A stretch of DNA of 40,873 nt from Thermoleophilia bacterium (GTDB lineage Bacteria > Actinomycetota > Thermoleophilia > Gaiellales > Gaiellaceae). Positions 1 through 40,873 of this stretch are shown here, one piece after another. The position numbers were made by a program, and so were the translations under genes. Within the stretch, counting starts at the first letter, position 1. The number at the start of each line of letters is the position of its first letter. The DNA is taken from positions 1 to 40,873 of the forward strand of contig SHVL01000022.1 in NCBI GenBank assembly GCA_009694305.1. The letters run 5' to 3'. Below the pieces are notes generated by a model. The model was not told the origin of the DNA, made no database searches, and worked only from the letters and a program-made list of their open reading frames with translations.

Positions 1-117
1 GCCCTGATGGCTGCGATGCTGATCCTGCGCCCCTCGGGGGTCACCGGCGGCAGGGAGTTCTCGCTCGTCTGGCTGACACGACGGCACCCTCACACCACGG
101 GAGATGAAGCACCATGA
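1..117 (+). CDS. C-terminal end of an ABC transporter permease, branched-chain amino acid (LivH/LivM) type; 5' end outside window
   Basis: An open frame enters from the left edge and stops with TGA at 115-117. The visible 38 residues begin ALMAAMLILRPSGVTG, which resembles the last membrane helix and the LRPxG end of LivH/LivM-type permeases, followed by a polar tail. The stop overlaps the ATG of the next gene (ATGA at 114-117), so the two are probably translationally coupled and the transporter may import a substrate handled by the next two enzymes. Only the tail is visible, so the substrate and exact subfamily are inference. Confidence 0.55.
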   Translation, partial: ALMAAMLILRPSGVTGGREFSLVWLTRRHPHTTGDEAP

Positions 118-1031
118 GAATCTGCATCGTCGGCTGCGGCGCCGTGGGATCGCTCTTTGCCGCCAATCTCGCGACCCTCGAGGACGTAGAGGTGTGGGCG
201 TTCGACCTGTACCAGGCACACGTGGACGCGATCGGGCGGGATGGACTCATGCTCTCGGGTGCCGGCAACGTGCACGCGCGTCTGCGTGCCACGAGCGACC
301 CCGCTGCGTTGCCCCCGTGCGACTTCGGAATCGTCGCAACCAAAGCGATGCACGCCGACTCGGCCCTTGCCGCAACGGCACACGTCTTTACCGACGGCGC
401 CGTTGCCTCCGTGATGAACGGCGTCGGGAACGAGGAGACGCTCGCCCGCCACGTCTCACGGGTTATTCGCGGCACGACGTTCCCTGCGGGAAAGCTCCTC
501 GAACCGGGGCACGTGCAGTGGGACGTGAAGGGCGACACGACGTTCTCCCCGTTCGAGCCGGCGCCCGCGACTCCCGCCGAGGTCGAGGCGCTCGCCGACG
601 CGTGCACGCGCGGCGGGATGCCTGCGGCGGCAGTCGCCGACGCCCGGCCTGCCCAGTGGCGCAAGGTGATCTTCAATGCCTCGACGAACCCGATCGGAGC
701 GCTTACGGGCCTCACGCACGGGCGTGTCTGCGAGCGTCCCGATCTCCGTGCGCTCGTCAGTGGCCTCGTGGACGAGGGCAAGGCGGTCGCCGCCGCCCAG
801 GGCATCACCCTCGATGCCGACCCGGAGGCGTTGATCGACCATGCCGCGAAGCCCGAGGTCGCCTACGGCCACAAGGCCTCGATGCTGCAGGATGTCGAGG
901 CCCGACGACTGACCGAGATCGACTATCTCAACGGGGGTATCGCGCGCTTCGGCCGCGAGCTCGGCATTCCGACCCCGCTGCACGACACCATCACCACACT
1001 CGTCAAAGGAGTAGAAGCCTCATGGACCTAG
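114..1031 (+). CDS. Ketopantoate reductase family protein (2-dehydropantoate 2-reductase-like)
   Basis: 305 residues, the normal length for the PanE/ApbA family of NADPH-dependent 2-oxoacid reductases. The N-terminus carries the Rossmann glycine motif GCGAVGS at residues 7-13. The C-terminal helical domain has the family signature around WRKVIFNAS, with Lys184 and Asn188 matching the catalytic Lys and Asn of ketopantoate reductase. The start overlaps the stop of the upstream permease (ATGA) and the end overlaps the next gene by 10 bases. No other pantothenate gene is nearby, and the ABC transporter and M24-fold neighbours fit a catabolic operon, so this may be a paralogue acting on another 2-oxo acid. 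Family assignment is firm; substrate is open. Confidence 0.85.
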   Translation: MRICIVGCGAVGSLFAANLATLEDVEVWAFDLYQAHVDAIGRDGLMLSGAGNVHARLRATSDPAALPPCDFGIVATKAMHADSALAATAHVFTDGAVASVMNGVGNEETLARHVSRVIRGTTFPAGKLLEPGHVQWDVKGDTTFSPFEPAPATPAEVEALADACTRGGMPAAAVADARPAQWRKVIFNASTNPIGALTGLTHGRVCERPDLRALVSGLVDEGKAVAAAQGITLDADPEALIDHAAKPEVAYGHKASMLQDVEARRLTEIDYLNGGIARFGRELGIPTPLHDTITTLVKGVEASWT

Positions 1032-2134
1032 GCAGCGAGCTAGAACGACGTCACGCAAACATACGGACGGCGATGGGCGAGCACGGGCTCGATGCCCTGA
1101 TCGTCTCCGGCAGCGAGTACAGCGGCTTCGAGGGCGCCGTGACCTACATGTCGGGATTCCAGATCGTGCACCGCTATGCCTACGTCGTGCTGCCGGCCGA
1201 CGGAGATGCATACGTCGTCTTCCCGACTGAGGCGCGGTACGTGGGCGAGCACGCCATGACCCCGCTCGAGCAGATCTTCCACGCGCGGCCGGGCGAGCTG
1301 ATCGCCGACCATGTCCGCGGCGGCGGCTGGAAGCGGATCGGCGTCTACGGCCTCGACTACATCATGACGGTGCGCGACTACCAGGCGCTCGCCGGCCTCG
1401 ATCTCGTCTCCTTCGACGTCGAGTTCGATCTCGCCCGCGCGGTCAAGAGCGAGGCAGAGCTCGTGTCGGTGCGCGACTCGGTACGCATCAACCAGCGGGG
1501 CTTCGAGATCTGGCACGAGGCGTACGCGCCCGGCAAGACGGCTGCCGAGGTGATGGCAGTGGCCGAGGAGTATTTCATCGCGGAGGGTTGCGGACGACTG
1601 ACGATGAACATGGTGCTGACCGGCACCGACACCTACGCGCGGCCGGAGTTCAAGATCGCACGGTCGGAGGAAGTCCTGGGTGGATTCGTGTTGCCCTCAC
1701 TCGAGGTGGCGGGGCCGGGCATGCACTGGGTCGAGGTCTCGCGTGCGGTGTGCGGGCCCGACACGACACCGTCGGACGAGACGAAGCGCATGATGGAGGC
1801 CTACCTCGAGTACTACGACGCGGCCAAGACATCGATGCGGGCCGGAGCAACGTGCCACGACGTGCACACGGCCGTCTCGAAGGGCTTCAGCGACCGTGGC
1901 TATCACCTAGGCCATGTCACCGGGCACTCGATCGGGATGACGATGATCGAGTTTCCGAAGGTGGGGGAGGGCTCCGAGGTCGAGTTGCAGGAGAACATGG
2001 TGTTCTCGATGCATCCCCATGCGATTGCTGCGGACGGCGAGGGCTGTCTCTACATGCAGGATACGTGGCTCGTCACCCCGGAGGGAGGCGTGCCACTCGC
2101 CGACCTCGTGATGGAGATCTGGGTCGGTGGCTGA
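1022..2134 (+). CDS. Creatinase/M24 (pita-bread fold) hydrolase-like protein with degenerate metal site
   Basis: 370 residues: an N-terminal creatinase-like domain (about 1-140) and a C-terminal pita-bread domain. AAAGGAG at 1006-1011 lies 10 bases before the ATG; an open frame extends further upstream, but that part overlaps the ketopantoate-reductase-like gene and looks non-coding. The conserved GHSIG with its histidine is present. The usual five metal ligands (Asp, Asp, His, Glu, Glu) read Ser, Glu, His, His, Gln: the first Asp region is LPSLEVAG, the second VEVSR, the first Glu region MVFSMHPHA and the second YMQDTWLV. Creatinase itself is a metal-free member of this fold, but its catalytic His region is not obvious here. 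It is probably a non-metal hydrolase or binding protein co-transcribed with the transporter and reductase. Confidence 0.82.
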   Translation: MDLGSELERRHANIRTAMGEHGLDALIVSGSEYSGFEGAVTYMSGFQIVHRYAYVVLPADGDAYVVFPTEARYVGEHAMTPLEQIFHARPGELIADHVRGGGWKRIGVYGLDYIMTVRDYQALAGLDLVSFDVEFDLARAVKSEAELVSVRDSVRINQRGFEIWHEAYAPGKTAAEVMAVAEEYFIAEGCGRLTMNMVLTGTDTYARPEFKIARSEEVLGGFVLPSLEVAGPGMHWVEVSRAVCGPDTTPSDETKRMMEAYLEYYDAAKTSMRAGATCHDVHTAVSKGFSDRGYHLGHVTGHSIGMTMIEFPKVGEGSEVELQENMVFSMHPHAIAADGEGCLYMQDTWLVTPEGGVPLADLVMEIWVGG

Positions 2135-2179
2135 AGGGAGAGGATGTGATTCGAGCGGTGCGGGAGGTAGACTGGGCGA

Positions 2180-2410
2180 ATGACCTGGCCCTGGATCGTG
2201 CTGCTCGCGATCGCCCTCGGTGTCGCTGTTGTTGCCGAGTGGCCGAGGTTCGAGCGTCTCGCCGGAGCTGACGCACGGCGTCTGCGCAACCGGGGGAAGC
2301 GCAAGGCGAAGCTGACGGTGGTCACGAGCGACGACGACGAGTTCGTCCGCAGCGTTCAGGCCGATCTCGAGTCACTGCCGACGATCGAGGAGCGCGAAAC
2401 GCCTCGTTGA
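2180..2410 (+). CDS. Small single-pass membrane protein, unknown
   Basis: 76 residues. A hydrophobic helix at about residues 4-19 is followed by a short basic stretch (RRLRNRGKRK) and then an acidic, soluble tail. A GGGAGGT sequence precedes the ATG by about 10 bases. The gene follows the M24-fold gene by 45 bases on the same strand and may be its last operon member. No family was recognised. The membrane anchor and positive-inside charge pattern favour a real gene over a chance frame. Confidence 0.5.
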   Translation: MTWPWIVLLAIALGVAVVAEWPRFERLAGADARRLRNRGKRKAKLTVVTSDDDEFVRSVQADLESLPTIEERETPR

Positions 2411-2439
2411 GCTCCCCGACCTGACAGCCGGGCTCTTCG

Positions 2440-4839
2440 CTACCGGATCATGATCGTCGTTGTCAGCACCCGGGTGTTCGGCAGGATCTGCGGCACGTTC
2501 TCACTGTTGCGCGACTCCTGGAAGTCGGAGACTTGCAGTCGGAGTCGATGGGACCCGGGGGTGAGCCCAACGGTGGCGATCCGCAGTGTGTTGCCGGCCC
2601 AGGTGGTGGTCCGGGTCGTTCCGTCGATCGTTGCCAGAGCCGTGTTCGGGTCGGTACCCGCACCCGTGTCCGAGACGGCCACGACGAGAGGCGCGTTGCG
2701 CCCGACGCGGCTCCGCAGGAGGTTCGTATTCGGGGGTTGGGTGTCGTTGACCCAGAAGCGGAACGAGTAGCGTCCTGCCCCGCCCGGCTTCGGGCTGTCG
2801 AAGACGACGTGATAGATGCCCGGCCGGGGGCGCAGGGCGCCGGCCGCGAGCACCGGGGAGCCGAACTGCGCCAGGTACGGGGTCAGATAGACGGGAAGCG
2901 CCGCGTAGCTCGTGAGGCGATTCTCGTTCCCTGCCACGATCACACGAGGCTCGACCGTGACACCTGCGCCTCTGTGCGTGATCGCGACACCGAAGTTTGC
3001 GACAGGCTTCGTGAGCGTGAACCGGAAGACCTGTTCGGGGCCCTGCAGCGAGGCACTGACGCTGCCGTTCGCGGGGACATCCGGGTACCGGTAGCGCGAT
3101 ACGCGGGCCGGTTGCCCGCGCGTGTCTCCGATGTACCGCCCCGGTGCGCTCAGACGGACGCCCTGCACGGTGGCGAGGCCGGGGCGGCTGACGTGGAGCC
3201 AGAAGGGTATCCGGCGCTCCTCTGCACCACGTGTCAGCAGGACGGCGCCGGAGAAATCGCCGTCCGCTGCGGCAGCACCGACACTGGCGGTGATCGAGAG
3301 CTGGCCGGGCACGGAGACCGTCAGAGGAACAGCGAGGGCGGCGCCCGCTTCCTGCTCGGCTGTCTCGACGGCGACCGTCCAGACTCCGGCCCCGCCGCCT
3401 ACGTCGGAGACCTGGAGCTGCACCGGCACGCTTGTGTCGGGAGAGACGAGGCCGAAGGAGACCGAGGGGGGCGACGAGGCGATCAGCGGCGTGTCTGCCC
3501 GCACCGGGTCGATGAGTCCGCCGCCGCCTCGCGTGGGCGGCGCAGGCTTGCCTTCAACCTCGACGGTGCTCCCCGAGCCGATCAGCGCCGCCTTGAGGAC
3601 GGCAACCGACCAGTCAGGGTGCCGCTCCTGCAGGAGTGCTGCCGTCCCGGCGACCTGCGGGCAGGCCATCGACGTTCCCGACCACGCCTCGAAGCGGCCG
3701 CCGGGGAGTGCCGAGACAATCGAGACGCCCGGCGCGCTCACGTCCGGCTTGAGCCTGAGCGAAAGCGGCGTTGGCCCGGCACTGCTGAACCCCGCGATGC
3801 TGCTCCTCCTCTGGAGAGAGGGGGTCGTCACGGCGGCAACGGTGATCGCGCGTGCAGAGGTTCCGGGTGACGAGACCGACCCTCCGCCGAACTCGTCGAA
3901 ATCGTTGCCCGCTGCCACGACCGGGACAACTCCGGCGCGCGCAGCGCCGTCGAGTGCGAGGGCGACCAGATCGCGGGACGGCTCGACCTGCGGCTCTCCG
4001 ATCGAGAGGTTGATAACGTCCATTCCATCGGCGACGGCTGCCTCGATCGCCGCCACGATCTCGGCGGCGTTGCCGTCGAGACCGACTCCCGAAGCGGTCG
4101 GGATGGACAGCGCCTTGTAGTTGCCGATGAACGCACGCGGCGCGATGCCCGAGATGATGTTCCCATCGGCCTTCGTTCCCGCATTGCCGGCGGCGATCCC
4201 GGCGACATGTGTCCCGTGCTCGGACTGCTCTGCATCGAAGGGCTTGCGGGCGTTCCGCCACCCCGTCCCTGCCGGTGCAAACGCCCGGGCAACGACGACC
4301 TTCGCCGTCGTGTAGGCCGTCTGGCCCTTCGGGAAGCCGGCAGGCATCGTGTATCCCGTTGGAGAGAAGTACGGATGGCTCTGGTCTACCCCGTCGTCGA
4401 TGATCGCGATCTTCATCCCCTCGCCGCTGTTCGGGAGCCCTGTTTGCCAGCGCGGCGCTGCGCGGAGGACGTCAGCGACGCTGACCGAGGCCACCGTGTA
4501 GGCGGCTCCCACGTCTACCGTTTTGACCCCCGGGAGTCGGGCGAGTCGGGGAAGCGCCTGCTCGGGCACAAGGACCGCTGCTCCGTTCAGGACGAGTCGG
4601 TAGCGCCAGATGATCCTTGCGCGGGGGATCGCCTGGCGGAGGTCGGCAGCGAACCGGGCCTGCTCCCGATTGACGACGGAGCGGATGCCGGAGTCGGTCG
4701 TGCCTGCGAGTGAGGGGGAGTGGAGCGTCACGACGACCTCGCGCAGTGCTCCGCCGCCCTGCGGGCCGTCGCGCAGGCCGGTGTGACCAGGAAGGAGGAG
4801 GAGCGCGAAGACGGTGAGGAGTCCGAAGAGGCGGATCAT
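2440..4839 (-). CDS. Secreted subtilisin-like serine protease (peptidase S8)
   Basis: 799 residues from the ATG at 4839. A longer frame runs to 5004, but it would read through tRNA-Leu, and the chosen start begins directly with a signal peptide (MIRLFGLLTVFALLLLPG). An inhibitor-I9-like propeptide lies at about 30-120. The catalytic domain shows the full triad: Asp148 in IIDDG, His208 in EHGTHVAG and Ser390 in GTSMACPQ, with the oxyanion Asn311 in VVAAGN. A long, beta-rich C-terminal region of about 350 residues without clear repeats follows and is probably for substrate or surface binding. Expected to be exported and self-processed. No strong ribosome binding site is visible, so the start could move slightly. 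Confidence 0.93.
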   Translation of the reverse strand: MIRLFGLLTVFALLLLPGHTGLRDGPQGGGALREVVVTLHSPSLAGTTDSGIRSVVNREQARFAADLRQAIPRARIIWRYRLVLNGAAVLVPEQALPRLARLPGVKTVDVGAAYTVASVSVADVLRAAPRWQTGLPNSGEGMKIAIIDDGVDQSHPYFSPTGYTMPAGFPKGQTAYTTAKVVVARAFAPAGTGWRNARKPFDAEQSEHGTHVAGIAAGNAGTKADGNIISGIAPRAFIGNYKALSIPTASGVGLDGNAAEIVAAIEAAVADGMDVINLSIGEPQVEPSRDLVALALDGAARAGVVPVVAAGNDFDEFGGGSVSSPGTSARAITVAAVTTPSLQRRSSIAGFSSAGPTPLSLRLKPDVSAPGVSIVSALPGGRFEAWSGTSMACPQVAGTAALLQERHPDWSVAVLKAALIGSGSTVEVEGKPAPPTRGGGGLIDPVRADTPLIASSPPSVSFGLVSPDTSVPVQLQVSDVGGGAGVWTVAVETAEQEAGAALAVPLTVSVPGQLSITASVGAAAADGDFSGAVLLTRGAEERRIPFWLHVSRPGLATVQGVRLSAPGRYIGDTRGQPARVSRYRYPDVPANGSVSASLQGPEQVFRFTLTKPVANFGVAITHRGAGVTVEPRVIVAGNENRLTSYAALPVYLTPYLAQFGSPVLAAGALRPRPGIYHVVFDSPKPGGAGRYSFRFWVNDTQPPNTNLLRSRVGRNAPLVVAVSDTGAGTDPNTALATIDGTTRTTTWAGNTLRIATVGLTPGSHRLRLQVSDFQESRNSENVPQILPNTRVLTTTIMIR

Positions 4840-4919
4840 GATGACTGTGACGTCGAGAGGGCGCAGCGGTTTCCGTGCAGGATGCCGGAAGTGTCGGCGG
4901 CGGGTAGAATCGCCGTCGC

Positions 4920-5003
4920 GCGGATGTGGCGGAATTGGTAGACGCGCACGGTTCAGATCCGTGTGTCCGAAAGGACGTGGAGGTTCAAGTCCTCTCATCC
5001 GCA
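4920..5003 (+). tRNA. tRNA-Leu (anticodon CAG)
   Basis: 84 bases with a complete class II cloverleaf. The acceptor arm GCGGATG pairs with CATCCGC at 4996-5002, with A5003 as discriminator and no encoded CCA. The anticodon stem CACGG/CCGTG encloses the loop TTCAGAT, giving anticodon CAG (codon CUG). The long variable arm (TGTCCGAAAGGACG) and the T arm GAGG-TTCAAGT-CCTC are typical of tRNA-Leu. It lies head to head with the subtilase gene. Confidence 0.97.
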
Positions 5004-5006
5004 TAT

Positions 5007-5034
5007 GAACAGGGGCCCTCTGAGGCCCCTGTTC
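5007..5034 (+). terminator. Terminator-like hairpin after tRNA-Leu
   Basis: A perfect 11-base-pair inverted repeat (5007-5017 with 5024-5034, arm GAACAGGGGCC) with a 6-base loop starts 3 bases after the tRNA. There is no T tract, as is common for high-GC actinobacterial terminators. It lies between the tRNA (plus) and bcp (minus) and could serve both directions. Confidence 0.75.
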
Positions 5035-5063
5035 TGCGCACGAGGTCGGCCGCGAAGCGCGCG

Positions 5064-5525
5064 CTACCCGGCGAGAGAGGCGAGCACGTCATCGGCATGT
5101 GAGTCTGGCTTTACCTTTCTCATTACCCTGGTGACCGTTCCGGTGGCGTCGATCACAAAGGTCGCGCGCTCGACGCCCATGTAGGTCTTACCGTACATCG
5201 ACTTCTCGACCCAGACGCCGTACGCCTCGGCTGTCGCATGATCGGGGTCCGAGAGCAGCGTGAACGGCAGGTCGAACTTCGCCTTGAACCGGAGATGAGA
5301 TGCCTCCCCGTCGGGGCTGATGCCGAGCACGACAGCCCCGCTGCGCTCGAACGCCCCCCAGGCATCGCGGATACCGCACGCCTGCGTGGTGCAGCCGGGC
5401 GTGTCGTCTTTGGGGTAGAAGTAGAGGACGATCGGTGAGCCCCTCAGGGCAGAGAGCGAGACCGTGGCACCCGTCTCCGAGACGAGCGAGAAGTCGGGAG
5501 CGGTGGCTCCTTCGAGAATGGACAA
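5064..5525 (-). CDS. bcp: Thioredoxin-dependent peroxiredoxin, Bcp/PrxQ family
   Basis: 153 residues. Reduces hydrogen peroxide and organic hydroperoxides using thioredoxin. The motif YFYPKDDTPGCTTQAC carries the peroxidatic Cys45 and the resolving Cys50, the same spacing as E. coli BCP. The start codon is TTG (5525-5523), supported by GGAGG five bases upstream; no better start lies nearby. Monocistronic, between the tRNA terminator and an alcohol dehydrogenase gene. Confidence 0.95.
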   Translation of the reverse strand: MSILEGATAPDFSLVSETGATVSLSALRGSPIVLYFYPKDDTPGCTTQACGIRDAWGAFERSGAVVLGISPDGEASHLRFKAKFDLPFTLLSDPDHATAEAYGVWVEKSMYGKTYMGVERATFVIDATGTVTRVMRKVKPDSHADDVLASLAG

Positions 5526-5651
5526 GAGTGCCTCCGTGCGCTGGATATAGGGATCGTGTACGTCAGCTGCGCCGGCGATCCAGAGGGCGATTCTTCCGTA
5601 TCAGCGGCCGCTGTGACGCATCGTAGCGGCGTGGTGTCCGAGCGCGATGCG

Positions 5652-6665
5652 TCAGGGGCCGACCGTGATGACGGCCTTTCCCTCGACCTCGCCGGCGCGG
5701 AGCGCATCGAGAGCGTCGGCCATCTCCTCGAGCGGCCAGAGCGTCAGGAGCGGTACCCGGATCTCACCGGCGGCGGCAAGCTCGAGCGCCCGACGCAGGT
5801 GCGCGTTGCTCCCCGAGCGAATGCCACGGATCGACAGTTCCTTGCGGGCGATCGAGGCCATGTCCAGCGAAGGAACGGTCGCGTACCCGGCGAGGACGAG
5901 CATCCCGCGCGGCAGCAGCAGGTCGAGGCCCGGCTGGATCGCGGCAGGGGAGCCTGAACACTCGACGACACACGGGGTCGCGGGAGCATCCTCGGCCGTG
6001 GGCACGGCCTGATGCCCGAGCCGACTGGCGGCCTCACGCCGGCTTCTCTGAGGTTCCACGACAACGAGGTCACGCCCGTCGCGGCGTAGCAGTTCCGCCA
6101 CGAAGAAGCCGACCGGACCGGCACCCACGACGACAAGTGGTGCAGAACCGGTGTAGGTGATCGCCTCAACGGTATTTACCGCGGTCGCGCCGGCATCAAC
6201 GAGAGCTGCCGCATCGGGCGATGACAATGTTGTGGGCACGGGGATCGCCTGACCTGCTCGCATCGCGACGAACTCGGAGAATGCGCCGTTGCGCTCAGAG
6301 ATGCCGATGACCGAGCGGATCGTCGGGCAGAGACGCTCGTTGCCGTCCAGACACGGGCCGGTGCCGGCGCGACAGAGATCACAGTCACCACCCGCTCCCT
6401 CGAACAGCGTTGACGTGACGCGCTGTCCGACCCAGCCCGCATCCTCGGCTGACCCGGTTGCCGTCACAACCCCCACACCTTCGTGCCCAAGCACGAACGG
6501 CAGGTCGGGTCGATAGGACTCCCCGGCGAGGATGTGGAGGTCGGTGCCACAGATGCCGCACGCCTCGACCTGCACGAGCAACTCTCCTGGTAGGGGCTCG
6601 GGTTTCGGTATCTCCTGCAGTTCGGGCGCGAGCGATGGAATTTCGGTGACAACCTGGGCACGCAT
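5652..6665 (-). CDS. Zinc-dependent alcohol dehydrogenase (medium-chain dehydrogenase/reductase)
   Basis: 337 residues. The catalytic zinc site is visible as Cys39 in CGICGTD and His61-Glu62 in GHEGVG. A structural zinc lobe has Cys95, Cys98, Cys105 and Cys113, although the Cys98-Cys105 gap is wider than the usual CxxCxxC spacing. The NAD(P)-binding domain follows with the glycine-rich VVVGAGPVGF. The closest resemblance is to sorbitol/threonine/glucose dehydrogenase-type members; the substrate cannot be told. A 126-base spacer separates it from bcp and it appears to be a single-gene unit. Confidence 0.88.
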   Translation of the reverse strand: MRAQVVTEIPSLAPELQEIPKPEPLPGELLVQVEACGICGTDLHILAGESYRPDLPFVLGHEGVGVVTATGSAEDAGWVGQRVTSTLFEGAGGDCDLCRAGTGPCLDGNERLCPTIRSVIGISERNGAFSEFVAMRAGQAIPVPTTLSSPDAAALVDAGATAVNTVEAITYTGSAPLVVVGAGPVGFFVAELLRRDGRDLVVVEPQRSRREAASRLGHQAVPTAEDAPATPCVVECSGSPAAIQPGLDLLLPRGMLVLAGYATVPSLDMASIARKELSIRGIRSGSNAHLRRALELAAAGEIRVPLLTLWPLEEMADALDALRAGEVEGKAVITVGP

Positions 6666-7073
6666 TCGAGAATCAAGCCTATACCAGCCTCTCGCCGTCG
6701 TCGGCCGAGCCGTTGGTCAAACCCCGTCGGCCACCGTCACCGTTTGAGCCACCGGGCCGGTTGCGCTTCTGTCGCCGGGCCCGTGTCAGTCCGCGGCGAG
6801 GACGTACGTGCGGCGCTCATGTCCCGCACCCATGGACGACAGCACGTGGTCTTGCATGGAGGTCGAGACCATGCCGGAGTACGATCGAATTGGCTCGTAG
6901 CCCTCATCAGCGCACGATGATCTCTCGTCAGTGAGATGGGTCGGAGGCATCGCTCTGCTCGGCGCGCTGCGTGGTCTCGGCGACCACGATCGGCGCGAGA
7001 CCCGCAGGTTCAGGCACGGCTCCCGCATGGCCCCTCCGACACGGTGAGGGGTGGAGCACGTAGGCTCGACGGC
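6666..7073. other. Intergenic stretch without a convincing gene
   Basis: 408 bases between two divergent genes. Several open frames exist but none has family-like composition. A minus-strand frame ending at 6786 contains a short hydrophilic peptide that might be a remnant, but nothing supports it. The right end must hold the promoter for the membrane-protein pair at 7074; no clear sigma-70 boxes were recognised. Confidence 0.5.
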
Positions 7074-7430
7074 ATGGTCTCTGCCCATCACTACCTCGCC
7101 TACGTCGTGGTCGCCGGTTGCCTGCTGGCGGGCGTGATCGGCCTCGTCGCGTATCGCCGTGGGGCGCTCCTGAGCGGGCCGATGATTCACCTGCTCGCCC
7201 TGCCACAGACGCTCCTCGTCGCGCAGGCAGCGCTCGGCCTCCTGCTCCTTTCGGGCAACTACCGGGCGACAGACCAGTTGCACTACGTCTACGGCGCTGT
7301 GGCGCTTGGCGTTGTCCTCTCACCCTGGTTCTACGCTCCCGCCGATCCGCGCAGGCGGTTGCTCTGGTTCGCCGTCTCGGCACTCGTCGCCGCCGCACTC
7401 GGTGTGCGTGGCACCATGACCGGAGCGTGA
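7074..7430 (+). CDS. Small multi-pass membrane protein, unknown
   Basis: 118 residues from the ATG at 7074; a longer frame upstream is arginine-rich and looks non-coding. About four hydrophobic helices are visible (near residues 7-27, 36-58, 67-83 and 92-112), so most of the protein is in the membrane. The histidines and tyrosines near the loops (MVSAHHYLAY, DQLHYVYG) are noteworthy, but no known motif was identified. Its stop overlaps the GTG of the next gene (GTGA at 7427-7430), so the two are probably made together. Confidence 0.72.
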   Translation: MVSAHHYLAYVVVAGCLLAGVIGLVAYRRGALLSGPMIHLLALPQTLLVAQAALGLLLLSGNYRATDQLHYVYGAVALGVVLSPWFYAPADPRRRLLWFAVSALVAAALGVRGTMTGA

Positions 7431-7795
7431 AACGCTTCTACGAGAACCGGACGGTGCGCGGCCTCGCGATCGTGGCCCTGATTGCGGCCGTCGTCGTGGT
7501 GCTCTCGCTCGAGCCGGTACTCGCAGTCACGGGAGGGCTTCTGAGGATCGCGTTCTTCCTCGCGATTGCGTTTTTCCTCTTCCTCGTCTGGCGCGAGCGG
7601 AGAGGAGACCTCGAAGCATGGTCGGATCGGTCGCGCCGCGTCTTCTATACGGCGATTGCACTCGCCGTCGTGGACATCGGCGCCGCGATCGGGCTCTCAC
7701 CGACGGGCGGCGATGCGATTGCGTTCTTCGCCGTGCTCGGGTTGTGCGCCTGGGCGATCCTCCGGACGTGGCGCACGGAGCACACGTACGCCTGA
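7427..7795 (+). CDS. Small membrane protein, translationally coupled to upstream gene
   Basis: 122 residues from GTG at 7427, which overlaps the upstream stop in GTGA. Hydrophobic helices lie at about 13-30, 32-48, 66-83 and 90-107, with a charged segment (WRERRGDLEAWSDRSRR) between the second and third. No family was recognised. The pair may form a two-component membrane assembly. It ends one base before the stop of the convergent HemQ-like gene, so the two transcripts overlap. Confidence 0.7.
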   Translation: MKRFYENRTVRGLAIVALIAAVVVVLSLEPVLAVTGGLLRIAFFLAIAFFLFLVWRERRGDLEAWSDRSRRVFYTAIALAVVDIGAAIGLSPTGGDAIAFFAVLGLCAWAILRTWRTEHTYA

Positions 7796-7796
7796 G

Positions 7797-8537
7797 CTAT
7801 CCCGCCGTAGCGTGGACGGCGGCGCCGTCGAGCGCGGCGAGCACAGACCGAACGGGTCCGAGCGCACCCACGAAGATCGGCGTGTCCCGTTCCGTCCAGC
7901 GTGACGCCTCGGTCTCGCGCAGCGTCATCATCAGGTGCATGAAGTCGGCAGGCTCCTCGCACTCGAACGCCGGCATGAACTCCTGGTCGTCGATCCCGAA
8001 GGAGTAGGTCGTGTGATTCGTCACGGTCACGAACTTGCCGCCGACCTCTGCGTGCTCGCGCATTGCAGTAGCGCGCTCCTCGAAGGTGAGGAAGTACCAC
8101 GGCCGCTTCTTGACGAACGGATAGACGACGAGATAGGGCGCCTCGCGCGGAATCACCTTGCCCTGGCGAATGCGCTTCTTGTCGGTATAGACCGATGGTT
8201 TCGTCGTCGCGAGATACGAGTAGGGCGTGGTCAGCCAGCCGGCGAGGGACGTGCCGTTGAGGTCGGCGCCGAGGTCGAGAAGGTCGTCGTAGCGCTCCGT
8301 GATCTGCCAGAGGAAGAAATCGGCCTCGGGTCGGATGCCCGAGACGTTGTAGGCCCGTAGGCCTTCCATGCGGCCCGCCCACTCCTCGACGACCGCTGCG
8401 AAGGCATCCTTGCCGGCGTCGCGCTCCTCGGCGGGGAGGCGTCGCCAGGCGGGATCGACCTTGAAGAACCGATACGAGACGTACTGTCCGACCTGGGCGC
8501 TCTCGATCCGCTCGTACGTGGGTTTTCCCTCGCTCAT
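7797..8537 (-). CDS. hemQ: Chlorite dismutase-family heme protein, probable coproheme decarboxylase (HemQ/ChdC)
   Basis: 246 residues, typical of the HemQ branch, which converts coproheme III to heme b in Gram-positive bacteria. Tyr139 in VVYPFVKKRPWY matches the catalytic tyrosine of ChdC. His162 in MREHAEVGG is the likely proximal heme ligand; His175 in TNHTTYSFG sits about where firmicute enzymes have a distal Gln. The FGIDDQEF segment matches the conserved end of the heme pocket. There are no other heme genes beside it. A true chlorite-degrading enzyme would show the distal Arg, which is not evident. Residue assignments rest on alignment from memory. Confidence 0.85.
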   Translation of the reverse strand: MSEGKPTYERIESAQVGQYVSYRFFKVDPAWRRLPAEERDAGKDAFAAVVEEWAGRMEGLRAYNVSGIRPEADFFLWQITERYDDLLDLGADLNGTSLAGWLTTPYSYLATTKPSVYTDKKRIRQGKVIPREAPYLVVYPFVKKRPWYFLTFEERATAMREHAEVGGKFVTVTNHTTYSFGIDDQEFMPAFECEEPADFMHLMMTLRETEASRWTERDTPIFVGALGPVRSVLAALDGAAVHATAG

Positions 8538-8550
8538 CGTCCCATCGTAC

Positions 8551-10008
8551 TCAGGGAAGCTTCAGGGCCGGGCTCGTACGCGTCCTTGGCACCCCGGGAT
8601 TGAGGGGATGGGTCGTAGTCAGGGAGAGAACGATCGCCCCGCGACCGAGCTTGCGGCCTTTCAGCGAGGCAATGATCGTCGTTCCGGCCCGTCCGTAGCC
8701 CGTGACCCGCGTGCGCGTGGCGCCCCCCGCTGCGCTCGATGCGCGAACCTCCCAGGCGCAGTCCAGCGAGCACCGAAACCGTACCGTCCGCGACCCCCTC
8801 GACAGTTCGGACTGCGTGGGAAAGTGCACCCTCGTCGTCGTGGCCTCGAGGGCAAGCCCCGCGCAGCGGGCGATCGAGCCGCCGCGTGCGCGGGAGAGCG
8901 CGTCACGCACCGCATAGAAGCTCGTCTTGGGCGTCCCGTCGGCGTAGTAGACCCCTGACTGCCAGCTCGCGAGCGCCGCCTCGTCCCGGGAGTGGAACAG
9001 GAGGATTCCGACGACGTTCGGCTGGCAGAACGCGAGCTGTAGCGCCCGACCGTAGTACTGACCCTGGGTAATCTCGTCCACGGGCTTCGTCGTCGTCGGC
9101 TCGGCCCCGGTGTAGGCCTGGGCCTTGCCCGCTGGGATCTTCGACTCGACGCCGAACTCGTCGTAGAGGATCGGGAGCATCGCGCCGGCCTGGGCGGTGC
9201 CGTCGAACGCCGTCGCGAGCGTCTGGATCAACCGATCGTAGTCGGCGAGGCCGATGGTGGTGGACTTCGGGTGCGGCGTGTCGGGTGACTGTCCCGACGA
9301 ATCGGCATACGGGTGGAAGGTGAGCCCGTCCATGACGGGGAGCGTGCGGCCGCTCGCACGGTAGGCCACGCCCATGTGCTTCAGGAAGGCGACCGGAGAA
9401 TGGGTGTCGCGACCTGTCCCGGGACGGTCAACGCCGCGCGGCGCCAGGGCGCCGCCCCAGACGCGTGTTGTCGGATCGACCGCCTTGATCGCGTCGTATG
9501 AGCGCGCGAGCAGGGCAAGGTACGCAGGGGCAGCTGCATCGGTGCCGTCAGGGTTGAACTGGGGGAGCCAGAATCGGTTGAGGTTCGGCTCGTTGCCGAC
9601 GATCAAGTCGTCGATCGACGGCAGTTGCTGCGCCAGAACCGTGAGGTAGGCGGCAAACTCCTCGCGCGCCTCGGGCGTGAGGGGCGTCGAACGCGACCCC
9701 GGCGGGTAGACCGCCAGATAGACCCTGACGGCGGAGAGTTGCGCAGCGGCAGCGACGTTACGCAGGATCACGAGCTCGGGCTCCGTGGGGGCGACCTGGC
9801 CTGGCAGCCACTGCGAGGTGATCCGGATTGCCGAGAATCCGGCCAGCTTGAACAGGGTCATCTCCGACTTCGCCGAGACGAGATCGGGTGATCGGACGAC
9901 GTCCTCTGCGGCGCCGAGGGCCATGCTCGGCCCTCCCGCGAGTGCGGCGGGAGCCGTCGCCGCGGCGATCAGGAGCGCGGCTGTGAAGGGAAGAAGGCGA
10001 GGATGCAT
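8551..10008 (-). CDS. Secreted glycoside hydrolase-like TIM-barrel protein (cellulase/GH39-GH5 clan)
   Basis: 485 residues with a signal peptide at about 1-24 (hydrophobic, ending ALAG). The barrel shows IVGNEPNL with Glu140 as probable acid/base and ILYDEFGVES with Glu284 as probable nucleophile, the clan GH-A pattern. A C-terminal beta domain of about 100 residues (from about 385) follows. The substrate is unknown; proteins of this kind in actinobacteria are often annotated as cellulase-family proteins. The start codon lies in the palindrome ATGCAT shared with uvrC on the other strand; no clear ribosome binding site precedes it. Confidence 0.8.
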   Translation of the reverse strand: MHPRLLPFTAALLIAAATAPAALAGGPSMALGAAEDVVRSPDLVSAKSEMTLFKLAGFSAIRITSQWLPGQVAPTEPELVILRNVAAAAQLSAVRVYLAVYPPGSRSTPLTPEAREEFAAYLTVLAQQLPSIDDLIVGNEPNLNRFWLPQFNPDGTDAAAPAYLALLARSYDAIKAVDPTTRVWGGALAPRGVDRPGTGRDTHSPVAFLKHMGVAYRASGRTLPVMDGLTFHPYADSSGQSPDTPHPKSTTIGLADYDRLIQTLATAFDGTAQAGAMLPILYDEFGVESKIPAGKAQAYTGAEPTTTKPVDEITQGQYYGRALQLAFCQPNVVGILLFHSRDEAALASWQSGVYYADGTPKTSFYAVRDALSRARGGSIARCAGLALEATTTRVHFPTQSELSRGSRTVRFRCSLDCAWEVRASSAAGGATRTRVTGYGRAGTTIIASLKGRKLGRGAIVLSLTTTHPLNPGVPRTRTSPALKLP

Positions 10009-11889
10009 GTGGCGGATACGCTAGACGACGTGGGCGAGATCAGACGAGAGCAGCTCCAGACGCTCCCGCGGAGCCCCGGGGTGTACCTCTTTCGCGACGA
10101 GGGTGACGACGTCCTCTATGTGGGGAAGGCGAAGGTGCTGCGCGCCCGCGTGCGGAGCTACTTCAACGGGGGCGACGGTCGCCCCGGGATAGAGAGGATG
10201 GTCGGCCGGATCAGCCGGGTCGAGGTGATCGTTACCTCGAGCGAGGCCGAGGCGCTGCATCTAGAGCAGAGCCTCGTCAAACGCCATCGGCCGCCCTTCA
10301 ACGTGCGTCTGCGCGACGACAAGTCGTTTCCGTACATCGCGGTCACGGTGGCAGACGAGTACCCGCGGGTGATGTTCACCCGCGAGCGGCATCGCCGTGG
10401 CACCGTCTACTTCGGCCCGTACGCCAGTGCGAAGAAGGTGCGGGAGACACTCGACGTGCTGAACCGTGTCTTCCAGTTTCGGCCCTGCGAAGGGCCAAAG
10501 CCCGGCCGCCACTCGGGGGTCCCGTGCCTCGACTACCACATAGAGCGCTGTACCGCCCCCTGTATCGGAGCCATTTCACGCGAGGAGTACCGCGAGCAGA
10601 TCGACGGTGTGATCGGCTTCCTCTCGGGTGACACCCGCTCGATCGTGCGGTCACTGGAGCGCCGGATGGCCGACGCGGCAGCACAGGAGCGGTACGAGGA
10701 AGCGACGCGGTATCGCAACCGGCTGTTTGCGATCAGGAGCCTTGCGGAGCGGCAGGGAGCCGACCGGCACGCGGTTGGAATGGCCGACGTGATCGGCCTT
10801 GCGGTCAGCGGCGACCAGGCTGCGATCCAGCTTTTTCCGCTGCGCGACGGCAAGCTCATCGACCGCTACGCCTTCCACCTCGAGAACGTCGAGGGGCAGG
10901 ATCGAGCGACGATTCTGGAGGCGTTCTGTCTCGAGTACTACACGGTGGCGCCAAGTGTGCCGCCGCTGCTCATCGTTCCCTCCGACCTCCATGACACCGA
11001 GGCGCTTGCCGGCTTCCTCTCGGAGTTACGTGGTGCCGCCGTCGAGGTGAGGGCACCCGTCCGCGGCGAGAAGAGGCGGCTCGCAGAGCTTGCGGCAGAG
11101 AACGCCGAGCTTGCGCTCGCCCACGAGACGACCGCGGCCGAGCAGAAGCGTGTCCGGCGGGTCGAGGCACTCGAGAGCCTGCGTGAGAACCTCGCTCTCG
11201 AGAGCTTGCCGGTGCGGGTCGAGTGCTTCGACATCTCGAACCTGCAGGGACGCGACATCGTCGCGTCGATGACGGTCTTCGTCGACGGCCAGGCAAAGAA
11301 GGCGCACTACCGCTCGTTCACGGTGCGTGGCCTCGACGGGCAGGACGACTTCGCCTCCATGGGGCAGGTCGTTGCGCGCCGCTTTGCCCGGCTGCGGGAC
11401 AGCGCAGCCCCCGGCCGCTACGACGAGAGCTTCGCGGCCGTGCCGAACCTCGTCGTGATCGACGGCGGCAAGGGTCAGCTGGCGGCGGCACTCGAGGCGA
11501 TCCAGGCCACGGACGGTCTACCGCGCGTAGCCGTGATCGCCCTTGCAAAGAGGGAGGAGGAGGTGTTCTTGCCCCACCGCTCGAAGCCGGTGGTGCTCGC
11601 CAGGCACGATCCGGGCCTCCAGCTCCTGCAGCGGATCCGCGACGAGGCTCACCGCTTTGCGCTCACATTCCACCGTCAGAAACGGGATACCCGGGCGTTC
11701 GCATCGATCTTCGACACCCTCGACGGAATCGGGCCCTCGCGCAGAGGAGCGATTCTCCGGCACTTCGGCTCGGCCGAACGTTTCATCGCCGCTTCGCAGG
11801 AGGAGCTCGAAGCCGTCCCGGGGCTGCCTGCGAAGACGGCGCGAGCGGTCTATGGTCAACTCCATCGGATGGGAGGTCCTGCGTCGTGA
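10003..11889 (+). CDS. uvrC: Excinuclease ABC subunit C
   Basis: 628 residues. Makes both incisions in nucleotide excision repair with UvrA and UvrB. The N-terminal GIY-YIG nuclease reads SPGVYLFRDE and VLYVGKAK. Four cysteines from FRPCEGPK to CTAPCIG match the iron-sulfur site of UvrC. A UvrB-interaction region lies near 205-240. The RNase H-like second nuclease includes FDISNLQG and DGGKGQL, and helix-hairpin-helix DNA-binding motifs end the protein. ATG at 10003 follows AAGGCGAGG; GTG at 10009, six bases after GAGG, is an equally good start and would shorten the protein by two residues. Confidence 0.97.
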   Translation: MHVADTLDDVGEIRREQLQTLPRSPGVYLFRDEGDDVLYVGKAKVLRARVRSYFNGGDGRPGIERMVGRISRVEVIVTSSEAEALHLEQSLVKRHRPPFNVRLRDDKSFPYIAVTVADEYPRVMFTRERHRRGTVYFGPYASAKKVRETLDVLNRVFQFRPCEGPKPGRHSGVPCLDYHIERCTAPCIGAISREEYREQIDGVIGFLSGDTRSIVRSLERRMADAAAQERYEEATRYRNRLFAIRSLAERQGADRHAVGMADVIGLAVSGDQAAIQLFPLRDGKLIDRYAFHLENVEGQDRATILEAFCLEYYTVAPSVPPLLIVPSDLHDTEALAGFLSELRGAAVEVRAPVRGEKRRLAELAAENAELALAHETTAAEQKRVRRVEALESLRENLALESLPVRVECFDISNLQGRDIVASMTVFVDGQAKKAHYRSFTVRGLDGQDDFASMGQVVARRFARLRDSAAPGRYDESFAAVPNLVVIDGGKGQLAAALEAIQATDGLPRVAVIALAKREEEVFLPHRSKPVVLARHDPGLQLLQRIRDEAHRFALTFHRQKRDTRAFASIFDTLDGIGPSRRGAILRHFGSAERFIAASQEELEAVPGLPAKTARAVYGQLHRMGGPAS

Positions 11890-11937
11890 CCGGACTCACT
11901 GCTCCGTGGGGGTTGGCGGGTCGAGCAGGGTGCGTGG

Positions 11938-14010
11938 TCAGGCGTCGGTGGCGAGCCGGACGATCTCGCGCCGGAACGGAACCTCGTCGCCCGGGTCGGC
12001 GGCGTCGATCTCCTCTGCATAGCGGCGGCCGTCCCAGACGGCTGCGGCGATGGTGCCGGGCGAGCGTGCGTCGCCAATACCCTCGGCGGTGGCGAGGCCC
12101 GCGTCGGACCATTCGCCCACACGCGCGAGCAACCCGTCGAGGATCTCCTCCTGCGGCAGCCTGGCGGTGACGAGCAGGACCGTGTCGCAGGCGAGATTTC
12201 GCTCTGCTTCGGTGTAGGTGCAGGCGACGGTTGCAGCCCCGCCGCCCGCGGCGACGAGGGTGGTCGATGGCGCGATGGTGACGCCCAGTTCGATGAGGCG
12301 GCGTTGAATCCGATGCTGCTCCATCGTGTTGACCGACCACTCGGAGACGCGCGGCGCAGGCGTCACGAGCGTGACGGCGTACCCTTCCGTGACGAGCAGT
12401 TCGGCCAGAATGCCGCCCATATAATAGTGGTCGTCGTCGAAGAGGATGACATCGTGGCCCCCAGGACGCGCTCCATCGAGGATGTCGTCGGGCGTCAGCA
12501 CCTCGGTGCCCTCGGTGAGTGGCAGCCCCTGGGGATGCCAGCGCCCGGCGCCGTCACGGCGCCACGCACAACCCGTTGCGATTGCGACATGGTCGAAGTC
12601 GTAGGAGAGGATCTCGTCGGCCGTCAGCCTGCTCTCGAGCGCGATCTCCACCCGAGGCAGTCGCTCGAGCTGTCCCTTGCGATAGTCCACGACGCGGGCC
12701 CAGGCAGCCAGGCCGGGCAGCCTGGCCTCGCGCTCGACTCGACCACCGAGCGTCCGTGTCGCCTCGGCGAGCATCACCTCGTAGCCGCGCTTGCCGAGAG
12801 ACATCGCAGCCTCGAGCCCTGCGGGGCCCGCACCGACCACGAGTACCCTGGCCGGAACGGTGGTCGGTCGGTAGGTCTCGGGATGCCAGCCGCGCCGCCA
12901 TTCCTCGCCCATGCTCGGGTTCTGGGTGCAACGGATCGGGACGATCGTCGTGTCTCCCGAGACGCAGATGTTGCAGCCGATGCACTCGCGGATGTCGTCG
13001 TACCGTCCCTCCTCGATCTTCACGGGCAGGAACGGATCGGCGATCGACGGGCGCGCGGATCCGATGAAGTCCATCACGCCTTCGCGCACCATCCGGGCCA
13101 TCAGATCCGGCGAGGTGAAGCGACCGACGCCGACGACGGGTTTCGTCGTCAGCTGCTTGAGGCCGCGAAGGTACTGCTCCTGGGCGCCTTCCTCGCCGAA
13201 CCGCGACGTGACCGAGTCGTTTTCCCATTCGCCGGCGACGAAGTCCCACAGATCGGGGAGCTCACCGGTGAGCGCGAGGACGGCCTCCATCTCCTCGCGG
13301 CCGAACCCGCCGGGGCCGGAGAGGTCGTCGATCATGATCCGGCAGGCCACCGCAGCCTTGCCGTCGACCTCGGCGAGCGTGTCTTCCAGCACTTCGCGCA
13401 AGAGCCGGGCACGCGCCGTGGCGTCGCCGCCGTACCCGTCGGTGCGCCGGTTGAGGCGAGGCGAGAGGAACTGCCCGATCGTGTTCAGGTAGTGGCCCGC
13501 GTAGACGTAGACGATGTCGAAGCCGGCCTGCAGCGACCGCCGTACCGCCGCCCGGTGCCGCCGCCTGAGGTCATCGATGTCGGAGAGCGCCATGCGGCGC
13601 GACTGAACGGGCTCGTAGCCGTCGGTCGGCATGTGATCGACCGTCATCGACGTCTGCCGGCTGTAGAGGTTGGAGCTGACCCGCCCGTTGTGGCAGAGCT
13701 CGATTCCCGCGAGAGAGCCGTACTCGTGCACCTTCTCGACCATACGGGCGAGGGCCGGGATGTCCTCGTCGCTCCACAGCCGGCCCTCGGCGTACGGAGC
13801 GACCTCGGAACTCGGGTGGATCTCGACCTCCTCCGTGCAGACGACCGCCCAGCCTCCCTCGGCCTTCACGCCCCGCATGAACGCGAGGGGCGTCGGGTCT
13901 CGGTGCCCCATGCCGTTGCAGTGGGGCACCTGGAAGAAGCGGTTGCGAGCCGTGACGGGGCCAATCCGGACAGGTTCGAAGAGGATGTCGTGGCGGGCTT
14001 CGCGGGTCAT
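11938..14010 (-). CDS. Trimethylamine/dimethylamine/histamine dehydrogenase-family iron-sulfur flavoprotein
   Basis: 690 residues, similar throughout to trimethylamine dehydrogenase (about 730). The N-terminal FMN barrel has QVPHCNGMG: Cys31 corresponds to TMADH Cys30, which binds FMN covalently as 6-S-cysteinyl FMN. The barrel ends with ARPSIADPFLP, then CIGCNICVS plus a later Cys for a [4Fe-4S] cluster. The second half has the ADP/FAD-type fold VLVVGAGPAGLEAA. Such enzymes oxidatively demethylate or deaminate amines and pass electrons to ETF; N-methylproline demethylases are relatives. It is the last gene of a minus-strand operon, 69 bases after the UPF0324 gene and two genes from P5C dehydrogenase, which points to an N-methylated amino acid or polyamine-like substrate (inference). 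Confidence 0.88.
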   Translation of the reverse strand: MTREARHDILFEPVRIGPVTARNRFFQVPHCNGMGHRDPTPLAFMRGVKAEGGWAVVCTEEVEIHPSSEVAPYAEGRLWSDEDIPALARMVEKVHEYGSLAGIELCHNGRVSSNLYSRQTSMTVDHMPTDGYEPVQSRRMALSDIDDLRRRHRAAVRRSLQAGFDIVYVYAGHYLNTIGQFLSPRLNRRTDGYGGDATARARLLREVLEDTLAEVDGKAAVACRIMIDDLSGPGGFGREEMEAVLALTGELPDLWDFVAGEWENDSVTSRFGEEGAQEQYLRGLKQLTTKPVVGVGRFTSPDLMARMVREGVMDFIGSARPSIADPFLPVKIEEGRYDDIRECIGCNICVSGDTTIVPIRCTQNPSMGEEWRRGWHPETYRPTTVPARVLVVGAGPAGLEAAMSLGKRGYEVMLAEATRTLGGRVEREARLPGLAAWARVVDYRKGQLERLPRVEIALESRLTADEILSYDFDHVAIATGCAWRRDGAGRWHPQGLPLTEGTEVLTPDDILDGARPGGHDVILFDDDHYYMGGILAELLVTEGYAVTLVTPAPRVSEWSVNTMEQHRIQRRLIELGVTIAPSTTLVAAGGGAATVACTYTEAERNLACDTVLLVTARLPQEEILDGLLARVGEWSDAGLATAEGIGDARSPGTIAAAVWDGRRYAEEIDAADPGDEVPFRREIVRLATDA

Positions 14011-14079
14011 CGAGATGCAGTCTAACGGTGGAAACGTCGGGTTGACTCGACGGTCAGGATCGGGTGTCGCACGACGTCT

Positions 14080-15051
14080 CTATGACCACGCGAGCCGGAC
14101 GCCTGCGTAGGCGACAAACGCGATCAAGAGCCACGAGATGAGCCCGAGGGCGAGAGGCCGGATCCCGAGCTGTCGCATCCGGCCGACGTTGACGCGACTC
14201 CCGAGGGCGAAGAGCGCGAGACCGAGGAGGACGGTGCGAAGATCGTCGATCCGGATGAGCAGGCGGTCGGGTATGACACCGATGCTGGCGATGCCGACCA
14301 TGGCGACGAAGGCAATGATGAAAGGTGGCACGAGCGGTGGCCGCACCCCGACGGGCGTTCCTGCTCGGCGGTGGTGGAGGGCGATGCCAGCGATGAGCGG
14401 AGCGAGCAGCATTACCCGCGTCAGCTTGACGACGATCGCCGTTGCAAGAGCGAGGCTTCCTGCTGTAGACGCCGTGGCGACCACCTGCGCCACGTCGTGG
14501 ACGCTCGCTCCGACCCAGGCGCCGAACTGTTCGTCGTCGAGTCCGAGAACGCCCTGGAGCGGCGGCAGCGTGACGATCGCAAGCGTGCCGCAGAGGGTCA
14601 CGAGCGCCACGGAGAATGCAACCTCGTCCTCTTCGGCGTCAATGACGCCATTTGCGGCTGCGATCGCCGAGATCCCGCAGATCGAGAATCCGGTTGCCAC
14701 GAGAAGCGAGAGGTTGTCGGAGACGCCGATGAGGCGGCCCGCCCACCGTGTTCCGAAGAACGTGATCACGACGACGGCAACGACCACGAGCAGAGCGCGG
14801 AAGCCGAGAGCGAGGATGTCGGGAAAGACGAGGTCGAGCCCGAGGAGCACGACGCCGAGCTTGAGGACGGGCCCTCCAGCGACCGCCAGGCCGGGTGCGG
14901 CGGCAGCGGGGACGCGTAGGAGATTCGCGAGCGCGATCCCGAGGGCGACGCAGAGAACGAGTGGCGCCAGAGCGGGTAGCGCGCGGTGTGCGCCGAGAGA
15001 GATGGCCACACCGGTCGCCGCGAGCGCGAGACCCGGCGCCGCCCGCGTCAT
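14080..15051 (-). CDS. UPF0324 (YeiH-type) membrane protein, putative anion/sulfate exporter family
   Basis: 323 residues with about 9-10 hydrophobic helices. The family features LGVVLLGLDLVF and TGFSICGISAIAAANG, and the segment GASVHDVAQVVATAS, identify PF03601-type proteins. These are predicted transporters; an anion or sulfonate/sulfate role has been suggested but not firmly proved. ATG at 15051 overlaps the stop of the upstream dehydrogenase (ATGA at 15048-15051), a tight coupling. A long apparent N-terminal extension in this frame is only the shadow of the dehydrogenase. Co-transcription with amine/amino-acid catabolic enzymes is unusual for this family. Confidence 0.88.
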   Translation of the reverse strand: MTRAAPGLALAATGVAISLGAHRALPALAPLVLCVALGIALANLLRVPAAAAPGLAVAGGPVLKLGVVLLGLDLVFPDILALGFRALLVVVAVVVITFFGTRWAGRLIGVSDNLSLLVATGFSICGISAIAAANGVIDAEEDEVAFSVALVTLCGTLAIVTLPPLQGVLGLDDEQFGAWVGASVHDVAQVVATASTAGSLALATAIVVKLTRVMLLAPLIAGIALHHRRAGTPVGVRPPLVPPFIIAFVAMVGIASIGVIPDRLLIRIDDLRTVLLGLALFALGSRVNVGRMRQLGIRPLALGLISWLLIAFVAYAGVRLAWS

Positions 15052-16682
15052 TCGTCTGGCTGCAAGAACGGGTAGCGGTAGTCGGCCGGGGGCACGAGGG
15101 TCTCCTTGATCGTGCGGGGGCTGACCCAGCGGATCAGGTTCCACATCGAGCCTGCCTTGTCGTTCGTGCCGGAAGCACGCCCGCCGCCGAAGGGCTGTTG
15201 CCCGACGACTGCACCGGTGGACTTGTCGTTGACGTAGAAGTTGCCGGCAGCGTTTCTCAGAGCGTCGTGCGCCTCGCCGATCGCGTAGCGGTCGTTCGAG
15301 AAGACTGCTCCCGTCAGCGCGTAGGCGCTCGTCGAGTCCACGAGCTTCAGTGTCTCGGACCATTTCGACTCGTCGTAGACATACGCGGTGACGATCGGAC
15401 CGAAGAGCTCGTCGCGCAGTAGCGGGGATCCGGGGTCGTCGGTCTGGATGACCGTCGGCTCGACGAACCATCCCTCGCTGTCGTCGGTGCCGCCCCCGAC
15501 GACGATGTCGTCGCCTGCGGCCCGCGCCTGCGCGATCGCATCCCGTTGGATGTTGAACGACGGCTCGTCGATCACGGCGCCCATGAAGTTGGTGAAGTCG
15601 CTCACGTCGCCGACCGAGATGCTCGCAACTTCGCGCTCGAGCGTCTCGTGGACTGCGCTCCAGAGGTTGGAGGGGATGTAGAGCCGCGAGGAGGCGGAGC
15701 ATTTCTGGCCCTGATACTCGAACGACCCACGCACGATCGCGGCCGCGACCTCGGCGGGATTCGCGGACGGGTGGACGACGACGAAGTTCTTGCCTCCGGT
15801 CTCACCGACGATGCGCGGGTAGCTGCGGTAGCGGTCGATGTCGTTGCCGATCGTGCGCCAGATCGACTGGAAGACAGAGGTGGAACCCGTGAAGTTGACG
15901 CCTGCGAGATCGGGACTTGCGAGGGCGGCGGCGCCCATCTCGGCGCCGGCGCCGAAGACGAGGTTGATCACGCCGGGAGGCAGGCCTGCCTCCTCGAGGA
16001 TGCGCATCGTGATCCATGCCGACAGCGCCTGCGTCGAGGCGGGCTTCCAGACGACGGTGTTGCCCATGATCGCCGGAGACGAGGTCAGGTTGGCGCCGAT
16101 CGCGGTGAAGTTGAACGGACTGATCGCAAGGACGAATCCCTCGAGCGCGCGGTACTCCATCCTGTTCCAGACCCCCTGCGACGAGATCGGCTGCTCCTCG
16201 TAGATGCGCACGAGATACTCGGCGTTGAAGCGCAGGAAGTCGATCGTCTCGCAGGCCGCATCGATCTCCGCCTGGAAGACCGTCTTTGACTGGTTGAGCA
16301 TCGTTGCCGCGTTGATCGTCGAGCGCCAGGGCCCCGAGATGAGCTCGGCGGCGCGGAGAAAGACGGCGACCCGTTCGTGCCACGGCGTACGCGACCACCC
16401 GGGCTGCGCGGCGCGGGCGGCGGCGATCGCCCGTTGCACCTCCGCTGCGCCACCTCGTTCCACATCTGCCAGAACGTGGCCCCGGCGGTGGGGCATGACG
16501 GCTTCGAAGGTGGCTCCCGTCTCGATGCGCTCGCCTCCGATGACCATCGGGACGTGAACGCGCTCCCCGGACATCCGGGCGAGCTGCGCACGCAGCTCGA
16601 TGCGCTCCGGTGACCCCGGCGCATACTCCCGGATCGGCTCGTTGACCGCGGCCGGTGGGCGGAAGATGCCGGGGGAACTCAC
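15048..16682 (-). CDS. pruA: L-glutamate gamma-semialdehyde (1-pyrroline-5-carboxylate) dehydrogenase
   Basis: 544 residues. Oxidises glutamate semialdehyde, the product of proline or ornithine breakdown, to glutamate using NAD. The catalytic Cys328 is in YQGQKCSASS and the general-base Glu294 in VGETGGKN. The N-terminal VNEPIREYAPGSPER and the segment SPFNFTAIGAN are typical of the monofunctional P5C dehydrogenase group. The GTG at 16682 was chosen because it matches the family's start; the frame continues upstream but would overlap the divergent methyltransferase. First gene of a three-gene operon; only 18 bases separate it from the divergent gene, so control elements must overlap coding sequence. 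Confidence 0.93.
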   Translation of the reverse strand: MSSPGIFRPPAAVNEPIREYAPGSPERIELRAQLARMSGERVHVPMVIGGERIETGATFEAVMPHRRGHVLADVERGGAAEVQRAIAAARAAQPGWSRTPWHERVAVFLRAAELISGPWRSTINAATMLNQSKTVFQAEIDAACETIDFLRFNAEYLVRIYEEQPISSQGVWNRMEYRALEGFVLAISPFNFTAIGANLTSSPAIMGNTVVWKPASTQALSAWITMRILEEAGLPPGVINLVFGAGAEMGAAALASPDLAGVNFTGSTSVFQSIWRTIGNDIDRYRSYPRIVGETGGKNFVVVHPSANPAEVAAAIVRGSFEYQGQKCSASSRLYIPSNLWSAVHETLEREVASISVGDVSDFTNFMGAVIDEPSFNIQRDAIAQARAAGDDIVVGGGTDDSEGWFVEPTVIQTDDPGSPLLRDELFGPIVTAYVYDESKWSETLKLVDSTSAYALTGAVFSNDRYAIGEAHDALRNAAGNFYVNDKSTGAVVGQQPFGGGRASGTNDKAGSMWNLIRWVSPRTIKETLVPPADYRYPFLQPDE

Positions 16683-16700
16683 GACGGCGATTGTATTGTC

Positions 16701-17279
16701 GTGAGCGTGAGCGTGACGCGGTACCCGTACGACGTGCCCGGTTGGGGTGTCGGTGAGGTGTGGGCACGCAACGGAGTGATCGTTCAGCACGAGCTCGCCT
16801 GTAACGCCCTACGTCTTACTGCGACCGATCCCGGGGCCGTTTCCCGTGACACGCTCTCCACGGCGCCCCCCGATGGGGGAGGAGGGCTCCCAGCAGGAAC
16901 GATCCCGGGCAGACCGTGTCGAGACAGTGCCGGAATCGTGTCGGATCTGTGTCGGCGGATCGGTCGCCATCTTGCGGGCACGCGTACCTCCTACGAGGGC
17001 ATCGTCATCGACCTCGACTGGGCCACTCCGCTCCAGCGCGAGTTCGCGGAGGCGGCGCGCGGGATCCCGTGGGGAGAGGTCGTGTCGTATGGTGAGTTGG
17101 CAGCACTCGCAGGTCGCCCGGGTGCGGCCAGGGCTGCGGGATCGTTCTGTGCGGACAACAGGTGCTCGCTGATCATTCCCTGTCACCGCGTCGTTTCCGC
17201 GAACGGGATCGGTGGCTACGGCGCGGCGGGCCCCGACCTGAAACGGCGGCTCCTCGCGCTCGAGGGCCTCGAGTTGTGA
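16701..17279 (+). CDS. ogt: Methylated-DNA--[protein]-cysteine S-methyltransferase
   Basis: 192 residues. Transfers alkyl groups from O6-alkylguanine to its own cysteine. The acceptor Cys161 sits in IIPCHRVV, and IPWGEVVSYGELA (122-134) is the DNA-binding helix region. Two extra cysteines (150 and 155) lie just before the active site in SFCADNRC. The N-terminal 90 residues are poorly conserved, as in other members. Three GTG codons (16701, 16707, 16713) could be the start. The stop overlaps the whiA start (GTGA at 17276-17279), so repair and WhiA are co-translated. Confidence 0.9.
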   Translation: MSVSVTRYPYDVPGWGVGEVWARNGVIVQHELACNALRLTATDPGAVSRDTLSTAPPDGGGGLPAGTIPGRPCRDSAGIVSDLCRRIGRHLAGTRTSYEGIVIDLDWATPLQREFAEAARGIPWGEVVSYGELAALAGRPGAARAAGSFCADNRCSLIIPCHRVVSANGIGGYGAAGPDLKRRLLALEGLEL

Positions 17280-18205
17280 GATCAGGATCCCTTGCAGACG
17301 ACGTCAGGGCCGAGCTTGCGGCGATCGCGCCGGGCCGGCGCTGCGACCGACTTGCAGAGATCTCGGCGCTCTTCCACACCGCTGGAGCCGTGCACCTCCG
17401 CGGGCGTGGCGCGATCGACCTTCATCTCGACCTCGGGTCATCCGCGGCAGCGCGGCGGGCATTCGCCCTGCTCGCAGAGCTTCACGTCCGGGCCGAGATC
17501 CGGACGTATGCGCCGCACTCGTTCGACCGTGCAACCCGCTATCAGCTGCATGTCGAGGGCGCTGAGCAAACGCTCCTGACGCTGGCCGAAGCAGGAGTGC
17601 TCGACGCCGACCACAGGCCACTCGAACGGCCCCCGGGGCGTGTTGTCGCGCGGTCGTGTTGTCGCGGTGCCTATCTCCGAGGTGCGTTTCTCGGTGGCGG
17701 CTCGCTCTCGGGCCCGCGCTCGCCACACCTCGAGGTACGGACGCCGACACCGGCTGGCGCATCGTTTTTGCGGAGCGTCTGCTCCTCGGAGGAGGTGCGG
17801 CTCAGGGTGGATCCGCGGGCGTCTCATGCGCGGGCCTACGCCAAGGGGTGGCACCAGATCGAGGGCTATCTCCTGGCCGCGGGTGTCGTCGACGCCGTCC
17901 TCGATCTCGAGGAGCGGAGCGTCGTTGCGGAGATGCGCGCCGAGGCGAATCGGCTTGCGAACGCCGACCATGCGAACCTCGTTCGGACGGCTCGCGCGGC
18001 GGCGCGGCAACTCGACGCCGTCCGACGACTCCGGGCAGCAGGGGCTCTCGAGACGCTTCCCGACAGGGTGCGGGAGGCGGCCAACCTGCGCTTTCGGAAT
18101 CCCTCTCTGTCGCTGCGGGAACTGGCGGCGCTCGCGAGTCCTCCGGCAACGAAGGCCAGCATGCAACGGCGCCTCGTGAGGCTCGTCGAGATCGCAGACC
18201 GATGA
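17276..18205 (+). CDS. whiA: WhiA, sporulation/cell-division regulator family
   Basis: 309 residues from the GTG overlapping the upstream stop. N-terminal WhiA domain (about 1-90), then a LAGLIDADG-like fold with the signature GAYLRGAFLGGGSL, in which the catalytic acidic residues of true homing endonucleases are replaced by glycine, as expected for WhiA. The C-terminal helix-turn-helix region has LRFRNPSLSLRELAAL. In actinobacteria WhiA is a DNA-binding regulator of division genes; in firmicutes it affects division and chromosome segregation. It usually sits with rapZ and yvcK after uvrC; here those two are absent between uvrC and whiA. Confidence 0.95.
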   Translation: MRSGSLADDVRAELAAIAPGRRCDRLAEISALFHTAGAVHLRGRGAIDLHLDLGSSAAARRAFALLAELHVRAEIRTYAPHSFDRATRYQLHVEGAEQTLLTLAEAGVLDADHRPLERPPGRVVARSCCRGAYLRGAFLGGGSLSGPRSPHLEVRTPTPAGASFLRSVCSSEEVRLRVDPRASHARAYAKGWHQIEGYLLAAGVVDAVLDLEERSVVAEMRAEANRLANADHANLVRTARAAARQLDAVRRLRAAGALETLPDRVREAANLRFRNPSLSLRELAALASPPATKASMQRRLVRLVEIADR

Positions 18206-18240
18206 AAAGGGGTGGCCCGTCGCAAGGGGCTGCGGCGGGC

Positions 18241-18279
18241 TTCGGGGGAGGAGCTCCGAGGTTCACCTCCTCCCCCGAA
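18241..18279 (+). terminator. Strong inverted repeat between whiA and gap
   Basis: A perfect 13-base-pair repeat (TTCGGGGGAGGAG at 18241-18253 with its complement at 18267-18279) encloses a 13-base loop, 36 bases after the whiA stop. There is no T tract. It probably ends the methyltransferase-whiA transcript and separates it from the glycolytic operon. The rest of the 273-base gap down to 18478 should hold the gap promoter; a GAGGGAG ribosome binding site is at 18471-18477. Confidence 0.7.
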
Positions 18280-18478
18280 CGAGCGCGCTCCGAACTGGAC
18301 GGCGAAACGGGGTCGTGATTCACCGAACGGGAGCGCGAACCCACCAGTGCCCAGTATGCAGGATTTTGCCCCGTTGATCAAGTCGGATCGCCTCAGGAGG
18401 GCCGGTTCGGGAAAGGTTCCCCCGGGACTGGGGGATAGACTCGGCTCTCACAGCGACGTTCGAAGAGAGCGAGGGAGC

Positions 18479-19477
18479 ATGGCGGTTCGTGTTGGCATCA
18501 ATGGGTTCGGACGTATCGGACGTAATTTCTTCCGGGCACAGCAGGCGCTCGGAGCCGAGATCGACATCGTCGCGGTCAACGACCTGGGCGACGCAGCCAC
18601 GATGGCGCACCTTCTCAAATACGACTCCGTGCTCGGGCCCTTCGCGGGTGACGTGACCCTCGGCGACGGCGTGATCAACGCGGGCGGGGAGCAGATGAAG
18701 ATGCTCTCGGAGCGCGACCCGGCGGCGCTCCCGTGGGGTGAGCTCGGCGTCGATGTCGTCCTCGAGTCCACGGGGTTCTTCACCTCGCGCGAGGGTGCAC
18801 AAAAGCATCTCGATGCCGGTGCGAGCAAGGTGATCATCTCTGCTCCGGCCACCGACCCCGACTACACCGTTGTGCTCGGCGTCAACGATGGAGGCTACGA
18901 CAGGGCGCACCATCACATCGTCTCGAACGCATCGTGCACGACGAACTGTCTGGCACCGCTCGCGAAGGTGCTCGACGATCTCGCCGGGATAGAGAGCGGA
19001 TTCATGACGACGATCCATGCCTACACGTCCGACCAGAGTCTGCAGGACATGCCGCACCCGGACCTTCGTCGCGCTCGTGCCGCTGCGATCAACCTGATTC
19101 CCACCTCGACCGGAGCGGCAAAAGCGATCGGGCTCGTCTTGCCGCACCTCAAGGGCAAGCTAGACGGCGTCGCGGTTCGCGCCCCGATCGCGACAGGGTC
19201 GCTCACCGACCTCGTCGTCACGCTCCGTCGAGAAGTGTCGAAAGAGGAGCTCAATGCAGCGTACGCCGCTGCTGCCACGGGGCCGCTCGCAGGCATCCTC
19301 CGGTACTCCGACGATCCGCTCGTCTCCAGCGACATCATCCATTCGCCGTTCTCCTGCATCTTCGACAGCGGGTTGACGATGGCTCACGGATCGACCGCCA
19401 AGGTCTTCGGGTGGTACGACAACGAATGGGGATACAGCTGCCGGCTGGTTGACCTCGTCGGGAGACTTCTGGCGTGA
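18479..19477 (+). CDS. gap: Glyceraldehyde-3-phosphate dehydrogenase, type I
   Basis: 332 residues. Oxidative phosphorylation of glyceraldehyde-3-phosphate in glycolysis. Rossmann motif GINGFGRIGRN at 7-17, catalytic Cys153 in SNASCTTNCL and His180 in TTIHAYTSDQ. The ATG at 18479 follows GAGGGAG closely; a longer in-frame extension upstream has non-coding composition. First gene of gap-pgk-tpiA-gpmI; its stop overlaps the pgk GTG start (GTGA at 19474-19477). Confidence 0.97.
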   Translation: MAVRVGINGFGRIGRNFFRAQQALGAEIDIVAVNDLGDAATMAHLLKYDSVLGPFAGDVTLGDGVINAGGEQMKMLSERDPAALPWGELGVDVVLESTGFFTSREGAQKHLDAGASKVIISAPATDPDYTVVLGVNDGGYDRAHHHIVSNASCTTNCLAPLAKVLDDLAGIESGFMTTIHAYTSDQSLQDMPHPDLRRARAAAINLIPTSTGAAKAIGLVLPHLKGKLDGVAVRAPIATGSLTDLVVTLRREVSKEELNAAYAAAATGPLAGILRYSDDPLVSSDIIHSPFSCIFDSGLTMAHGSTAKVFGWYDNEWGYSCRLVDLVGRLLA

Positions 19478-20538
19478 GGTTGCCCCGCTCGGTCGAGATG
19501 GCCGAGGTCGGCGGCCGGCGCGTTCTCGTCCGGGCCGATTTCAACGTCCCTCTGGCTGGCGGAGTCATCGCCGACGACACCCGGATCCGGGCAGCGTTGC
19601 CGACGCTGCGTTGGCTGCTCGACCACGGCGCGAGCGAGGTCGTCGTCTGCTCCCACCTCGGACGCCCGAAGGACGCCGCAGATCACGAGCGCCTCGCCAT
19701 CGCCCCCGTCGCACAGCGGCTACGAGAGCTCCTGCCCGACAGCCGGCTCCGTGTGCTCGAGAACACGCGCTTCCACCCCGGCGAGACGGCAAACGATGCG
19801 GTCTTTGCGGCCGAGCTCGCGGCAGGGATGGATCTCTTCGTGAACGACGCTTTCGGTTCTGCACACCGGGTACACGGTTCGACAGCGGGTGTCGCGCGGC
19901 TCCTGCCCTCGTACGGCGGCTTCCTACTCCTCGCCGAGATCGAGCATCTCGGCAGGCTGCTCGGCGACGTCCGTCGTCCCTTCGTGCTCGTGGCAGGCGG
20001 CGCCAAGGTAGAAGACAAGCTCGCCGTCCTCGAGCATCTCGGCGGGCGGGCCGACCAGGTGCTGATCGGAGGCAAGATGGCAGAGCAGGTGCGCGTGCAT
20101 AATCCGCTCTCGTTCCCCTGTGAGCTACCGACCGATGTCGTCGCTGCGCGGAGCTTCGCGGCCGACGCTGAGGCCCTAGCCGTCGGTGTCGATGATATTC
20201 CCGACGGGTGGCTCGGTCTCGATATCGGGCCCGAAACTGCGATGGCGTTCGGCGAGATCCTCCGCGGCGCGGCCACGATCTTCTGGAACGGGCCGATGGG
20301 CGTCTTCGAGTGGGACAGGTTTGCCACAGGCACGCGCACCGTCGCCGAGGCAGTGGCTTCCGCGGACGCCTACGCCGTTGTCGGGGGAGGTGATTCCGTG
20401 CGCGCCATCACCGAGCTCGGCCTCGCGGGCGACGTTTCATGGGTTTCGACGGGAGGCGGCGCATCGCTCGAGTTCCTCGAAGGCAGGGAGCTTCCCGGCA
20501 TTGCTGCTATCCCGGAGGGAGAATCACGACCATGCTGA
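19474..20538 (+). CDS. pgk: Phosphoglycerate kinase, compact form
   Basis: 354 residues, shorter than the usual 385-420. The N-domain has VRADFNVPL and VCSHLGRPK, the hinge and C-domain have AGGAKVEDK, FWNGPMGVFEW and the ATP-site VVGGGDS. Compared with E. coli, about 20 residues are missing between the GGKMA helix and the LPTDVV strand, the region that normally reads roughly FxxxxGxxxGxSL; the N-terminus is also short. All recognisable catalytic elements remain. The GTG start overlaps gap; its stop overlaps tpiA by 7 bases. Confidence 0.96.
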   Translation: MRLPRSVEMAEVGGRRVLVRADFNVPLAGGVIADDTRIRAALPTLRWLLDHGASEVVVCSHLGRPKDAADHERLAIAPVAQRLRELLPDSRLRVLENTRFHPGETANDAVFAAELAAGMDLFVNDAFGSAHRVHGSTAGVARLLPSYGGFLLLAEIEHLGRLLGDVRRPFVLVAGGAKVEDKLAVLEHLGGRADQVLIGGKMAEQVRVHNPLSFPCELPTDVVAARSFAADAEALAVGVDDIPDGWLGLDIGPETAMAFGEILRGAATIFWNGPMGVFEWDRFATGTRTVAEAVASADAYAVVGGGDSVRAITELGLAGDVSWVSTGGGASLEFLEGRELPGIAAIPEGESRPC

Positions 20539-21215
20539 TCGCCGGTAACTGGAAGATGTTCAAGGGCCCCGCGGAAACGCTGGCGTTCTTCGACGCGTTC
20601 GACGCGCCAGAGGGAGTGGACGTCGTCGTGTGCCCCCCCTTCGTCTCGCTCGAGGCAGCGGTGGGCGAGGAGTGGCCGGTCTACGCACAAAACGTCCACT
20701 GGGCAGCCGACGGGGCGTTCACCGGGGAGACCTCGGCGGCGATGCTCGTGGAACTGGGAGTCCAGGGTTCACTCGTCGGGCATTCCGAGCGCCGCCTCTT
20801 CTTCGGTGAGACCGACGACACCGTCCAGCGGCGTGCCGAAGCAGCCCTCGCCTCGGGCCTGAAGGTGATCGCCTGCGTGGGCGAGACCGAGGCCGAACGG
20901 GAGGCCGGCGAGATGGAGGCCGTACTTCGCCGACAGGTTGCCGTGCTGCCCCGGCACGCGTGTCTCGTGATCGCCTACGAGCCCGTCTGGGCGATTGGTA
21001 CCGGCAAGACTGCCACCCCCGAGATGGCCGAGGAAGCCCATGGGTTGATCAAGTCGCTTCACGACACACGGGTGCTCTACGGTGGTTCTGTCAAGCCCGA
21101 GAACGCCGCCGACCTCCTGTCACAGCCGTCCATCGACGGTGCGCTCGTCGGCGGCGCTTCCCTCGACGCTGCATCATTCTCGAGTTTGTGTCGGATCGCA
21201 GCTTCCCTCTCGTAA
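20532..21215 (+). CDS. tpiA: Triosephosphate isomerase, compact form
   Basis: 227 residues, against about 250 normally. Catalytic Lys8 in AGNWKMF, His84 in VGHSERR and Glu150 in AYEPVWAIGTGKT with the flexible loop; the phosphate-binding LYGGSVKP and VGGASLD are present. The shortening falls in helices after the loop and near the N-terminus. GGAGGGA at 20515-20521 lies 10 bases before the ATG. It overlaps pgk by 7 bases and gpmI by 28. Confidence 0.96.
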   Translation: MLIAGNWKMFKGPAETLAFFDAFDAPEGVDVVVCPPFVSLEAAVGEEWPVYAQNVHWAADGAFTGETSAAMLVELGVQGSLVGHSERRLFFGETDDTVQRRAEAALASGLKVIACVGETEAEREAGEMEAVLRRQVAVLPRHACLVIAYEPVWAIGTGKTATPEMAEEAHGLIKSLHDTRVLYGGSVKPENAADLLSQPSIDGALVGGASLDAASFSSLCRIAASLS

Positions 21216-22684
21216 CGCTCGTCGTCCTGGACGGCTGGGGGGTCGCTTCTGCCGGGCCCGGGAACGCCGTCGAACTCGCCGACACGCCCGTCTTCGACGC
21301 GCTCCGGGCTTCGTACCCGCATACGACGCTCGCTGCCTCCGGCCCGGCAGTGGGGCTTCCCGACGGTCAGATGGGGAACTCCGAGGTTGGTCATCTGACG
21401 ATCGGCTCGGGTCGCGTGCTGTTTCAGGATCTGATGCGTGTCAATGCCGCAGTTCGTGACGGCACGATCTTCGACAACGTCGCCCTGTGCGCGGCGTTCG
21501 CGAGGGCGAAGGAGCGTGGGGGTGATGTGCACCTGCTCGGCCTCGTCTCCCACGGCGGCGTCCACTCCCACATCGACCATCTGCTTGCGCTCCTCGAGTT
21601 GGCGCGCCGAGAGGGGATGGAGCAGCGAGTCTGGATTCATGCGTTCACGGACGGGAGGGACGTCTCTCCCCATGCAGCCGTGGCCGACCTTGCTCTGCTT
21701 CCGGTTGACAGGGTTGCGACGGTCGTCGGCCGGTACTACGCGATGGACCGCGACAACCGGGTAGAACGCACCGACCGGGCCGTCGCGGCGATTGTGGATG
21801 GCGTGGGCGAGTCGGCAGCCGATGCGATAGCAGCCGTGGCCGCGAGCTACTCCATCGGCACGAGCGACGAGTTCATCGAGCCGGTCGTGCTCGAGGGCCG
21901 CCCGCGCCTCCGTGCGGGCGACGACACGGCGATTCTCTTCAACTTCAGGCCCGATCGCGGTCGGCAGATCTCACGGCTCTTGCTCGAGCGCGGTGTCGAC
22001 CTGACGACGATGACGCGCTATGCCGAGGACATCGCAGCCCCGGCCGCGTTCGCTGAGCAGAGGGTGGGTGACACGCTTGCGGCGACGCTCAGCGCGGCGG
22101 GAGCGAAGCAGCTTCACGCAGCCGAGACCGAGAAGTACGCCCATGTCACGTATTTCTTCAACGGGGGGGAGGAGTCGGAGTGGGAGGGTGAGAAGCGGGT
22201 GCTCGTTGCCTCACCACGCGACGTAGCCCGGTACGACGAGAAGCCCGAGATGTCGGCCGCTGGTGTGGCGCAGGAGGTCGTCCGTGCCTTGCCCGACGGC
22301 TACCGGTTCTGCATCGTCAACTTCGCGAATCCGGACATGGTCGGGCATACCGGTGTCATCCCCGCTGTCGTTGCGGCCGTCGAGGCGGCAGACGCTGCCC
22401 TCGGCCGGGTCGTCGAGGCGACGCTCGACCTCGGGGGCGTGTGCCTCGTCACGGCCGACCACGGCAACGCCGAGAAGATGCTCGAAGACGACGGGATCAG
22501 CCCGCACACTGCCCACACGATCAATCCCGTGCCTCTCGTGCTGACCCTTGTCGGCCCGGTGTTGCGGCCGGATGGCGGCCTCGCAGATCTTGCTCCGACG
22601 GTGCTCGGACTGCTCGGCCTCGCAGTCCCGACGGCGATGACGGGCCACGATCTCGTCAGCCGCAGCACCCCTGGCAATCGGTGA
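21188..22684 (+). CDS. gpmI: 2,3-bisphosphoglycerate-independent phosphoglycerate mutase
   Basis: 498 residues, normal length. Alkaline-phosphatase superfamily enzyme that interconverts 3- and 2-phosphoglycerate using manganese. Asp15 in VVLDGWG and the phosphorylated Ser65 in QMGNSEVGHL are visible, as are HAFTDGRDV, FNFRPDR, NPDMVGHTG and TADHGNAE for metals and substrate. The GTG at 21188 is the best start, though its ribosome binding site is weak; it lies inside the end of tpiA, so translation is probably coupled. Last gene of the glycolytic operon. Confidence 0.95.
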   Translation: MSDRSFPLVTLVVLDGWGVASAGPGNAVELADTPVFDALRASYPHTTLAASGPAVGLPDGQMGNSEVGHLTIGSGRVLFQDLMRVNAAVRDGTIFDNVALCAAFARAKERGGDVHLLGLVSHGGVHSHIDHLLALLELARREGMEQRVWIHAFTDGRDVSPHAAVADLALLPVDRVATVVGRYYAMDRDNRVERTDRAVAAIVDGVGESAADAIAAVAASYSIGTSDEFIEPVVLEGRPRLRAGDDTAILFNFRPDRGRQISRLLLERGVDLTTMTRYAEDIAAPAAFAEQRVGDTLAATLSAAGAKQLHAAETEKYAHVTYFFNGGEESEWEGEKRVLVASPRDVARYDEKPEMSAAGVAQEVVRALPDGYRFCIVNFANPDMVGHTGVIPAVVAAVEAADAALGRVVEATLDLGGVCLVTADHGNAEKMLEDDGISPHTAHTINPVPLVLTLVGPVLRPDGGLADLAPTVLGLLGLAVPTAMTGHDLVSRSTPGNR

Positions 22685-22732
22685 TATTTCAGCGACACGT
22701 AAATAGTTGGTGAATACTGTGATACAGGCTGT

Positions 22733-23338
22733 ATGCTCCGCCGCGAGTTGGCCCTCGAACAACCTGACCCCGGCATTCTCCGCAAAGCCCAGCGAGGCGA
22801 CCATCATGCGTTCTCGATCATCATGCGCGCCTACGAGAGGCCTATATACACCTACGTTCTCCGGCTCGTCGGTGACAGGGCGCTCGCCGAGGATCTGACC
22901 CAGGAGGCCTTCCTGCGCGTGTACCAGGGCCTCCCCGGGTTCTCGCTGCGGTCGCGCTTCACCACCTGGATGTTCCAGGTCACAAAGAATCGTGTTCTCG
23001 ACGAGTTGCGGTCGCTGGAGCGCCGCCCACGGAGCGTCGTCTGTATCGACGACATCGCTCCACTCGAATCCCTCGACGCGCCGTTCGAGCAGGTCGAGAC
23101 GATCAGCGCCCTCTGGCGCTCTGTCGAGTCACTCAACGTCGATCTCAAAATGGCACTTCTGCTGCGTGACGTCGTAGGACTCTCGTACACCGAGATTGCC
23201 GATTCGCTCGAGATCACGCTTGCCACGGTGAAGTGGAGGATCTACAAGGCACGGGAGGAAGTCCAGGCGGCACTCGTGCGGGACGGGGTGGCGATCGCGA
23301 CGTCATCGGTGGGTGTCCGCAGCACAGTTGCTCGTTAG
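22733..23338 (+). CDS. RNA polymerase sigma factor, ECF (sigma-70 family, group 4)
   Basis: 201 residues. Region 2 includes the core-binding DLTQEAFLRVY and the promoter-melting RFTTWMFQVTKNRVLDELR; region 4 has LSYTEIADSLEIT and TVKWRIYKAREE, a helix-turn-helix for the -35 element. No anti-sigma factor is adjacent. The next gene, 116 bases on, encodes a secreted protein and may be a target or partner. The AT-rich stretch at 22684-22732 (containing GTAAATAG and GAATACTGTGATAC) is the probable promoter. Confidence 0.93.
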   Translation: MLRRELALEQPDPGILRKAQRGDHHAFSIIMRAYERPIYTYVLRLVGDRALAEDLTQEAFLRVYQGLPGFSLRSRFTTWMFQVTKNRVLDELRSLERRPRSVVCIDDIAPLESLDAPFEQVETISALWRSVESLNVDLKMALLLRDVVGLSYTEIADSLEITLATVKWRIYKAREEVQAALVRDGVAIATSSVGVRSTVAR

Positions 23339-23454
23339 CGGAGTGCCGCTACCCTTTTCGGGGGATCTTTCGCTTGAGGCGGAGGCATTTGCTGCCGATG
23401 CACTCGTCCCATCTTCAAAGTGCATTTTCATCACTCCGAAAGGACATTTCCGCA

Positions 23455-24501
23455 ATGACTCGTCTTCTCTTGCTCGGAGCGCTGGTAACCGCGATTTTGA
23501 TTCCTGTGGCTGTATCCGCGCCGACCGTGTCTCACACGCTTCACGGGACCGTTGTCGCGAAGGATCGTGCCAACCGCGGCCTCGTCGTCGCCCTGCCGGG
23601 CGGCAACGTGCAGACCCTCGTGGCGCCTGCCGCCTTCGGGCGCACCGACATCGGCCGCAGAGTCGTGATCCGCTACACGGGAGTCGCCGGTCGTCTTCCC
23701 GTGGCGCTCAGCGTCTCGCTCCGGGGTCATGCGAGTCGGGCCGTCGTCCGAGGGACGATCGTACGTCTCCTCAAGCGGAACGCGATCATCAACGCCGGTG
23801 GCAGCTTGCTCAGGGTCACGCTGAAGGTTCCGGCGGCGAAGCGCACGCTTGCCTCGGCCAAGTCCGGTCCTTCTGTCGGCGACAGCGTGAAGGTCGAGGT
23901 CGAGATCGACGACGACGACTCGCTCGACGCGAGCGCTGTCACCGTGGTCGCCACGCCGGCTGGCCCGGCAACGGACTCCGAAGGTGAGATGGAGGTGCGA
24001 GGTACCGTAACGGCCCTCTCACCGACTGTCCCCGGCACGATCACCGTCACCACTGGCACCGGCGTCGTCGTGACATGTGTCATCCCGCCGGGCGTGACGC
24101 GGGCGGTGACGATCGGTGACCGGATCGAACTCAAGTGCGAACTGCTGGCCGGAACGTGGACGATTCGGACTCCGAAGGACGGGAGCAAGGAGCACGCCGG
24201 CAAGTCGTCCAAGATGGAGGTGCAGGGAACCATCGCCGCTGCAATCCTGCCGTCCAGCACCACCGTCTCGGTGCTGCGTAGGGGCAGCCTGGCAGACATC
24301 GTCATCTGCGCGATTGTTCCGGGATCCCTGGCGCGCTTCGCGCTCGGCGATGACGTCAAGATGGAGTGTGCCACCATCGGTACGACGCTGACGCTCACGG
24401 AGATAGAGAAGAAGGACGGCGGCTCCGCCGGTGGAAGCAGTGGATCCTCCGACGACGAAGACGAAGACGACGACGAAGACGACGACAGTGGGAAGGTTTG
24501 A
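23455..24501 (+). CDS. Secreted repeat protein with DUF5666-like beta domains and an acidic tail
   Basis: 348 residues from ATG 23455, chosen because AAAGGA precedes it and it starts a clear signal peptide (MTRLLLLGALVTAILIP, cut near residue 21). Four related beta modules of about 70-80 residues each begin LHGTVVAKD, VRGTIVRLL, VRGTVTALS and VQGTIAAAI, a pattern seen in DUF5666-type small barrels. The C-terminus is a linker of Gly and Ser followed by a run of Asp and Glu, possibly binding calcium or other cations. Encoded after the ECF sigma factor. Function unknown. Confidence 0.8.
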   Translation: MTRLLLLGALVTAILIPVAVSAPTVSHTLHGTVVAKDRANRGLVVALPGGNVQTLVAPAAFGRTDIGRRVVIRYTGVAGRLPVALSVSLRGHASRAVVRGTIVRLLKRNAIINAGGSLLRVTLKVPAAKRTLASAKSGPSVGDSVKVEVEIDDDDSLDASAVTVVATPAGPATDSEGEMEVRGTVTALSPTVPGTITVTTGTGVVVTCVIPPGVTRAVTIGDRIELKCELLAGTWTIRTPKDGSKEHAGKSSKMEVQGTIAAAILPSSTTVSVLRRGSLADIVICAIVPGSLARFALGDDVKMECATIGTTLTLTEIEKKDGGSAGGSSGSSDDEDEDDDEDDDSGKV

Positions 24502-24559
24502 GTCTCCCACGACGGCGGCGATAGCGGCTCCCGTTCGAAAAACGGCTAGGAACGAACCA

Positions 24560-24805
24560 ATGGCTGCTCATTCAGTCCGTGGCGCCGGCGACCCGCAGAT
24601 GCGGGTCGCCGGCACGCAGGTTGCCACATTCTTCGAAGAGCACGGCAGCATGGTCTACGGACTCTGCCGGACACTGATACGCGAACGAGACGACGACGCC
24701 CAGGCGACCTTGAACTCCGGCTACATGTCGCTGCGTGGGGAGAGCAACATGCGCGACTGACTTGCGACGATTGCTTGCAACGAGCGCGGCGACTCATACG
24801 CGTAG
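24560..24805 (+). pseudogene. Relic of an ECF sigma factor (N-terminal part only)
   Basis: A 66-codon frame from 24560 to the TGA at 24758 includes ATFFEEHGSMVYGLCRTLIR, the start of sigma region 2 in ECF factors, then RERDDDAQATLNSGYMSLRG, which corresponds to the family's RDxxDAEDATQQxFLSAYRxLxG. After the stop the same frame resumes with LATIACNERGDSYA before TAG at 24803, matching the family's WLATIARNEC segment that follows RDPAAW. A short deletion and stop codons have therefore destroyed the gene, and everything after region 2 is missing. No product is expected. Different in sequence from the intact sigma factor at 22733. Confidence 0.75.
24584..24613 (+). terminator. Perfect 13-bp hairpin downstream of the secreted repeat protein
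   Basis: GCCGGCGACCCGC at 24584-24596 pairs perfectly with 24601-24613 around the 4-base loop AGAT. It is very GC-rich, lacks a T tract and lies 82 bases after the stop. It probably terminates the sigma-factor/secreted-protein transcript. It lies just before the recognisable part of the sigma-factor relic. Confidence 0.7.
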
Positions 24806-24891
24806 GGGCTTCCGACAGGACACGGCGTCTTTGTGAGTGGCGTTCTCGCGTCGCCGTCCCGGCGCGACCCGGCTCCGCGTACGATCACGCT

Positions 24892-25911
24892 GTGGAGGCG
24901 TTTAGCTTCAGGCGTTTTGTTCTCGCGCTGGTCGCCTTCGTCGTCGTGCTCGCGGCCGGAACCGTCGGTTTCGTCCTGCTCACCGACGAGGGCTGGTCGT
25001 CATCGTTCTACCGCTCGGTCGTCTCGACGACGCTGACGGGCCTCGACACCCCTCCCGAGAGCACGGCCGCAGAGCTGTTCACCGTCGCACTTCTTCTCGC
25101 GGGCGTGGCAATCTTCCTCTACCTTGCGGGCGCGGTCGTCGAGATAATCACGCGCGGCGTCGTCCGGGAGTACTACGGAGCAGGACGGAGGAGAAGGGCC
25201 ATCAGCCAACTGCGAAACCACACCATCATCTGCGGGTTCGGCCGCGTGGGCCGCAGCGTCGCGACAGAGTTCGATCATGCCGGACGGACGTACGTGGTGA
25301 TCGACGTGAATCCCGCTTCGATCGCCGCCGCGGTCGAGTTCGGGGCCCTTGTCGTCCAGGGAGACGGCACCGACGATGCCAACCTCGAGATCGCCGGTCT
25401 CGAGTATGCCTCTGCGCTGGTCGCGTCAGCCGACTCCGACGAGAAGAACCTGTTCATCACCCTGTCGGCGCGCGCAGTCCGGCCGGACATCCTGATCGTC
25501 GCTCGGGCGTCCGACGACTCGGCGAAGAGGAAGCTGGTCCTGGCGGGTGCCGACCGCGTTGTGCAGCCGTACACATCCGCCGGACTGAGGATCGCAAACC
25601 TCGTCTTGAAGCCCCAGGTCGTGGATTATCTGGATGTCGTCTCGACGGCGGGCGGAGAGGAGCTTCGCTTCGAGGAGATCACGGTTGTCGCCACGTGCGG
25701 GGTGGCAGGCCGGCCGTTGTCAGAACTCGCGATCCCCGAGAACACCGGCGCGATGATCGTGGCGCTCCGCCGTGGTGTGGACGCGTTCGTCACCGCACCG
25801 GCCGCGGACTCGGTGCTCGATGTCGGTGACGTGCTGATCGGCGTCGGCTCGGCCGACCAGATTCGTCGGCTCGAGGAGATCTTCGCACCCGGGGACACCC
25901 GGAGTGGCTGA
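24892..25911 (+). CDS. Two-helix ion channel with RCK (TrkA-N/TrkA-C) domain, abnormal selectivity filter
   Basis: 339 residues from GTG 24892; upstream in-frame sequence is non-coding and includes the sigma relic. Helix 1 is about residues 9-30, the pore loop about 38-55, helix 2 about 60-86, then a cytoplasmic RCK domain with NAD-type motif CGFGRVGRS (114-122) and a TrkA-C domain to the end. The layout matches MthK-type potassium channels, but where TTVGYGD is expected the sequence reads TTLTGLD (46-52). The conserved filter glycines and tyrosine are therefore displaced or lost, so potassium selectivity is doubtful. It overlaps argS by 8 bases. Confidence 0.85.
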   Translation: MEAFSFRRFVLALVAFVVVLAAGTVGFVLLTDEGWSSSFYRSVVSTTLTGLDTPPESTAAELFTVALLLAGVAIFLYLAGAVVEIITRGVVREYYGAGRRRRAISQLRNHTIICGFGRVGRSVATEFDHAGRTYVVIDVNPASIAAAVEFGALVVQGDGTDDANLEIAGLEYASALVASADSDEKNLFITLSARAVRPDILIVARASDDSAKRKLVLAGADRVVQPYTSAGLRIANLVLKPQVVDYLDVVSTAGGEELRFEEITVVATCGVAGRPLSELAIPENTGAMIVALRRGVDAFVTAPAADSVLDVGDVLIGVGSADQIRRLEEIFAPGDTRSG

Positions 25912-27427
25912 CCCCGTGCAGCGGCTTGTGCTTGCGCTCGCCGAGGCGGCCGGGGCACCGGTCGATCTGGAACGGCCGGGGGATTCTGCGCACGGCGACT
26001 ACTCGACCAACGTCGCTCTGCAACTCGCCGGCCAGGCACGACGGCCGCCTCGCGAGATCGCCGACGAGTTGGCCCTCGCAGCGGTCGAGGTGGACGGTGT
26101 AGCCCGAGCGTTCGTGGCGGGACCGGGGTTCGTCAATCTGGAACTGGAGGACAGCTGGTTCGTCGAGACGCTCGGGAGCGTTCTCTCCGCCGGTGACGGC
26201 TTCGGTAGCGGATCGGCCGAGGTGCCCGAACGGGTGCAGATCGAGATGGTCTCTGCAAATCCGACCGGTCCGATCACCGTCGCATCCGCGCGTAACGGTG
26301 CCTACGGGGACTGCGTCGCCCGGCTCCTCTCGTTTGCGGGCCACACGGTCGAGTGCGAGTACTACTACAACGATGCAGGGGGGCAGATGGATCGCTTTCG
26401 CGCGTCTGTCGAGGCCGTCCGGCGCGGCGAGCAACCCCCCGAGGACGGGTATCACGGCGACTACATCGCCGGTCTCGCCGGACTGCCGGGTGATCCCGTG
26501 CCCCGCATGCTGGAAAGCATGGAGACGAGCCTCGACCGCTTCCGAATCCACTTCGACTCCTACGAGCGGCAAAGCGTGGTCGAGACGGAGATTCCCGAGG
26601 CGATAGCGCTTCTCGATACGTTCGAGGCGGACGGTGCGGTGTGGGCGCGCACGTCGGCGCACGGTGACGAGAAAGACCGCGTCCTCATCCGTTCCGACGG
26701 TGAGCCGACGTACTTCGCCGCCGATGCCGCTTACGTGCGCCGAAAGTACGCGAAGGGCTTCGACCGCGTCGTCTACGTCCTCGGCGCCGATCATCACGGT
26801 TACGTCGGCCGCCTCCAGGCGCTCGCGGAGATGCTAGGCCATCCACGCGACTCGCTCGAGGTTTTGATCTACCAGCTCGTGAATCTGACGAAGGGAGGGG
26901 AGGCGACGAAGATGTCCAAGCGCCGCGGCGACGTCGTCTTTCTCGACGAGTTCGTTGCCGAGATCGGCATCGACGCTGCCCGCTGGTATCTCGTCTCGCG
27001 CGGCCACGACCAGACGATCGAGATCGACGTTGACCTCGCCGCCGAGAAGACGGCGAAGAACCCGGTCTTCTACGTCCAGTACGCCCATGCGCGCATCGCG
27101 GGCATTGTCCGCAATGCGCCCGCGAATTCCATCCCTCACGCCGACCACCTCGCCGCTGTCGGGGTGCTTGCGACGGAGGAGCGCGACCTCGTGAAGAGGG
27201 TCGTGGAGTTCCCCGGTGTCGCTGCCGAGGCGGCCCTGCGTCGTGCTCCTCACGCGATACCGACCTACGCCATCCGGCTGGCCGACGACTTCCACCGCTT
27301 CTACCATCACCACAAGGTGCTCGGCTCGCCCGAGCAGGAGTTCCGGCTCGCCCTGTGTGTTGCCACGAAAGACGTCGTGGCTCGCTGCCTCGACCTGATC
27401 GGGGTAGAGGCGCCGGACACGATGTGA
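25904..27427 (+). CDS. argS: Arginyl-tRNA synthetase with an atypical HIGH motif
   Basis: 507 residues, on the short side (550-600 is common). It attaches arginine to its tRNA. A reduced N-terminal Add-1 domain (about 1-95) precedes the catalytic domain. The class I signature region reads SANPTGPITVASARNG, so the usual HxGH is replaced by Thr125, Ala127 and Ser128, while Arg130 is kept. By contrast KMSKR at 336-340 is canonical, and YYYNDAGGQ, VLGADHHGY and the anticodon-binding helices are present. It seems to be the chromosomal argS, so presumably active. The GTG start overlaps the channel gene. Confidence 0.94.
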   Translation: MADPVQRLVLALAEAAGAPVDLERPGDSAHGDYSTNVALQLAGQARRPPREIADELALAAVEVDGVARAFVAGPGFVNLELEDSWFVETLGSVLSAGDGFGSGSAEVPERVQIEMVSANPTGPITVASARNGAYGDCVARLLSFAGHTVECEYYYNDAGGQMDRFRASVEAVRRGEQPPEDGYHGDYIAGLAGLPGDPVPRMLESMETSLDRFRIHFDSYERQSVVETEIPEAIALLDTFEADGAVWARTSAHGDEKDRVLIRSDGEPTYFAADAAYVRRKYAKGFDRVVYVLGADHHGYVGRLQALAEMLGHPRDSLEVLIYQLVNLTKGGEATKMSKRRGDVVFLDEFVAEIGIDAARWYLVSRGHDQTIEIDVDLAAEKTAKNPVFYVQYAHARIAGIVRNAPANSIPHADHLAAVGVLATEERDLVKRVVEFPGVAAEAALRRAPHAIPTYAIRLADDFHRFYHHHKVLGSPEQEFRLALCVATKDVVARCLDLIGVEAPDTM

Positions 27428-27455
27428 CAGCCGGGCCACGGATCTGACCACCGCC

Positions 27456-28355
27456 ATGCGCTGGAATCTCGGCCTCGCGGGCCTTTCGCTGTCCTGGGGC
27501 CTTGTCGCTGTTCTCGCAGGCGCGCTGGACGTCGGTTCCGTTCCACTCACCTTCCTCCGGCTCGCCATCGCGGCAGCAACCCTGGCTCTCGTCGCGGCTG
27601 TGACCGGCCGGTCAAGGCTTCTCGGCCCCGGCTCACATCTCCTCGGTCTTGTCGCCCTCGGATGCATCCAGGCGGTGCACTGGTGCCTGTTCTTCGAGAC
27701 GGTCAGGCGTGGTTCGGTCGCACTCGCCGTGATCACCTTTGCCGCGGCACCCGTCTTTCTTGCGGTCCTGGCACCGCTCGTCCTGAGCGAACGCCTCTCG
27801 AATGTCGCGCTCGGCGCTCTTGTTCCCGGCGTCGTCGGGATCGCACTTGTCGCGCGCGCGGGCACCGGTGCGCAGTCGTTCGGATGGGGTGCGCTCGCCT
27901 GCGGGATAGGCTCGGCCCTCACGTTCTCGGTGCTCCTCGTTCTCTCCAAGAGGCTGCTGCACGCGGGCGCACGCCCACTCACGGTTGCGTTCTGGGACTG
28001 TCTCGTGGGTGGGGCCGCGCTCGCTCCTGCTCTCCTGCTCGTCGCCGGGCCACGCCCTACACGTGGTGCCGAGTGGGCCGGTGTGCTTCTTCTGGGCGCG
28101 GTGCTGACCGGCCTCGCGACTCTCGCATACGAGGTATTGCTCCGCCACGTGACAGCGCAGACAGCGGGCATTCTCACGTTTCTCGAGCCTGTCTCGGCCC
28201 TGATCCTGGCGTGGTGGCTCCTCGACCAGAGCCTGACACCACGCGCCCTCGTCGGCGCTGCGCTCGTTCTCTGCGCCACCGCTGGCGTCGTCACGCTCGA
28301 AGCGGGTGAAGGCGGCATCAGAGACGCCGCCAGCACCATAGAATACGTCGAGTGA
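27456..28355 (+). CDS. EamA/DMT-family transporter
   Basis: 299 residues with about 10 hydrophobic helices in two EamA repeats (about 1-137 and 145-285). Each half ends with the family pattern [10 protein letters not shown] and [17 protein letters not shown]. Such proteins usually export amino acids or other metabolites; the substrate is not indicated. It follows argS by 28 bases and its stop overlaps the GTG of the phosphatase gene (GTGA at 28352-28355). Confidence 0.9.
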
Positions 28356-29350
28356 CGACTTCCGCCCCCGACCCTGCAACTCCCGACCGGAACCTCGCGC
28401 TCGAGCTCGTTCGCGTAACGGAGTCGGCGGCGATGGGGGCAGCACGGTGGATCGGGAGAGGCGACAAGAACGCGGCGGACGGGGCAGCCGTTGACCTCAT
28501 GCGCCGGATGATCAACACCGTTTCGATGAAGGGTGTCGTCGTGATCGGCGAAGGCGAGAAGGACGAGGCGCCGATGCTGTTCAACAACGAGAGCGTCGGA
28601 GCAGGCGTCGGGCCCGAGGTTGACGTTGCGGTAGACCCACTCGAGGGGACGACTCTGACGGCGCTCGGGATTCCGGGCGCGATCTCGGTGATCGCCGTCG
28701 CGGAGCGCGGCTCGATGTTCTTTCCCGGTGCAGCCCTCTACATGGAAAAGATTGCGGTCGGCCCCGAGGCAGCGGATGCCATCGACCTGCGCGTCTCGCC
28801 GACCGAGAACGTCCGCGCCGTGGCTGCGGCCAAGGGCCTGCGCGTCAGCGACCTCAACGTGGTCGTGCTCGAGCGGGAGCGCCACAATGGTCTGGTCGCC
28901 GAGCTCCGGGCCTCGGGCGCGCGCGTGAACCTGATTCGTGACGGCGATGTCGCACCGTCGATCGCCGCCTGCCGGCCAGGCACGGGGGTAGACATGCTGA
29001 TGGGCATCGGCGGTACGCCCGAGGGCGTCATCTCCGCTGCCGCGATCAAGTGCATGGGCGGTGCAATCCAGGGCCGTCTGTGGCCGCGTAACGACGCCGA
29101 GCGCGCGGCGCTCCTCGAAGCGGGGTTCGACCTCGGTCGCGTCCTCTGCGCCGACGATCTCGTAGACGGCGACGATGTCTTCGTCGCTGCGACCGGCGTT
29201 ACGGGCGGCCCGCTTCTCGCCGGCGTGCGCGTGACCGCAAACGGTATCGAGACCGAGTCCATTGTCATGCGGTCTCGCTCTGGGACCGTCCGGCGGATCA
29301 CGGCCTTCCATCCGAACGACAAGCTTGCCACTCTGCAGATGGAGAACTGA
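28352..29350 (+). CDS. glpX: Class II fructose-1,6-bisphosphatase
   Basis: 332 residues, the normal GlpX length. Hydrolyses fructose-1,6-bisphosphate in gluconeogenesis. Metal- and substrate-binding segments [23 protein letters not shown] and GIGGTPEGV are all present, and the N-terminal [17 protein letters not shown] is typical. GTG start, coupled to the EamA gene. Together with gap-pgk-tpiA-gpmI it gives this window most of the central triose pathway in both directions. Confidence 0.96.
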
Positions 29351-29390
29351 AGCGGGCGGCGCGGAGGGTCGTTTGCGCTAGGTTCTCGAT

Positions 29391-29927
29391 ATGATTGTCG
29401 GGCCCGTCGAGATCTTCGTCATCGCGTTCGACGACCCGCAGTTCCACGGTGAGATCCGCGCCGAGCTCGAACGGCTGAAGGACGGCGACATCATCCGCCT
29501 CGTAGACCTTCTCGCCGTGCGGAAGACCGCCGACGGGGTTGTCGAGGCGATCCAGCGCAGCGATCTGGAGGCAGACGAGGCACTTGCCTTCGGTGCGGCG
29601 GTCGGGGCGCTGATCGGATTCGGAGCAGCGGGCGAGGAGGGGATGGAGCTCGGTGCGGTCTGGGGGCTGCGTGAGCTCGCCGACGGCCATGTTTTTAATG
29701 ACGAGGACAAGTGGCGTGTCGCGGACGCGATCGAGCCGGGCCGGGCGGCAATCATTGCTCTCGTGGAGCATCGCTGGGCGATTCCCGTGCGTGAGGCGGT
29801 TCGCCGGTCGGGTGGTCGCGTCATCGCCGGCCGCTGGATCGCCGAGGAAGACCTCATCAGGATTGGCCAGAGTTCGGCGCGGGTTGCCCGCGAGTTGGAC
29901 GACCTCCAGGAGCTCGAATCACTCTGA
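29391..29927 (+). CDS. DUF6325/DUF1269-like protein
   Basis: 178 residues. It starts with GPVEIFVIAFDD, a pattern of DUF6325-type proteins, followed by LAVRKTADG and a glycine-rich hydrophobic stretch (ALAFGAAVGALIGFGAAG, about 66-83) that may be one membrane-associated helix or a glycine zipper. The second half is soluble and alpha-helical. Function unknown; relatives are often stress-related small proteins. 40 bases after glpX, same strand. Confidence 0.75.
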   Translation: MIVGPVEIFVIAFDDPQFHGEIRAELERLKDGDIIRLVDLLAVRKTADGVVEAIQRSDLEADEALAFGAAVGALIGFGAAGEEGMELGAVWGLRELADGHVFNDEDKWRVADAIEPGRAAIIALVEHRWAIPVREAVRRSGGRVIAGRWIAEEDLIRIGQSSARVARELDDLQELESL

Positions 29928-29959
29928 GTTCGCCGGCCTCCCGCGAGACGACGATCCCC

Positions 29960-31561
29960 GTGCACCTCGTTCGGCGCCTCCGTGAGCACGGCGTCGAGGT
30001 CGGGTTCGGCATCGTCGGCGACTACGCCCTCCGGCTCTTCGGTGCCCTGGAAGAAGAAGGGATGTCGATGCTCGTGACCGCCGACGAACAGGGCGCCGGA
30101 TTTGCTGCTGACGCATACGCCCGGCTGCGTGGTCTCGGGGTCGTGGGCTGCACCTTCGGCGTGGGCGGGTTGAAGCTGGTCAATGCCACGGCCAATGCCT
30201 GGGCCGAGCAGGTGCCGCTGCTGATCGTATCGGGGGCACCCGGACTGGCCGAGCAGGCCGGTGGCGCACTGCTCCACCACCGCGTGAAGGAGTTCGACAC
30301 CCAGTTCAACGTGTACAGCAACCTCACGGTGGCGCAAGCGGTGCTCGACAACCCGGTAACAGCGGCGGCGGAGATCGATCGGGTGATCACGGCAATCCTC
30401 GAACAGCAGCGGCCCGGCTATCTCGAGATCCCACGTGACCTCGTTGGCGTCACCATCGAGTCGAGTCCTGATCCCATCAGGCTCGCAGCCCAACGGGTCG
30501 ATCCGGCGAAGCTGGCTGCGGCGGTTGATGATGTCGTCGCCGCGATGCGAGCGGCGAAGTCGGCGGTGATCCTGAACGGAGTGATGGTGGCTCGCCGCTC
30601 ACTGGCTGCGCACCTCCTCGAGCTTGCCGAGCATCTGGGCCTCCCTGTGGCCACGAGTTCGATGGCAAAAGGAGTTTTTCCGGAGACGCACCCGCTGTCC
30701 CTCGGGGTCTACCAGGGTGCGGTCAGCCCCGCCGAGGTGGTTGCCGCTGTCGAGACGGCCGACGTTATTCTCAGCTTCGGAGTCCTGCCTACCGATCTCA
30801 CCTTCGGTGGGTTCACGGCCCACATCGCTCCCACTCATCTGGTTGACTGCACCGACAACGACGTCTCTGTCGGCCTGCATACCTATCGGGATGTTCCTCT
30901 CGCGGCCTTTATGCCTGCCTTGCTAGCGGCCGTTGCCGACGGGCAGGATGCGCGCTTGCCCCCCGTCCATGGCCGGCCCCGCTTCATTTCCGAAGGGCAC
31001 GTTCCGATCCACGTGGAGCGGCTCGTATCTGCCGTGGCGGCACAGATGGACGAGCGTCACGGGCTGATCGTGGACCCCGGCGACTGTCTGTTTGCGGCCG
31101 TGGAGCTTCCGGTGCCTGCCTGGGCACTCTCGAGCGCGTACTACGCGACCATGGGATACGCCGTTCCGGCGGCGCTTGGTGCGGGCAAGGCCGACCCGGG
31201 CCGCCGGCCGGTGGTGCTCGTCGGTGACGGCGCGTTCGCAATGAGCGGCCTCGAAGCCGGATGGTCGGCGTTTCACGGTGTTGTCCCGATCATCATCGTG
31301 GTGGACAACTCCGGGTACGGCACCCAGCGTCCGATGCTCGATGGCCCGTTCAACGACATTCCATCGGTGGCAGCCGAATACCTCCCCAAGCTGTTTGGCA
31401 CCGGGAAGGGTTGGCTGGCAGCGACGGAGGACGAGCTCGAATCCGTACTCGGCGAGGCCTTTGCGAGCGACCATCTCGCGATTGTCCATGTCAAGGTGCC
31501 CCGGTCGTCGATCAGTCCTGCCCTGAGCCGGCTGACCGATGCGTTGGCAAAGCGCGTGTAA
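29960..31561 (+). CDS. Thiamine-diphosphate-dependent 2-oxoacid decarboxylase (pyruvate/indolepyruvate decarboxylase-like)
   Basis: 533 residues from GTG 29960. The ThDP activating Glu43 is in ADEQGAGFAAD; the paired histidines of the decarboxylase group are at 106-107 (GGALLHHRV), and the Mg-ThDP motif runs from GDG at 422-424 to Asn450 (VVDNSGYG). The His pair favours a true decarboxylase over acetolactate synthase. Product would be an aldehyde; the zinc alcohol dehydrogenase at 5652 is too far away to claim a link. Upstream residues in frame (RETTIPVHLV) also resemble the family, and no ATG, GTG or TTG lies there, so a CTG at 29924 overlapping the previous stop cannot be excluded as the true start. 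Confidence 0.88.
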   Translation: MHLVRRLREHGVEVGFGIVGDYALRLFGALEEEGMSMLVTADEQGAGFAADAYARLRGLGVVGCTFGVGGLKLVNATANAWAEQVPLLIVSGAPGLAEQAGGALLHHRVKEFDTQFNVYSNLTVAQAVLDNPVTAAAEIDRVITAILEQQRPGYLEIPRDLVGVTIESSPDPIRLAAQRVDPAKLAAAVDDVVAAMRAAKSAVILNGVMVARRSLAAHLLELAEHLGLPVATSSMAKGVFPETHPLSLGVYQGAVSPAEVVAAVETADVILSFGVLPTDLTFGGFTAHIAPTHLVDCTDNDVSVGLHTYRDVPLAAFMPALLAAVADGQDARLPPVHGRPRFISEGHVPIHVERLVSAVAAQMDERHGLIVDPGDCLFAAVELPVPAWALSSAYYATMGYAVPAALGAGKADPGRRPVVLVGDGAFAMSGLEAGWSAFHGVVPIIIVVDNSGYGTQRPMLDGPFNDIPSVAAEYLPKLFGTGKGWLAATEDELESVLGEAFASDHLAIVHVKVPRSSISPALSRLTDALAKRV

Positions 31562-31575
31562 CTCTCGCCGCCGGG

Positions 31576-33278
31576 TCAGCCAGAGGCGCTGCCCGGTCGC
31601 TTGTCGAGGGCGACAGACCAGACGTTGATCTCGGTGGGGAACCCGCGTAACTCGACCGGGCCGGATTGGAGGCCGATTCCGAACTTGAACCCGCTGCCCC
31701 TCCCTGTTCGTGGTGCAAGGCGTTTGCTGCAGGGTTGCGGATCTCGAGGATATCGAGCGCCGCTCGTAACCCTCGGTCTGCGTGGTCTGTCTGCTCGACC
31801 GGCGCCCCGAAAACCGCCATCAGCCCGTCACCGACATAGGAGACCACCGTCCCCTGCTCTGCGAGAACGGCTGTGGCGAACTCGTCCAGGTACCGGTTCA
31901 GTACCCTCACCGTCTCAGCCGGCGGTGTGCCGTCCACATAGGTGGTGAAGCCGCGCAAATCGACGAACATCACGGTCCCGACCATCTCGACGCCCTCGAG
32001 CCAGGGTCGGCCCGACGCCTGTGCGAGCACTTCATCGACCACCGATTCCGGCACGAAGCGCGCGAACGCATCCCGCACTTGCGCTCGCTCGAACGCCTCG
32101 ATTCCGTAGTTTGCCGCGAGCACGCCGACACCCGCCAGCATTGCCGCCAGCACCGGGTAGGTGAGAGGCATGACAACACCACGGTTGAACGCAAATTGGG
32201 TGAACGCCACGTACCCCGCTGCGAGAAACAGGGTCAGCGTAAGCGCGACAACGACTCCGAACCGGAGGCCGATCAGAGCAGTGAGAAGACCAAGGCAGAC
32301 GATCAGCGATGGCGCGTCCCAGCGGGAGGCGTCTCGCAGGGGCAAGCCGCGAAGCGCTGTCGAGACCGCGTTCGCCTGGATCTCGGGGCCGGCCATCAAC
32401 TGCTCGCCCGTCGTCGCGGTGGCGCGAATATCCTGCAGCGTTGGCGCCGTAGCACCGAGAATCACGACCTTGTCGCGGAACACGGACGCCGGTACCTTTC
32501 CTTCGGTCAGGCTGCTGAACGACACCGTGGATACCGAGCCTGGCGGCCCACGGAAGTCGATCCACCCATGATCGCCAGGCACCACTCGAGCGGTGGCGCT
32601 TCTTCCTATAGCGAGGTTCGCACCGGCCACGGGAAAGGACACGAGGCCGCCGATCGACTGACGCAGATGCCGAATGACGCCGTCGCGATCCGGCACGAAC
32701 AGAGCGTTGGCCGCATGCGCGTTCGCGGAACGAACGACGTCGTCTCCGCCAAGGACGTTGGACTCACCCGAAGGCCCGGTCTCGGTCGTCGCCAGGATCA
32801 CATTGCCTGCCTCGGTCACAGCCGAGATGAGCGCATTGTCCTCGGCAGGACTGGTGGGCTCGGTGAACTGCACGTCATACGCAATCACCCGTGCCCCCGC
32901 ACGGCGAAGCTGCCGGATCGCCCGAGCATGCACCGAACGAGCAAACGGCCAGCGGACGCCGAGCCGGTTGAATGTGGCATCGTCGATCGCGACGACGACA
33001 TCGTTGCGTTCAGCCTCCGTGGCGCGAATCGCAAATCGCGTGTCGACGGTCGAGAGCTCAAATCTGTCGAGCGCCCCGGAAGCCGCTACACCCTGCGTAA
33101 CAACGCCGGGTACCGAGGTAGATTTCTTTTTCCAGACGTTCGTCAACAGTGCCCCACCTGCTCCACCTGTGCTGGCGCCAAAGCTGAGGGCGAGTGTCGT
33201 CGTGAAACCGACAACGGGAACGGTTTTCGTGCGCCGCCGCGGTTCGACCGGATTCGTTCTATTGACAGCCCGCATCAT
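31576..33278 (-). pseudogene. CHASE2-domain adenylate/guanylate cyclase, broken
   Basis: A CHASE2 sensor domain is clear (RFELSTVDTRFAIRA, VVVAIDDATFN, ARVIAYDVQF), then membrane helices (about 32090-32330), then the first half of a class III cyclase with both metal aspartates (MFVDLRGFTTY, SYVGDGLMAVFGAP). At about 31690-31710 the frame is lost in a G-rich run; the correct continuation FKFGIGLQSGPV is one frame over. There it jumps straight into VELRGFPTEINVW, which resembles the usual C-terminal tail. The segment holding IGDxVNxASR, with the catalytic Asn and Arg, is missing (perhaps 80 residues). The 5' end is also doubtful: the expected N-terminal membrane helix is not seen, and the frame there overlaps a plus-strand gene relic. 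Start 33278 is the first ATG only. Confidence 0.75.
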
Positions 33279-33722
33279 TGTCTGGAGCGGGTCGGAGCTC
33301 GACACGACGAGGGGGCAGTGAGGCTCGTGAGTGCCACGACGAGAAAGGGCATCACGCAGTTCGCGGACTTCGCCGGTGGCCGGTTCGTCGTCACCCAGTC
33401 CGGCGACGGCATCGTCAATCTGCGCCTGAGCGGCGGCGACTTCGAGGCATCCTGTCCGTCGGCCAGGGCACGAACCCTTTCGGCTGCACAGAAAAATCCT
33501 TCCCCACCAGTCCGAAAGCTGTGGGGGAACGGGAAGGGCAGGTTTCGCACGATCGGACGCTACGCCTCGGTGGCGGTGCGGGGAACGGTCTGGTTGACCG
33601 CCGACCTGTGCGACAGCACTGTCGTGACCGTACGCCGTGGACGTGTGATGGTCGTCGACATCCCCAAGCGACGCCGCGCCATCGTGACCTCGGGCCACAG
33701 TTACACCGCTGTGAAGCCCTGA
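33148..33722 (+). pseudogene. FecR-like beta domain protein, frameshifted and 5'-truncated
   Basis: Two frames join into one protein. The first (33148 to about 33310) reads SAPPAPPVLAPKL, then VVVKPTTGTVFVRRRGS and SGSELDTTRG before a TGA. The second (GTG 33318 to TAG... at 33722, 134 codons) reads VRLVSATTRKG, TQFADFAGGRFVVTQ, LWGNGKGRFRTIGRY, SVAVRGTVWLTADLCD and GHSYTAVKP. In related actinobacterial proteins the order is GTVxVxxxGSxxFVPL, VGSxxDTxxGxVRLTSA, FxVTQ, GKGRFRTxGRxSxATVRGTxWLxxDxCxxT. One missing base in the G run at 33311-33315 restores it. No start or signal peptide is visible upstream. The C-terminal part could still be translated from GTG 33318, which has GAGGGGG ahead of it. 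Confidence 0.65.
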
Positions 33723-33836
33723 AGGTTCGTACCATTTCGGGGTGCGTCCCGGCACTGAAGATGGTAGAGCCTCTCGCTGTTACTAGTGCGTGGATTTTTG
33801 GGAGACGAGAGCACGGGATCGAGAGGAGAGACCGTT

Positions 33837-34733
33837 GTGGCGACATCTCGACGACAATTCATCACCGGAGCTGCTGGACTTGGGATGGGTGCGGCTGCGG
33901 CACTGTCTTTAGCCGGCTGCACGAGGAAAGACAAGGCTGTATCTCCCTCCTCGACTGCCGGGTCTACGGTCTCCGAGGAACCGAGCATGTTCACCGCAGT
34001 CGCTACGGAAGCCGAGTTCGAGAGCTACCTGCAGCAGCACGGTCTCGCGGCCGTAGCAAGTCTGCCCTTGATCTCCGGGATCAGCTACAACGGCGGTCTG
34101 CGCTACGACGACGATCCATCAGCCCATACAGCCACGAGCTATATCAGGCAAGTCGCTGCTCGAACCGAGGACTTCGAGAAGAAGACCCAGCCGGGCACCC
34201 TTCCGATTTTCACACTGGTCGGTATCGGCACCACGACCTCCAAACAAGCCGGTGCGACCACCGATCTGTTGCTGAAGTACCTCACGGGAACGGTGGGCCT
34301 GAATCCCGACCGTCTGCGTGCCACAACCACTGATCACTCCTCGTCGTTTTTCCCGCAGCTGGCCCGGTACGGCATTACCGACAAGCAGATCACGCTGCGT
34401 CCCTGGGAGGAAGCAGTCAAGGACGGCTCTGGCTCGGGGTTCTTTGCTCCGAGCGGCCACCCCGGAAACCCGCGGACTCCCTCTTTTTCGATCGAGTACG
34501 TGCTTTCTGACGGCACAGCTCTTGAAATCGCCGAAATAACGTATGGGGACGGATCGAAGGCCACAGCAGGAGGCATAGGAGTCGAGCGAGTCTCCATGGC
34601 ACGAAACGATCAGGTGACCACCTGGGAGGCGTCGCTCCCTGCGTTCAGGACTGCGGTCAAAAAAGCGGCTGCAGCCGGCGGCGCTGCACTCCCAGCCGGC
34701 TACTTCGCTCAACTCGGGGAGAAGAAGGCTTGA
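33837..34733 (+). CDS. Tat-exported lipoprotein with an alanyl-tRNA-synthetase-like core
   Basis: 298 residues from GTG 33837, with GAGAGGAGAG six bases upstream. The N-terminus is a twin-arginine signal (SRRQFIT at 4-10) with hydrophobic core and lipobox SLAGC, Cys28 being the lipidated residue. A Ser/Thr-rich linker follows to about 50. The body resembles the class II core of AlaRS: EAEFESYLQQHG (58-69), LLKYLTGTVGLNPDRL (145-160), DHSSSFFPQLARYGI, GSGFFAPSGHPG (199-210) where AlaRS has its DTGPCGP region, FSIEYVLSDGTALEIAE (217-233) and the motif-3-like GGIGVERV (245-252). The AlaRS motif-2 arginine region is not recognisable, and there is no editing or tRNA-binding domain. Function unknown. 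Confidence 0.75.
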   Translation: MATSRRQFITGAAGLGMGAAAALSLAGCTRKDKAVSPSSTAGSTVSEEPSMFTAVATEAEFESYLQQHGLAAVASLPLISGISYNGGLRYDDDPSAHTATSYIRQVAARTEDFEKKTQPGTLPIFTLVGIGTTTSKQAGATTDLLLKYLTGTVGLNPDRLRATTTDHSSSFFPQLARYGITDKQITLRPWEEAVKDGSGSGFFAPSGHPGNPRTPSFSIEYVLSDGTALEIAEITYGDGSKATAGGIGVERVSMARNDQVTTWEASLPAFRTAVKKAAAAGGAALPAGYFAQLGEKKA

Positions 34734-35108
34734 GCCGGGTGTAGGGCGGTGGGGTCAGGACTTCTTCGTTCCATCCGGAGAGACCGCTCACAGAATCCCG
34801 GGAGCCCGAACTTGCCCCGGATGATCGAGGAACGATTCCAGAACGAGTTCGAAACGACGATGCACCCGAGGTCGTGCTGCGGATTCTCGATATCCCCGTA
34901 GGCCACGGGAATGCGAAGAGTCTCGTCGCGACCCTGCTCTCTGCCCACTCTGCCACGACGCATAGAACGTCTAAAACCAATAAAAAACGATGATTTCTTG
35001 CTCGATTCCACGGCTCCTTCGGACACAGAAGAACCAACAGACACCGGGAGCCAACAAACGACGATAAAGAAACACTCTGCATAATATTTCTGTCGCTACA
35101 ATCCCGGA
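34734..35108. other. AT-richer intergenic stretch without a gene
   Basis: 375 bases between the lipoprotein and the pentapeptide gene. The part 34970-35100 is clearly richer in A and T than the surroundings. CATAAT at 35080-35085 could be a -10 element, which would place transcription start about 16 bases before the pentapeptide ATG; no good -35 was seen. No convincing reading frame. Confidence 0.45.
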
Positions 35109-35780
35109 ATGGTCGAGGTCGCCCACCGCAACGGGGACATCATATTCGAGTACGAGGGCGACACACTCGCCGGTGCGAATCTCGCCGGTGCGAATCTCGC
35201 TGGTGCAAACCTCATCGGGGTTGACTGCGCTCGTGCCAACCTCGCCGGTGCAAACCTCGCCGGTGCAAACCTCGCCGATGCACAACTCGCCGGTGCGATC
35301 CTCTCCCGCGCGCGCCTTCAGAGTGCGATCCTCGCGGGTGCGTACCTCTACGGTGCGTACCTCGTGGATGCAGGCCTCGCCGGTGCGAACCTCTCTCGTA
35401 CAGACCTCGCCGGTGCGAACCTCTCCGGCGCGAACCTCGCCGGCGCGAACCTCGCCGGCGCGAACCTCGCCGGCGCGATCATCTCCGGCGCGAACCTCGC
35501 CGGTGCGATCCTCGCCGGTGCGAACCTCGCCGGCGCGAACCTCTCCGGCGCGATGCTTGCCGGCGCGAACCTCGCCGGTGCGATGCTCGCCGATGCAAAC
35601 CTCTCCGAGACAAACCTCTCCGGTGCGAACGTCGCCGGCGTCTATCTCGCCGGTGCGAACATTGCCGGTGCGAACGTCGGCGGTGCAGACCTCTTGGGTG
35701 CGAACTTAGAGAGTGCGAACCTCCTGGGTGCGAACCTCACCGGTGCGAACCTCACCGGCACGGCCTTACAAACTGAGTGA
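35109..35780 (+). CDS. Pentapeptide-repeat protein
   Basis: 223 residues. After an N-terminal hairpin-like segment (VAHRNGDIIFEYEGDTL, 4-20) come about 40 consecutive pentapeptides of the type A(N/G)L(A/S)G, which fold into a right-handed quadrilateral beta helix. At DNA level the units are nearly identical 15-mers (variants of CTCGCCGGTGCGAAC), so the gene could expand or contract by slippage. The N-terminal segment matches a common free-living bacterial subgroup. Some pentapeptide proteins (Qnr, MfpA) mimic DNA and protect gyrase; there is no direct sign of that here. There is no good ribosome binding site. No signal peptide, so probably cytoplasmic. Confidence 0.9.
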   Translation: MVEVAHRNGDIIFEYEGDTLAGANLAGANLAGANLIGVDCARANLAGANLAGANLADAQLAGAILSRARLQSAILAGAYLYGAYLVDAGLAGANLSRTDLAGANLSGANLAGANLAGANLAGAIISGANLAGAILAGANLAGANLSGAMLAGANLAGAMLADANLSETNLSGANVAGVYLAGANIAGANVGGADLLGANLESANLLGANLTGANLTGTALQTE

Positions 35781-36378
35781 GGGCCTGGGGGAGTTCGTCT
35801 GCAATACCGCCCGAGTCATACGCAGGCTCAGCAGAAAAGGCGCTGATGACCCTGTCGCCAAGATCGAACACCTCGGGACGCAAGAGATCCTCGCAGGGGC
35901 TTCGCCTGACGGGGCTGTAGGGCTGAAGTCACACCCTGGCGATGGGCCTTCGCGCCGAAGTCAGGGAGGGTGTGAACATCTAGCCCTGTCCGAACTCCCG
36001 CTGCCCACCACTCACCCCAGGGGTACGGCCATGGCCGAGGTGGGCGTAGGCTTGTTCGGTGAGGGCGCCGAAGGTCTGCCGGCGGCGGGCAGGTTATGCT
36101 CGGGACACGCCCACCAGCACGCACGCCATCCACCCCCGAACTCCCGGCGCCAGCACCGGGGTACAACGCGAGGGTCACGCGGTCGGCTGATCAGCAACCA
36201 CCGAACCGTATCGCCCGCGAACTCGAGGACAGACGTCCCCTCGCGGCGAGTTGCCGGATTCGCAGTCCACGCAACAGAGAAGCGGTGGGTTTCGATCTGG
36301 ATACCAGTGTGGGTTGAAGTCGCCGTTATTCATACTGACGCTGACGACAACAGGTCCCGCTGAGTGGGATTTCCGTAA
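35781..36378. other. Gene-poor stretch between pentapeptide gene and tRNA-Gly
   Basis: 598 bases with no convincing gene. Frames on both strands are rich in Arg, Pro and Ser and look accidental. One minus-strand open piece (36093-35980, ending TAG) reads QTFGALTEQAYAHLGHG, which has a more protein-like composition and may be the end of a decayed gene of unknown type. The stretch also contains the inverted repeat at 35919-35987. Confidence 0.5.
35919..35987. repeat. Imperfect inverted repeat with nested hairpin
   Basis: AGGGCT (35919-35924) and CACACCCT (35930-35937) face AGGGTGTG (35967-35974) and AGCCCT (35982-35987). Between them is a further small hairpin, CTTCG-CGC-CGAAG. Folded, this gives a stem of 8 plus 6 pairs with an internal bulge. 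It could be a terminator, a structured RNA or the remains of a mobile element's end. Confidence 0.5.
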
Positions 36379-36451
36379 AGCGGGCGAAGGGACTCGAACC
36401 CTCGACCTACGGCTTGGGAAGCCGACGCTCTACCAACTGAGCTACGCCCGC
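36379..36451 (-). tRNA. tRNA-Gly (anticodon CCC)
   Basis: 73 bases. Acceptor arm GCGGGCG/CGCCCGC, D arm GCTC...GAGC, anticodon loop TTCCCAA giving CCC (codon GGG), T arm GAGGG-TTCGAGT-CCCTT. The outermost pair of the anticodon stem is T-T, a small mismatch. The discriminator is T and CCA is not encoded. Its 3' end faces the accessory stretch at lower coordinates. Confidence 0.95.
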
Positions 36452-36519
36452 GTGCGCGTCCTCAGTCTAGCCGCCGCAGGTTCATCGTTCCCTCATACCT
36501 TGCCCGTACACTCGCAGAC

Positions 36520-37389
36520 GTGCGCCGCCTCGCACTTGCCGCAACACTTCTTGTGCTCGTCCTCGCTCCGCTCGGAGCAGAGGCCGCGCCGGGGGCCGAT
36601 CCCGACGTGTTCGCGGGACTCGGCACGTGGGTGGACATCTACGATGCGCCGGCCTATCGCAGTCCCGGTGCGACGGCTGCCAGGATAGCGGCACAGGGAG
36701 TGCGTACGGTCTACGTCGAGACGGCCAACGACCGCAGCACGGTTGACGTCGTGCGGCCGAGAGCACTGGGCCTCTTTGTCGATGAGCTCCACGCACGCGG
36801 GCTGCGGATCGTCGCGTGGTACCTGCCCGGCTTCGTCAAGCCTGCCGCCGACCTGCGCCGGACGCGTGCGATGCTCTCGTTCCGCACGCCGACGGGCGGA
36901 TCGTTCGACGGCGTCGCTCTCGACATCGAGTCGCTACGGCTGAAGAGAGCGGGCCTGCGGACGAAGCGGCTGCTCGCACTGAGCCGGATTCTCCGAACGG
37001 AGGCGGGGGAGACACCTGTCGCCGCGATCACCTACCCCTCGCGCGGCTTCGAGCGGCATCCGACGTGGTGGCCCGGGTTTCCCTGGCAGGAGGTCACGAG
37101 CCTCGTCGACGCCTGGATCCCGATGACTTACACGGGCGGAGGCTTCCGGGGCTACGACGCGACCTACGGCTACGTGGCGCGGTCGCTGCGGCTCCTTCGT
37201 GTCGCGGTCGGTCCCGAGGTGCCGATTCACGCCGCCGGTGGGGTCGCGAACCGGATGAACGCCGAGGAGCTGAAGGCGTTCGTCGACGCGGTCACCGACG
37301 AGGGCACGGTGACGGGCTGGAGTCTCTACGACTTCCAGACGACAGGCCCGAAGGGCTGGGCTGCGCTGGCGCCGCTCGGGACCGGCTAG
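36520..37389 (+). CDS. Secreted TIM-barrel protein, GH18-like
   Basis: 289 residues from GTG 36520 with a signal peptide (RRLALAATLLVLVLAPLG, cut near residue 22). The barrel includes WVDIYDAPAY, a segment FDGVALDIESL that resembles the DxxDxDxE end of the GH18 catalytic strand, and AWIPMTYTGGG and WSLYDFQTTG typical of later strands. Function could be chitinase-like or carbohydrate binding; substrate is unknown. The TAG stop shares CTAG with the convergent acetyltransferase stop. Confidence 0.75.
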   Translation: MRRLALAATLLVLVLAPLGAEAAPGADPDVFAGLGTWVDIYDAPAYRSPGATAARIAAQGVRTVYVETANDRSTVDVVRPRALGLFVDELHARGLRIVAWYLPGFVKPAADLRRTRAMLSFRTPTGGSFDGVALDIESLRLKRAGLRTKRLLALSRILRTEAGETPVAAITYPSRGFERHPTWWPGFPWQEVTSLVDAWIPMTYTGGGFRGYDATYGYVARSLRLLRVAVGPEVPIHAAGGVANRMNAEELKAFVDAVTDEGTVTGWSLYDFQTTGPKGWAALAPLGTG

Positions 37390-38096
37390 CCGGTCTCTAC
37401 CGGGAAAACGTCGAGCAGCCGGTCGATCCGGGCCACCGGGGTGCAACCGAGACGCTCGAGAATCGGCCGCGACATCTTCCCCGCGTGGGTGACGACGACA
37501 GGGGTGCCACGCTCCATCGCCTCTCTGGCCCGCGCGGCGACGAGTGCGCGATACGCGCCACGACCTCGCGCGGACGGGAGCGTCGCCCCCCCGAAGAGCA
37601 GGAACCCGAGCGGGGTGTACGAGGCATACCCGGCCGCGACCGGAGCGCCGTCGACGAACGCGAGGAACATGGAGCCGTCGATGCCCTCCCTCGCGAAGTC
37701 GGCTTCCACCTGCTCGAACTCGACCTCCTCGGACCAGTGGTCGCCGAAGGCCTCGTCCTGGATTCGACGCGCCGTGACGAGCTCGTCGACCGACTCGACC
37801 CGGCGGGCGGATGTCCCCGGCGGCTCGGGCATCTCGCTGCCCGCGATGAGCACCATCCCGATCGCCACCGGCTCGTCCTTGTCCTGGACGAGCGCTCGGA
37901 TCTCCTCGACTGCGGGCTCTACCCCGTCCCCCTCGAGCCGTACGCGCTGCACCGTGGCGGTGTGCAGTCCTGTTCCGGGGCCGAGGTAGATCGCAAACCG
38001 CTCGTCCGGGTCGGTGACAAGCTCGCGGCCAGCCGAGAGGGGCTGGTGGACGTTCGGGTTCTCGGCGAGCTCCCGGATCGACGGGTCGACGTTCAT
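37386..38096 (-). CDS. GNAT-family N-acetyltransferase
   Basis: 236 residues from ATG 38096; an in-frame extension beyond overlaps the divergent amidase and looks non-coding. Two halves with GNAT-like features are visible: an N-terminal half with VQDKDEPVAIGMVLI and a C-terminal half with VDGAPVAAGYASY followed by the acetyl-CoA loop LPSARGRGAYRALV. The substrate is unknown. The stop lies in the palindrome CTAG shared with the convergent gene. Confidence 0.83.
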   Translation of the reverse strand: MNVDPSIRELAENPNVHQPLSAGRELVTDPDERFAIYLGPGTGLHTATVQRVRLEGDGVEPAVEEIRALVQDKDEPVAIGMVLIAGSEMPEPPGTSARRVESVDELVTARRIQDEAFGDHWSEEVEFEQVEADFAREGIDGSMFLAFVDGAPVAAGYASYTPLGFLLFGGATLPSARGRGAYRALVAARAREAMERGTPVVVTHAGKMSRPILERLGCTPVARIDRLLDVFPVETG

Positions 38097-38154
38097 CGTG
38101 GGTCTTGTAGCACTATGCTCCTCCTGGCTGCGGCGCCGATCCCCGGGAGGGTAT

Positions 38155-38703
38155 GTGCTGTACGACTTCATCGAGAGCCCGCACAGGACGATTGCCGAGG
38201 GGCGCGTGATTTCGGTGGTGGTGATGCATACGATGGAGATCACGGAACGCGACGGTGCCGCGGAGGCCTGCGCGGCCTGGTTCGCTAATCCCGTGTCCGA
38301 GGTCGCCGCCCACTATTGCATTGACGCCGACACGACGGTGCAATGCGTCCGCGAGGCCGACATCGCCTGGCACGCACGCGGCGGGAACAGCAACTCGATC
38401 GGGATCGAGCTTGCCGGGTTCGCGAGTCAGGGAGCGCGAGACTGGAACGACGACTACAGCCGCGCCGTCCTCGAGCGCGCTGCAAAGCTCACAGCGGAGG
38501 TATGCGCGCGATACGCCATTCCGATCCGCCGTGTGCGGGCAGCCGGGCTCTTGGCGGGAAGGAGTGGCATCACGGGCCATGCCGACGTGAGCGCGGCCTA
38601 CCGAAAGAGCGACCACTGGGATCCGGGGCCCGCGTTTCCCTGGAGCAGGTTTCTGCGCCTAACGCGCGGCAGCGATGTCGTCGAGCGCACCCGCGAGACC
38701 TGA
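38155..38703 (+). CDS. N-acetylmuramoyl-L-alanine amidase (Amidase_2/PGRP fold)
   Basis: 182 residues from GTG 38155, with GGGAGG just upstream. Zinc ligands are visible as His25 (VVMHTMEIT), His142 (TGHADVS) and Asp156 (DHWDPGPAFPW), the AmpD-like triad; Glu85 in IGIELAG lies in the conserved core. It cleaves the bond between muramic acid and the stem peptide. No signal peptide is present, so it may act on cytoplasmic recycled muropeptides, as AmpD does, or on export by other means. It ends within the 3' end of the convergent aminotransferase (45-base overlap). Confidence 0.88.
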   Translation: MLYDFIESPHRTIAEGRVISVVVMHTMEITERDGAAEACAAWFANPVSEVAAHYCIDADTTVQCVREADIAWHARGGNSNSIGIELAGFASQGARDWNDDYSRAVLERAAKLTAEVCARYAIPIRRVRAAGLLAGRSGITGHADVSAAYRKSDHWDPGPAFPWSRFLRLTRGSDVVERTRET

Positions 38704-39921
38704 GGCGACCTCGTCCAACTCATCGCGCGTGATCACGAGCGGAGGCGAGATCTGGAGCCCACCGCCGACGAGGGTGCGGGTGAGTACACCGTGTTGTCGC
38801 GCTTGCAGGGTGACCCGGTCGGTCAGGCCCGGATCGTCGGCGAGCACCGCAGGGTCGATCTGCACCGCTGCGACAGCACCGAAACCGGACCGGATCTCGC
38901 TGACGAGCTCGTGGGCGAGGAGCGGTGCGAGGGCGGCGGGAATCTCCGCCTCCAGGGCGAGAGCTCGGCCCACGAGCCCTTCGCGCTCGATGATGTCGAG
39001 GTTCGCGTGGGCTGCTGCTGCGGCGCTTGCGTGGCCCGAATACGTGTACCCGTGCCGCCAGACACCCGCCTCGGACGTGCCCCAGAACGGCTGCTGGATC
39101 GTGCTCCCCACGATCACGCCGCCAAGAGGCACGTACCCCGACGTGATGCCCTTGGCAAAGGTGACCGCATCAGGGTCGAGGTGGAGACGACTGCACGCAA
39201 ACCAGTCGCCGACCCTGCCGTACCCGCAGATCACCTCGTCGGCGACGAAGAGAATCCCGTGATTCCGACAGATCTCCCGCACGGCCTGCAGGTAGCCGTC
39301 GGGCGGCAGGAGCACGCCCCCGGCACCGATGATCGGCTCGCAGAAGAACGCGGCTACGCGCTCCGGCCCGATCTCTTGAATCGTCGCCTCGAGTGCGTCC
39401 GCGGAGTCCCAGGCAACCCTCGCGGTGCCTCCGGGGAGGGGGCCGACGCCGACCTTGAACGCTTCGGTGCCGACGATGCTCGTCCCGAAGCCCGCAAGAC
39501 CGTGGTACGCGCGCTCCCGGGAGATGATCGTGGTGCGGTCGGGTTGCCCGAGCAGGCTCCAGTAGCGGCGCACCATCTTGACCACGGTCTCGATCGACTC
39601 CCCGCCGCCGCTCGTGAAGAAGACGGCTGCGTCCTTCATCGGAGCGATCGAGGAGATGCGCTGGGCCAGGTCGGTCGTGGGGCGGCTCGAGACGTCGCCG
39701 TAGTGCGAATAGGAGTGCAGCTTGCGCATCTGCGCAGCCGCCGCGTCGGCGATCTCCGCACGGCCGTAGCCGACGTTCGCGTACCAGAGACCGCTGGTCG
39801 AATCGATGTAGCGATTGCCGTTTTCGTCCCAGAGGTGACAGCCCTCACCGCGCTCGAGGATCAGCTCCCCCGAGGCCTGGACGGCGTGCATGTCGGCGAT
39901 GGGATGCCAGAATCGTGTCAT
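38659..39921 (-). CDS. Class III (omega-amino acid/beta-alanine--pyruvate type) aminotransferase
   Basis: 420 residues from ATG 39921. PLP-binding Lys257 is in TFAKGITSGY and Asp228 in FVADEVICGYGR. FWHPIADM at the start and GLWYANVGYGR, FTSGGGESIET, YHGLAGFGTS are characteristic of the omega-transaminase branch. The donor amine cannot be told; candidates include beta-alanine, putrescine and GABA. Monocistronic; convergent with the amidase. Confidence 0.92.
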   Translation of the reverse strand: MTRFWHPIADMHAVQASGELILERGEGCHLWDENGNRYIDSTSGLWYANVGYGRAEIADAAAAQMRKLHSYSHYGDVSSRPTTDLAQRISSIAPMKDAAVFFTSGGGESIETVVKMVRRYWSLLGQPDRTTIISRERAYHGLAGFGTSIVGTEAFKVGVGPLPGGTARVAWDSADALEATIQEIGPERVAAFFCEPIIGAGGVLLPPDGYLQAVREICRNHGILFVADEVICGYGRVGDWFACSRLHLDPDAVTFAKGITSGYVPLGGVIVGSTIQQPFWGTSEAGVWRHGYTYSGHASAAAAAHANLDIIEREGLVGRALALEAEIPAALAPLLAHELVSEIRSGFGAVAAVQIDPAVLADDPGLTDRVTLQARQHGVLTRTLVGGGLQISPPLVITRDELDEVASGLAGALDDIAAAR

Positions 39922-39938
39922 GCGATCATCGTAACAAC

Positions 39939-40625
39939 TCACGGTAAACCGGTGACTACCCTGCCTCCCGCGGTCGCTTCGGCAGCGGGGCAGAAGCCCC
40001 AGTACCCGCGGCGTGCCGCCCGGGCCTCCGCGGCGGCGTCGAGTAGCTCGTCCGCGTATCGGCCGCGCTCCTGCCGGTAGAAGTACGGCGACGCGGCTCC
40101 GTGACGCACAAGAACGAGGTTGACGTTCGTGGCTCCGCGGAACACGTACCGCAGTTCCCGGCCGTACCGGTCGGTCGAGTCGAGGTCGGGATCACCCACG
40201 AGCGTGATGCGTGCTCCGGGAGGTGTGAGCCTTCGCAGGGCTTTGCGTGCAGCGTTGCCGAAGCAGGCGCCGTGGAGGGCGGGAGCGTCGATCTGCAGTA
40301 GCCGGATCCTGCTCCCCGAGGTCGTGCGCAGCGTGTCACCGTCGTTCACGTAGGCGACGATGGCGGACTCCGTCGCTCCGCTCTGCGTCTCGCTCGGCGT
40401 CGAGCGTGCCGGGGAGCTACCGCACGCTGAGGCTCCGAGGGTGAATACGGCGAGCGCCGCGAGAAGCGATGCGACGACGAGGCCGGTGCTGTGGATCCCG
40501 GTCGTACAGCTGATCGCGCTCTCCGCGGTGACGTCATACGAACCGACGTTGAGATCGCCGGTGGACGGCCTCCATGCCGCAGGGTCGGTCGTCTTGCTAC
40601 AAAGAAATGGGCCGCACTTTGCCAT
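39939..40625 (-). CDS. Staphylococcal-nuclease-fold lipoprotein, catalytic Glu missing
   Basis: 228 residues. A hydrophobic stretch at 47-66 ends in GASACGSS, a weak lipobox (Cys68), so it is probably an exported lipoprotein; the 45 residues before it are unusual and no other ATG or GTG start was found. The SNase fold follows: VNDGDTL (93-99), IRLLQIDAP (107-115), DRYGRELRYVF (152-162). Relative to S. aureus nuclease Asp21, Arg35, Asp40 and Arg87 are kept (97, 108, 113, 156) but Glu43, the general base, is Ala116. It may bind nucleic acid without cutting. Confidence 0.8.
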   Translation of the reverse strand: MAKCGPFLCSKTTDPAAWRPSTGDLNVGSYDVTAESAISCTTGIHSTGLVVASLLAALAVFTLGASACGSSPARSTPSETQSGATESAIVAYVNDGDTLRTTSGSRIRLLQIDAPALHGACFGNAARKALRRLTPPGARITLVGDPDLDSTDRYGRELRYVFRGATNVNLVLVRHGAASPYFYRQERGRYADELLDAAAEARAARRGYWGFCPAAEATAGGRVVTGLP

Positions 40626-40670
40626 CGCTCCGAGTCTACGAGAGCCCGCGCCGCGTCCGGCTCGTGCCGG

Positions 40671-40873
40671 TCAGCTGAGGAGAGGGACGACGGCCTCGGC
40701 AGGGCAGCCACGCTGGAGCAGGTCGATGGCGTCATGCACCTCGATCTCGATGTGACTCGCTATCACGGCTGCGCTCGCAGGCGGGCAGCCGCGCGAGGTG
40801 AGGGTCTCGAAGCGATCCCTCAGGAGTCCTTCTACCTCTTCTGCGTCAAGGGTCTCGAACTGTGCTGCAGTCA
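40671..40873 (-). CDS. Small protein of unknown function; start codon cut by window edge
   Basis: Sixty-six codons plus a start whose first base lies just beyond the window (the edge reads TG, then ACT GCA GCA). The stop TGA is at 40673-40671. The protein is about 67 residues, soluble and mostly alpha-helical (AQFETLDAEEVEGLLRDRF, then HIEIEVHDAIDLLQRG), with two cysteines each in a GCP context. No family was recognised. Confidence 0.55.
   Translation of the reverse strand, partial: TAAQFETLDAEEVEGLLRDRFETLTSRGCPPASAAVIASHIEIEVHDAIDLLQRGCPAEAVVPLLS

Follow-up and report, generated by a model that had tools for sequence, protein, structure and literature searches.

The gene at 33837-34733 lies on the forward strand of a 40,873-nucleotide window, the whole stretch of DNA that was analysed, which forms contig C62 of a 2.47 Mb assembly in 98 contigs (97% complete). 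The gene is real and its coordinates are correct: read from the sequence, a GTG start codon at 33837 opens a frame of 298 codons whose stop ends at 34733. The third codon position is the richest in GC within the gene, the pattern expected for genes here, with a value of 0.67 at that position versus 0.76-0.84 in the neighbours; the gene is also GC-poorer overall than these. The encoded protein is laid out as a twin-arginine (Tat) signal, a lipobox, a linker and then a domain of ~250 residues (Table 1).

Table 1. Coordinates of the gene at 33837-34733, its upstream signal and the segments compared with alanyl-tRNA synthetase (AlaRS).
Feature	Position	Strand	Basis
Shine-Dalgarno-like AGGAGA, 7 bases 5' of the GTG	33824..33829	+	Read from sequence
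Gene: 298-residue precursor plus stop	33837..34733	+	Open frame and signal
Tat lipoprotein signal, MATSRRQFITGAAGLGMGAAAALSLAG followed by C	33837..33920	+	Sequence; unique pattern match; TatC and Lgt in genome
Ser/Thr-rich linker and beginning of mature domain	33921..34010	+	Sequence
AlaRS-core-like domain, precursor residues 59-283	34011..34685	+	hhalign, 208-209 columns, P 8e-5 to 1.3e-4
Candidate motif-2 arginine R109 in QVAARTEDFE, versus AlaRS QKCxRTxDxE	34161..34163	+	Profile alignment
LKYLTGTVGLNPDRLRATTT, aligned with AlaRS WEFLTxxLGLDPDRLWxTV	34272..34331	+	Segment test p 1.6e-4, in register
Motif-3-like GGIGVER with R251; Asp of AlaRS DTGxGLER is Ala	34569..34589	+	Segment test p 1.2e-4, in register
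Helix after motif 3, aligned with AlaRS TDLxxPIIxKAxELTG	34623..34679	+	hhalign; helix predicted with and without AlaRS alignment

The neighbouring genes encode a CHASE2 cyclase, a pentapeptide-repeat protein, a TPP-dependent enzyme, an amidase and an aminotransferase, none of which is a clear partner. On the reverse strand, the gene at 31512-33755 combines CHASE2 with a guanylate/adenylate cyclase domain that covers only positions 10-90 of the 183 in the Pfam model and is followed by an unrelated tail; this gene looks truncated or frameshifted. A short forward frame immediately upstream of our gene (33288-33722) has no Pfam match and ends in sequence that includes RGTVWLTADLCDSTVVTVRRGRVMVVD; it may be what is left of a larger surface protein, and may share a transcript with the gene at 33837-34733. 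The forward gene at 29960-31561 encodes a complete TPP-dependent enzyme; its relatives elsewhere in the genus, in six further genomes, are only ~30% identical. The forward gene at 35109-35780, ahead of which GC falls to 0.52-0.54, encodes a pentapeptide-repeat protein composed almost entirely of AGANL repeats.

Residues 1-28 of the precursor (MATSRRQFITGAAGLGMGAAAALSLAGC) form a twin-arginine signal that closes with a lipobox. The twin-arginine motif SRRQFI occupies residues 4-9, and the lipobox, (S)LAGC, follows a hydrophobic stretch and ends at Cys28 (33918-33920). A sequence-only reading of this DNA had judged the signal convincing and proposed that it be checked for Tat and lipoprotein features. 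That judgement is borne out: both elements are present, and a strict Tat plus lipobox pattern matched only this sequence when 21,562 start/ORF combinations were scanned over 841 kb, comprising the window and two related genomes. TatC (E 1.5e-52) and Lgt (E 2.4e-60) are encoded in the same genome, and the Tat signal model TIGR01409 scored 13.6 bits, slightly below its cut-off of 16.7. Tat-dependent lipoproteins are known in actinobacteria, and the Tat pathway carries folded proteins across the membrane. Our protein shares with these lipoproteins the SRRxFI motif, the hydrophobic stretch, the LAGC lipobox and the linker, but its cargo domain is unlike any so far described. From the signal, we infer that the lipoprotein is located outside the cell.

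Relatives of this cargo domain were sought widely. The body of the protein matched no model in Pfam (up to E 10), NCBIfam or PHROGs, and no PDB sequence at a meaningful E-value. Protein searches of all 129 genomes of the order in our collection, 399 genomes of the class and 396 genomes of the phylum found no homologue, returning only chance-level matches. Peptide-pattern scans of 85k GTDB species gave nothing convincing, nor did a pattern scan of IMG/VR or tblastn searches of phages and plasmids. A combined profile of the protein and AlaRS, run against 90 genomes of the family together with the gene itself, recovered only AlaRS, AlaRS fragments and chance matches. Several weak matches were inspected by eye and rejected as relatives: L003 is a GH3-type enzyme, L004 is of the quinone-oxidoreductase type, L088-L091 are glutamate-dehydrogenase-like frames and L079 is a non-genic overlap. 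The protein is an orphan in the collections searched, known from one genome, and we found no report of an exported AlaRS-like lipoprotein in the literature, which was covered in part.

Such isolation might suggest a recently acquired or decaying gene, in which an AlaRS-derived fragment has become joined to an export signal, with little selection acting on it. Its absence from the relatives searched is consistent with this, as are the GC and GC3 values below those of the neighbours, the GC dip behind the gene, the truncated appearance of the adjacent cyclase gene and the distant relatives of the nearby TPP enzyme. Set against these points, the 298-codon frame is unbroken, its ribosome-binding site is good and its signal is complete, and the divergence is far too great for a recent fragment of any AlaRS in the collection. 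We therefore consider this explanation improbable. The genome also carries a complete AlaRS gene of its own, separate from this one. Misassembly, which the sequence-only reading had named as a possible source of the Tat signal on this domain, also appears unlikely, because the domain does not correspond to a segment of any AlaRS in our collection.

The order of segments in the mature domain had been said to parallel that of the AlaRS core, and this part of the proposal was supported by profile comparison. AlaRS-core profiles for hhalign were built from collected AlaRS loci, and those of 39-42 cores aligned co-linearly with residues 11-236 of the mature domain at P ~1e-4. The first profile, of 28 sequences, gave P 0.0084, with 2 of 600 shuffles scoring as well, and a 42-sequence profile gave P 8.2e-5 over 208 columns, placing residues 12-236 of the mature domain on positions 5-254 of the AlaRS core. 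Other AlaRS sets yielded P values of 1.2e-4 (twice), 1.3e-4, 0.004 and 0.017. The full-length register was recovered with all of these other sets except one of 14 sequences, and never by the reversed sequence, which scored 11-17 versus 36-37 for the protein. Among 853 segments of real genes, none scored as high as the protein (best 28.4 versus 36.1; Gumbel p 3e-5), and the longest alignment among these controls spanned 137 columns versus 209 for the protein.

Other measures did not support the likeness. Our own AlaRS HMM returned -1.1 bits in hmmsearch with all filters off. Matches at conserved columns in a MAFFT alignment with AlaRS were no better than those of controls (98 of 300 shuffles and 263 of 700 other proteins did as well), and 17 of 71 invariant AlaRS columns were matched (24%), which is not above the overall identity of 23%. 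Because shuffles score equally, we set aside identity at conserved columns as a test of AlaRS ancestry. The pairwise alignment score was 40.9 versus 38.6 for the reversed sequence and, with the two nearly equal, pairwise scores were not relied on. The parallel in segment order is therefore above chance in the profile tests, but identity at conserved columns is not, and the pairwise test is ambiguous.

These results bear on the possibility that the protein is an orphan Tat-exported lipoprotein of unrelated or new fold, whose likeness to AlaRS is a chance pick from thousands of families. As AlaRS was chosen by a reader among that many families, the P values need a large correction, and a single P of 1e-4 is insufficient: a profile P of ~1e-4 is expected by chance for the best of ~10,000 families. 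The lack of any relative or family match in the collections searched fits this explanation too, as do the conserved-column and reversed-pairwise controls at chance level. What carries the AlaRS claim past the correction for family choice is a test in which the protein and the AlaRS profile were each split into equal thirds and all pairs compared. The diagonal pairs gave p 0.056, 0.0011 and 0.00015 (~2e-6 when combined by Fisher's method, by hand), versus 0.28-0.66 off the diagonal, so that each third matches solely its own AlaRS third. The aligned length also lies beyond the range of the controls. Because the reader had been cued by the motif-3-like end, the comparison was repeated with the motif-3 region left out, and the match persists (p 9e-4). 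On these grounds we regard a chance resemblance as somewhat unlikely. Homology of the domain to AlaRS, at ~20-23% identity, is likely but unproven, and rests on profile statistics for a sequence without other relatives.

In the protein, as in the AlaRS core (PF01411, tRNA-synt_2c), the segments follow one another co-linearly, beginning with the first helix and running as far as the one that follows motif 3. The two also share the motif-2 pattern Q-x3-R-T-x-D-x-E and the motif-3 pattern GxGxER, but the protein falls below Pfam detection and carries a Tat lipoprotein signal. Judged on the defining features of its sequence, it is not a member of AlaRS. In the profile alignment, Q105-x3-R109-T-x-D112-x-E sits on AlaRS Q-K-C-x-R-T-x-D-x-E, and this supplies a candidate for the motif-2 arginine that had earlier been described as not visible. 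The resemblance of GGIGVERV to motif 3, also pointed out earlier, held up, with R251 on the invariant arginine. In AlaRS, the motif-2 arginine, a motif-2 phenylalanine and the motif-3 arginine hold ATP, and Asp235 (E. coli numbering) holds the alpha-amino group of alanine (PMC12143591); PMC7373986 served as a further source for residue roles. The ATP-side residues have counterparts in the precursor at R109, F125 and R251, where F125 corresponds to the second Phe of TFFEM, which by our own reading is the motif-2 Phe of that study. The equivalent of Asp235 is Ala244, so the alanine-holding Asp is lost; the Trp of AlaRS NFW is replaced by Phe203 and the invariant Asn of WNLVF by Glu233. The GPCGPCSE loop is not kept, and the protein ends only 47 residues past GIGVER, with the tRNA-recognition and editing domains absent.

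An AlaRS-like amino-acid-binding or adenylating domain had been proposed to have moved outside the cell. That a Tat lipoprotein signal takes an AlaRS-core-like domain out of the cell is the reading with the best support; adenylating activity appears unlikely, because Ala, Phe and Glu stand in place of Asp235, the NFW Trp and the WNLVF Asn, and neither the tRNA domain nor the editing domain is present. The accompanying suggestion that the domain may only bind is the more likely. A working extracellular class II adenylating enzyme, passing an amino acid or other acid to an acceptor in the envelope, would draw on the counterparts of the motif-2 and motif-3 arginines and the adenine-stacking Phe and, since Tat exports folded proteins, a bound nucleotide could travel along. 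We nonetheless judge such an enzyme very improbable: the three AlaRS-site residues and the GPCGPCSE loop are not kept, a supply of ATP is not expected outside the cell, and no partner enzyme adjoins the gene.

Structure prediction from the single sequence gave a model too low in confidence to be of use (pLDDT 33). Helices 11-20, 88-104 and 216-232 and strands 114-116, 170-175 and 181-183 are common to this model and to one based on AlaRS, and the single-sequence helix 52-69 has no counterpart in the latter. The AlaRS-based model, computed from an alignment with 11 AlaRS rows, reached pLDDT 57 and pTM 0.62, with ~80 over residues 91-140, and Foldseek placed AlaRS first among its matches (E 6e-6). 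As the input alignment was itself AlaRS, neither this model nor its Foldseek matches are independent evidence.

Short AlaRS-like proteins of 394-412 residues (L062 of genome G516; G497:C7:2147-3307) occur beside full AlaRS in large actinobacterial-type genomes. Like the protein studied here, these have the core without the full C-terminal part, and in pairwise comparison with the mature domain L062 (394 residues) was among the highest scorers (64). Unlike our protein, L062 is a clear PF01411 match (285 bits) with no visible export signal, and keeps GPCGP, the motif-3 Asp and part of the post-core region. More generally, some synthetase paralogues have taken on other work; HisZ, as well as AlaX, is named in PMC7373986. 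Both are likewise derived from a synthetase or synthetase domain and have roles other than tRNA charging, but they have known partners or activities, unlike the protein at 33837-34733, and AlaX comes from the editing domain rather than the core. We know of no exported synthetase paralogue of this kind.

On balance we favour, by a modest degree of probability, the reading that this lipoprotein, known from one genome, is exported by Tat, derives from AlaRS and binds a ligand without being catalytic. The protein would fold in the cytoplasm and then be exported whole by Tat, after which Cys28 would be lipidated and would hold it on the outside of the cytoplasmic membrane. The body of the protein would be a class II synthetase core that has diverged far from its AlaRS origin and stops shortly past motif 3. 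To judge from its residues, it most likely neither charges tRNA nor activates alanine, and instead serves at the cell surface as a binding domain for a small ligand, nucleotide-like or otherwise; a nucleotide-like ligand is favoured only because the retained residues are those of the ATP side.

Whether the catalytic core of AlaRS has become an extracytoplasmic protein anchored in the membrane and retained at the surface to bind or sense a ligand, as a class II synthetase derivative at work outside the cell, we consider evenly poised. If the ancestry is real, a synthetase core would have left the cytoplasm, and with it tRNA, to be reused in a new location. This would show that a class II core can be exported in a folded state by Tat, and would raise the question of what ligand a synthetase-derived pocket might bind at the cell surface.
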